A DNA stretch of 42,326 bases, taken from Gemmatimonadota bacterium (GTDB lineage: Bacteria > Gemmatimonadota > Gemmatimonadetes > Gemmatimonadales > GWC2-71-9). Below are positions 1 through 42,326 of this stretch, piece by piece. Position 1 is the first letter of the stretch; every line of letters begins with the position of its first letter. Where the stretch lies: the NCBI GenBank assembly GCA_016199245.1, contig JACQHC010000134.1, positions 1-42,326 of the forward strand. Direction: 5' to 3'. The notes under the pieces were generated by a model. That model had not been told where the DNA came from. It did no database searches and saw only the letters and a program-made list of their open reading frames with translations. The position numbers and the translations under genes are program-made.

Positions 1-680
1 AGGAAGCGGTAGCCGGCGTAGGCCGCCACGATGCAGCCACCGAACACGGCGTTGGCGATCAGCCGGTGGATGATGATCGGCATCCAGGTGGCGTTGGCGA
101 GCGCGTTCCACAGCTGGACCTCGGACGGGAGCGTCGCGGGAGTGATCTCCGTGGGCGGGGACATCATGTACGTGAGCCATCCGTTCGCGATGAACATCAC
201 GATCGTGCCCCAGACGTTGAGCAGCACGCCCAGGCCCCAGTGGGCCCATTTCGTGCGGCCCGCTTTCCAGCGATCCCAGCCGTAGTAGTACAGGTAGAGC
301 GTGAAGGACTCCACGAAGAACAGGCTCACGTAGATCCACATGGACAGCCCGAAGATCTGCGCCATGTGGCCCCAGAACCGCGGGTACAGCGTGGTGAGCA
401 GGAACACGAGCATGACGCCCCACAGCGCCGTCGCGCTATAGGCGAACACGAGGAGGCGCGTGAACTCCTGGGACAGCCGGTCGTACTTGGCGTCTTTGCC
501 GACGATCCCGATCAGCTCGGTGATCACTGCGAACATGGGCACACCGAGCACGAACGCCGCGAACATGAGGTGCACTTCCGCGGCGACCCACACCGCGGCG
601 CGCGCCCCTATGACGGGGAACCGCCCATAGGCACCCGCGGTATCCGCGGCGGCCTGGACCAGGGAGGACAGCTCAGTCAC
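1..680 (-). CDS. Cytochrome bd-like quinol oxidase subunit I (3' end outside window)
   Basis: This is the N-terminal 226 residues of a polytopic membrane protein of the CydA family, which oxidises quinol and reduces O2 in the cytoplasmic membrane. Reading the minus strand from GTG at 680 gives the first CydA helix with a single His (H37, in EVHLMFAAFVLGVP), equivalent to E. coli H19. It is followed by FFVES (E124, like E107), the GWDR motif after that helix, an NGW motif, and H205 in IIIHRLIAN, like H186. At the position of E. coli Glu99 this protein has Ile116, so it is a bd-like rather than canonical enzyme. The start overlaps the stop of the radical SAM gene by 8 bases, implying translational coupling. 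The quinol loop and the remaining heme ligands lie beyond the window. The family call is firm by motif; heme content is unknown. Confidence 0.8.
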   Translation of the reverse strand, partial: MTELSSLVQAAADTAGAYGRFPVIGARAAVWVAAEVHLMFAAFVLGVPMFAVITELIGIVGKDAKYDRLSQEFTRLLVFAYSATALWGVMLVFLLTTLYPRFWGHMAQIFGLSMWIYVSLFFVESFTLYLYYYGWDRWKAGRTKWAHWGLGVLLNVWGTIVMFIANGWLTYMMSPPTEITPATLPSEVQLWNALANATWMPIIIHRLIANAVFGGCIVAAYAGYRF

Positions 681-1995
681 GGTCGGCGAAGAACGGCAGT
701 CGCTTGGAGAAGTCCACGGGCATGGCGCGGCGGACCTCCGTCATCAGTTCGACGGTCACCTCCGCGTGGCCATGCTTCATCGCGTATTCCTCGAGCCGAT
801 GGATCACGACGCCGCGCACGAACGACGGAATCTTCCTCAACCGCTCCTCCGCCCCGGCGGACCACGGCAGCCTGCGCTCCACCTGCGCCCCGTACGTGAC
901 GGGCCGCTTCGGTTCGATGACGGGACTGCCGGAGGGCTCGTACACGCAGCCGGGATCTTCCGCCAAGGGGTCGCCGGTATCGGCGAACGCGCGAGCCCGA
1001 CACCCGCCGCACAGGCCGCGGTACTCGCAGCGCCCACACCGCCCGCCCAGCTCACCCGACCGCAGCGAGCGGAACAGCTCCGAGTCCCGCCACACGCTCG
1101 CGAACGCCTCGCCCCGCAGGTCCCCCGCCACGGCCGGCAGATACGGGCACGGCGTCACCTTTCCATCGGGCGTAATGCGGCAGTACTGAACCCCACAGGG
1201 ACACCGTGTTTCGTAGTTGAGCATCGGTGAATCGGGCAGGGTAGCGTGGACGAGACGCATGAAGTGCGGGGCGCACTTGGCGCGCACCATCATGCGGCCC
1301 AAGTACTCCCGGTGATACGTCACCAGCTCAGCAAGCACCGCTTCGTAGTCGGCGGCGGAGAGATCGGACAGGCGAGCACCGCGACCTGTGGGCACGAGGA
1401 AGTACGCGTTGAAGCACACCGCACCCTGCTCCGCCGCCCAGGCCACCAGGCTCCCCAGCTCCCGGCGGTTGCCCTTCGTCACCGTCGTCTGGATAACGAA
1501 GTCCACGCGGTGGCGCCGCAGCCGCTCCAGCGCCTCGGTCGTGGCAACCAGGGCGCCCGAACCGTGCCGGAAGTTGTCGTGATGCCGCGGCTCGAGTGAA
1601 TCCACGCTCACCGCGAACCCCGTCACCCCGGCGTCCACGAGCTCGGCCACCCGCTCGTCGGTGAGCCTGGTCCCGTTGGTGCCGACCACGACGGTGGCGC
1701 CGCGGCGTGACGCGTGCCGCGCGATGGCCGCGAGATCGGGCCGCAGCAGGGGCTCGCCCCCGGAGAGGATGAACAGGGGCGCCGGATTGAGCGCCAGGAT
1801 CTCGTCCGCGATCCGGACGCACTCCTCCGTCGCCAGCTCGTCCGTGGCGCCTTCCTCGGGCCCCGCGGAGATGTAGCAGTGGGCGCACTCGAGGTTGCAC
1901 CGCCGAGTGAGGTTCCACGCCACCACGTGCGGCACGTAGTCGGCCGGCGTGGCGGCACGCGCCGGAGCTTCCGCCAGCAACTGCGACGCGGCCAT
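673..1995 (-). CDS. Radical SAM/SPASM protein with C-terminal PCP_red domain
   Basis: A 440-residue cytoplasmic Fe-S enzyme. The radical SAM motif CNLECAHC gives C33, C37 and C40 for the SAM-binding 4Fe-4S cluster, and SGGEPL follows at 78-83. A Cys-rich SPASM-type region (C241, C265, C267, C272, C283, C320, C323, C329, C332, C350) should hold auxiliary clusters. Its CPYLP segment recalls the NirJ/AhbD type of heme-modifying radical SAM proteins. Residues 378-425 form a PCP_red domain (WSAGAEERLRKIPSFVRG), normally seen at the end of BchB. I chose ATG at 1995, 8 bases after the preceding stop; a longer upstream reading frame runs inside the preceding gene and looks non-coding. The substrate is not evident. 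Heme or tetrapyrrole modification is an inference from the domain and from the downstream bd-like oxidase; peptide modification is the alternative. Confidence 0.85.
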   Translation of the reverse strand: MAASQLLAEAPARAATPADYVPHVVAWNLTRRCNLECAHCYISAGPEEGATDELATEECVRIADEILALNPAPLFILSGGEPLLRPDLAAIARHASRRGATVVVGTNGTRLTDERVAELVDAGVTGFAVSVDSLEPRHHDNFRHGSGALVATTEALERLRRHRVDFVIQTTVTKGNRRELGSLVAWAAEQGAVCFNAYFLVPTGRGARLSDLSAADYEAVLAELVTYHREYLGRMMVRAKCAPHFMRLVHATLPDSPMLNYETRCPCGVQYCRITPDGKVTPCPYLPAVAGDLRGEAFASVWRDSELFRSLRSGELGGRCGRCEYRGLCGGCRARAFADTGDPLAEDPGCVYEPSGSPVIEPKRPVTYGAQVERRLPWSAGAEERLRKIPSFVRGVVIHRLEEYAMKHGHAEVTVELMTEVRRAMPVDFSKRLPFFADRD

Positions 1996-2003
1996 CCCCA
2001 GGG

Positions 2004-4001
2004 TCAAACCGCGTCCTCCTGGCGCTCCGTCTGCGACTCGAGCAGCCGGGTCACGGCAGCCCTGGCCTCTTCGGGGGTCACGGTCTTGAAGTCCACGGGA
2101 CACTGCGCCATCTGGGCCTCGATATCCCGGATGGGGCACCGGGTGACACCTGAGGCCTTCGCCTCTTCGATGAACTGCCGCATCTCCGCTGAGAGCGCCG
2201 AGCCGCCTTCGGCCTCGGCCCGGATCTGCTTGGCGCGGAGCTCCTGGAACATCACCATCATGGTTTCCGCGTCGAACTCGTCCGCCTCGATCATCGCTTG
2301 CTTGTTGTCATCCATCACGGCGCTCGTGACGCGACCAATGGCGTGCCGCCGGGCGAACCGCTCCACGGTGTTCCGCGCCAGCGGACGTGCGATCAGCGGC
2401 ACGCGACCGAGGCGCTCCCAGGCCTCTTCGGTCCAGGCGATCGGATCGGTCTCGACCCGCGGCCGCTGGCTTACCCGGCCCGTCACCGGGCACCGCACTT
2501 CCACCATCCCATGGGCTGGCTCCGGGTCGTCGTCGTGGCCACGCACTCTGGTCGATTTGAGCTGCTCCTCAGCCTTCACCTCCGCGAGCGCGAGTTCCTC
2601 GGCGGACCCGATCCCCATGATCAGCTGCATGTGCGTGGGGAGCAGCTTGGAGATGGCCTCATCCAGCCAGCGGTTGGTTACGGTCGCGGGCTCGCCACCC
2701 GTTCGCTCGAGCACGTACTCCTCCACGGCCTTGCGCGCGATGCCCTGCGCGAACGGCGGGACGCGCAGGATGCGGACTTCGGCATCGGGCGCCCACGGCA
2801 GCCCCGCGACGCCGTCTTCCTCGATCCACGGGATGTCCTCGGGCCGCACCCCTTCCGTCCCAACCATCAGGGTGTTGCACGGCGCGAGGCGCATCAGGTT
2901 GTCCGCCTGCGACCCCATGTCCGTCCCCTCGATGCGATGCGCGCCGTGGCGCGCCAGCACGAGCAGGGACGGCCGGATCTCCTCCGCCCACTGCAGCACG
3001 ACCTGGAACGGCTTCCCGATCAGAATCTGGGTCGTGATCGGCACACCTGCGAACTGCTGCGCCATCACCGAAGCACGTTTGATGTTGGCCTGGCTCAGCT
3101 TCAGCAGGCCCTTGTCGATGATGTTGTTGTGGAGCTCCTCCTGCTCCTCGAACTTGAACACCTTGGTCGCCTGCACCGTGAGCACGTCCTTGATGTTGCG
3201 GAACACCACGTGGTGGTATTCCACGTCGAACGCGCTGCACACGTACAGGGAGGCCTCGAACGTCGTGGCCAGCTCGAGTGCCGCGCGCATGGCCTTGAAG
3301 CTGTAGGACGACCCGTCCACACACACCATGAACCGCCCGCCTGTGAGTGGCTGGTCGTTCCGAATCACGAGCACGTCTTTGGAGATGCCGCGCAGCGCCC
3401 GCGCGGTCACACCACCCAGCTGCGACGCGGGCTGGCGGCCCAGGCCGTGCGCCCCGATGACCACCAGGTCGTAACTGCGGCCCGAAGACCCGGCGATCTT
3501 GGCGGCGGCATCCTCCTCCTCGGCCACGATCCGCCCGTTGTCGCCAATCCGCACGTCGCTCCGCACCCGGGCGCCGCCGTCGTACGTGGCCGCCCGGTTG
3601 GGGTCGAACCCGATGAGCCCGGGCAGCCGCCCCGCGCCGCTGTTCACTTCCTTAATGATCTCTTCGTAATTGATCCCTTCGAGCAGCTGCCGCGTGAGGG
3701 GCACACCGGCGGTGGCGCAGCGCTGGGCGACCTGTTCCAGGAAGCTGTCCGCGATGAGCTGCAGGCCTTTCTCAATCAGCTTGTCGTGGATCTTGCGCTG
3801 GCGCTTGATCTCGTGCGGCGTCTGGAATTGCGCGGGCAGGCCCGTTTCCAGCTGGCGGAATCGCACGTCGTGCAGCCGGGCGGCGTACACGTGGTTGGCG
3901 GTGATGTGGCCGCTGGACGCGCGGCACAGCTCGAGGGCGCGCTCGACGGCCCAGTCGGAGTGCTGCGAGTTGTCCACCGGCACAAATACTTCCCGGTACA
4001 C
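2004..4001 (-). CDS. Tandem universal stress protein with two PCP_red domains
   Basis: A 665-residue soluble protein. Residues 1-215 and about 221-380 are two UspA folds. Each opens with the usual beta strand (YREVFVPVDNS; GRFMVCVDGS), and the first ends in an ATP-loop-like GAHGLGRQPASQLGG. Two PCP_red-like domains follow, at about 403-448 (PWAPDAEVRILRVPPFAQG) and 523-563 (WTEEAWERLGRVPLIARP). The C-terminal tail has a CPIRD...CPVDF pair (C622, C634) that could bind metal or a cluster. I prefer GTG at 4001 because GGAGGG stands 4 bases upstream and the protein then begins directly at the first Usp strand; GTG at 4028 is possible. About 150 bases separate it from the ferredoxin gene upstream. 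The domain combination is unusual; a scaffold or nucleotide-sensing role in cofactor handling is a guess. Confidence 0.8.
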   Translation of the reverse strand: MYREVFVPVDNSQHSDWAVERALELCRASSGHITANHVYAARLHDVRFRQLETGLPAQFQTPHEIKRQRKIHDKLIEKGLQLIADSFLEQVAQRCATAGVPLTRQLLEGINYEEIIKEVNSGAGRLPGLIGFDPNRAATYDGGARVRSDVRIGDNGRIVAEEEDAAAKIAGSSGRSYDLVVIGAHGLGRQPASQLGGVTARALRGISKDVLVIRNDQPLTGGRFMVCVDGSSYSFKAMRAALELATTFEASLYVCSAFDVEYHHVVFRNIKDVLTVQATKVFKFEEQEELHNNIIDKGLLKLSQANIKRASVMAQQFAGVPITTQILIGKPFQVVLQWAEEIRPSLLVLARHGAHRIEGTDMGSQADNLMRLAPCNTLMVGTEGVRPEDIPWIEEDGVAGLPWAPDAEVRILRVPPFAQGIARKAVEEYVLERTGGEPATVTNRWLDEAISKLLPTHMQLIMGIGSAEELALAEVKAEEQLKSTRVRGHDDDPEPAHGMVEVRCPVTGRVSQRPRVETDPIAWTEEAWERLGRVPLIARPLARNTVERFARRHAIGRVTSAVMDDNKQAMIEADEFDAETMMVMFQELRAKQIRAEAEGGSALSAEMRQFIEEAKASGVTRCPIRDIEAQMAQCPVDFKTVTPEEARAAVTRLLESQTERQEDAV

Positions 4002-4151
4002 GGCGCCCTCCGTCGAGGGGGGCCTCACCTCAACGCCGAACGGACGTTGAGACGAATCAAATGCACTTCGGGATCGACAGCAGCGCCGAAGGCTGAGAGG
4101 TGCGGAGGCCCGGCGTCAGGCGCGAAGATTGGGACGCGGGGCGCCCGGCTG

Positions 4152-4394
4152 TCAAGGGACCATTTGCCGCCCGTTCTCGTCCCACACCGTGAGCGCGTCC
4201 ACGGGACACGCGTCGCATGCCGTGAGCAGGCGCTCCCTGCCTGTCGTCTCGGGATTCACGAACGTCACCACGCCGTCATCTGCCAGCACAAAGGCCTCGG
4301 GGGCCTCGGTCGCGCAGTTCTCGAACCCCACGCATACCAGCCGATCGATGCGAATGCGAAGCCCGTCAACCGACCGCTCCTCGAAATCGGCCAT
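4152..4394 (-). CDS. Single-cluster ferredoxin
   Basis: An 80-residue small acidic ferredoxin, probably the electron donor for a neighbour such as the radical SAM enzyme. Cysteines are C21, C27, C60 and C63, the last followed by Pro as in classical cluster-binding CP motifs. The usual central cysteine of a CxxCxxC motif is replaced (F24), so a 3Fe-4S cluster, or a 4Fe-4S cluster with an unusual ligand, is expected. It resembles the short ferredoxins that accompany cytochromes P450, but no P450 is nearby. Its start codon overlaps the stop of the upstream gene (TAATG), so the two are translated together. Confidence 0.85.
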   Translation of the reverse strand: MADFEERSVDGLRIRIDRLVCVGFENCATEAPEAFVLADDGVVTFVNPETTGRERLLTACDACPVDALTVWDENGRQMVP

Positions 4395-4855
4395 TACATG
4401 CCCTCGAGTCCCAGGTCCGCGCGTGCCTGGTCCATCACGGCTGGCGTGATCTCCGCGATGCCCCGCTCGGCGGCGTAGTCGGCATAGATCTTCCGCACCA
4501 TGCCCCGAACGAAGCTCGGCACGCGGGCAAGACGGTCAATTGCCTCGGGCGACCAGGTGGGAGGCGATTGCAGATTGCGGGTTGCAGATTGCGGAGTGGA
4601 CGAGGCAGCTGCGAACGCGTCCGCGCGTCCCACGACGTTCTCCCGCACCAGCGCCATCGGCTCGGGATCGAGCGTGCGCCCGCCGATCTCCACACCGAGC
4701 GATCGGACGAGCTGCGACTCCATCGGGTTGGCCAACAGGGCGATCGTGTGGCCGCACCGGGCGCAGGTGAACGCCGCGGCGAACGTCCCGTCTCCCGGCT
4801 CGCGCCGCTCCTGAAACGTCATCTGCTCGTCGCAGTTCACACACAGGAATTTCAC
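4394..4855 (-). CDS. Zinc-ribbon protein with C-terminal PCP_red domain
   Basis: A 153-residue soluble protein. Two CxxC pairs (C5/C8 and C31/C34) make an N-terminal zinc ribbon, and residues 101-146 are a PCP_red domain nearly identical in pattern to that of the radical SAM neighbour (shared words RVPSFVRG and IPSFVRG). The linker at residues 87-99 is encoded by a 29-base run of ATTGCAG-type repeats that looks inserted in frame. It starts with GTG in a GTGA overlap with the Mrp-like gene upstream, and its TAA overlaps the ferredoxin start. No function can be named; the ribbon may dock nucleic acid, protein or a metal, while PCP_red points to tetrapyrrole handling. Confidence 0.75.
   Translation of the reverse strand: MKFLCVNCDEQMTFQERREPGDGTFAAAFTCARCGHTIALLANPMESQLVRSLGVEIGGRTLDPEPMALVRENVVGRADAFAAASSTPQSATRNLQSPPTWSPEAIDRLARVPSFVRGMVRKIYADYAAERGIAEITPAVMDQARADLGLEGM
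4566..4594. repeat. ATTGCAG-type tandem repeat inside a coding region
   Basis: A 29-base run built of GATTGCAGATTGCGGGTTGC and a second GCAGATTGCGG. It is lower in GC than the surrounding gene and similar in composition to the arms of the intergenic element at 36604-36728. It stays in frame with the zinc-ribbon/PCP_red protein and encodes part of the linker between its two domains. Confidence 0.6.
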
Positions 4856-5688
4856 GCCAGCGTCTCCAGGAAGCGGTCGAGCAACCCGGACGGCACTTCC
4901 ACGGCGCCGGCCGAGAACGGCACCTGCGCAAGCAGCGGCACACCGAAGTCCTCCGCCAAGCGGCTTCCCGCTGACCCCGGGAACAGCGGTTCAGTAGAGC
5001 CGCAGGACGGGCAGCGATATCCGCTCATGTTCTCGATCACGCCGAGCAGTCGAATGCCCGCGTCTTGCGCGGATGCCATGGCGCGGCGGACAGACTGGTA
5101 GGACTCGTCGGTCGGAAGCGTCACGCTGACGGCGCCCTTGAGGCTCGGCGCCAGCTCGGCCACGTCCGCGACGCCGTCGGCGCCGGGGGGCAGGTCGATC
5201 ACCAGGAGCTCCAGCGGCCCCCAGGCCACATCCGCCAAGAACTCACGCAGCACACCGGCTTCGAGTGCCCCGCGCCACACGAACCGCTCGTGCTCCGGCT
5301 CGCGCCAGCGGAGCGGTCGCCCGTCCGCGAGCAGGAAGTCCGTGGATATGACTCGGATGTTCTCATTACCAAGCGCCGGGCGAACGCCTTCGGGGCTGAG
5401 CGCCAGGGGCCCCGCAGCTCCCAGCAGCCGCGCGACGGTGGGGCTCTTGAGGTCAGCGTCCACCACGCCCACACCACGCGTGAGGCGACGGGCGAGGCCG
5501 AGTGCGAGCGCAGCGGTGAGGTAGCTCTTCCCCACACCGCCCTTTCCGCTCATCACCGCCACGACGTTCCGGATCTCCGCCAATCGCGCCGCCACACGCC
5601 GGCGCTGCTCACCCACCTGGGCGCCCAGGCGGGACCGGTCTTCACCCTCGACCTCGAAGTACGTCCGAAAGCTCGCGCCCTCACTCAC
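4852..5688 (-). CDS. Mrp/ApbC/NBP35-type P-loop ATPase
   Basis: A 278-residue cytoplasmic protein of the Mrp family, whose members carry and deliver Fe-S clusters (MinD/ParA-like deviant P-loop NTPases). The P loop is SGKGGVGKS at 47-55, with VVDADLKSP and IDLPPG following as the switch motifs. ENMSGYRCPSCGS gives the CxxC (C226, C229) that binds the bridging cluster at the dimer interface. The start is GTG at 5688, in a GTGA overlap with the upstream stop, preceded by GGTGGGA; an ATG at 5718 lies inside the upstream gene. It lacks the N-terminal DUF59 domain of many Mrp proteins. The context suggests it supplies clusters to the radical SAM protein and ferredoxin of this operon. Confidence 0.88.
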   Translation of the reverse strand: MSEGASFRTYFEVEGEDRSRLGAQVGEQRRRVAARLAEIRNVVAVMSGKGGVGKSYLTAALALGLARRLTRGVGVVDADLKSPTVARLLGAAGPLALSPEGVRPALGNENIRVISTDFLLADGRPLRWREPEHERFVWRGALEAGVLREFLADVAWGPLELLVIDLPPGADGVADVAELAPSLKGAVSVTLPTDESYQSVRRAMASAQDAGIRLLGVIENMSGYRCPSCGSTEPLFPGSAGSRLAEDFGVPLLAQVPFSAGAVEVPSGLLDRFLETLA

Positions 5689-6083
5689 AGGTCCCACCCA
5701 GCGCGCGCCAGCATCCACAGGTTGATCATCACCACGAGCAGCGCGACGCCATAAAACTCAGGGGACAGCCGCTGCACGGCAGTGGGCAAGAACGTGTGGC
5801 CGATGAGGGTGGGGACTCGGAGCGCGGCGATCACCCATACCACGCGTGCGACCCACACATTCTGCCAGCGCCACAGGCCCCACATCACCGCAGCCACGAT
5901 CACCGCACCCACCATCATCCACAGCCATCCCGCGCCTCGCCCTTCGGGCAGCAGGTCGCGGCGCCACATGGCGAACGTGGCGCCCTCGTAGAGAATCCCC
6001 ACGTGGAGGTACACGAAGGCCGCCTGGCGGAACTTCCGGGCGCGGGCCTCGGGCCAGCGCGCCGCTGCTTCTGGAGAAGTCAT
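5685..6083 (-). CDS. Small four-helix membrane protein
   Basis: A 132-residue protein with four hydrophobic segments at about 18-40, 52-73, 76-98 and 110-130 and a basic N-terminus (PEARARKFRQ), so the N-terminus is probably cytoplasmic. Histidines H27 and H96 fall in or near helices and could bind heme, but no known family is recognised. It is the first gene of the minus-strand cluster and overlaps the Mrp-like gene by GTGA. I used ATG at 6083; the longer open frame upstream would run through the divergent gene and is rejected. Confidence 0.65.
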   Translation of the reverse strand: MTSPEAAARWPEARARKFRQAAFVYLHVGILYEGATFAMWRRDLLPEGRGAGWLWMMVGAVIVAAVMWGLWRWQNVWVARVVWVIAALRVPTLIGHTFLPTAVQRLSPEFYGVALLVVMINLWMLARAGWDL

Positions 6084-6134
6084 TGATTCGGTTGACCTCC
6101 GCGCGTGAGCGCGCCTACTCTCCTCAGGAATCAG

Positions 6135-6752
6135 ATGGCTGACAGCGATCATCACGCGCCCGTCAGGCCCGCCTCTGCCCGGGCTCCGCTGCTGCTTACA
6201 GCAGGCTTCGTCCTGTTTGTCGGCGTGCTCGCGGCACTGGTAGGCGCGGCCTTCGCGCGTCGCCACGTGCCAACGTACGCCCCGTCTCTCGCGCTCGAAA
6301 GACCTACCCCCTCGAGCCTCACAACGGACACCGTCACGATCGACGCCCGGGACCCGGTGACGTGGCGCTACTTCAGCTTCGCTCGCGGCGTGCTGCCGTC
6401 CGCCGATACCGCCGGCTGGGACCTGGCGTTTCGGCGCTTCCAGGTCATCGTGGCGGGAGCCGTCGCCGCCGACAGCGCGGGCGAGTTCGAACAGCTCCGA
6501 GAGGCTTCCCTCACGGGCTACACCCAAACCGTGTTCGGGTCGGACACCGTCCATCCCACCATCGATCGATGGTATCGCTACAGCTACATCACGCACCTGC
6601 TCACGCCCGGCACGCCAATCTACGTGGTACGAACGGCGGCCGGGCGCTACGCTAAGCTCGCATTCTTGAGCTACTACTGCCCGGGTCCCGCGCCGGGGTG
6701 CGTGACCTTTCAGTACACATACCGGCCGGACGGCGGGCGACTATTTCAGTGA
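6135..6752 (+). CDS. HmuY-like heme-binding protein, membrane-anchored
   Basis: A 205-residue protein with one N-terminal membrane segment (about 17-40) and an extracytoplasmic domain like the HmuY family, which binds heme at the cell surface in Bacteroidetes. Family-like features are TWRYFSF, the WDLAFRRFQV strand, a YVVRTAAGRYAKLAF strand and a final FQYTYRP strand. A CPGPAPGC pair could form a disulfide. ATG at 6135 has AGGA 5 bases upstream and is preferred to GTG at 6105. It is divergent from the PCP_red/bd-like cluster, with about 50 bases between the two start codons, so the two units probably share a regulatory region. Heme binding here is inferred from fold family and context. Confidence 0.65.
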   Translation: MADSDHHAPVRPASARAPLLLTAGFVLFVGVLAALVGAAFARRHVPTYAPSLALERPTPSSLTTDTVTIDARDPVTWRYFSFARGVLPSADTAGWDLAFRRFQVIVAGAVAADSAGEFEQLREASLTGYTQTVFGSDTVHPTIDRWYRYSYITHLLTPGTPIYVVRTAAGRYAKLAFLSYYCPGPAPGCVTFQYTYRPDGGRLFQ

Positions 6753-6755
6753 TCC

Positions 6756-6790
6756 CGGAGGGACTTGCCGCACGACTTGTGCAGGGTTCC
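6756..6790 (+). repeat. Fragment of the ~120 bp interspersed element (right end)
   Basis: Thirty-five bases just after the HmuY-like stop match the right end of the copies at 7434-7542 and 23621-23746, sharing GAGGGAC-TGCCGC and CGACTTGTGCA with about five differences. The rest of the element is absent or unrecognisable. Confidence 0.6.
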
Positions 6791-6913
6791 TTAACGTCCT
6801 CGGCGGACTCGGCGTCCGCCGCCCAGGCCGCTGCTCCCTCTTGCGATCCCGCCGACTTCTCCATATTAGCAACCAGTCCGACCCCTTTCCCCGTCACTGG
6901 CCTGGAGCGTCGC

Positions 6914-7432
6914 ATGGACGTGCAGCGGATTCTGCGTGAGGGATTCGTCTCGGGATTGATCGGAGCCGCGGGGGTGGCGACGTGGTTCCTGATCGTGGAT
7001 ACGGTAGCGGGACGGCCGTTGTTCACGCCCGCCATGCTGGGCGACGCGCTGTTCTGGGGCCTGCGAGACCCGTCCCAGGTGTCGATCGCATTCCCCACGG
7101 TCGTCGGCTACACGATGGTGCACGTGCTGGCCTTCGTCGTGGTGGGCCTGATCGCGGCGCTGCTAGCCTACGAAGTCGAGCTCTTCCCCGCGACGCTGTT
7201 CGTCGTGGTCGTGTGCTTCGCGATCTTCGAGTTCGGCTTCTACGTGATCGTCGCCACGCTCGCCCGCCCGCTGCTGGGCGCGCTCGCCTGGTGGAACGTG
7301 GCGATCGGGAACGCCATCGCGGCGTTTGGCATGGGGTACTATCTGTGGCGCATGCATCCCAAGTTGCGAGCGGAATTGAAGGCGCATCCGCTGGGAGAGC
7401 CGATGGACCAGGGGGTGGACGAGCCGGTGTAA
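6914..7432 (+). CDS. Conserved-looking integral membrane protein, function unknown
   Basis: A 172-residue protein with about four membrane helices: residues 10-28, then a periplasmic-looking stretch, 59-80, 89-112 and 117-140. The C-terminal tail is charged and probably cytoplasmic. ATG at 6914 has GGAG about 8 bases upstream. It lies 161 bases downstream of the HmuY-like gene, with a repeat fragment between. I do not recognise a family. The many aromatic and Gly residues in helices 3-4 are consistent with a small channel or an oxidase accessory protein, but that is speculation. Confidence 0.6.
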   Translation: MDVQRILREGFVSGLIGAAGVATWFLIVDTVAGRPLFTPAMLGDALFWGLRDPSQVSIAFPTVVGYTMVHVLAFVVVGLIAALLAYEVELFPATLFVVVVCFAIFEFGFYVIVATLARPLLGALAWWNVAIGNAIAAFGMGYYLWRMHPKLRAELKAHPLGEPMDQGVDEPV

Positions 7433-7433
7433 C

Positions 7434-7542
7434 CGCAAGTCCCGAGGGCCGCGTCAATGAGCGGCGCCCGGCGTACCAGCTAGCCGCACTCGCGAACTGC
7501 AGCGGCCCAAAGGGACCTACCGCGCGACTTGTGCAGAGCTTC
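7434..7542 (+). repeat. Interspersed ~120 bp element, copy A (left end shortened)
   Basis: About 104 bases from 7439 to 7542 align with 23644-23746 at roughly 90% identity by eye, with one single-base gap. Shared landmarks are GTCCCGA, GAGCGGCGCCC, GCCGCACTCGCGA, CTGCAGCGGCC and CGCGCGACTTGTGCA. The left terminal inverted repeat seen in copy B is truncated here to GCAAGTC. It starts 2 bases after the stop of the membrane protein gene and ends about 20 bases before the sulfatase start. Confidence 0.75.
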
Positions 7543-7562
7543 TTCAGGGGGACGGAGCAAGG

Positions 7563-8921
7563 GTGACGCTGGCGGAAAACGCGCTTGGCACGCGAATCAA
7601 CAGGCGCGAGTTCCTCGAGCGCGTTGCCGTCGGCGCGGCATTAGCCGGGCCCCTGTCCGCCTGCGCTCCCCCCCAACGCCGCCCACCCAACCTGTTGTTC
7701 ATCATGGCGGACGACCTGGGGTACGGCGACCTCAGCGTCACCGGCCGCACCGACTATCAGACACCCTCGATCGACGCGCTCGCGCGCCAGGGCGTGCGGC
7801 TCACCCAGGCCTATGCCGCGGCGCCGGTCTGCACACCCACTCGCGTGGCGCTCATGACCGGCCGCTACCCCGCGCGGACAGATGCCGGGTTGTTCGAGCC
7901 GCTCACCACGCACCCGACGGGGTTGTCACCGACGCCACCCACGCTCGGGCTCCTGATCAAGCAGCAAGGCTACGAAACCGCTCTGATCGGGAAGTGGCAC
8001 CTGGGCCTGTTACCCGAGTTTCACCCGCACCGGCACGGGTTCGACGAATTCTACGGATTCCTCGGCGCGGCGGCGGATTACGCCAGCCATATCGATACCG
8101 AGGCGCTGGAGGACTATTTCTATGACGGCGATCGCCCCGCGCGCGCGGACGGATACCTCACCGATTTGTTCACCGAGCGCGCGGTGCGGTTCATCGGGCG
8201 GGAACGCACCGCCCCGTTTTTCTTGAACCTGCAATACAACGCGCCCCACTGGCCGTGGCAGGCGCCCGGTGATCCGCCGTATCCCGACTCCCTGCGCTGG
8301 GACAAAGGCGGGTCGACCGAAACGTTCGCGCACATGATGGAGCGACTCGATCTCGGCGTGGGGAAGGTGCTGGACACTCTTCGCGAGCGCGACCTGGAGC
8401 GCGAAACGCTTGTCGTTTTCACCAGCGACAACGGAGGCGAACGGTTTTCCCACATGAGACCGTTCAGCCAGGGCAAAATGACGTTGTACGAGGGCGGGAT
8501 CCGCGTGGCCGCGTTCGCGCGCTGGCCCGGTGTGATTCCGGCGGGTGCGACCAGCGACCAGGTGTGCGTCACGCAGGACTGGACGGCGACGCTGCTCGCG
8601 CGGGCCGGCGCGCAACCCGATCCTGCAGCACCGCTCGACGGGATGGATCTGCTGCCCGCGCTCACCGGCGCCGCTCCGACTCGGCGTGACTTGTACTGGC
8701 GAATCACGCAACGGGAGCAGCACAAGGCGATGCGGAGCGGAGACTGGAAATACCTGGCGACCGCGGACGGCGAGTTCCTGTTCGATGTGGCCCATGACCC
8801 CGGCGAGGCCACCGACCTGAAGGCCGCGCACCCCGATGTCTTCGCGCGCCTCAAGGCCGGCTACGCCGAGTGGGAGCGGGGCGTCCTGGAGCCGATCCCG
8901 CTGGAGCCGAAGTTCCGGTAG
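7563..8921 (+). CDS. Tat-exported sulfatase (type I, formylglycine)
   Basis: A 452-residue arylsulfatase-family enzyme that hydrolyses sulfate esters outside the cytoplasm. The N-terminus carries NRREFLE (twin Arg 14-15), a hydrophobic stretch and LSAC (C34), so it is probably a Tat-exported lipoprotein. The sulfatase core begins at NLLFIMADDLGYGD (metal ligands D50, D51). C90 in CTPTR is the residue converted to formylglycine by a maturase, which is not in this window. SDNGGE and GKWHLG are the other catalytic motifs. The start is GTG at 7563 with GGAG upstream. The substrate (sugar or aryl sulfate) cannot be told. The ADOP permease follows 8 bases later. Confidence 0.92.
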   Translation: MTLAENALGTRINRREFLERVAVGAALAGPLSACAPPQRRPPNLLFIMADDLGYGDLSVTGRTDYQTPSIDALARQGVRLTQAYAAAPVCTPTRVALMTGRYPARTDAGLFEPLTTHPTGLSPTPPTLGLLIKQQGYETALIGKWHLGLLPEFHPHRHGFDEFYGFLGAAADYASHIDTEALEDYFYDGDRPARADGYLTDLFTERAVRFIGRERTAPFFLNLQYNAPHWPWQAPGDPPYPDSLRWDKGGSTETFAHMMERLDLGVGKVLDTLRERDLERETLVVFTSDNGGERFSHMRPFSQGKMTLYEGGIRVAAFARWPGVIPAGATSDQVCVTQDWTATLLARAGAQPDPAAPLDGMDLLPALTGAAPTRRDLYWRITQREQHKAMRSGDWKYLATADGEFLFDVAHDPGEATDLKAAHPDVFARLKAGYAEWERGVLEPIPLEPKFR

Positions 8922-8929
8922 GGAATGGC

Positions 8930-11467
8930 GTGGAGTTGATCGTGCCACTTCCGCCCGCCTGGCGCTCGCTAGCGCGGTTCCGCGCGCTCACCGCGGCCAT
9001 CCTCGTCACGCTCGCGCTGGGGGTCGGCGCGCTGACTACGGCGTTCGGCATCGTGCATGCGGCGCTCTGGCGGCAGCCGCCCTTCGAGGACGCCCGCCGT
9101 CTTGCGCTGCTCTACCTCATCCGCAACCCGGTCGGCGAGCCCACGCGGCGTGAGCGCTGGTCGTTCGAGCGCTTCCGGTTGCTCCAGGACCAGCAGCACA
9201 GCTTTGAGTACGTCGCGCACTACACGCCGCCGACCCTCACGCTCGCCGGCGATGGCGACGCGGAGACCGTGGTCGGTGAGATGGTGTCGTCGTCGTACTT
9301 TCCCCTGCTCCGCGTCAACGCCGTTCAGGGCCGCGTGTTCCTGCCCGCCGAAGACAATGAAAGCGGTGTGCCAGTGGTCCTCGTGAGCCACAGACTCGTG
9401 GCGCGCCGTTGGCCGGCCGACCCGGCACTCCTGGGCCGATCCGTTCGGGTCAACGGCGTCATGCTCACGGTCATCGGCGTTCTCCCCCAGGGCTTCCACG
9501 GGCTCTCGGGCAGGGCGGACCTGTGGGTTCCGGCCCCGATGGCGCCGCGACTCACGTATGCCGACTACCTCAGGACCAACCAGAACTTCATCAGCGTCGT
9601 CGGTCGCTTGCGACCCGGCGTCACGCTGCGCGAGGCGCAAAGCGAGCTCGCCGTGCTGGGGGCCACCATCAATGGCGCGCTTCCCAGTGACCCGCGTTTC
9701 CCGGACGAGCGCGTGACGGCGACCGCGGTGTCCCTCAACGATGCCCGTTCCATGAGCGACGGGCGCGGCAATGCGACCGTCCGCTTCTCCCTGATGGTGT
9801 TTTTCGGCGCCGTGGTGCTGCTGCACCTCCTCGCCTGCGCCAACGTTGCGAACCTCCTGCTGGGACGGGCGGCGGCCAAGCGGCACGAATCCGCTGTCCG
9901 CGTGGCACTCGGCAGCGGTCGCGGCCGGCTGTTCGCGCAGCTGTTGGCCGACGGAGCCGGCCTCGCGCAGCTGGGCGGGTCGCTCGGCGTCGGGCTCGCG
10001 TGGCAAGCAAGCGCGCTCATCGCGCCGCCGGCGAACGTCTGGGCGCCCCGCAACTTCTATGGAAGCCTGGCCCCGTTCGACACCCCGGCATTCCATCTCG
10101 CCGAGCTCTCGTTTGGTATCGGAGTCGCGCTCGCCACCGCCGTGATCGTCGCCCTCCCGGCAGCAGTGACGGCCCTCCGCTTCGATGTCACCGCAGCGCT
10201 CAAGACCGGCTCGCGCGGCCTGCTCACTGGCGGCCTTGGTGCGCGCGGCGGAGAGTCGGTCGTGTTAGCGCTGCGGCGCCCATCGCTCCGTGGGGTCCTC
10301 GTCGCTCTCGAAGCCGCGCTCGCGATGTTGCTCGTCGTGGCTGCGGGACTCCTGATCGACAGCTATCAGCGGATGCGCCGCACGGACATCGGCGTTGACA
10401 CGACCCGCGTGCTCACGTTCTGGGTGATACCCCCGGAGGCGAGCCTGCCTCCGGGAACGGCACCTGCATTCGTCACCCGCCTGCTCGATGCCGTGTCGGC
10501 GGTGCCCGGGGTCCTCTCGGCGACCGTGGACGGCGGCGCTCCGCTCGCCGGAACGGCGAGATCCACGCTCTACATCCAGGGCCGCCCGGCGCCGCCGCTC
10601 GGTCAAGCGCCGCCGGTCCTCCGGCACTACGTGGCGCCCAATCACTTTCGCACGATGGGCATTCCGCTGCTCGCGGGTCGGACGTTCACGGCATCGGACG
10701 TGGCGGGAGCGCCGCGCGTGACCATCATCAGCGAGACGGCCGCGCGCCGCTTCTGGCCGGACCAGGATCCGCTCGGCCAGCGGGTCTGGTTCGGCGGCGG
10801 GAGCAGCTTCAGTCACCCGGATTCGAGCGCGGAGATTGTCGGCATCGTGGCCGACGTCGTCTATGAGCCGCTCGATCTCCAACCGAACCGCGCCAGCTTC
10901 TACACGCCGTACGCGCAGTTCACGTACGCGTCGCGCATGTTCTTTCTCCGGACGGCCGGCAATCCTGTCGCGGTCCTGCCGGGCGTGCGCCGGGCGCTGG
11001 CGACGGTGAGTCCGGACCTGTCCCTGCGCGACGTCCAGCCCCTGACGGAGGTCGTCAACGGATCCTGGGCACGGCATCGGTTCGATGCCATCCTGTTCGG
11101 CGGCTTCGGCGTGGCGGCGCTGCTGCTCGCCGCGACCGGCGTGTTTGCCGTGCTCGCCTACGCGGTCACCAATCGCACCCGCGAGTTCGGCGTTCGCATC
11201 GCGCTCGGGGCCCGCCCGAGCACGGTCGTGCGGCTGGTCATGAGGGAAGGCATGGTATTCCCGTCGGTGGGGCTGCTCGCTGGCACGCTGGCATCCCTCG
11301 GCTCCACACGGGTGGTTCGCGCCGCGCTGTACGAGGTCTCGCCGCTCGATCCCGGAGTGTATGCGCAAACGACGCTGCTCCTGCTCGCGGTCGCCGCCGC
11401 CGCCTGCATCGTCCCCGCATGGCGGGCGACGCGTGCGGACCCCATGGAAGCACTGCGCGCGGAGTAG
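8930..11467 (+). CDS. ADOP-type MacB/FtsX permease
   Basis: An 845-residue 'acidobacterial duplicated orphan permease'. Its first helix is ILVTLALGVGALTTAFGIVH. A large MacB periplasmic domain is followed by an FtsX helix bundle (about residues 290-440), then a second periplasmic domain and a second FtsX bundle near the C-terminus (GGFGVAALLLAATGVFAVLA). The end, ACIVPAWRATRADPMEALRAE, is the classic family terminus. These permeases are numerous in Acidobacteriota and Gemmatimonadota and usually lack an adjacent ATPase, as here. Transport of peptides, lipoproteins or toxins is assumed from MacB. I chose GTG at 8930, 8 bases after the sulfatase stop with GGGA upstream; an earlier GTG inside the sulfatase is less likely. 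Confidence 0.9.
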   Translation: MELIVPLPPAWRSLARFRALTAAILVTLALGVGALTTAFGIVHAALWRQPPFEDARRLALLYLIRNPVGEPTRRERWSFERFRLLQDQQHSFEYVAHYTPPTLTLAGDGDAETVVGEMVSSSYFPLLRVNAVQGRVFLPAEDNESGVPVVLVSHRLVARRWPADPALLGRSVRVNGVMLTVIGVLPQGFHGLSGRADLWVPAPMAPRLTYADYLRTNQNFISVVGRLRPGVTLREAQSELAVLGATINGALPSDPRFPDERVTATAVSLNDARSMSDGRGNATVRFSLMVFFGAVVLLHLLACANVANLLLGRAAAKRHESAVRVALGSGRGRLFAQLLADGAGLAQLGGSLGVGLAWQASALIAPPANVWAPRNFYGSLAPFDTPAFHLAELSFGIGVALATAVIVALPAAVTALRFDVTAALKTGSRGLLTGGLGARGGESVVLALRRPSLRGVLVALEAALAMLLVVAAGLLIDSYQRMRRTDIGVDTTRVLTFWVIPPEASLPPGTAPAFVTRLLDAVSAVPGVLSATVDGGAPLAGTARSTLYIQGRPAPPLGQAPPVLRHYVAPNHFRTMGIPLLAGRTFTASDVAGAPRVTIISETAARRFWPDQDPLGQRVWFGGGSSFSHPDSSAEIVGIVADVVYEPLDLQPNRASFYTPYAQFTYASRMFFLRTAGNPVAVLPGVRRALATVSPDLSLRDVQPLTEVVNGSWARHRFDAILFGGFGVAALLLAATGVFAVLAYAVTNRTREFGVRIALGARPSTVVRLVMREGMVFPSVGLLAGTLASLGSTRVVRAALYEVSPLDPGVYAQTTLLLLAVAAAACIVPAWRATRADPMEALRAE

Positions 11468-11474
11468 AACAGAA

Positions 11475-11543
11475 AGGCGTAAGAGGTAAGGGGTAAGAGG
11501 TAAGGGGCGGGGGGGACCCCTTACCCCTCACGCCTTACGCTTC
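11475..11543. repeat. GGTAAG-type two-arm repeat between convergent genes
   Basis: The left arm (11475-11515) is a run of GTAAGAGGTAAGGGGTAAGA words ending in a G tract. The right arm (11516-11543) is the inverse, ACCCCTTACCCCTCACGCCT. The arms can pair into a long hairpin between the ADOP permease and CtaG stops and may terminate both transcripts. The TAA stop of CtaG lies inside the right arm. The same words and layout recur at 32430-32528. Confidence 0.7.
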
Positions 11544-12377
11544 TTCCTCCCTCTCCTCGTGGGACCAGCGAAACCACACGGCCGTCATCGCCGACCAGAA
11601 CACCAGCATCCCCGGCACCCACATGATGAGCCCGCCAATCCGCTGATCCTCCAGCGGATCGAGGCCGAACAGACGGGGGACGGTTACGTAGAACTCATAC
11701 AGCGGATGATCGGCCAGCGTGATAAAGGCGCCGATCAGCGACATCGGCAGGCCCAGGGCGAACAGGTAGAGCAGCTGCATGGGCCGCGACACGCGCGGCA
11801 GGCGCTCCGTGGGCGAGAGCACCGGCCACCACAACATCCCCGCCGTCACCATCATGGTGAGATGCATCACGATGTGGACGTTGTGGCGCTCCATGGCGAG
11901 GCCGTAGGGACCTGGGAAGTGCCATGCCGCAAGCACGGCGTTAGGCACCACAAACGCGACCAACGGCCGTGTCAGGAACCGCGCAACGGTGAGCACGCGG
12001 TGGTCGCGCGTTGCGTTGTCCACCATCCACCCTGACAACCCCGCGAGAAACAGCGGCGGCACGAGCAGCGTGAGCAGCAGGTGCTGCACCATGTGCGCGC
12101 TGAACAGATACTCGTCGCTCAGGTGGTGCAGCGGACCGTTGAGCGCGCCCAGGATGACGAGCAGCGAGCCCGCGTACGCAACGACCTGGCGAGGCGCCAC
12201 TTCCGGCGCTTGCAGACGCCGGCGGACAGGTCCGGCAAACCAGGCGTACACGGCACCGAGCGCGAGAACGCCGATGACGGTGCTGGGATGCAGGTCCCAG
12301 TCCGTCCAGGAGAACTCTGGTGTTTGGGCGATCAAGACGGTCGGGGTCGCCAGGAAGTCAACGAGGGAACGAAGCAA
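11535..12377 (-). CDS. ctaG: Cytochrome c oxidase assembly factor CtaG (caa3 type)
   Basis: A 280-residue protein with about seven membrane helices. The pattern typical of the caa3_CtaG family is present: HMVQHLLLTLLVPPLFLAG, then FVVPNAVLAAWHFPGPY, HLTMMVTAGMLWWPVL and a charged C-terminus. Bacillus CtaG is needed to form active caa3 oxidase, probably at the copper-insertion stage. It is the last gene of the oxidase operon, 87 bases after subunit IV, with a strong hairpin between. The start is uncertain: TTG at 12377 with GGAAGGG just upstream is used. Its TAA comes from a repeat arm. Confidence 0.88.
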   Translation of the reverse strand: MLRSLVDFLATPTVLIAQTPEFSWTDWDLHPSTVIGVLALGAVYAWFAGPVRRRLQAPEVAPRQVVAYAGSLLVILGALNGPLHHLSDEYLFSAHMVQHLLLTLLVPPLFLAGLSGWMVDNATRDHRVLTVARFLTRPLVAFVVPNAVLAAWHFPGPYGLAMERHNVHIVMHLTMMVTAGMLWWPVLSPTERLPRVSRPMQLLYLFALGLPMSLIGAFITLADHPLYEFYVTVPRLFGLDPLEDQRIGGLIMWVPGMLVFWSAMTAVWFRWSHEEREEEA

Positions 12378-12410
12378 CCCTTCCGCCTCGCCCGGCGGGT
12401 GCGGCCGGGA

Positions 12411-12468
12411 GTGAGAGGGGACGCTCCGCGCGGAGCGGGAACCGCGCAGCGGGTCCGCCCGGTCTCAC
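12411..12468. promoter_or_regulatory. Hairpin inside the oxidase operon (subunit IV / CtaG spacer)
   Basis: A perfect 16-base palindrome (CGCTCCGCGCGGAGCG, 12422-12437) lies within outer arms GTGAGA (12411-12416) and TCTCAC (12463-12468). The subunit IV stop (12465-12467) lies in the outer arm. Without a following T tract it may act as an mRNA stabiliser or partial attenuator that sets the CtaG level below that of the structural subunits. Confidence 0.45.
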
Positions 12469-12776
12469 CCCCGCACAAACGCCCCGTACAGAAACAGCAA
12501 GGCGATCGCCACACCGAGCGCCAGCAGCAACGGCAGGCTGAAGATCAGCGTGAACAGCTTGCTGTCCGACTTGAGGTGCATGTAGAACATCACCACGAGG
12601 GCGAACTTCGTGGCCGACAACGTGATCAGCACGGGCGCCAGCACCGCCTTGAACGCCGGCACGTAGAACACCCCGACCTCGACCAGCGTGATGATGGTCA
12701 ACACGGCGGCCACGGCCAGGTACGTGCCCGTGCCGGGATGGGCGTGCTGCGAAGCGGCGTCCTGGTCGCTCACCAT
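12465..12776 (-). CDS. ctaF: Cytochrome c oxidase subunit IV
   Basis: A 103-residue membrane protein of the bacterial COX4_pro family. Three hydrophobic segments are visible (about 18-38, 44-66, 74-99), and the family hallmark SATKFALVVMFYMHLKSDSK lies in the second and its loop. It stabilises the subunit I/III core of caa3 oxidases and has no cofactor. It follows subunit III by 7 bases in the same operon. ATG at 12776 is used; GTG one codon in is equally possible. Confidence 0.9.
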   Translation of the reverse strand: MVSDQDAASQHAHPGTGTYLAVAAVLTIITLVEVGVFYVPAFKAVLAPVLITLSATKFALVVMFYMHLKSDSKLFTLIFSLPLLLALGVAIALLFLYGAFVRG

Positions 12777-12783
12777 GCGCTCG

Positions 12784-13359
12784 TCACTGAAGGAGGTACA
12801 CGACCGTGAAGATCACGATCCACACGACGTCTACGAAGTGCCAGTACAGCCCCGCGATCTCGACGTTCAGCGCCTTGTCGGGCCCGAGCTTCCCCTGGAA
12901 CGACCGCACGAGCAGCGTCAGCAGCCACACGACGCCCACGGCCACGTGCCCGCCGTGGAAGCCGGTGAGCGTGAAGAACGTGGACCCGAACAGATTGGTC
13001 GTGATCGTGAGACCTTCATGCACGAAGGACGTGAACTCGTACGCCTGGAACCCCAGGAACACGAGGCCGAGGAACGCCGTGGCGGCAAGCCACACGCGGG
13101 CCCACACGCGGTCGCCCCGCGCCACGGCGGCGAGCGCCAGGACCATGGCCAGGCTCGACATCAACAGGTCGAACGTGCTCACCGACGTCACGGGGATGTT
13201 GAGAATCTCGTGCGGCGTGGGCCCCCGGACGCTGCGGCCCTTGTACACCAGGTAGGTCGAGATCAGCGAGCCGAACAGCAGGCACTCGGAGCCGATGAAC
13301 GTCCAGAACGCGAGCTTTCGGCTGTCGAGCCCGGTGCTGGTCACGTGCGCGTGCGTCAC
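12784..13359 (-). CDS. ctaE: Cytochrome c oxidase subunit III
   Basis: A 191-residue, five-helix subunit III, the short form usual for caa3 oxidases. Family motifs include KLAFWTFIGSECLLFGSLIS at the first helix, FTLTGFHGGHVAVGV (the HG-H helix), and GLYWHFVDVVWIVIFTVVYL at the C-terminus. It supports proton uptake and stability of subunit I in the membrane. The GTG start immediately follows the subunit I stop (TGAGTG). Confidence 0.95.
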   Translation of the reverse strand: MTHAHVTSTGLDSRKLAFWTFIGSECLLFGSLISTYLVYKGRSVRGPTPHEILNIPVTSVSTFDLLMSSLAMVLALAAVARGDRVWARVWLAATAFLGLVFLGFQAYEFTSFVHEGLTITTNLFGSTFFTLTGFHGGHVAVGVVWLLTLLVRSFQGKLGPDKALNVEIAGLYWHFVDVVWIVIFTVVYLLQ

Positions 13360-15183
13360 TCAGACCTCGAAGGGCTCGAACGCCCAGGCGTAAATGGCGA
13401 CGACGAGGACCGCGGCCCCCGCCAGCACGACCCACAGCGTATGGAGCAGCGCGCCCGTCGCCAGCACACCGATCCCGAGCGCGGCAATGACGGGCCAGAA
13501 CGAGCCGCCCGGCACGTGCACCGGCTCCGGCGGCACGTCGGGGATCGCGCGCATCTGGGTGCGGGACCAGCGCGGCAGGCGGCTCACCACTTCCGGAATC
13601 ACCGAGAAGTTGTACGCCGGCGGCGGCGAGGAGATCGTCCACTCCAGCGACGGCGCCCCCCAGGGATCGTTCCCGGCGGTCTCGCCGTGGCGCAGGCTCC
13701 ACCACGCGTTGGCGGCGAACACGAGGATCGAGACGCCGATCAGCAGCGCGCCGATAGTAGAGACGAGATTCAGGCTGTCGAGGCCCAGCTCGGGGCCGTA
13801 GGTGTAGATCCGCCGCGGCATGCCCAGCAGCCCGATGAAATGCATCGGGAAGAACGCCAGGTTCATTCCGACGAAACCGAGCCAGAAATGCGTCTTCCCC
13901 AGGCGCTCGTTCATCAGCCGGCCCGTCATCTTGGGCCACCAGTAATAGATCCCCGCGAAGATGCCCTGGATGGCGCCGCCGAACAGCACGTAATGGATGT
14001 GGGCCACGACGAAGTAGGTGTCCGTCTGCTGCAGGTCCGCGGGCGGCGAGGCGTGCATGACGCCGGACAGCCCGCCGATCACGAACATGGCGATGAATCC
14101 GAGCGCGAACAGCATGGCCGTCGTGAAGCGCAGCTGGCCGCCCCACATCGTCGCCAGCCAGTTGAAAATCTTCACACCCGTGGGGATCGCAATGAGCATC
14201 GTCGTGCCGGCGAAGACCGAATCCGGAATGGGCCCCAGGCCCACGGAGAACATGTGGTGGCTCCACACGCCCCAGCCCATCACGCCGATGAGTAATCCCG
14301 AGTACACCACGACCGCGTAGCCGAACAACGGCTTGCGCGAGAACGTGGGCAGGACCTCCGAGACGATCCCCATCGGCGGCAGGATGAGGATGTAGACCTC
14401 CGGGTGTCCGAACAGCCAGAACAGGTGCTGCCACAGCAGCAGGTCTCCGCCCGCCGAAACCTGATAGAAGTTCGTCCCGAAGAACCGGTCGAACATCAGG
14501 AACACGAGCCCGATCGTGATCACGGGGAACGCGGTGACGACCAGGAACTGGGTCACCAGCGTCATCCACGTGAACACCGGCAGCCGCATGAGGCGCATGC
14601 CGGGGGCCCGCAGATTGACGATCGTGACGATGAAGTTGAACCCGGCGGCGAGTGACGCGATCCCGAGCACTTGCAGGCCGAGCACCCAGAAATCGACGTT
14701 GAACCCGGGCGAGTACGCCCGGGACGTGAGATTGGCGTAGCCGAACCACCCGGCGTCGGGGGCTACGCTCAGCGAATCGGCGCCCAGGATCGGCCCGGCG
14801 ATGAAGCTCGCGTTGAGGAACAGGCCGCCGAACAGGAACACCCAGTAGCTGAACGCGTTGAGCCGCGGGAACGCCACGTCGCGAGCGCCGATTTGCAGGG
14901 GCACGATGTAATTGAAAAACGCCGCTGACAACGGCATGACCGCGAGGAACACCATAGTCGTGCCGTGCATGGTGAACAGCTGGTTGAACGTCTCGGCGCT
15001 CACCAGATCGTTCTGCGAGGACGCGAGCTGGAGCCGGATCAGCAGCGCCTCCAGCCCGCCGATCAGGAAGAACACGAAGGCTGTGACGCCGTACAGGATC
15101 CCGATCCGCTTGTGATCGGTCGTCGTGATCCAGCTCCAGATTCCCGAGCGGGCGCCGGCGGCCGGGGCAACGTGCTCGGCCAT
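13360..15183 (-). CDS. ctaD: Cytochrome c oxidase subunit I
   Basis: A 607-residue catalytic subunit of an A-type heme-copper oxidase, reducing O2 and pumping protons. Ligands visible are H73 (low-spin heme, TMHGTTMVF), H260 (CuB) with cross-linkable Y264 and proton-channel E262 in GHPEVYILILPP, H309-H310 (CuB, SHHMFSVG), K338 of the K channel, and H395 and H397 in VVAHIHYVLFGG (a3 and a hemes). The length includes extra C-terminal helices, as in caa3 enzymes. It starts at ATG 15183, 2 bases after the subunit II stop. Together with subunits II, III, IV and CtaG it makes a complete caa3 locus; heme A synthesis genes are not in the window. Confidence 0.97.
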   Translation of the reverse strand: MAEHVAPAAGARSGIWSWITTTDHKRIGILYGVTAFVFFLIGGLEALLIRLQLASSQNDLVSAETFNQLFTMHGTTMVFLAVMPLSAAFFNYIVPLQIGARDVAFPRLNAFSYWVFLFGGLFLNASFIAGPILGADSLSVAPDAGWFGYANLTSRAYSPGFNVDFWVLGLQVLGIASLAAGFNFIVTIVNLRAPGMRLMRLPVFTWMTLVTQFLVVTAFPVITIGLVFLMFDRFFGTNFYQVSAGGDLLLWQHLFWLFGHPEVYILILPPMGIVSEVLPTFSRKPLFGYAVVVYSGLLIGVMGWGVWSHHMFSVGLGPIPDSVFAGTTMLIAIPTGVKIFNWLATMWGGQLRFTTAMLFALGFIAMFVIGGLSGVMHASPPADLQQTDTYFVVAHIHYVLFGGAIQGIFAGIYYWWPKMTGRLMNERLGKTHFWLGFVGMNLAFFPMHFIGLLGMPRRIYTYGPELGLDSLNLVSTIGALLIGVSILVFAANAWWSLRHGETAGNDPWGAPSLEWTISSPPPAYNFSVIPEVVSRLPRWSRTQMRAIPDVPPEPVHVPGGSFWPVIAALGIGVLATGALLHTLWVVLAGAAVLVVAIYAWAFEPFEV

Positions 15184-15185
15184 GC

Positions 15186-16211
15186 CTATCTCAGCAGCTG
15201 GAGATACGCCACGAGCGCGGCGATCTCGTCTTCAGTGAGGCCGATGCGCGGCATCTTGCTTCCCGGCTTCTCGGCCGGCGGATCGCGCAGCCAGCGGGCC
15301 AGGCCCTCCGCCGTGTTGGGGAGCGCACCGGCCGCGACGGTGGAGCGGCTCCCCATGTGGGTGAGGTTGGGCCCCAGCACGCCACCGGAAACGCCCTGCA
15401 CGGTGTGACACGCGATGCACGAGTTGCTCGCCGGGTCGCGAATCAGCCGGAACGCTTCCCAGCCCCGCCGCGCGAGATCCGGCAGCGTGTCGGCGCTCGG
15501 CGGAGCGGCACGTTGTCCCGCCACCCATTGGGTGAACGTGACGGAGTCGTCCACGAAGACTCGGAGCCCCATCTTGGCATGAGACTCGCCGCAGAATTCC
15601 GCGCATTGTCCCAGGAACACGCCGGCCGAGTCCGCCGTGAAGCTGATGCGGTTGGTCCGGCCGGCGATGACGTCGCGCTTCCCACCCAGGCGCGGCGCCC
15701 AGAAGCTGTGGATCACGTCCCGGGAGGTCAGGCGCAGGCTCACCGGCCGCCCCTGCGGCACGTGCAGCTCGTTCGCCGTGGTGATGCCGAGCTCGGGATA
15801 GTTGTACTCCCACCACCACTGGTGACCGATGACGTCCACCTCGAGCGCGCCTTCGGGCGGCGTGCCGTCGGTGCGGAAGATCGTCTGCATGGTAGGCGCG
15901 GCGATGAGGATCAGGATCACCGCCGGCACCAGCGTCCACCCGATCTCCAGCAGCGTGTTGCCGTGCACACGCTCGGGCTCCGGCGCGCCGGGCCGGGCGC
16001 GGTAGCGGACCACCACAAACAGCAGGAGGGATTCGACCACGACGAACACGCCGACGGCGAACCAGAAGATCCAGCGGAACAGCTCATCGATGTGCGAGCC
16101 GAAATCCGCCGCGGGGTCGAGCGTCGACTGCGGGTAGGGCCCTCCGCAGGCGACGGCCCCCAGCATGAGGGCGCCCAGAGCGAGCGCCGTCAGCGTTCGC
16201 ACGTGCGCCAA
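15186..16211 (-). CDS. ctaC: Cytochrome c oxidase subunit II with fused cytochrome c (caa3)
   Basis: A 341-residue lipoprotein-type subunit II. The signal ends at the lipobox VAC (C22), followed by two helices (about 46-69 and 91-109). The CuA cupredoxin domain has H168, C203, E205, C207, H211 and M214 (CAEFCGESHAKM), and the quinol-oxidase-type loss of these ligands is not seen. A C-terminal class I cytochrome c carries CIACH (C265, C268, H269) with M320 as likely sixth ligand. Electrons from soluble or membrane cytochrome c enter here. It is the first gene of the operon. The start is TTG at 16211 with AGAGG 4 bases upstream. Confidence 0.95.
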   Translation of the reverse strand: MAHVRTLTALALGALMLGAVACGGPYPQSTLDPAADFGSHIDELFRWIFWFAVGVFVVVESLLLFVVVRYRARPGAPEPERVHGNTLLEIGWTLVPAVILILIAAPTMQTIFRTDGTPPEGALEVDVIGHQWWWEYNYPELGITTANELHVPQGRPVSLRLTSRDVIHSFWAPRLGGKRDVIAGRTNRISFTADSAGVFLGQCAEFCGESHAKMGLRVFVDDSVTFTQWVAGQRAAPPSADTLPDLARRGWEAFRLIRDPASNSCIACHTVQGVSGGVLGPNLTHMGSRSTVAAGALPNTAEGLARWLRDPPAEKPGSKMPRIGLTEDEIAALVAYLQLLR

Positions 16212-16444
16212 ATGACCTCTTCGGTTCGGATCGTAAACAAACGGCGTTAACGCCGGCCGCCCGGGAGGGCGGCGGCCGCGGCCGCCACGATGGTAGTCGG
16301 CGGGCCGTGTGGGGTCAATCGGCCAGCGTCATCCGGCCTTCACACTTCCTGCACCTGCGCATTCCCAGCATGAGGGGACGCTTGACCGTGGCTTGACGCC
16401 CCCGTCTAACTTGCCGTCACCCGACCAGATCGGAGGTCCGCGGT
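16212..16444. promoter_or_regulatory. Divergent promoter region between caa3 operon and secreted protein
   Basis: This 233-base gap contains a 16-base perfect palindrome GGCGGCCGCGGCCGCC at 16271-16286, which is extremely GC-rich. For the rightward gene a plausible promoter is TTGACC (16382-16387), a 17-base spacer, then TCTAAC (16405-16410). For the oxidase operon a TTTACGAT-like stretch lies about 25 bases before the TTG. The box assignments are by eye only. Confidence 0.35.
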
Positions 16445-17635
16445 ATGCGAACGCTCTGGTGCGCCGTCCTGTTCATCCTCGGTCTCGCGTTGGGACCGCG
16501 TCCTGCGCGCGCGCAGGCGACGGCGGCGGACACAGCCGCCGTGTTGCTCACTGCGGCGCTGCGCTTCGACGCGCAGGGTGACCGCAGGCTTGCCCAGGCG
16601 CTGCTGGCCTTGATCGCGCGCGACTACGCCACGAGCCCGGCGGCGGCGGAGGCCGGAAACCGCCTTGCCGCACTGCGTCAAGCCGACCGGGCGGAAAGCG
16701 GCCGGGTCGAGTTGATCGTCTGGGGCACGACGTACGGTGCCTGGCTCGGAATCGGGATTCCGGGGATGCTCGAAGCCGACGAGGCCGCGCCGTACGGCGC
16801 CGGGCTGTTGCTCGGAGCGCCCGTCGGCTTCCTCGCGGCCCGGGCCTACGGTGTGAGTACGAGCATGAGCCTGGGCCAGGCGCGCGCCATCCGCTGGGGT
16901 GGCATCTGGGGTTCGTGGCAGGGCGCCGGCTGGCGGGAAGTGTTCGACATTGGTGATGGCACTGAGACGTACTGCGATCCCTTCTCGGGCTTTTGCAGCA
17001 CCTACCCGGTCGAGTCCGACGTCGCGCCGCTCACGGCGTCAGTACTCGGCGGCCTCGCGGGAACCGTGGCCGGAGCGGTCATCGCCCGATCCGCGGACAT
17101 TACCACGGGAACCTCAACGCTGTTCGAGACCGGCTCGCTCTGGGGCCTGTGGTACTCCGGCGCCACCGCGGCGCTGCTCGACGTGGACGGCGAGGATGCC
17201 GTGCTCACGTGGTTGTTGCTCGGTGGAAACGCGGGGCTGCTGACGGGCGCCCTGGCCGGGCCGAAGCTCGGCTGGAGCGCCGGCCGCGCGCGCCTCGTCA
17301 GCATCACCGGCGTCGCCGGTCTCATCGGCGGGCTCGGCCTCGACCTGTTGTTCGAAGTGGATGACGACAAAGCGGCCATCGCCATCCCCATGGTCACGAG
17401 CGTCATCGGCCTGGGGATGGGGGTCAGCTGGACGCGCGACTACGACGCACGGCGCCGCGATTTCGGCGGGCAGATGTCGAACGCGCTGTTCGCAGTGCGG
17501 GACGGTCGCCTCGGGATGGCGATTCCGCTGCCTACCCCCACGCTGCTGCCAGCGGGCCTGGACGGCGATCGCGTGCGCCGCGCACCGGGCCTCAGCCTGC
17601 GGCTGTTGGACGCGTCGTTTTCGACGGGACGATGA
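16445..17635 (+). CDS. Secreted or envelope protein of unknown function
   Basis: A 396-residue protein with a clear Sec signal peptide (MRTLWCAVLFILGLALGPRPARAQA). Residues 25-80 are an Ala-rich helical segment resembling a TPR-like half (AAVLLTAALRFDAQGDRRLA). The remainder is Gly/Ala-rich with repeated WG and GG hydrophobic stretches (GLLLGAPVGFLAARAYG, LLLGGNAGLLTGALAGP, GVAGLIGGLGLDLLF), suggesting an outer-membrane or membrane-embedded glycine-zipper-like domain. CDPFSGFC could form a disulfide. A perfect GGAGGT stands 7 bases before ATG. I recognise no named family. The 3' end overlaps the convergent dehydrogenase gene by 44 bases. Confidence 0.75.
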   Translation: MRTLWCAVLFILGLALGPRPARAQATAADTAAVLLTAALRFDAQGDRRLAQALLALIARDYATSPAAAEAGNRLAALRQADRAESGRVELIVWGTTYGAWLGIGIPGMLEADEAAPYGAGLLLGAPVGFLAARAYGVSTSMSLGQARAIRWGGIWGSWQGAGWREVFDIGDGTETYCDPFSGFCSTYPVESDVAPLTASVLGGLAGTVAGAVIARSADITTGTSTLFETGSLWGLWYSGATAALLDVDGEDAVLTWLLLGGNAGLLTGALAGPKLGWSAGRARLVSITGVAGLIGGLGLDLLFEVDDDKAAIAIPMVTSVIGLGMGVSWTRDYDARRRDFGGQMSNALFAVRDGRLGMAIPLPTPTLLPAGLDGDRVRRAPGLSLRLLDASFSTGR

Positions 17636-18713
17636 TGGCTTTCGTGACCGCGAGGGACTCCACGTCCGCCAGGGCGCGGCCCGCCTCGTCCAATCCGTAG
17701 CGACCGCCGATCACGCGATCGAGCCGCAGGCGATCGCGATGCTTGGCGAGGAGCGTGAGCGCGCGCCAGACGTGGGTGAAGTCCGTGCCCCACTGCCCCC
17801 GCACGTCGGCATGCTTGCGGTTGACGTCGGTATGGAAGTTGACCGTGGCGGTGCCCACGTCGGTGTAGTGCCCCGCAATCACATAGGTGCCGCCGTCCCG
17901 CAGCAGGCGAAATCCCTCCTCGATGGCCGCTGGGTTACCGGCGGCTTCGATCGCCACATCCACACCGCGACCGCCGGTGAGATCGCGGACGCGCGCCGCC
18001 CGCTCGCGCGGGGGCATCTCCGTGAGGGAGAGCGTCACGTCCGCACCGACGGCGCGCGCCAGCTCGAGCCGGTTCGCGGGCGCCCCGATGACGATGACGA
18101 GGCTCGCCCCACGCAGCGCGGCGAACGCCGCCGCTGAGAGCCCCACAGGACCCGCGCCCTGCACGAGAACCGCATCGCCCAGGGCCATGCCGGATCGCTC
18201 CACGGCGGCGAATCCGGTGAACAATCCGCAACCGCCTCCAATGACCTCATCCGCCGTGAGCGGCTCCGGGAGCCGAAGGAGCTTCACGCCGGGCTTGAGG
18301 TAGATGCGTTCGGCCCAGCCACCGAGCGGGCCCTCTTTGGCCGAGTAGGTAATCCCGTACACGCGGCGACTGGGGCAGCGATTGGGTTGCTTGGCCACGA
18401 GGCAGTACCAGCAAGCGCCGCACACCTCGTGCACATCGTAGAAGGTCACGACATCGCCCGAAGCCACGGGAGCGCCGCTGAAATCTTTCGCGACGCCCCG
18501 GGTCTCGAGGATGCGTCCCACGCTGACGTGCCCGGGAATGATGGGGTACGGCACGCCGGCGAGCCGTCCGTGCGACAGATGCACGTCCGTCCCGCACACC
18601 TCGCTCGCGACGGTCTCGAGCAGCACGCTGCCGGGCTCGAGCGACGGGTCAGGGATGTCCCAGACCTCGGGGGCCTTGCCCGGAGCGGTGAGCACGGCGG
18701 CGCGGATGGACAT
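17592..18713 (-). CDS. Zinc-dependent medium-chain dehydrogenase
   Basis: A 373-residue NAD(P)-dependent alcohol or polyol dehydrogenase of the MDR superfamily. C40 and H62 are catalytic-zinc ligands (CGTDVH, GHVSVG). The usual GHE glutamate is Val63, which is unusual. Structural-zinc cysteines are C98, C101, C104 and C113, the last one residue further than the classic spacing. The Rossmann motif is GAGPVGLSAAAFAALRG. It lies 31 bases downstream of the M20D hydrolase gene and is probably co-transcribed. ATG at 18713 has no Shine-Dalgarno sequence, but TAGCAT lies 8 bases upstream, so a leaderless start is possible. The substrate is not evident. The gene overlaps the convergent upstream neighbour by 44 bases. 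Confidence 0.88.
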   Translation of the reverse strand: MSIRAAVLTAPGKAPEVWDIPDPSLEPGSVLLETVASEVCGTDVHLSHGRLAGVPYPIIPGHVSVGRILETRGVAKDFSGAPVASGDVVTFYDVHEVCGACWYCLVAKQPNRCPSRRVYGITYSAKEGPLGGWAERIYLKPGVKLLRLPEPLTADEVIGGGCGLFTGFAAVERSGMALGDAVLVQGAGPVGLSAAAFAALRGASLVIVIGAPANRLELARAVGADVTLSLTEMPPRERAARVRDLTGGRGVDVAIEAAGNPAAIEEGFRLLRDGGTYVIAGHYTDVGTATVNFHTDVNRKHADVRGQWGTDFTHVWRALTLLAKHRDRLRLDRVIGGRYGLDEAGRALADVESLAVTKAIIVPSKTTRPTAAG

Positions 18714-18744
18714 GGAAAGTGATGCTAGATGTTCGATGTTCGTT

Positions 18745-20199
18745 TCATCGCCCCACCTTCCCTCCCCCAATCTCATCCGCATACGCCTGCTTCAGCCCCT
18801 CGATGTACTGATCGAACAGGGCCGCCATCGTGCGATGCTCGTCCTGCACGGTCGCCCGGAACGCCCCGTCCGTGAGAAAGTGGTACAGCACGGCGGCCAT
18901 GATCTTACCGTCGAGCAGGAAGCCCGTGTGCCCGACCGGTTTCATGGAGTCCATCCAGCGTTCGAGCGAGTGGCCCGGGGCCGGGGAGCTGTACACGCTG
19001 ACGCCCACTCCGGGAATCTCGCGCGTCACGAAGCCGGTCTCCTCGTAGCCGGACGGCCGCTCCGCTTCCGAACTGATATCCGGCGCGTTCAGGGCCTGCG
19101 CGTAGGCGAAAACCAGCTCTTCGAGTGAGCCCAGCGTGATGCCGTCCCGGTAGCGCCCATAGTTCTCGATCCGCACGTCGGTGCCGGTCGCGAGCGCGGC
19201 GGCGCGAGCGGCGTCGGCGACCATGCGGTCCATGTGCTCGAGGTACACCTCGTCCGGATAGCGGAGGTAGTAGTCCACCACTGCCCGGTCCGGCACCACG
19301 TTCGGCGCGACGCCGCCCTCGGGGATCACGCCTTGAATGGAGGCCTCAGGTCGGAACGTGGGACGCAGGTGGTCCACGGCCGTGTAGAACTGCACGGCCG
19401 CCGTGAGCGCGTTGCGCCCGAACCACGAGGCCCGCTGGTGCGATGAGCGTCCCATGAAGATGTACTTCACCTCGTTGATGTTGAGGCAGCACACGCCGAA
19501 GCCCGCCTTACTCCGCGCCGTGCTCCCCGAGCCGTGGCTGCGGATCAGCACGTCGGTGCCGCGGAACAAGCCGGCCTCCCACATGGTGACCTTGGACGGG
19601 GGGCCGACTTCCTCGGCGGGTGTCCCGAACACGCGGATCCGGCCCTTCACGTTCTTCGCCCTCATGAACTCGGCGATCGCGAAGGCCGCCGAATACCCGA
19701 CGGGGCTCTGAGCGTTGTGCTGGCAGCCGTGGAACGGCTCGGTGGTGCTGCGCAGCGCGTCGTACTCCACGATGACGCCGAGCGTCGGTCCGTCGACTCC
19801 GGCGGGAGAGTCCCACGAGCCGATGAACGCGGTCTCGAGGCCCGCCACGCCCTTGTCGACTTTGAACCCGTTGGCGCGGAGGATCGCGGTGAGCGTGTCG
19901 ACGGCCTTGTATTCCTTGAAGCCCACCTCCGGGTTCTTCCCGATGTGGTCGCTCAGGTCGCGCATGCCGGAGAGCCACATCTCCTCGACCCGTTGGAGAA
20001 CCCGGTCGCGCTCCTGGTCCTTCTTGCCGGCCATGCGCTGGGCCAATTGCGTCGGATTGATCCGCGCCTGGAGCGCGTCGATCTGGCGCACGACATCCCG
20101 CGCGGCGGCGCGCTCGGTTTCAGTGGTTTGTGCCTGGGCGAGCGTGCCAGCGGCCAGAAGCGTCGCCGCTGCGAACAACATTGACCGTATGTGGACCAT
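18745..20199 (-). CDS. Secreted M20D amidohydrolase (AbgB-like)
   Basis: A 484-residue periplasmic metallohydrolase with a Sec signal (AAATLLAAGTLAQAQ). The fold is that of aminoacylase/AbgB, which cleaves aminobenzoyl-glutamate and other N-acyl amino acids. Metal-site motifs are HGCQHNAQS (Cys-x-His), the acidic pair in GTPAEEVGPPS, and GRSSHQRA in the lid domain. Residues 25-75 are an Arg/Gln-rich helical extension before the catalytic domain. GAGGAG stands about 8 bases before ATG. It is divergent from the MatC-like carrier and is followed by the zinc dehydrogenase. The exact amide substrate is unknown. Confidence 0.88.
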   Translation of the reverse strand: MVHIRSMLFAAATLLAAGTLAQAQTTETERAAARDVVRQIDALQARINPTQLAQRMAGKKDQERDRVLQRVEEMWLSGMRDLSDHIGKNPEVGFKEYKAVDTLTAILRANGFKVDKGVAGLETAFIGSWDSPAGVDGPTLGVIVEYDALRSTTEPFHGCQHNAQSPVGYSAAFAIAEFMRAKNVKGRIRVFGTPAEEVGPPSKVTMWEAGLFRGTDVLIRSHGSGSTARSKAGFGVCCLNINEVKYIFMGRSSHQRASWFGRNALTAAVQFYTAVDHLRPTFRPEASIQGVIPEGGVAPNVVPDRAVVDYYLRYPDEVYLEHMDRMVADAARAAALATGTDVRIENYGRYRDGITLGSLEELVFAYAQALNAPDISSEAERPSGYEETGFVTREIPGVGVSVYSSPAPGHSLERWMDSMKPVGHTGFLLDGKIMAAVLYHFLTDGAFRATVQDEHRTMAALFDQYIEGLKQAYADEIGGGKVGR

Positions 20200-20402
20200 C
20201 GGTGTGACTCCTCATTTGCGCCGGCCGTGCCGGCGTGTAGGTGACCACGGGAGGGACACTAGGTTGGTCATTCGCGAACGGTGCTGTCAACCTCGTCGTC
20301 GTGGCGGCGAGTCGACACAAGCCCCTTCGCCTGCCCTCTGCTCCCCTCCGCCGGACCGCACGGCCTGGCCGTCCAGGCCTCCCGCCCCTATCCTACCCGC
20401 CC

Positions 20403-21656
20403 GTGAACCTCGCCTGGGTTTCACTCGCCGCCTTGGCTGCGGCCGTCGTCGTCGGCATCTGGCTGCGACTGAATGTGGGCCTGCTCGCGTTCGGGCTGGC
20501 CTACATCGTGGGCGTCGGCCTGGGCGACATGCGCGCGGCCGACGTGACGAGCGGGTTCCCGCTGCAGCTGTTCCTCGTACTGGTCGCCGTCATGCTGCTG
20601 TTCGCCCAGGCGCAGGTGAACGGCACGCTCGCCAAGCTCGCGCGCCACAGCATCCGCCTGGCCCGCGGAAACGCCGGCATGGTGCCGATCGTGTTCTTCG
20701 GCTTGTCGGTGGGCATCGCCACGATGGGCGGCGGCAACATCGCGGCATCCGCGTTGATCGCGCCGATCGCGATGGCCGCCGCCGGTCGCCTGGGCATCAG
20801 CGCATTCCTCATGACGATCATGGTCGGGAACGGCTGCAACGCCGGCGCGTACTCGCCCATTGCCCCCACGGGCGTCGTGGCCAGCGGGCTCATGGCGAAC
20901 GCGGGGCTGGCCGGAATGGAATGGCGGACCTATTGGAATACGTTCATCGCGCAGTCGGCCGTTGCCTTCGGTGGATACTTCCTCCTCGGAGGAATCAAGC
21001 TCTTGCGGCGGCCGGAACGGGTGGACGTTGCGGCGCAGCTCGCGCCGGAGGACCTCGCCCCGTTCACTGCGAAACAATGGGGAACGCTTGGCGCGCTGGC
21101 GGCGCTGCTCGCTTCCGTGATCTTCTTCAAGCTCGACATCATCGTGGGAGCGTTCGCGGCCGTGGCCCTGCTCCTGGTCGCCCGCGTCGCCGATCAAGAG
21201 GCGGCGATCAAGGCGGTGCCGTGGAGCACGATCCTCATGGTGTGCGGCGTGTCCACGCTCGTCTCGGTGCTCGAAAAAACCGGTGGCGTGGACATGATCG
21301 TAGACGGATTGGTGAAGATCTCGACACCCGTCACCGTCACCGGTGTCGTCGCGTTCGTCGCCGGCCTCGTCTCCGCCTATTCCAGCACCGTGGGCGTGGT
21401 GCTCCCCACGTTCCTCCCCACGGTACCCGGCCTGGCCCAGCGACTCGGCGCCGACCCGATGGCGATCGCGTCGTCCATCAATGTGGGCGGGCACCTGGTG
21501 GACGTCTCGCCGCTTTCGACGATCGGCGCCATCTGCGTCGCCGCCTACGCCGGCACTGAAGACCGGCAGGCGCTGTTCAACAAGGTGCTGGCGTGGGGGC
21601 TCTCCATGGCGGTCGTCGGAGCGGTGGTGTGTTGGGTGTTCTTCGGGCTGCTCTGA
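20403..21656 (+). CDS. MatC-like malonate/dicarboxylate carrier
   Basis: A 417-residue polytopic transporter of about 11 helices. The N-terminal half has the MatC pattern (LNVGLLAFGLAYIVG, then FPLQLFLVLVAVMLLFAQAQ and VNGTLAKLARHSIRL), known from the rhizobial malonate carrier. The second half repeats the inverted topology with a gated hairpin (STVGVVLPTFLPTVPG, SSINVGGHLVDVSPLSTIGA). GTG at 20403 is preceded by TATCCT 8 bases upstream and no Shine-Dalgarno, suggesting a leaderless message. A malonyl-CoA synthetase gene lies 2 kb downstream on the other strand, supporting malonate as substrate; other C4 dicarboxylates remain possible. Confidence 0.8.
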   Translation: MNLAWVSLAALAAAVVVGIWLRLNVGLLAFGLAYIVGVGLGDMRAADVTSGFPLQLFLVLVAVMLLFAQAQVNGTLAKLARHSIRLARGNAGMVPIVFFGLSVGIATMGGGNIAASALIAPIAMAAAGRLGISAFLMTIMVGNGCNAGAYSPIAPTGVVASGLMANAGLAGMEWRTYWNTFIAQSAVAFGGYFLLGGIKLLRRPERVDVAAQLAPEDLAPFTAKQWGTLGALAALLASVIFFKLDIIVGAFAAVALLLVARVADQEAAIKAVPWSTILMVCGVSTLVSVLEKTGGVDMIVDGLVKISTPVTVTGVVAFVAGLVSAYSSTVGVVLPTFLPTVPGLAQRLGADPMAIASSINVGGHLVDVSPLSTIGAICVAAYAGTEDRQALFNKVLAWGLSMAVVGAVVCWVFFGLL

Positions 21657-21716
21657 GGGCGGGATGACCAGAGCGTCATGGGTGAGGAGCGAGCCCGGCG
21701 CCCTCGATCGGGTTGG

Positions 21717-22268
21717 TTACCCAATCCTCCTCCCCTTCGTAGGGTCTTCCAGCCGAACACCGAGTCGTAGTGAGCTCAGCACTCGCTCCCACACGGGAGC
21801 CATCCGCGCCTCATCCTCGGGCCAGAAGTCAAACGTGATCAGGCTCTGGAGGGAATCGGCGCGCGCAAGGCACAGGCGGGAGCGGCACTCGCGATGCTCA
21901 CCAGGGTCCACCACACGAAGCTCCGTCCAGGCGATCGTGAGGCCGTCGCGCGTCATCTCGATTACAGGGGCGATGGAGATCCGGTCCCGGTCGTCGCCCT
22001 CAGCGGTGTCCCTGAGCAAGCGCGCGAGCGGCAATCCGCTCCAGTCAACCGCGGGCAATCGCAGAAACGACACCGCGAGCACGCACGTCGAATCCTCGGC
22101 GCACGCCCCATCGCGAATGCGAAACTCCCGCCTTCCGGGCTCGACCACCCAGGCCGCTGGATACTCCAACAGCACGGCACCGCGGTCGAGCACCAGGATC
22201 TTGTTTCCGGGCGCGGCCGTCCAGCCGTGGCCTGCCGGCAGCTGGTAGAGCTCGCTCGTCCATTTCAT
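21717..22268 (-). CDS. Hypothetical protein
   Basis: A 183-residue soluble-looking protein with no signal or membrane helix. The start MKWTSELYQLPAGHGW is followed by an alternating beta pattern (KILVLDRGAVLLEYPAAWVV; REFRIRDGAC), and the C-terminal part has FDFWPEDEARMAPVWERVLSS. It resembles short PsbP-like or TonB-box-free beta proteins in rhythm only; I recognise no family. C56, C62, C129 and C133 are the only cysteines. The gene is isolated: 60 bases after the convergent carrier and next to a 441-base region without an intact gene. Confidence 0.6.
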   Translation of the reverse strand: MKWTSELYQLPAGHGWTAAPGNKILVLDRGAVLLEYPAAWVVEPGRREFRIRDGACAEDSTCVLAVSFLRLPAVDWSGLPLARLLRDTAEGDDRDRISIAPVIEMTRDGLTIAWTELRVVDPGEHRECRSRLCLARADSLQSLITFDFWPEDEARMAPVWERVLSSLRLGVRLEDPTKGRRIG

Positions 22269-22709
22269 GGCTGCAGGCCCATCTGGTATTCACCTCCCTG
22301 TGCGTCCCAAAGCAAGCTCCGCTGGGCTCGACTGCCGGTCAGACGGGACGCAGGCAGCCCATGCCCATATGGTCGGCTCGGCGGCGAAGGGAACGCAAGC
22401 CAACACGCGCAGAATCTACCGAGCGGCGCACGGGAATGAGGGATCAAACGATTGCACGTAGAGGCGCAAAAAACGCAGCAGAGTCTCGCGACCGGCTCGC
22501 CCTGCTTCGAGGCGAGGCTTGCGGTGAGCTGGAATCGTGCCCTCATCGGGGCACGCCCGCGACCTCGTGGCACTCTATCGATTTGCCGCGCGGCGACGGC
22601 GGATCGTGAATCCGCCCGCGGGGCTGCGGTGCTGACGTACAATCAGGCCGACTTCGCCGCGATCGCCAGCGTGTTACCAGTGCGATTCCTCTCGCCGAAC
22701 GGAGTCTAG
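22269..22709. other. 441-base region with no intact gene
   Basis: Codon-position bias and plausible starts are missing across this stretch on both strands, apart from the C-terminal fragment at 22620-22709. A hairpin GTGCCC-TCATC-GGGGCAC lies near 22540. GC content is lower around 22430-22480 (an AAAAAACGC run). It looks like decayed coding DNA. Confidence 0.5.
22620..22709 (+). pseudogene. Remnant of a PIN-domain protein (C-terminal end)
   Basis: The last 29 codons before TAG at 22707 read GAAVLTYNQADFAAIASVLP and then VRFLSPNGV. This matches the usual end of PIN-domain toxins (a VLTxNxxDF strand-helix, then VxxLSP). No start codon, acidic catalytic residues or antitoxin are found upstream, so this is a broken gene. 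The next gene starts on the following base. Confidence 0.4.
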
Positions 22710-23582
22710 GTGAGAACCACCCCACGCGTGCGCGCCGTGCTGATGTGGGTTGCCGGGCTGGCCTGCGGCCGCCCCGGTGGAGATCACGTTGCCACGGACG
22801 CTCCCCTCGCGATCATCGACGCCCACATCCACACCGACTTCACCGGCGAACCCGAACCGTCAAGTCGCATTCCGTATAGCCGCGAGGAACTGGCGGAACA
22901 GATGGCCGCAGCCGGCGTGGTCGGCGCCGTGGCGCACACCGACGCGGAGGGAGGCGGCTACGCCGACCTCTCAGCAGCGGGCGTGATTCACTGCGCGGGT
23001 GTTGGCGTGCCCGTCGCTGTGCAGCGCATCGCAGAGGGTCTACGATCGGGGCGGTATCGCTGCCTGAAGATCTACCTTGGCTATGTCCACCATTACGCCG
23101 CCGACCCGGCCTACGAGCCGGCTTATCGACTGGCCGCGGAGTACGAGGTCCCCGTTGTGTTCCACACGGGCGATACCTACTCCTCAGGCGGCAAGCTCAA
23201 GTACGCCGATCCAATGACGATCGACGACGTGGCCGTGGATCACCCCAACGTCCGCTTCGTGATCGCGCACGCCGGCAATCCCTGGATTCAATCCGCGGCC
23301 GAAGTGGCCTACAAGAACCCGAACGTGGTGCTCGAAGCCTCGGCCCTCATGCTGGGCAATGCCAGCACGACAGACCCCGCCTGGGTGGACCGCTACGTCA
23401 CGCAATCCATCTCCTGGATCTTCGGGTACATCGAGGATCCTTCCAAGCTGCTGTTCGGCTCCGACTGGCCGCTGATAGACATCCCCTCCTATGTCGAGGC
23501 GTACAAGCGGGCAATCCCGCGGGAGCATTGGCAGGCGGTGTTTCACGACAATGCGGTGCGGACATTCCGGATGGCGAGATAA
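22710..23582 (+). CDS. Amidohydrolase_2-family lipoprotein
   Basis: A 290-residue TIM-barrel metal hydrolase. The short signal ends at GLACG (C19), indicating a lipoprotein. The amidohydrolase core has IIDAHIHTDF (HxH, metal ligands), VVFHTGDTY, FVIAHAGNPW and LLFGSDWPL (metal Asp), the order seen in ACMSD/uronate isomerase-like Amidohydro_2 enzymes (hydrolases or decarboxylases). GTG at 22710 has GGAG 6 bases upstream. The substrate is unknown. A copy of the interspersed repeat begins about 40 bases after its stop. Confidence 0.85.
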   Translation: MRTTPRVRAVLMWVAGLACGRPGGDHVATDAPLAIIDAHIHTDFTGEPEPSSRIPYSREELAEQMAAAGVVGAVAHTDAEGGGYADLSAAGVIHCAGVGVPVAVQRIAEGLRSGRYRCLKIYLGYVHHYAADPAYEPAYRLAAEYEVPVVFHTGDTYSSGGKLKYADPMTIDDVAVDHPNVRFVIAHAGNPWIQSAAEVAYKNPNVVLEASALMLGNASTTDPAWVDRYVTQSISWIFGYIEDPSKLLFGSDWPLIDIPSYVEAYKRAIPREHWQAVFHDNAVRTFRMAR

Positions 23583-23620
23583 CCGCGCGCAGGGGCCAGC
23601 GCTCCACGCGGTTACGGAAA

Positions 23621-23746
23621 CTCTGCGCAAGTCGTCGCGGTGGGTCCCGACGTCCGCGTCAGTGAGCGGCGCCCCGCGTACCCGCTCGCCGCACTCGCGA
23701 GCTGCAGCGGCCGGAGGGACCTGCCGCGCGACTTGTGCAAAGCTTC
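23621..23746 (+). repeat. Interspersed ~120 bp element, copy B (most complete)
   Basis: The ends are inverted repeats of about 28 bases: GCGCAAGTCGTCGCGGTGGG at the left and, facing it, CTGCCGCGCGACTTGTGC at the right, pairing in roughly 24 positions. The centre holds GAGCTGCAGCGGCC. The core 23644-23746 matches 7439-7542 at roughly 90%. No open reading frame or clear target-site duplication is seen. The right end abuts the stop of the malonyl-CoA synthetase gene. Confidence 0.75.
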
Positions 23747-23750
23747 CCTC

Positions 23751-25268
23751 TTAAGGGGCAAGAAGCCGCACGACCTCGGCCTTGGTCACCTTTCCCATGG
23801 CATTCCGCGGAAGCTCCCCTACCACGATGACGCGACTGGGCACCTTGTAAGGTGCGAGCCGGTCGCGTACGAAGTCACGCAACGACTCCGGTGAAGCGGC
23901 GCGCGCCTCCCGCTGCACCACCGCCGCGCACACCCGCTCGCCCCATTCGTCGTCAGGCACACCCACCACGGCACACTCGGCCACGTCCGGGTGCTCGCGC
24001 AGCACTTCCTCGATCTCGAGCGCCGAAACCTTGTAGCCTCCCGTCTTGATGATGTCCACGCTCAGGCGACCGAGAATCCGGTAGCGACCGTTTTCGACTG
24101 CGGCAACGTCGCCGGTGCGGAACCAGCCGTCACGAAACGCCGCGCCCGTCTCCGCCGGGCGATTCCAGTATTCGCGGAACACGCCAGGCCCCCGGACCTC
24201 GATCTCGCCCGGATCGCCGGCGGCCGCCACCGGCCTTCCCACTTCATCCACGAGCCGCACCTCGACGCCCGGAAGCGGCGTGCCCACGGAGCCCGGCACC
24301 CGCTCGCCGCGCAGCGGATTCGCGAGGGCCATGCCGATTTCCGTCATGCCGTAGCGCTCGAGTAGCGTGTGGCCGCTGATCTCGCGCCAGCGCTGGAGCA
24401 CGCTCACAGGCAGCGCCGCCGAACCTGACACCATGAGCCGCATCGCGCGACAGCTGGTACTCATGGCCGCTTGAGCGGCGGTCGGCGCATCGTCCCACGC
24501 GGCGATGAGCCTGGCGTAGATCGTGGGCACCGCCATGAACAGGGTGAGCCTCCCCGTGGCGATCCGGTCCCACACCTCGGCGGCGTCGAACCGCGGCTGC
24601 AACTCGCATGTGGCCCCTGACCACAGGGCACACGTGAGCACGTTGACCACGCCGTGCACGTGGTGCAGCGGCAGCACGCCGAGGATGCGGTCGTCCGCCG
24701 CCCATTCCCACGCGGTGACCAGGCTTTCCACCTGGGCCTGGAGGTTGGCGTGCGTGAGCACGGCGCCCTTGGGCTTTCCCGTGGTGCCGCTGGTGTAGAA
24801 GATGATCGCCGCGCGGGATGGGTCGAGGACGGGGAGTGACCGGGGTGCGGCCTCGAGCGCCTCCGACGTCAGGACCAGCCGGACGCCGCGCGCTGGCGCG
24901 ATCCCGGCCACGCGATCGGCCAGCTCGGGATGCGCGAGCACGACGGCGGCCTGCGAGTCCCCGATGGTGTAGTCCAGCTCGGCTGGCGGGTGAGAGACGG
25001 CGAGCGGGACGGCGATGCCCCCGGCGCGCCAGATGCCCCACTGTGAGACGACATAGTGCCAGCCCGGAGGGGCGAGAAAGGCCACGCGAGCTTGGGCCAG
25101 ATCGGCGCATTGTGCCGCTCCCAGGAGTGCCGAGGCGACACGGTGGGAAGCCTCGCGAAGCTGGTCGTACGAGAACGTTCCCTCGCTCGCCACGATGGCC
25201 ACGCGTCGCCCGTGGTTCGCGGCCCGCTCGATGAGCGTGGGGGAGTGTCGGAGTCGGTCCATCGTCAT
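23751..25268 (-). CDS. Malonyl-CoA synthetase-like acyl-CoA ligase (MatB/ACSF3 type)
   Basis: A 505-residue AMP-forming enzyme that activates a carboxylic acid to its CoA thioester in the cytoplasm. Motifs: YTSGTTGKPKGAVLTHANL (P loop), ERYGMTEIGMALANPL, GWFRTGDVA, GRLSVDIIKTGGYKVSALEI (hinge) and PRNAMGKVTK with the catalytic Lys near the C-terminus. The segment RYGMTEIGMAL...RVPGSVGTPLPGVEVR closely follows ACSF3/MatB malonyl-CoA synthetases. With the MatC-like carrier it forms a malonate uptake and activation pair, although the genes are not in one operon and no malonyl-CoA decarboxylase is seen. ATG at 25268 lacks a clear ribosome site; ATG two codons in is possible. Confidence 0.85.
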   Translation of the reverse strand: MTMDRLRHSPTLIERAANHGRRVAIVASEGTFSYDQLREASHRVASALLGAAQCADLAQARVAFLAPPGWHYVVSQWGIWRAGGIAVPLAVSHPPAELDYTIGDSQAAVVLAHPELADRVAGIAPARGVRLVLTSEALEAAPRSLPVLDPSRAAIIFYTSGTTGKPKGAVLTHANLQAQVESLVTAWEWAADDRILGVLPLHHVHGVVNVLTCALWSGATCELQPRFDAAEVWDRIATGRLTLFMAVPTIYARLIAAWDDAPTAAQAAMSTSCRAMRLMVSGSAALPVSVLQRWREISGHTLLERYGMTEIGMALANPLRGERVPGSVGTPLPGVEVRLVDEVGRPVAAAGDPGEIEVRGPGVFREYWNRPAETGAAFRDGWFRTGDVAAVENGRYRILGRLSVDIIKTGGYKVSALEIEEVLREHPDVAECAVVGVPDDEWGERVCAAVVQREARAASPESLRDFVRDRLAPYKVPSRVIVVGELPRNAMGKVTKAEVVRLLAP

Positions 25269-25429
25269 GGGGATGGTACGGGCCTTCGGCTCAGCACGTC
25301 ACTCCCTGGAACCGCGATCGATCATGGCGCGACAACGTTCCCATGATGGGTGAGACTATACCTAAGCGTCCGCGCGAACGCGGGCGAACCCCAGCCCACC
25401 CTGCTTCCCCCGATCCACGAACTCGAATA

Positions 25430-25462
25430 TTGTAAATCCGGCACATGGTGCCTATTTTACAA
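25430..25462 (+). promoter_or_regulatory. Palindromic promoter/operator of the DUF4143 ATPase
   Basis: A 33-base dyad centred on 25446: outer arms TTGTAAA/TTTACAA (7 of 7 pairs) and inner arms GGCAC/GTGCC (5 of 5). The same bases read as a promoter: TTGTAA (25430-25435), a 17-base spacer, and TATTTT (25453-25458). The ATG follows the -10 by 6 bases with no Shine-Dalgarno, so the mRNA is probably leaderless. A dimeric repressor bound here would cover the whole promoter. Confidence 0.65.
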
Positions 25463-25464
25463 CC

Positions 25465-26658
25465 ATGATTCTGCGTGCTGCTCGCGCCGTCGTAGCGCAA
25501 CGTCTCAAGCAGTTCCCGGTCGTCGCGCTCCTCGGCCCCAGGCAAGTTGGGAAGACCACGCTCGCGCGGCAACTTACCCAGGCCCGCGGAGCAACGCGGA
25601 GTCGCTATCTCGACCTCGAGCTCTCGGCCGATCTTGCCCGCCTGGCTGATGCCGCGTCCTATCTCGAGGCGCAACGCGGCCGGCTGGTTGTGCTGGATGA
25701 AGTCCACCGGGCACCGGAGATCTTCCGAGCACTTCGCGTCGTCGTGGACCGGCGCATCGAGGCCGGCGAACTGGCGGGGCAGTTCCTGGTGCTCGGGTCC
25801 GCGTCGCTCGATCTCCTGCGGCAATCGTCCGAAACCCTCGCCGGGCGTATCGCGTTCATCGAGCTAACGCCCGTGCGATTGGACGAGCTATCGACGACCG
25901 GGACAGACCTGAACGCACTCTGGTTGAGAGGAGGCTTTCCCAGAAGTCTCCTCGCCGCGGACGACCGGAGCAGTCTCCGCTGGCGATGGGAGTTTGTTCG
26001 CACGTACCTGGAGCGCGACGTCGCGGTGTTCGGCGCCCGCCTCCCTGCCGAAACGCTGCGGCGATTCTGGACCATGCTGGCGCACACGCAGGGGCAACAG
26101 GCCAATATCGCCCGGCTCGCCGCCGGTCTGGGGATCAGCGGACGGTCAGTCGGCCGCTACCTCGATCTCCTGGTGGACCTCTTGCTCGTCAGGCGACTCA
26201 CCCCCTGGGTCGGCAACGTGGGGAAGCGATTGGTCAAGGCGCCGAAGGTGTACGTCCGGGACAGCGGCATCGTGCACGCGTTGCTCGACATCGAGACGCT
26301 GGATGATCTCTACGGACATCCCGTGGCCGGGGCGTCATGGGAGGGCGCCGTGCTTGAGACCCTGATCTCGGCCGCCGGGACCGAGCGGGTCGCGTTCTAT
26401 CGCACTTCGGCGGGCGCGGAGATAGACCTGGTGATCGAGGGGAGCCGGGGGCGGCGCCTCGCGATTGAGGTCAAGCGTTCCTCAGCGCCGACCGTGAGCA
26501 AGGGGTTCCGAATCGGCGTCGACGATCTCCGGGCATCAGGGGGGATCGTCGTCTACCCAGGGGAGGAACGATTCCCGCTGGGCGGGGGGGTCGAGGCGAT
26601 GGGACCGGCGGACGCCGTGAAGTGGATTCGAAGGCGGGAGGGAACCTGCGGGCCCTGA
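25465..26658 (+). CDS. AAA_14/DUF4143 ATPase
   Basis: A 397-residue cytoplasmic P-loop ATPase. Walker A is GPRQVGKT (24-31) and Walker B LVVLDEVH (74-81). LGSASLDLL carries the sensor, then a winged-helix-like segment (IARLAAGLGISGRSVGRYLD), and a DUF4143 C-terminal domain ending with AEIDLVIEG...LAIEVKRS, a restriction-endonuclease-like E-D-ExK arrangement. The family is widespread in bacteria and archaea, often isolated, and has no settled function; roles in DNA transactions or mobile-element control have been suggested. It stands alone here, divergent from the ligase gene, under the palindromic promoter described separately. Confidence 0.85.
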   Translation: MILRAARAVVAQRLKQFPVVALLGPRQVGKTTLARQLTQARGATRSRYLDLELSADLARLADAASYLEAQRGRLVVLDEVHRAPEIFRALRVVVDRRIEAGELAGQFLVLGSASLDLLRQSSETLAGRIAFIELTPVRLDELSTTGTDLNALWLRGGFPRSLLAADDRSSLRWRWEFVRTYLERDVAVFGARLPAETLRRFWTMLAHTQGQQANIARLAAGLGISGRSVGRYLDLLVDLLLVRRLTPWVGNVGKRLVKAPKVYVRDSGIVHALLDIETLDDLYGHPVAGASWEGAVLETLISAAGTERVAFYRTSAGAEIDLVIEGSRGRRLAIEVKRSSAPTVSKGFRIGVDDLRASGGIVVYPGEERFPLGGGVEAMGPADAVKWIRRREGTCGP

Positions 26659-26724
26659 GCCCCGGGGCCACGTCACCGATCGAGACTCGCGCAAAAGCCC
26701 TCCGGCCCGCATTTTCTCGCCGAC

Positions 26725-29325
26725 ATGTCCGATCAACTCGCGAACCTGGAGTCCGTCCTTGCCGACCGCTATCGCATCGAGCGGGAGCTGGGCGCCGGTG
26801 GCATGGCCATTGTCTACCTGGCGGAGGACCTCAAGCACCACCGCCAGGTGGCACTGAAGGTCCTCCGCCCCGAACTGGCCGCGATCGTCGGGGCGACGCG
26901 GTTTCTCAAGGAGATCGAGGTCACCGCCAACCTCCAGCACCCCAACATCCTACCGCTGTACGATTCGGGGGAGGCGGAGTCGTTCCTCTATTACGTGATG
27001 CCGTACGTCCAGGGCGAAACGCTGCGGGACCGGCTGGCGCGCGAGAAACAGCTGGGCATCGACGAGACGATCGAGATCGTGCGATCGGTCGCCGCCGCGC
27101 TCCAGTATGCACACGACCGCAAAATCATCCACCGCGACATCAAACCGGAAAACGTGCTGCTGGTGGGTGGGCAGGCGCTGGTGGCCGACTTTGGCATCGC
27201 TCTGGCAGTCTCGCAGGCCGGCGGGACACGCATCACCGAGACAGGGCTCAGCGTGGGGACGCCTCACTACATGAGCCCCGAGCAAGCCATGGGCGACCGG
27301 GCAGTGGATGGGCGCAGCGATCTCTACTCGCTGGGCTGCGTGGCCTACGAGATGCTCACGGGGGACCCTCCGCACACGGGATCCACCGCCCAGGCGATCA
27401 TCGCGAAGATCGTGACCGAGGATCCAGCGCCGGTGACGGCGGCGCGCCCCACGACTCCGCCCCATGTTGCGGCCGCGGTGCACAAGGTGCTGGCGAAGCT
27501 GCCGGCGGATCGGTTCCACTCCGCCGCCGAGTTCGTGGATGCGCTGACCCGGGTTTCCACCGTGGCGCCGATAGCACCTGTCGCTGCGCCGGTGGCCGCG
27601 CTTCGTTCGCTGACCTGGCGGCTCGCGCTGCTGGCGCTGCTCGGGGTCGCCCTGGGCGCCGGGGCGATGCGGATGCTGCGGCCGGCGGCTGAACCGGGTC
27701 CGCTCGGCCGTTTCGCGATTCAAGTCGAGCCCACGACTTCCATCGGAACCGGCTTCGCGCAGCTCGTCGCGCTGTCCCCCGACGGCAATGTGCTGGCGTT
27801 CGTGGGCCGCGGGCCGCGCGGGAACCAGATCTTCCTGCGGGCGCTGTCCGATTCGATGCCGCGCCCGCTCGTGGGAACGGACGGGGGGTATGCGCCGTTC
27901 TTCTCGCCCGACGGGCGCGAGGTGGGGTTCTGGAGCCCTCAGCGGCTCCAGCGCGTACCCGTCGAGGGCGGAGCCCCAACGCTCATCGCCGACAGCGCTG
28001 GATCGTTCGCGGCGTGGACGATCAACGGGGACATCGTCTTCACGGATCCGGTCGGCCGCGCGCTCCATATCGTCGAGGCCAACGGCGCGCGGCGCGAAAT
28101 CACTCGCTCCGACACCGCGTTCTTCCTGGCCGTGAGCCCGCTGCCGGACGGTCGCGCCGTCCTGGCAGCGCGGTTGGCAGCCGGGCGCAATCGTTCGCGA
28201 ATTGTGGCCGTCACGCTCGCCGACGGCGGGTTGCAGGACGTTGGCCTGCCCGACGTGGTGATGGCGAAGTACGTCCCCACCGGCCACGTCGTGTACCAGC
28301 GGCGGCTCGGCGGGCCGCTCATGGCTGCCCCCTTCGACGCCGGCCGTCTGCTCGTGACGGGGGACGGTATTCCGGTTGCGCCGGGCGGGCGGATCACGTT
28401 CCGGGTGGTGGCGCAGTGGGACGCGGCGGCCAACGCCGTTGCCTATGTTCCGCCGTCGCCGCAAGAGCTCGTGCTGGTCGATCGCGCGGGGCGCGTGACC
28501 GTGCTGCAAGATGAACCCCGCGCGTACCATCACCCGCGGTTCTCCCCCGACGGGCAGCGCGTCGCGCTCGACATCACGGATGCGGACTCGCGGGATCTGT
28601 GGATCGTGCACCTGCGTGACCAGCGCATGTCGCGGCTCACGGTGGGCGAGATCGCGAACGATCCCTACTGGGGTCCGGACGGATCGCGGCTCGCGTACAC
28701 GGCGGCCCCCGGCACCGCGCGCAGCGTGTTCGTCCGCAACGCCGACGGGAGCGGCGCGCGCGATTCCGTGTTCGGGAACCAGAACGATTACTCGTCGGGC
28801 ACGTGGTCCCCGGACGGACGCATGCTGGTGGTGTCGTCCGCGCTGAGCGCGGGACTCTGGGCGGTGCAGCTCGACCATCCAACGGACGGCGGGCCGGTTG
28901 CGGGATCGCGGCCGACGGAGGCCTACCCCGCGTTCTCGCGAGACGGCCGCTGGCTGGCCTTCGTATCCGATGAGACCGGACGCCAGGAGGTGTACGTGCG
29001 GCCGTTCCCCGGCCCTGGCGGCCGTATCCAGGTTTCCGTGAACGGTGGCAGCGAGCCCGTCTGGACCTTCGACGGCCGCGAGATGATCTATCGCGAGGAC
29101 GCGGGCCCGAGCAGCCGGCTCATCGCCGCCCGGGTGCGCACGTCACCGACCTTCGAGGTCATTACCCGCACGCTCTTGTTCGACGTCGGCCACTACGTAG
29201 GCGCCGAGGACCACGCCAACTATGACGTCCACCCGAACGGGCAGCGCTTCGTCATGATCCGCAGCTCACAGGCGACGCAGATCCAACTGATTCTCAACTG
29301 GACGCAGCAGCTGCGAACTCGGTAG
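26725..29325 (+). CDS. Membrane Ser/Thr protein kinase with TolB-like propeller
   Basis: An 866-residue transmembrane Hanks-type kinase. Cytoplasmic kinase domain 16-275: Gly loop GAGGMA (23-28), K45, E63, HRDIKPEN (136-143) and DFG (155-157), all intact, so it should be active; the activation loop T-rich stretch GTRITETGLSVGTPHYMSPE is the likely autophosphorylation site. One helix at 297-317 is followed by an external beta-propeller of TolB/WD40-like blades (repeated LSPDG, FSPDG, WSPDG). This architecture is common in Gemmatimonadota and Acidobacteriota. The ligand is unknown. No clear ribosome site precedes ATG 26725. A hairpin lies between its stop and the convergent peptidase gene. Confidence 0.93.
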   Translation: MSDQLANLESVLADRYRIERELGAGGMAIVYLAEDLKHHRQVALKVLRPELAAIVGATRFLKEIEVTANLQHPNILPLYDSGEAESFLYYVMPYVQGETLRDRLAREKQLGIDETIEIVRSVAAALQYAHDRKIIHRDIKPENVLLVGGQALVADFGIALAVSQAGGTRITETGLSVGTPHYMSPEQAMGDRAVDGRSDLYSLGCVAYEMLTGDPPHTGSTAQAIIAKIVTEDPAPVTAARPTTPPHVAAAVHKVLAKLPADRFHSAAEFVDALTRVSTVAPIAPVAAPVAALRSLTWRLALLALLGVALGAGAMRMLRPAAEPGPLGRFAIQVEPTTSIGTGFAQLVALSPDGNVLAFVGRGPRGNQIFLRALSDSMPRPLVGTDGGYAPFFSPDGREVGFWSPQRLQRVPVEGGAPTLIADSAGSFAAWTINGDIVFTDPVGRALHIVEANGARREITRSDTAFFLAVSPLPDGRAVLAARLAAGRNRSRIVAVTLADGGLQDVGLPDVVMAKYVPTGHVVYQRRLGGPLMAAPFDAGRLLVTGDGIPVAPGGRITFRVVAQWDAAANAVAYVPPSPQELVLVDRAGRVTVLQDEPRAYHHPRFSPDGQRVALDITDADSRDLWIVHLRDQRMSRLTVGEIANDPYWGPDGSRLAYTAAPGTARSVFVRNADGSGARDSVFGNQNDYSSGTWSPDGRMLVVSSALSAGLWAVQLDHPTDGGPVAGSRPTEAYPAFSRDGRWLAFVSDETGRQEVYVRPFPGPGGRIQVSVNGGSEPVWTFDGREMIYREDAGPSSRLIAARVRTSPTFEVITRTLLFDVGHYVGAEDHANYDVHPNGQRFVMIRSSQATQIQLILNWTQQLRTR

Positions 29326-29326
29326 A

Positions 29327-29341
29327 GAGCGCATAGCGCTC
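29327..29341. terminator. Short hairpin between convergent genes
   Basis: GAGCGC-ATA-GCGCTC, a perfect 6-bp stem in the 14-base gap between the kinase stop and the peptidase stop. It probably serves both directions; there is no T tract. Confidence 0.4.
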
Positions 29342-31361
29342 AACGCGCCTCTGACACCTTCCGACTCAGCAACCACTGCGCGAACCACTCGAGGTTCCGC
29401 TTCATCGCGTCGAGCTGAAGCTTGGGCTCCTGGATGCCGTGCGGTTGGCGCGGATACACCACCATCTTTGCCGGCACACCCTGTCGCTTGAGCGCGTTGT
29501 ACAGCTCGTAGCCCTGTGACACGGGGACGCGGAGATCTTGCTCGCCGTGCTGGATCAGCGTGGGCGTGCTCACGCCCTTCACATTGAACATCGCCGAATG
29601 CGAGCGCCAGCGCTCGGACACGTCCCAGTACTCGCCGCCGAAATAGTCCGGAATGAACCCCGGGATGTCAGCCGTACCCGTGAACGACATGAGGTTGGTG
29701 ACACCCGCGCCAACGGACGCTGCTCTGAAACGCTTCGTCTGCGTGATGACCCATGACGTCATGTACCCGCCGTAGCTCCACCCCATCACGCCCAGTCGCT
29801 CGGGATCCGCGATGCCGCGCTGGATCATCGCGTCCACGCCGGACATGATGTCCTGATAATCGCCGCCTCCCCAGTCCTGGTAGTTGGCGTAGCGGAATTC
29901 CCGCCCATAGCCGCTCGACCCGCGCACGTTGCAGCGCAGGATCGCGTATCCCTCGGACGCGAACGCCGCGATCGGGTAGGCGCCGCTCCGCGCGATGAAC
30001 CCCTGCGTGAAGACTCCGGTGGGTCCGCCGTGTACGATGACGAGCAGCGGGACGCGCGCTCCCATCTGATACCCCACCGGATAGGTAAGCAGCCCTTCAA
30101 TCGCCTTGCCGTCCGGCGCTTGCCACGTGACGACCTCGGTGCGGCCGACCGGTGCTGACGGCAGCTCTTGTACGCGGCTCACCTGGGACGGCTTGAAGCT
30201 CTTGACGGAGCTGATCGCCGCCTCCGGCGGGCGATCGGCGGCCTGTGTTACGAACCCGACGTGGGTTCTCGTCGCGTTGAGCGCCACGCCACTGACCATG
30301 ACATCCGGGGTAGACACGTCGAGGGCCGGCTTCCCATCCACTGGCAACGCACTCAACCGATCCACGGTCCGAAACGTCTCGGTGACATAGACCAGCTTCC
30401 CGTCGCCCGACCAGCCGATGATGTTCGGCTGGCGATCGAAGCTCTCGGCCAGCGGGCGCGGCTCGCCTCCGGTCGCGGCCACGACGTGCACGCGCGCCGT
30501 GAAGCCCCAGGTGGGGGGATTGTCGCTCGCGTTGAAGGCGATCCACTTCCCGTCCGGCGAAAACGCCGGATCCGATTTCGCCGCGGCCATGGCCGCCAAC
30601 GAGCGTACGGCGCCGCTCTGCACGTCGACGACAGAAAGGTCGGCGCTCGTCCAATCATTCGGGCTCGGCGAGCTGGTGTGGGAGAACGCGATCGCCGACC
30701 CGTCCGGCGCCCAGGAGAGGTCACCGCCGCCGAACGGCGCGCCCACGTTGCGATCGGCGCCGGTGAGCTTGCGCGCGGCGCGCTTGCCCGCGGAGTCGGG
30801 TGCGAGGGGAATGACATACAGGCGTGAGAGCTTGACGTTTTCGCCCACCACCCGCGCGTCCCGCTGCTCTTTGTCTGCGACTTCCTCTTCTTCGGTCTTG
30901 GGATCCGGCATCAGGAACGCGATGTGCTTCCCGTCCGGAGACCATTGGAAGGCGCTGACGCCACCTTTTTCATCCGTGATTTGCTCGGCTTCGCCGCCAT
31001 CCACGCGGATGCGCCAGATGTTCGACTTGCCGGAGCGGGAGGACAGAAACGCGACCCACCGGCCGTCGGGCGACCACGCGGGTGCCGTGGCGGACTTGTC
31101 GCCATGAGTGAGCTGGAACGCGCCCGATCCGTCGGCGTTCGCGACATGCACATGCGTGAGCCACTCGCTCTTCTCGCCATCCATGACCGCGACGCCCACC
31201 TGGAATGCGACGCGTTGCGCGTCCGGCGAGACGGCGACGCCACTAACCGTCTTGACCTTGAGCGCGAGCTCCGGCGTCCATTTCTCCTGGGCCGCGGCCG
31301 GGCTCGCGACGACCAACGCCCCGGCCAAACAGACCGCGGCCGGCAGGGCCAGACGCTTCAT
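29340..31361 (-). CDS. Secreted S9 prolyl-oligopeptidase-family peptidase
   Basis: A 673-residue periplasmic serine peptidase with a Sec signal (ALPAAVCLAGALVVASPAAA). Residues 30-390 are a TolB/DPP4-like propeller with SPDG blades. The alpha/beta-hydrolase domain has catalytic Ser529 (GWSYGGYMTS), Asp609 (HGEQDLRVP) and His641 (RQPHGIQEP). It resembles acylaminoacyl-peptidase/dipeptidyl-peptidase members that trim oligopeptides. ATG at 31361 is preceded by AAGGTGG and gives the signal peptide; a longer frame to 31583 is rejected. It may feed peptides to the amino-acid catabolic genes that follow. Confidence 0.93.
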   Translation of the reverse strand: MKRLALPAAVCLAGALVVASPAAAQEKWTPELALKVKTVSGVAVSPDAQRVAFQVGVAVMDGEKSEWLTHVHVANADGSGAFQLTHGDKSATAPAWSPDGRWVAFLSSRSGKSNIWRIRVDGGEAEQITDEKGGVSAFQWSPDGKHIAFLMPDPKTEEEEVADKEQRDARVVGENVKLSRLYVIPLAPDSAGKRAARKLTGADRNVGAPFGGGDLSWAPDGSAIAFSHTSSPSPNDWTSADLSVVDVQSGAVRSLAAMAAAKSDPAFSPDGKWIAFNASDNPPTWGFTARVHVVAATGGEPRPLAESFDRQPNIIGWSGDGKLVYVTETFRTVDRLSALPVDGKPALDVSTPDVMVSGVALNATRTHVGFVTQAADRPPEAAISSVKSFKPSQVSRVQELPSAPVGRTEVVTWQAPDGKAIEGLLTYPVGYQMGARVPLLVIVHGGPTGVFTQGFIARSGAYPIAAFASEGYAILRCNVRGSSGYGREFRYANYQDWGGGDYQDIMSGVDAMIQRGIADPERLGVMGWSYGGYMTSWVITQTKRFRAASVGAGVTNLMSFTGTADIPGFIPDYFGGEYWDVSERWRSHSAMFNVKGVSTPTLIQHGEQDLRVPVSQGYELYNALKRQGVPAKMVVYPRQPHGIQEPKLQLDAMKRNLEWFAQWLLSRKVSEAR

Positions 31362-31396
31362 GACGCCACCTTCCTGACCTTTGTTCCGGATGGCTG

Positions 31397-32350
31397 CTAC
31401 GCCCGGGCGACAGCGGCGGGCTGTGGCACGTGCGTGAGCCACCGGTGTTTGTCGGGTCCGCGCCCGTGTACGATGTCCATGAAGCGCGACTGGATTCGCC
31501 GCGTGATCGATCCCGGGCGGCCGTCTCCCACGTGAATCTTGTCCACGCTGCGCACCGGGGTCACCTCCGCGGCCGTCCCGCACACGAACACCTCATCAGC
31601 CGCGTACAACATCTCGCGCGGGACCACCTGTTCGCGCACCGGCACGTCCAAGTCCCGCGCCAGCGTGAGCACCGTATCCCGCGTGATGCCGAACAGCCAC
31701 GTGCCATCCACGGCCGGCGTGATCAGCGTTCCGCGGTAGACGACGAACACGTTCTCGCCGCTGCCTTCGCTCACGAGACCGCCGGGTCCGAGCACGATGG
31801 CTTCCGCGTACCCGTTCAGCACCGCCTCCATCTTGACGAGCTGGCCGCTGTTGTAATGGCCCGCCGCCTTCGCCATCGCGGGAAATGTGTTGGGTTCCGC
31901 GCGCTGCCAGCTCGACACGCACGCGTCGATGCCGTTCTTCAGCCCCTCCTCGCCGAGGTACGCGCCCCAGGGGAAGCATGGGATGTAGGCCTCCACCGGC
32001 CCGCCCAGCGCATTCATCCCGGCTGTGCCGTAGCCACGTAGCACGCACGGCCGGATGTAGCACGAGTCGAGACCATTGCGGGCGATCGCGGCCAGCGCGG
32101 CTTCGGTGAGTTCGTCGATACTGTATTGCAGCGGGATGCGATAGATGCGGCAGGAGTCCTCGAGGCGGCGCAAGTGGTCACGCAGCCGGAACACGGCCGG
32201 CCCGTCGGGAGTGCTGTAGCAGCGGATCCCTTCGAAGACCGAGGACCCGAACGCCACGGCGGCGCTCAAGATATGAACTTTGGCGTCGTGCCAGGGGATG
32301 AACTCTCCGTCACGCCAGATCCATTCGGCTTCCTGGAGTTGATGAGCCAC
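31397..32350 (-). CDS. ilvE: Branched-chain amino acid aminotransferase
   Basis: A 317-residue class IV PLP aminotransferase that interconverts Val, Leu and Ile with their 2-oxo acids using glutamate. PLP lysine K161 lies in MAKAAGHYNSGQ. RCYSTPDG, IRPCVLRGYG and the phosphate-binding LVSEGSGENVFVVYRG are typical of IlvE. GTG at 32350 has GGAG 7 bases upstream (GGAGCAATCC); longer frames to 32557 lack this and are rejected. The segment FVCGTAAEVTPVRSVDK is the C-terminal cofactor loop. It lies 36 bases from the S9 peptidase gene, in the same direction. Confidence 0.93.
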   Translation of the reverse strand: MAHQLQEAEWIWRDGEFIPWHDAKVHILSAAVAFGSSVFEGIRCYSTPDGPAVFRLRDHLRRLEDSCRIYRIPLQYSIDELTEAALAAIARNGLDSCYIRPCVLRGYGTAGMNALGGPVEAYIPCFPWGAYLGEEGLKNGIDACVSSWQRAEPNTFPAMAKAAGHYNSGQLVKMEAVLNGYAEAIVLGPGGLVSEGSGENVFVVYRGTLITPAVDGTWLFGITRDTVLTLARDLDVPVREQVVPREMLYAADEVFVCGTAAEVTPVRSVDKIHVGDGRPGSITRRIQSRFMDIVHGRGPDKHRWLTHVPQPAAVARA

Positions 32351-32429
32351 GGATTGCTCCTCGGTTCGAGGCCGGACTTCGTAGCGCGGGCGGGGCTGAC
32401 TGCGGATGAATCTAACCCGCGGGGGCGAA

Positions 32430-32528
32430 GGGCGGTGAGGGGTAAGGGGCAAGGGGTGACGGCAAGTCGCTATCAGGGACAGTGCCGGCCCGCACCCCGC
32501 ACCCCTTACCGCCTTACCTCTTACCGCC
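32430..32528. repeat. GGTAAG-type two-arm repeat, second copy
   Basis: The left arm (32430-32463) carries GAGGGGTAAGGGGCAAGGGG. The right arm (32490-32528) is the inverse, CACCCCTTACCGCCTTACCT. They are separated by about 26 bases and could form one hairpin. The right arm supplies the TAA stop of the cupin gene, just as the copy at 11475-11543 supplies that of CtaG. Confidence 0.7.
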
Positions 32529-32889
32529 TCAGATACGCATCCGTCTTGTTGAGCCAATCGGTCCTCGGCGGGCAGAACACGTCCACGTCCAACGTGTCCA
32601 CCAGCGCCTCTGCCTTGTGCGGCACGTTGGATGGAATGTGGAGCACCTCGCCCGACCGGATCACAGGTCCCTCCTTTTCGTCCTCGCCGATCCAGAACTT
32701 CAGCGCGCCGTCCAGGACGTAGGTGAGCTGCTCGTTTTCATGCGAATGGCGCGGCACGACGCAGCCCTTCCTCAAGTACACATGGGCGAGCATCACGCGC
32801 TCGCCGGTGATCAGTCGCCGGTCGAGCAGGTCGTTCACCCGCTCCTTCGGCATGTCGTCCCAGCGATAGAAGGTGACTCCGCTGCTCAT
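32521..32889 (-). CDS. Small cupin-domain protein
   Basis: A 122-residue single-domain cupin. Metal-ligand candidates are H48 and H50 in RHSHENEQLTYVLDG, an acidic or Gln residue at 51-54, and H91 in HIPSNVPHKAEAL, the usual two-motif layout. A strong AAGGAG stands 7 bases before ATG 32889. Such cupins are often mannose-6-phosphate isomerase-like, dioxygenases or sensors; the substrate is not evident. It is divergent from the D-aminoacylase-like gene, with a structured 147-base spacer. Its stop codon is provided by a repeat arm. Confidence 0.85.
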   Translation of the reverse strand: MSSGVTFYRWDDMPKERVNDLLDRRLITGERVMLAHVYLRKGCVVPRHSHENEQLTYVLDGALKFWIGEDEKEGPVIRSGEVLHIPSNVPHKAEALVDTLDVDVFCPPRTDWLNKTDAYLRR

Positions 32890-32952
32890 GGTCACTCCTT
32901 GAGTCAATTCGGGGTGTCGACCAGATGCCTGCATCGTTGTCGGACGACGAGG

Positions 32953-32992
32953 GACGACAGACAGGGCGACAGAGGACTGTCGTCTCTCGCCC
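32953..32992 (+). promoter_or_regulatory. Interlocking inverted repeats upstream of a D-aminoacylase-like gene
   Basis: Stem one is GACGACAG (32953-32960) with CTGTCGTC (32977-32984). Stem two is GGGCGA (32964-32969) with TCGCCC (32987-32992). The stems cross, so they are either alternatives or a pseudoknot. They lie about 45 bases before the start codon. The regulatory role is inferred. Confidence 0.35.
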
Positions 32993-33036
32993 AGCGCGCC
33001 GCTCGGTGCTACTCTCTTCTTTCCGCGACCGAAGGT

Positions 33037-34782
33037 ATGACTGTGACTCGATCTCCGCATCTCGATCGGCGGCAGTTCCTCGCGACGGCCGCCGGCACCG
33101 CCGCCGGTCTCGCCGCGCCGTCAAACGTGTCGTGGTGGACGCTCCCGAGGACGTGGCGCTCCAGGGCCCAGGCGTCTGACTGGGTCCTGCGCGGCGCGGC
33201 GATCTATGACGGCACCGGGGCGCCGGCGAGGGAGCTCGATGTCGCTATCTCCGGGGACCGGATCGAGGCCGTCGCACCGCGCCTGGACGTCGCGGGGGCC
33301 CAAATCGTTGACCTGCGGGGCCTCGCGCTGTCTCCCGGGTTTGTGGACATCCACTCGCACTCGGATCTGGGTTTGCTCGTGGACCCAAGGGCGCAGAGTA
33401 AAGTCCGCCAGGGCGTGACCACCGAGATCACCGGACAGGACGGTAGCTCCATCGGTCCGTGGAGCGAGGAGCGGCTCAGGGAGACGGCGGCGAGCTACCG
33501 GACGCGGTACGGCGTGGAGATCGACTTCCGCGATTTGGCTGGATTCCTCGGCCGCCTCGAGCGCGAGCCGGCGGCGGTGAACATCGCCAGCATGGTGGGA
33601 CACGGCACCGTGCGGGCTATGGTGATCGGCGAGACGGGTCGCCCGGCGACGGAGGCCGAACGGCGCCGCATGGCGGCGCTCGTGGAGGAGGCGCTTCGGA
33701 CCGGGGCCTGCGGTGTCTCGAGCGGCCTCGAGTATCTCCCGGGAGCCTTTGCTGATGTGGCCGAACTCACGGACGTGGCGGCGCCGCTTCGCGGAACGGG
33801 GCTTCCGTATGCCAGCCATATGCGGAATGAGGACGACCACCTGCTCGCCGCGATCGAGGAGGCGTTCAACGTTGGGCGGCGCGCCGGCGCGAGCGTTCAC
33901 CTGTCCCACCTGAAAGCGCAAGGCGCGCGCAACTGGTGGAAGGCGAGCGTGGTGCTCGAGATGGTGGACGCGGCGCGCGCGGGCGGCCTGGACGTGACGT
34001 TCGACGTCTACCCGTACGTTGCGTACAGCACCGGGCTCTCCAACATGTTCCCGGTGTGGGCGCGCGAGGGCGGGACGGAAGCGTTGCTTGCCCGCCTGGA
34101 CAACGCCAGCACCGCTCCGCGCATCGAAGCGGACGTTCGCGACAAGGTGGACCAGCTCGGCTCCTGGGATGCCGTGCAGATCACCAATACGGCGGCGGAC
34201 AGCCTGGCGTGGGCCCGGGGCAAGCGTCTGGGGCAGCTCGCCGCCGCGCGTGGCGTAGAGCCATATGCCCTTTTTCTCCAGATCGTGCGGGGCGACCGCA
34301 ATCGCTCAGGCATGATCGGCTTCGGCATGAGCGAGGAAAACGTGGGCCGGTTCCTCGCGCATCCCGCGAGCATCGTGTGCTCGGACGGCTCGGCGCTCGC
34401 CGTCGAGGGGCCGCTGTCGGGCGGCGCTCCGCACCCCCGCAACTTCGGAACCTTCACTCGCGTGCTCGGTGTATTCTGCCGCGAGCGGCGCGTGCTCCCG
34501 CTCGAAACGGCCATTCACAAGATGACCCTCGCGCCGGCGCGCCGGCTCAAGCTCGCGGGGCGGGGCGTCATCGCGCCGGGCGCGTTCGCGGACCTCGTGG
34601 CCTTCGATCCCGACCGGGTGTCCGATCGCGCGACGTTCGAGGCGCCCCTTCAGTATCCCGTTGGGGTGCCGCACGTGATGGTGAACGGGCAGTGGGTGTT
34701 GCGAGATGGAGAGCACACGGGGGCGAGGCCGGGGAGAGTGGTCGAACCAGGGCGGATGGCGCATCCCTCTCAGCCACCATAG
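33037..34782 (+). CDS. Tat-exported N-acyl-D-amino-acid deacylase-like amidohydrolase
   Basis: A 581-residue secreted amidohydrolase. The Tat signal is DRRQFLATAAGTAAGLAAP (Arg 11-12). The D-aminoacylase fold follows: an N-terminal beta sandwich (LRGAAIYDGTG), GFVDIHSHSD with metal ligands H106 and H108, a GVTTEITGQDGSS strand, YASHMRNED, VHLSHLKAQG, and CSDGSALAVEG with the metal Asp. The family removes acyl groups from N-acyl-D-amino acids, consistent with recycling of cell-wall or lipopeptide D-residues. ATG at 33037 has GAAGGT directly against it; GTG two codons later has better spacing. GreA starts 10 bases after the stop. Confidence 0.88.
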   Translation: MTVTRSPHLDRRQFLATAAGTAAGLAAPSNVSWWTLPRTWRSRAQASDWVLRGAAIYDGTGAPARELDVAISGDRIEAVAPRLDVAGAQIVDLRGLALSPGFVDIHSHSDLGLLVDPRAQSKVRQGVTTEITGQDGSSIGPWSEERLRETAASYRTRYGVEIDFRDLAGFLGRLEREPAAVNIASMVGHGTVRAMVIGETGRPATEAERRRMAALVEEALRTGACGVSSGLEYLPGAFADVAELTDVAAPLRGTGLPYASHMRNEDDHLLAAIEEAFNVGRRAGASVHLSHLKAQGARNWWKASVVLEMVDAARAGGLDVTFDVYPYVAYSTGLSNMFPVWAREGGTEALLARLDNASTAPRIEADVRDKVDQLGSWDAVQITNTAADSLAWARGKRLGQLAAARGVEPYALFLQIVRGDRNRSGMIGFGMSEENVGRFLAHPASIVCSDGSALAVEGPLSGGAPHPRNFGTFTRVLGVFCRERRVLPLETAIHKMTLAPARRLKLAGRGVIAPGAFADLVAFDPDRVSDRATFEAPLQYPVGVPHVMVNGQWVLRDGEHTGARPGRVVEPGRMAHPSQPP

Positions 34783-34792
34783 CATTACTTCC

Positions 34793-35275
34793 GTGATCGA
34801 GCGCATCCGCGAAAAGCTGACCGCCGAGGTCGAACAGCTGAACCACGAGCTGAACGTGGTGCTGCCGGAGGCCTTGCGCAAAGCGCTGCAACAGGGTGAC
34901 CTGCGGGAGAACGGCGACTACCACGCCGCGCTCGAGCGCCAGCAGTTCGTGCACGCGCGGCTCAGCCATCTGCGCGCGCGACTCTCCAAGTTGTCGCACA
35001 TCGACCTGAGCAAGGTGCCGCGCGACCGCGTGGGACTGGGCTCCCGCGTGGTCGTGGTGGACACCCAGACGAAGCAGCGGGAGACGTACGAGCTGGTCAT
35101 TCCCGATGCCATGGACATGGATGAGGGACACGTGTCCGTCTCGTCCCCGCTGGGCCGCGGATTGCTGGACGGGAAGCCCGGTGACACGGTTACCGTTCGA
35201 CTCCCCGCAGGCACGCGGAAGCTGAAGATCGTGGAGCTCGCCACGCTGCACGATCAGGTCACCGACAAAACGTAG
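34793..35275 (+). CDS. greA: Transcription elongation factor GreA/GreB family
   Basis: A 160-residue cytoplasmic RNA-polymerase cleavage factor. The N-terminal coiled coil has the catalytic acidic tip GDLRENGDYH (D36, E39), which reaches the RNAP active site to stimulate transcript cleavage. The C-terminal FKBP-like domain ends in SPLGRGLLDGKPGDTVTV. GTG at 34793 gives the family's usual length; a longer frame to 34706 lies inside the previous gene. It is between two Tat-exported catabolic enzymes, an odd place for a general transcription factor, and may be a second, specialised copy. Confidence 0.92.
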   Translation: MIERIREKLTAEVEQLNHELNVVLPEALRKALQQGDLRENGDYHAALERQQFVHARLSHLRARLSKLSHIDLSKVPRDRVGLGSRVVVVDTQTKQRETYELVIPDAMDMDEGHVSVSSPLGRGLLDGKPGDTVTVRLPAGTRKLKIVELATLHDQVTDKT

Positions 35276-35284
35276 AGGCTGCTC

Positions 35285-36601
35285 ATGAGCGAGCCGCGAA
35301 GCGGACACCAGGAAATGGACCGCCGGGAATTCGCGCGCCTACTGGGGTTGGGCGGGTCAGCAGCCGTCCTCGCCGACCCCAGTACCGTCCTGGACGACGT
35401 CGCGACGACGCGGCGGCGCGCACAGCTCCGCCCCACGCCGCCCAGCCCCGACGAGGCGTTCTGGGAAGAGGTACGGCGGCAGTTCGTGTTGCCCGACGAT
35501 CTCGCCTTCCTGAACGCGGCCAACCTGTGCCCCGCTCCTACCCCGGTGCTGGATGTGCTTCGGGACCGCACGCGCCAGCTGGATCGGGATCCATCACCGG
35601 CGACCAAGACGAAGCTCCAGGACGAACGGGAGATCACCCGCCAGCGGCTGGCGGCGTTCCTGCGCGTGACACCGGAGGAGATCGTCCTCACACGGAACAC
35701 GAGCGAGGCGAACAACCTCGTCTCGAGCGGCCTCAAACTCGGCCCGGGAGACGAGGTGGTGATCTTCTCGGACAACCACCCGAGCAACAACATCGCCTGG
35801 CGAGAGAAGGCTGCGCGTTTCGGGTTCACGGTGAGGGTCGTCCAGCAGCTGAACCCGCACCCGGGCCCCGACTACTACGTCGATGCCTTCGCGCGCGCGA
35901 TGACGCCCAACACGCGTGTCGTAGCGTTTACGCACGTCACCAACAGCGTGGGCGATCGCCTGCCAGCGAAGGAGATCTGCGCCCTTGCCCGCGAGCAGGG
36001 CGCGCTCTCGCTGCTGGACGGCGCGCAGTCCTTCGGCGTGTTCGACGTGAACCTGACCGACGTGCGGCCCGATTTCTATACGGGCAGCGCCCACAAGTGG
36101 CCCTGCGGCCCGAAGGAGACCGGGTTGCTGTACGTGAATCGCCTGGCACAGGATCGCATTGCTCCCAGCGTCTACAGCCTGTACGGCGGACGTGTGGGCG
36201 TCTCCCGCACATTGGAGGCCATGGGCCAGCGGGATGAAGCCGCGATGATCGCGTTCGGGGAGGCGGTGGCGTTTGAAACCCGGATCGGCATGGATGTGAT
36301 CGAGCGACGCTCGCTCGAGCTGACCCGGGCGCTCGTCGACGGCCTGTCGCGCCTCGACGGTGTCAAGGTGTGGACCCATCCGGACCAGGGCCGCACGGGC
36401 GCCGTGGTGTCGTTCCGGCCGGGGAGTCTCGACGCGCGTAAACTGGTGACGGCCCTGTACGACAAGGACCGCATCGTGGCAACGGTCCGCGGCGGAGAGG
36501 ATCGGCCTGGCGTGCGGCTGTCACCTCACTTCTACAACCTGCACGCCGAAGTGGACCGGACGCTGGCGGCGGTGAAACGATATCTCGCGTCGGGCATCTG
36601 A
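35285..36601 (+). CDS. Tat-exported class V aminotransferase-fold PLP enzyme
   Basis: A 438-residue fold-type I PLP enzyme related to cysteine desulfurases, isopenicillin-N epimerase and kynureninase. The Schiff-base lysine is K271 (GSAHKWPCGPKETG), PLP-binding Asp is D245 (LLDGAQSFG), and NTSEANNL binds the phosphate. The N-terminus MDRREFARLLGLGGSAAVLA is a Tat-like signal, so it may work in the periplasm, fitting an amino-acid racemase/epimerase or lyase rather than an Fe-S assembly desulfurase. ATG at 35285 has GAGG 7 bases upstream, 9 bases after the greA stop. The exact reaction cannot be told. Confidence 0.85.
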   Translation: MSEPRSGHQEMDRREFARLLGLGGSAAVLADPSTVLDDVATTRRRAQLRPTPPSPDEAFWEEVRRQFVLPDDLAFLNAANLCPAPTPVLDVLRDRTRQLDRDPSPATKTKLQDEREITRQRLAAFLRVTPEEIVLTRNTSEANNLVSSGLKLGPGDEVVIFSDNHPSNNIAWREKAARFGFTVRVVQQLNPHPGPDYYVDAFARAMTPNTRVVAFTHVTNSVGDRLPAKEICALAREQGALSLLDGAQSFGVFDVNLTDVRPDFYTGSAHKWPCGPKETGLLYVNRLAQDRIAPSVYSLYGGRVGVSRTLEAMGQRDEAAMIAFGEAVAFETRIGMDVIERRSLELTRALVDGLSRLDGVKVWTHPDQGRTGAVVSFRPGSLDARKLVTALYDKDRIVATVRGGEDRPGVRLSPHFYNLHAEVDRTLAAVKRYLASGI

Positions 36602-36603
36602 GA

Positions 36604-36728
36604 ATTGCAGATTGACAATTTCAGATTGACGATTGCCAAATGCACTTCGCCCGGTGTCGGCCGCGATATCGGCGTCTCCATGCTGCGATTGTCAATTGTT
36701 CAATCGTCAATTGTTGATCTGCAGTTGC
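36604..36728. repeat. ATTG-type two-arm repeat between two genes
   Basis: The left arm 36604-36638 contains GCAGATTGACAATTTCAGAT. The right arm 36682-36728, read inversely, begins CTGCAGATCAACAATTGACG. The AT-rich words ATTGACAATT recur three to four times. The loop holds GCCGCGATATCGGC. GC content is far below the flanking genes. It begins 3 bases after the PLP enzyme stop. Confidence 0.65.
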
Positions 36729-36765
36729 CTTTCCCCAATCTCGCCCTGTCCAACGGACCTGCCCA

Positions 36766-38226
36766 GTGAAACGCATCCTCCTCCTGCTCGCCGTCGCCCT
36801 GCTGGGCCTCACCGGCGCCCTTCTTGTCAACACGCTCCGGTTCCGGTCGCGCCAAGTCGCGGCCGAGCCCGTCACGATCACTGTTGACGCCCAGGGCGCC
36901 GTGGAGCGGCTGGCGGGGGCGCTGAAGTTCCAGACCGTGTCGTTCCAAGATTCAGCGGCGTTCGACGGACCCGAGTTCGAGCGGCTCCACGGCTACCTCG
37001 CCGCGACGTTCCCTCGAACGCACCACACGTTGAGCCGCGAGACGGTCAACGGCCACAGCCTGCTGTATCGCTGGGCGGGATCGGACACGACGCTCGCCCC
37101 CGTGGTGCTCATGGCGCATCAGGACGTGGTGCCGATCGAGCCGGGAACGGAAGACAAGTGGAGCCAGCCGCCCTGGTCCGGAGCGATCGCGGACGGTTAC
37201 GTGTGGGGCCGCGGGGCCATGGACGACAAGGGGAACCTCGTCGCCCTTCTCGAGGCGGTGGAGACGATGCTCGGCCGTGGTTTCGCGCCCCGGCGAACCG
37301 TGTATCTGGCGTTCGGCCACGACGAAGAAGTGGGCGGACCGCGAGGCGCCGTGCGGATCGCGGAGACGCTCGCGTCCCGCGGCATCAAGCCCTGGTTCGT
37401 CGTGGATGAAGGTGGAGCGCTCGCCGAGGGGATGATCCCCGGCATGGGCGCGCCAGTCGCGCTCATCGGCGTCGCCGAGAAGGGGTACATGACGCTGGAG
37501 TTGAGCGTCCGCGTGGAGGGAGGCCATTCGTCCATGCCGCCAGCCGAGACCGCCGTCGGGATCCTGAGTGAGGCGATCAGCGAGCTGCAAGAGCATCCGG
37601 TGCCGGGCGGGATTCGCGACGTCACCGCCTCCATGTTCGACTACCTGGGACCGGAAATGGGCTTCCTGCCCCGGATGGTCATGGCCAACCGCTGGCTCCT
37701 GGGGCCTCTGGTCGAGCGGATGTTCGGGCGTTCGCCGGAAGGCAACGCCATGCTGCGAACCACGACGGCGCCCACGATTTTCCAAGCCGGCGTCAAGGAG
37801 AACGTCCTCCCCTCATCGGCCAGCGCGATCGTCAACTTCCGTATCCTGCCAGGAGACGACTCGCGGTTCGTGATGAGCCACGTGGAGCGCGTGATCGACG
37901 ATCCGCGCGTGGAAATCCGCAACGTGCCGCCGGGACCACGAGAGCCCACGGCCGCCTCAAGCACCGAATCAGAGAGCTTCCGGCTGCTGCAACGCAGCGT
38001 ACGGCAGGTGGTCCCGTCCGCCGTGGTCACGCCATGGTTGGTGGTCGGAGGAACAGACGCCCGTCATTTCGCGGATTTGACGTCGGAGGTATACCGCATC
38101 GGCGTGCTGCGCGTGGGGCCGGAAGACACCAAGCGGGCCCACGGCACGAACGAGCGCGTGTCGGTAGAGGGCTATGCGGACATGGTGCGGTTTTTCGTGC
38201 AGTTGCTGACGAACGCGGTGCTGTGA
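36766..38226 (+). CDS. M20 peptidase, PM20D1/carboxypeptidase S-like
   Basis: A 486-residue metallohydrolase with an N-terminal membrane anchor (ILLLLAVALLGLTGALLVN). Zinc ligands follow the M20 order: H118 and D120 (LMAHQDVVP), D153 (GRGAMDDKGN), E187/E188 (FGHDEEVGG), then the lid domain (VEGGHSSMPP) and a distal ligand region (GGTDARHF...KRAHGTNERV). The closest pattern is PM20D1, which cleaves or condenses N-acyl amino acids. GTG at 36766 has only a weak site (GGAC). It overlaps the next gene by GTGA, so the two act together. Confidence 0.9.
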   Translation: MKRILLLLAVALLGLTGALLVNTLRFRSRQVAAEPVTITVDAQGAVERLAGALKFQTVSFQDSAAFDGPEFERLHGYLAATFPRTHHTLSRETVNGHSLLYRWAGSDTTLAPVVLMAHQDVVPIEPGTEDKWSQPPWSGAIADGYVWGRGAMDDKGNLVALLEAVETMLGRGFAPRRTVYLAFGHDEEVGGPRGAVRIAETLASRGIKPWFVVDEGGALAEGMIPGMGAPVALIGVAEKGYMTLELSVRVEGGHSSMPPAETAVGILSEAISELQEHPVPGGIRDVTASMFDYLGPEMGFLPRMVMANRWLLGPLVERMFGRSPEGNAMLRTTTAPTIFQAGVKENVLPSSASAIVNFRILPGDDSRFVMSHVERVIDDPRVEIRNVPPGPREPTAASSTESESFRLLQRSVRQVVPSAVVTPWLVVGGTDARHFADLTSEVYRIGVLRVGPEDTKRAHGTNERVSVEGYADMVRFFVQLLTNAVL

Positions 38227-39281
38227 GACCAGCGTCCGTCGCACTCGCGTTTGCCATCCGCAGCGCACTGCTTCCCGCGGGAGCAGCGGCGCAGCGGCTC
38301 GATTTCCTCGCGGACACCACGCGGTTCGCCACGTTCTCGATTGCCGCCGTTGATCCGGCCACGGAGGAGGTCGGGGTGGCCGTCACCACGCGCAACCCGT
38401 GTGTGGGGAACGTCGTGCCCTGGGTGCGGGCTGGCGTGGGCGCGGTCGCGACGCAGGCCATGGCGCGCGCCGAGTACGGACCGGAGCTGCTCGACGCCCT
38501 GGTCGCGGGCAGGACTCCTGCTCAGGCGCTGGATGCGGCCCTGGCAGCGGACCCTCGCGCAGCGCGTCGCCAGGTTGCGGTCATCAGTAGTTCTGGCATC
38601 GGCGCCCAGCACACCGGCGACAGCACGAGTCCCTGGGCGGGCCACCGCTCGGGGCCGCGATATGTCACTCAGGGCAATCTGCTCACAGGCCCCGCGGTGC
38701 TGGACGCAGTTGCTCGCAGCCTGGAGGCTACTGCAGGATCGGGGCGCCATCTCGCCGATCGCCTGATCGAGGCCCTCGTGGCCGGGCACGCGGCGGGCGG
38801 TGATGCCCGCAAGGGGCGAGTCCAATCCGCCGCCGTCGTCGTGGCCGACCCGCGGCCGGGCACCGGACAACGAGTCGATGGCGTGACGACGAACATCCAC
38901 GTGTGCGAGCACGCACAACCCGTGGACGAGCTGCGCCGCATTTACCGCGTCGTTTCACAGACGCTGGGCTATCGCACGCTCCAGGAATCGAGCGGCGGAG
39001 ACGTCGCGCAGCTCAAGGTGATGCTGCACGTGCTGGGGTTCTACCGGCCGGAGGCCGACAGCATCGAGTCGGCGCCGGATCTCTTGCGGTACACCACGGA
39101 CGCGATCACCGCCGTAGACGCCTTCCGCCAAGAGGAGCGACTCTCGACGCCCGCGCTGGGGTCCCCGGCCGGGCTGGTGGACGAAGACACGGTCGACAGG
39201 CTCTGGGCCGCCCTCGAGCGTGCCGGGAAGGCGCGGGAGGTCCGAGAGCGGCTCAGGCGCTGGACCCAAACGAGACGCTGA
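38223..39281 (+). CDS. DUF1028 Ntn-hydrolase-like protein
   Basis: A 352-residue protein. Residues 38-245 match the DUF1028 pattern: TFSIAAVDPATEEVGVAVTT, VVPWVRAGVGAVATQA, YVTQGNLLTGPAVLD and GGDARKGRVQSAAVVVADP. The fold is related to N-terminal-nucleophile hydrolases. Unlike typical members, which begin right at this strand, it has a 36-residue leader with an AAAQ signal-like cleavage site, so it is probably exported. The C-terminal 100 residues are helical and of unknown role. The GTG start overlaps the M20 peptidase stop. Peptide or amide hydrolysis is inferred from context. Confidence 0.85.
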   Translation: MRPASVALAFAIRSALLPAGAAAQRLDFLADTTRFATFSIAAVDPATEEVGVAVTTRNPCVGNVVPWVRAGVGAVATQAMARAEYGPELLDALVAGRTPAQALDAALAADPRAARRQVAVISSSGIGAQHTGDSTSPWAGHRSGPRYVTQGNLLTGPAVLDAVARSLEATAGSGRHLADRLIEALVAGHAAGGDARKGRVQSAAVVVADPRPGTGQRVDGVTTNIHVCEHAQPVDELRRIYRVVSQTLGYRTLQESSGGDVAQLKVMLHVLGFYRPEADSIESAPDLLRYTTDAITAVDAFRQEERLSTPALGSPAGLVDEDTVDRLWAALERAGKAREVRERLRRWTQTRR

Positions 39282-39334
39282 GAGTCACCGCGGAACAGCT
39301 TTCGTGGCGGCGACGCGCGTCTTTCCGCACCCTG

Positions 39335-40768
39335 CTAGCGGCGTCCCCGGATCGGGCGGCCGGGCTTCGTTCCTTCCACCAGCTGCCCGTCGTCTACCAC
39401 CAACCTGCCCGCCACGACCACATAGCGCATCCCGGCCGACCGCTGGGCGGGGTCGGCGAACGTGGCCCGGTCAATGACCGTGCCCGGATCGAACACCACC
39501 ACGTCCGCGTCCGCCCCAGCCGAAATCCGACCCTTCCGACCCATCGCCGGCACCGATCGTTCCAACCGTTGGGCCGGCATGAGTGTCATCTTGCGAATGG
39601 CGTCCGGCAGCGTCAGCACGTTCTGCTCGCGCACGTAGCGCCCCAGCACGCGGGCGAACGTCCCCGCGCCACGCGGATGGCCTCGCCCCTCGGAAATCAC
39701 GCCGTCACTCCCCACCATGACGAGCGGGTGGGCCAGCGCCATTCGCACGGTCTCTTCCGGGATGTAGTGGATGATGACGTTGACTCGGCCCTGCTCCCGA
39801 TAGCGCGTGAACGACTCAGCGGTGAGCCGTTCTCCGTTGGAAACCAGCTCGAGGTCGCGGTAGCTGATCCCGCCGAACCGCTCCTCCCACCCCGGGTCGA
39901 ACGTCGTCGTGGAGAGACCGGTCGAAGCTGCCGTGTATGGGTAGACGTCCGCCATCACGTCGATGCCGCGCTTGCGCGCCCCCTCGATCATCCATAACGC
40001 CGTGCGCATGTCGCCCGGTGAGGCGACCATGCTGCCGATGTGCACGATCTGCGCGGACGCACCAGTGGCCGCCGCTGCCGCGATGACCTCTTCGACGGCA
40101 TCGAGGCTGGAGTTGTCCGGCGGCACGGGACCGAAGTGGCGGATGTGCAGATGAGCCGGTACACCGGCTTCCGCGGCGACCTCGAACAGCCGTAACACTT
40201 CTTCTCGTGAGGCGCCAGGGACGTACGCGACGCCGAAGCCGATCCCCACGGCTCCCAGCGCGATCGCATCGCGCGCCAGGTCGACCATCGTCTCGAGTTG
40301 TTCGACCGTAGCCGCGGCGTACCGGTCGGTCACGCCCGCCGCTTCCCGCAACGCCTGATGGCCGACGGTCGTGCCGAAATGGTGGTACGAGCCGGTATCG
40401 CCGCGCGCCGCATACCAGCGCTCAACGTCCACCGGTCCGCCGTGCATCGAGACCACCGTCGTGACGCCGTCGAACACCTTGTAGATCTGCCCCTCGGCTT
40501 CGACGGAGGTCCCCGCGAGGAGGTCGATGAACCCCGGGGCCACGACCAGCCCGCGGGCGTCGATGGTGCGGCGGCTGCGCACAGGCTCGGCGGTGACGAC
40601 GGTGATCCGATCGCCGGCGATGCCGACGCTGCGCACGGCATCCAGGCCGGATGCGGGATCGATCACGCGGCCGCCCGTGATCACGAGGTCAAGCGTCTCC
40701 TGCGCCGAGAGCGAAATCCCGCGCGCGGCAAGAGCACTCACCAGTAACACTCTGAGCATCCAGTTCAC
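39335..40768 (-). CDS. Amidohydrolase, D-aminoacylase-like, lacking the HxH metal motif
   Basis: A 477-residue secreted protein (signal VLLVSALAARGISLSAQ) of the urease-like amidohydrolase superfamily. The frame of a D-aminoacylase is clear: ITGGRVIDPASG, APGFID, DGVTTVVSMHGGP, GIGFGVAYVPGAS, HLHIRHFGP, IVHIGSMVAS, VGSDGVISEGRGHPRG, and the C-terminal sandwich GADADVVVFDPGTV. At the place of the first metal pair (GFIDxHxH) it reads GFIDLLAGTS (L83, A85), so two ligands are gone, while the later His and Asp candidates remain. It may use one metal or have lost catalysis. It is divergent from the carbamoylase-like gene. GTG start at 40768. Confidence 0.85.
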   Translation of the reverse strand: MNWMLRVLLVSALAARGISLSAQETLDLVITGGRVIDPASGLDAVRSVGIAGDRITVVTAEPVRSRRTIDARGLVVAPGFIDLLAGTSVEAEGQIYKVFDGVTTVVSMHGGPVDVERWYAARGDTGSYHHFGTTVGHQALREAAGVTDRYAAATVEQLETMVDLARDAIALGAVGIGFGVAYVPGASREEVLRLFEVAAEAGVPAHLHIRHFGPVPPDNSSLDAVEEVIAAAAATGASAQIVHIGSMVASPGDMRTALWMIEGARKRGIDVMADVYPYTAASTGLSTTTFDPGWEERFGGISYRDLELVSNGERLTAESFTRYREQGRVNVIIHYIPEETVRMALAHPLVMVGSDGVISEGRGHPRGAGTFARVLGRYVREQNVLTLPDAIRKMTLMPAQRLERSVPAMGRKGRISAGADADVVVFDPGTVIDRATFADPAQRSAGMRYVVVAGRLVVDDGQLVEGTKPGRPIRGRR

Positions 40769-40838
40769 GGTGCCCCCACTAACCAGTCAGCCTCGCAATG
40801 TTATTCCCGATCGCCGCAATCCGGCTATCCTTGGCCCA

Positions 40839-42164
40839 ATGAACCGGCGCGAATTTGCACGTCACCTGAGCCTGATGCTGGGCACCTGGGCGGCCGGCCG
40901 CCGCCACGCGCCCACGCAGGGTCCCGCCAGCCTGCGCGTCAACGGAACGCGACTCAATGAGCAGCTGACTCGGCTCGGCAACATCGGGCGGAACCCCGTC
41001 ACCGGTGGCATCAACCGCCTGGCGTTCAGCGACGCCGATCGCGAAGCACGGAGCTACGTGACCCAGCTGATGCGCGCCGCGCGCCTGGACGTGAGCGTGG
41101 ACGCCGTGGCCAACCTCATCGGCCGGCGGGGCGGGAGTGACCCGACGCTCCCAGCGCTCATGGTCGGCTCGCACATCGATTCCGTCCCCGAAGGCGGCAA
41201 CTGCGATGGGCCGGTGGGCTCGCTGGCGGCGATCGAGGTGGCGCACACGCTCGCAGAGCGTGGTGTCACGACTCGTCACCCGCTCGAGGTCGTGATCTTC
41301 TCCAACGAGGAGAACGGCAAGACCGGCAGCCGGGCCATGAGCGGCGAAGTGGAAGCGCAAGAGCTCGACATCGTGACCGCAAGCGGCAAGTCCATTCGTG
41401 ACGGCATTGCGTTCCTCGGCGGTGAACCGGGCAACCTGCGTCGCGCGCGACGCGAGCGCGGGAGCGTCGCCGCGTTCTTCGAGCTGCACGTCGAGCAGGG
41501 AGGGATCCTCGAGCGCGAGCAGGTCCCGATCGGCGTCGTGGAAGGGATTGTCGGCATCAAGCGCTGGGACGTGACCGTGGAGGGCTTCGCCAACCACGCC
41601 GGGACCACGCCCATGGACGCTCGACGCGATGCGTTGCTGGCCGCCGCGCGGTTCGTGGACACCGTGCACCGCACGACCCGCGACATTGCCGGGCGGCAGG
41701 TGGCCACGGTGGGCCGGATCCGGGCCGAGCCCGGAGCGCCAAACGTGATCCCGGGCAGGGCGGTGCTGAGTCTCGAGATCCGCGATCTCGACATGACAAA
41801 GATCGATCAGGTGTTCGAGCGGCTGCGGGGGGAGGCCGATGCCATCGGCGCCGCGACGGGCACGACGTTCGCGTTTCAGCCGTTCTACACGAGCCACGCG
41901 GCGCTGACTGACGAGCCGTTGCGGCGCGGGATCGAGTCGGCCGCCTCGGTCCTGGACCTCCGCACGATGCGGTTGCCAAGCGGTGCCGGGCACGACGCGC
42001 AGAGCGTCGCCCGGTTCGCCCCGATCGGCATGATCTTCGTGCCGAGCGTGGGCGGCATCAGTCACTCGCCTCAAGAATTCACGCGGCCGGACGACGTGGT
42101 GAACGGGACGAACGTGTTGCTCACGTCTCTGCTGGAGTCGGATCGCCCGACTGATCGCGGCTGA
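40839..42164 (+). CDS. N-carbamoyl-L-amino-acid hydrolase-like M20 enzyme
   Basis: A 441-residue metallo-amidohydrolase (hydantoinase/carbamylase family). Motifs: GSHIDSVPEGGNCDGPVG (H112, D123), FSNEENGKTGSRAMSG (E157/E158), FFELHVEQGGILE, FANHAGTTPMDARRDAL and GISHSPQEFT with the last His. The N-terminus MNRREFARHLSLMLGTWAAG is a short Tat-like leader, unusual for this normally cytoplasmic family. Related enzymes cleave N-carbamoyl amino acids, ureidoglycolate or allantoate. ATG at 40839 has no ribosome site but TATCCT 7 bases upstream, suggesting a leaderless transcript. Confidence 0.9.
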   Translation: MNRREFARHLSLMLGTWAAGRRHAPTQGPASLRVNGTRLNEQLTRLGNIGRNPVTGGINRLAFSDADREARSYVTQLMRAARLDVSVDAVANLIGRRGGSDPTLPALMVGSHIDSVPEGGNCDGPVGSLAAIEVAHTLAERGVTTRHPLEVVIFSNEENGKTGSRAMSGEVEAQELDIVTASGKSIRDGIAFLGGEPGNLRRARRERGSVAAFFELHVEQGGILEREQVPIGVVEGIVGIKRWDVTVEGFANHAGTTPMDARRDALLAAARFVDTVHRTTRDIAGRQVATVGRIRAEPGAPNVIPGRAVLSLEIRDLDMTKIDQVFERLRGEADAIGAATGTTFAFQPFYTSHAALTDEPLRRGIESAASVLDLRTMRLPSGAGHDAQSVARFAPIGMIFVPSVGGISHSPQEFTRPDDVVNGTNVLLTSLLESDRPTDRG

Positions 42165-42166
42165 AG

Positions 42167-42195
42167 CCGCAGCGCGGCTGCGGTCGCTAAAGCGA
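42167..42195. terminator. Double hairpin after the carbamoylase-like gene
   Basis: CCGCAG (42167-42172 region) pairs with CTGCGG, with a 5-base loop. Directly after it, TCGCT-AA-(A)GCGA makes a second small stem. It sits between convergent genes and probably terminates both. Confidence 0.45.
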
Positions 42196-42213
42196 TGCTC
42201 GTTTCTCAGCCTT

Positions 42214-42326
42214 CTACGGACTGCGCTGCGCCGACACCCTCGCTTTGCGTTCGGCGACCAGCCGCTCGAACTCCTCCGGCTCGAGGTACGTCACGTCCAC
42301 CCACGCGTGCGCCATCTCGTCCGCCG
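42214..42326 (-). CDS. 3' end of an unknown minus-strand gene
   Basis: The last 36 codons of a gene that begins outside the window, ending with TAG at 42214. The frame reads ADEMAHAWVDVTYLEPEEFE and RLVAERKARVSAQRSP, with a charged helical C-terminus and good codon bias. It is too short to assign. Confidence 0.55.
   Translation of the reverse strand, partial: ADEMAHAWVDVTYLEPEEFERLVAERKARVSAQRSP

Follow-up and report, generated by a model that had tools for sequence, protein, structure and literature searches.

Gene clusters that combine a bd-like oxidase with an alternative NxrC are described for Nitrospira, Nitrospina and anammox bacteria in the excerpts of the relevant papers on which we rely here, and one such cluster encodes a 'putative zinc finger' protein (PMC3578206, PMC6606698, PMC8026999). 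Similarly, excerpts on the OR-N family place it within the cytochrome bd superfamily (PMC10839748, PMC12342949). In the parts of the nitrifier and anammox literature consulted, OR-N-type bd-like complexes are termed 'enigmatic', with neither cofactors nor reaction known. Two further groups of proteins are relevant. AhbD, NirJ, NirJ2 and TIGR04053 are radical SAM/SPASM enzymes that act in the synthesis of heme b and heme d1 (PMC7242693). BchB/ChlB, of the dark-operative protochlorophyllide reductase, carries a 45-residue C-terminal PCP_red domain (PDB 2kru, 2xdq, 3aek), whose Pfam family, PF08369, is taken as a phototrophy marker (PMC12815261).

The window analysed here, i.e., the whole stretch of 42,326 nucleotides from a Gemmatimonadota bacterium, starts with an operon encoding a CydA-like protein. 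The CydA-like complex is similar to the modules of Nitrospira, Nitrospina and anammox bacteria as the excerpts present them. It differs from them in that no nitrite oxidoreductase was found to adjoin it at the annotated loci, in that an aa3 oxidase follows, and in that it is accompanied by genes for PCP_red, radical SAM, Usp and Mrp proteins, of which the excerpts on those clusters make no mention.

A seven-gene operon carrying PCP_red domains

Profile and ORF checks recovered all seven minus-strand genes, with their domains, that had been proposed in a reading of the sequence alone (hereafter the sequence-only reading). The operon begins with a small membrane protein of 132 aa (5685..6083, minus strand, ATG start near 6083) that has three hydrophobic segments, belongs to no family, and has homologues in 23 of 80 loci. 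It is followed, always on the minus strand, by an Mrp/NBP35-type iron-sulfur carrier ATPase (4852..5718; GKGGVGKS and CPSC motifs; PF10609 181 bits, MrpORP 189 bits), a protein made of a zinc ribbon (CxxC...CxxC) and PCP_red (4394..4855; PF08369 56 bits), a single-cluster ferredoxin of the Fer4_13 type with four Cys (4152..4394), and a Usp-Usp-PCP_red-PCP_red protein (2004..4028; PF00582 98 bits, PF08369 62 bits), whose gene probably starts at a GTG near 3998. Next come a radical SAM/SPASM/PCP_red enzyme of about 441 aa (673..2000), matching NirJ2, AhbD and TIGR04053, and the N-terminal 226 codons of a CydA-like, OR-N-like membrane cytochrome (3..680; PF01654 69 bits). The radical SAM ORF has a long N-terminal stretch (about 2000-2139) that overlaps the Usp gene, and its true start lies near 2000. 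The tight coupling of most genes by GTGA or TAATG overlaps was confirmed for the Mrp/zinc-ribbon junction (GCGTGAAA), the zinc-ribbon/ferredoxin junction (TAATG) and the radical SAM/CydA-like junction (GTGACTGA), but not between the ferredoxin and Usp genes, which lie about 120-155 nt apart, according to which start codon is taken. The gene set is no chance assembly, as dozens of genomes have it, with identities of roughly 50-80%. The five PCP_red and Fe-S proteins are devoid of membrane segments and thus resemble assembly factors of the cytoplasm more than subunits of a respiratory complex.

All four PCP_red domains of the genome are found in this operon (57, 54, 46 and 29 bits, the last being below the cut-off). 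According to Pfam, PCP_red is the sole part shared with BchB in three of the operon proteins; the zinc-ribbon protein, for instance, matches the C-terminus of BchB and PDB 2kru. In contrast to BchB/ChlB, with which only this C-terminal domain is shared, the operon encodes neither the nitrogenase-like core nor the BchN and BchL partners. In support of the earlier proposal that the operon has no link to photosynthesis, bch-type PCP_red domains are located elsewhere and seldom co-occur with the CydA-like gene. The PF08369 phototrophy marker is widely distributed among genomes in which no BchB-type PCP_red is seen. Literature searches found neither a report of a non-photosynthetic role for PCP_red nor a proven tetrapyrrole-binding role, for the domain on its own, that could be cited.

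Linkage of the set to a CydA-like complex

Co-occurrence of the PCP_red set and the CydA-like gene, the check suggested by the sequence-only reading, bore out the association. Both are present in 79 of 298 Gemmatimonadota genomes, only one of them in 3 and 1, and neither in the remaining 215; the corresponding numbers for a second phylum, that of a Rokubacterium (95 genomes), are 57, 7, 2 and 29 (Fisher 2e-67, which overstates the association because the genomes are related, and 1e-15, respectively). The four Gemmatimonadota exceptions are a contig that stops before the CydA gene (G036), a fragmented cluster (G280), a divergent variant (G041) and a CydA-like module located at a contig end (G353). 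Moreover, a CydA-like gene follows, on the same strand, in all 77 radical SAM loci with downstream sequence, the other 3 reaching a contig end. In the second phylum the genes are reshuffled, with orders such as CydA...Cox...Usp-rSAM-Mrp or Usp-rSAM-Mrp-ZnR-CydA, and the set nonetheless stays together. Two loci of this phylum (L184 and L185) have no Cox genes near the set, which makes the bd-like module its constant partner. The coupling of the PCP_red set to the bd-like complex is thus near-certain, and in these non-photosynthetic soil and groundwater bacteria the two are almost always found together.

The CydA-like gene is interrupted by the contig end and its remainder is found on another contig of the same genome (G000:C168; L201:3829-4983, minus strand), which overlaps the end of the first by 149 bp at 98.7%. 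On that contig, tblastn detects downstream genes for a diheme cytochrome c, a membrane cytochrome c, a cytochrome c/EB_dh heme-b (NxrC-like) protein and a cupredoxin-like protein. The genes of an aa3 oxidase come after these in relatives. No CydB-like gene was found among the neighbours scanned by Pfam.

The CydA-like fold is matched significantly only by CydA chains (Foldseek E 1e-8). Canonical CydA has 9 long helices, as compared to 13 in the CydA-like protein. The latter is devoid of a Q-loop and, while residues aligned with His19, Glu107 and His186 are retained, 70/70 sequences have other residues at the positions of Glu99, Lys252, Glu257 and Glu445. Lys252 and Glu257, which fall inside the confident profile alignment, correspond to Met/Leu and Met, respectively, in all 70, whereas canonical relatives keep Glu257 in 10/10 and Lys252 in 8/10 cases. 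The di-heme site ligands Glu99 and Glu445 correspond to Tyr and Leu, again in 70/70; the alignment around Glu445 is less certain, yet the helix before RQHW contains no Glu at all. The residue aligned with Met393 is probably missing as well, with the qualification that the C-terminal half gives no confident profile alignment to CydA and that the statements on Met393 and Glu445 come partly from MAFFT. With its homology to CydA, its lack of a quinol site and a presumed cytochrome c partner, this protein is, as judged from sequence, OR-N-like rather than a canonical cytochrome bd quinol oxidase (qOR). The bd-like oxidase of the sequence-only reading calls for revision, and a canonical bd oxidase is not supported, as residues aligned to Glu99, Glu445 and the quinol site are lacking, there is no CydB, and the operon is one of cytochrome c and aa3 genes. 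Replacement of a missing complex III by the CydA-like module was also considered and found no support: NrfD-type (alternative complex III-like) genes are present in 60/61 genomes, and cytochrome b is equally frequent with and without the set.

Affinities of the radical SAM enzyme

The CX3CX2C motif and the SPASM cysteines (3 + 9 Cys) are invariant in 28/28 radical SAM sequences, and all 28 members match heme-making families. The operon protein scores 295 bits with NirJ2, 293 with AhbD (whole length) and 260 with TIGR04053, all below equivalog cut-offs (curated at 500 bits for AhbD and NirJ2), and lower with peptide-maturase models (mycofactocin 145, PqqE 98 bits). As far as this enzyme is concerned, the earlier suggestion of tetrapyrrole handling is supported, its closest families being of the tetrapyrrole type. 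Since its scores are far below the AhbD and NirJ2 cut-offs, its substrate may differ from theirs. It shares the radical SAM and SPASM domains with the full Cys set with AhbD, NirJ, NirJ2 and TIGR04053, but differs by its C-terminal PCP_red domain and by the absence of other siroheme-pathway or nir genes at the locus. In an AF2 model (pLDDT 84, pTM 0.85), PCP_red forms a three-helix domain at 381-425; the structural neighbours are peptide maturases and PqqE, the best matches being PqqE, SkfB, SuiB and anSME, with no AhbD or NirJ structure among the matches listed. In a gene tree, where several rows are uncertain and two are not homologues, two clades of PCP_red radical SAM proteins and TIGR04053 form a trifurcation.

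Proposed heme tailoring and competing explanations

The set probably builds a cofactor for the bd-like complex, most likely a modified heme. More specifically, we tentatively propose, at slightly less than even chances, that the PCP_red, radical SAM, Mrp, ferredoxin and Usp genes form a dedicated maturation set that tailors heme, not necessarily into a chlorin, for this complex. The radical SAM enzyme would most likely act on an iron porphyrin, either coproheme or heme b, that comes from the HemE/HemH/HemQ pathway and whose side chains it would modify, the product being destined for the CydA-like protein. Mrp would provide the enzyme with Fe-S clusters, the ferredoxin would provide it with electrons, and PCP_red, common to the radical SAM, Usp and zinc-ribbon proteins, could be a tetrapyrrole-handling or mutual docking module. 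The complex would consist of the CydA-like protein, the diheme and membrane cytochromes c, the alternative-NxrC-like cytochrome c/heme-b protein and the cupredoxin-like protein, and would pass electrons towards the aa3 cytochrome c oxidase. Besides the co-occurrence and the cytoplasmic look of the PCP_red and Fe-S proteins, several observations speak for this proposal. The radical SAM protein has its best scores with heme-making families, and TIGR04053, which is related to it, is encoded immediately after a nitrite reductase gene carried by a Thermus plasmid. In one genome (G024), hemE, hemH and hemQ are located directly past the Cox genes, and the HemQ family is more frequent in genomes with the set (14/18) than in those without (10/43). 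A maturation set that tracks such a complex through two phyla offers a direct handle on the cofactor question. It is conceivable, if on the doubtful side, that PCP_red and the NirJ/AhbD-type radical SAM enzyme define an undescribed heme-tailoring pathway whose non-standard heme is the hallmark cofactor of OR-N-like complexes, possibly also in nitrite oxidizers and anammox bacteria.

Alternatively, the radical SAM enzyme could be an oxygen-independent heme b synthase, i.e., an AhbD-like coproheme decarboxylase backing up HemQ, with plain heme b in the complex and the operon securing heme supply for respiration. The whole-length AhbD match and the hemE, hemH and hemQ genes next to the G024 locus speak for this reading, which we nevertheless deem unlikely: 14/18 genomes with the set have HemQ-family genes, it is the CydA-like gene that the set tracks, rather than the heme pathway (79/3/1/215), and a plain heme b synthase would have no need of four PCP_red domains, Usp or zinc-ribbon proteins. 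Simple substitution of HemQ by the radical SAM enzyme was considered and rejected, HemQ being commoner, not rarer, with the set (10/43 genomes without it).

SPASM enzymes often modify peptides, and the structural matches to PqqE, SkfB, SuiB and anSME, together with the invariant position of the radical SAM gene before the CydA-like gene (77/77), would fit a role in protein maturation, in which the enzyme would modify or cross-link residues in the CydA-like protein or in a cytochrome that partners it. This is quite improbable, as the tetrapyrrole-enzyme models (295-260 bits) score well above the mycofactocin and PqqE ones.

Following the sequence-only reading, which considered a chlorin, the operon would supply an oxygen-reducing bd-type oxidase with heme d or a different chlorin. 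In line with this are PCP_red, which forms the C-terminus of BchB, a protein of a chlorin-making complex, and the retained residues aligned with His19, Glu107 and His186. The idea now appears very improbable. Besides the four positions replaced in every CydA-like sequence, the lack of CydB and that of a BchN/BchB-type reductase core, PCP_red is missing from most of the genomes in which canonical CydA, and with it heme d, is used: the set is found in 3/22 genomes with canonical CydA versus 15/39 without, and among 14 control genomes, 10 of which have CydA, PCP_red was detected in Synechococcus only. Ordinary CydA genomes thus do not need PCP_red, and the set is not a general heme d pathway. Finally, insertion of iron-sulfur clusters into the respiratory complex, which the Mrp-type carrier and ferredoxin might suggest, is the least probable reading, given that the CydA-like alignment has no invariant Cys, that the cytochrome c proteins have little beyond heme-binding CXXCH motifs (one locus checked) and that the radical SAM enzyme's own clusters explain Mrp and ferredoxin.

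Of note, a search for Usp-PCP_red relatives on plasmids gave plain Usp proteins only.

The PCP_red operon and its surroundings

The seven minus-strand genes that the sequence-only reading had described at 1-6083 of the window are present with the domains it named: a membrane protein, the five genes of the PCP_red set (Mrp ATPase, zinc ribbon/PCP_red, ferredoxin, Usp-Usp-PCP_red-PCP_red and radical SAM/SPASM/PCP_red) and a CydA-like gene. A domain search of the window genome, which is incomplete (2.58 Mb, 67% complete), matched four PCP_red domains, all inside this operon. The radical SAM gene starts around base 2000 rather than 2139, and the CydA-like gene is truncated by the contig end. Contig C168, which shares 149 bp (98.7% identity) with the start of the window, supplies its remainder. 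Beyond it come genes for two cytochromes c, a diheme and then a membrane one, for another cytochrome c that carries a heme-b domain of the EB_dh/NxrC type, and for a cupredoxin-like protein.

The GTDB relatives of the window are, by their titles, Gemmatimonadetes/Gemmatimonadales MAGs, in which the gene order is (membrane protein)-Mrp-zinc ribbon/PCP_red-ferredoxin-Usp-Usp-PCP_red-PCP_red-radical SAM/PCP_red, followed by CydA-like-cyt c-cyt c-cyt c/EB_dh-cupredoxin-like-CoxB-CoxA-CoxC. The cupredoxin-like label is based on sequence reading (CNVHGWM), the Pfam match being to a CarboxypepD_reg-like domain only. In one genome (G024, locus L152), the operon extends into ctaB (heme o synthase), a hemQ-Rieske fusion, a HemE-sized gene and hemH; the fusion (L152:8785-9897), just 3' of the operon between ctaB and hemH, joins a HemQ-family protein to a Rieske [2Fe-2S] domain. 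In another (G018, locus L151), genuine hemE and hemH genes come after hemQ.

A gene with an HmuY domain, typical of a heme-binding protein family, is divergent from the PCP_red operon (window 6105-6752, plus strand) and keeps this position in L035, L039 and L047, three of the relatives. A separate second cytochrome c oxidase operon of the caa3 type (11535-16211, minus strand; CoxB with a cytochrome c domain, CoxA, CoxC, Cox4 and CtaG) is additional to the aa3 genes found after the bd-like module in relatives.

Coupling of the PCP_red set to the bd-like module

Among the 80 best radical SAM relatives on GTDB contigs, 77 have a CydA-like gene 3' of the radical SAM gene in the same orientation; at the remaining three loci, the radical SAM gene is where the contig stops. 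The set was found in 18 of 61 relatives, including all 15 with a CydA-like gene. The predicted co-occurrence across genomes was borne out: of 298 genomes of the phylum, 79 have both, 3 the set only, 1 the CydA-like gene only and 215 neither, bch-type and cluster-type PCP_red being told apart here by match number and size, with lists copied out manually. For the phylum to which the Rokubacterium carrying locus L135 belongs, the corresponding numbers in 95 genomes are 57, 7, 2 and 29. Shared ancestry of the genomes inflates the significance of such counts; the argument from gene reshuffling is independent of these statistics. In the Rokubacterium phylum, where radical SAM proteins are mostly just 41-49% identical to that of the window, one order is CydA-cyt c-cyt c/EB_dh-cupredoxin-CoxB-CoxA-CtaA-CtaB-CoxC-Cox4-Usp-rSAM-Mrp, and another, with no Cox genes close by, is Usp-rSAM-Mrp-zinc ribbon-CydA-cyt c. 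The set thus stays together through reshuffling and is therefore functionally tied, and what accompanies it throughout is the bd-like/cytochrome c module, not the Cox genes.

The radical SAM protein of L135 is 70% identical to that of the window, versus 41-49% in most of its phylum, reflecting either transfer between phyla or a misplaced contig. Divergent versions of the set occur at L048 (G041:C1) and L204/L205 (G280), and no CydA-like gene was found in these two genomes. Two loci have an additional CydA-like gene, divergent at ~50% identity, that comes with a cytochrome c module of its own: L111:2124-9000, where it lies upstream of the Usp-PCP_red gene, and L203:4101-12789.

The CydA-like protein and heme d

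In a profile alignment, the N-terminal half of the CydA-like protein is securely matched to CydA (E 2e-18), and the only significant matches of its predicted fold (model pLDDT 75; 13 long helices, Q-loop absent) are to CydA chains in bd oxidases of known structure. All 70 CydA-like sequences retain the positions of His19, Glu107 and His186, and in all 70 those of Glu99, Lys252, Glu257 and, with a less certain alignment, Met393 and Glu445 are replaced. Ten canonical CydA proteins of relatives all have Glu99, Glu257, Met393 and Glu445, two of them missing Lys252. With quinol-site and di-heme positions replaced throughout, the bd-like oxidase reading first proposed needs correction. The positions assigned to heme d and b595 in the E. 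coli enzyme are likewise not kept.

Published descriptions of bd-like proteins from Nitrospina, Nitrospira and anammox bacteria read alike, with mono- and diheme cytochromes c, an alternative NxrC and cupredoxins as neighbours (PMC3578206; PMC6606698; PMC8026999), as does that of the OR-N family, whose presumed electron partner is cytochrome c (PMC10839748). The CydA-like protein is therefore not a bd quinol oxidase.

Of the 61 relatives, 22 have canonical CydA, and 19 of these 22 lack the set. Among 14 control genomes, canonical CydA occurs in 10 and a PCP_red match in one, Synechococcus. As CydA genomes are mostly without PCP_red, the domain does not belong to the general pathway of heme d synthesis; the lost heme d/b595 positions also weigh against the heme d idea. 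The product of the set may be a chlorin, but no observation here points to one more than to another modification.

The radical SAM enzyme and a candidate role for the set

Besides a CX3CX2C motif, the radical SAM protein has nine other invariant Cys. The models that score best on it are NirJ2, the heme b synthase AhbD and TIGR04053, each under its cut-off; they were matched by 28/28 radical SAM members scanned. AhbD decarboxylates two coproheme propionates, and NirJ removes two propionates (PMC7242693). Membrane segments are absent from the Mrp, ferredoxin, Usp, zinc-ribbon and radical SAM proteins. Going from gene linkage to heme chemistry, we infer that the proteins of the PCP_red set may form a cytoplasmic assembly line in which a heme destined for the bd-like complex is tailored, PCP_red being a putative common ligand-binding or docking module. 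A search of the open-access literature turned up no paper describing PCP_red outside phototrophy. On a plasmid of Thermus thermophilus JL-18, a TIGR04053 radical SAM gene (L199:8974-10101) lies directly downstream of a nitrite reductase gene, consistent with a candidate NirJ-like enzyme of heme d1 synthesis.
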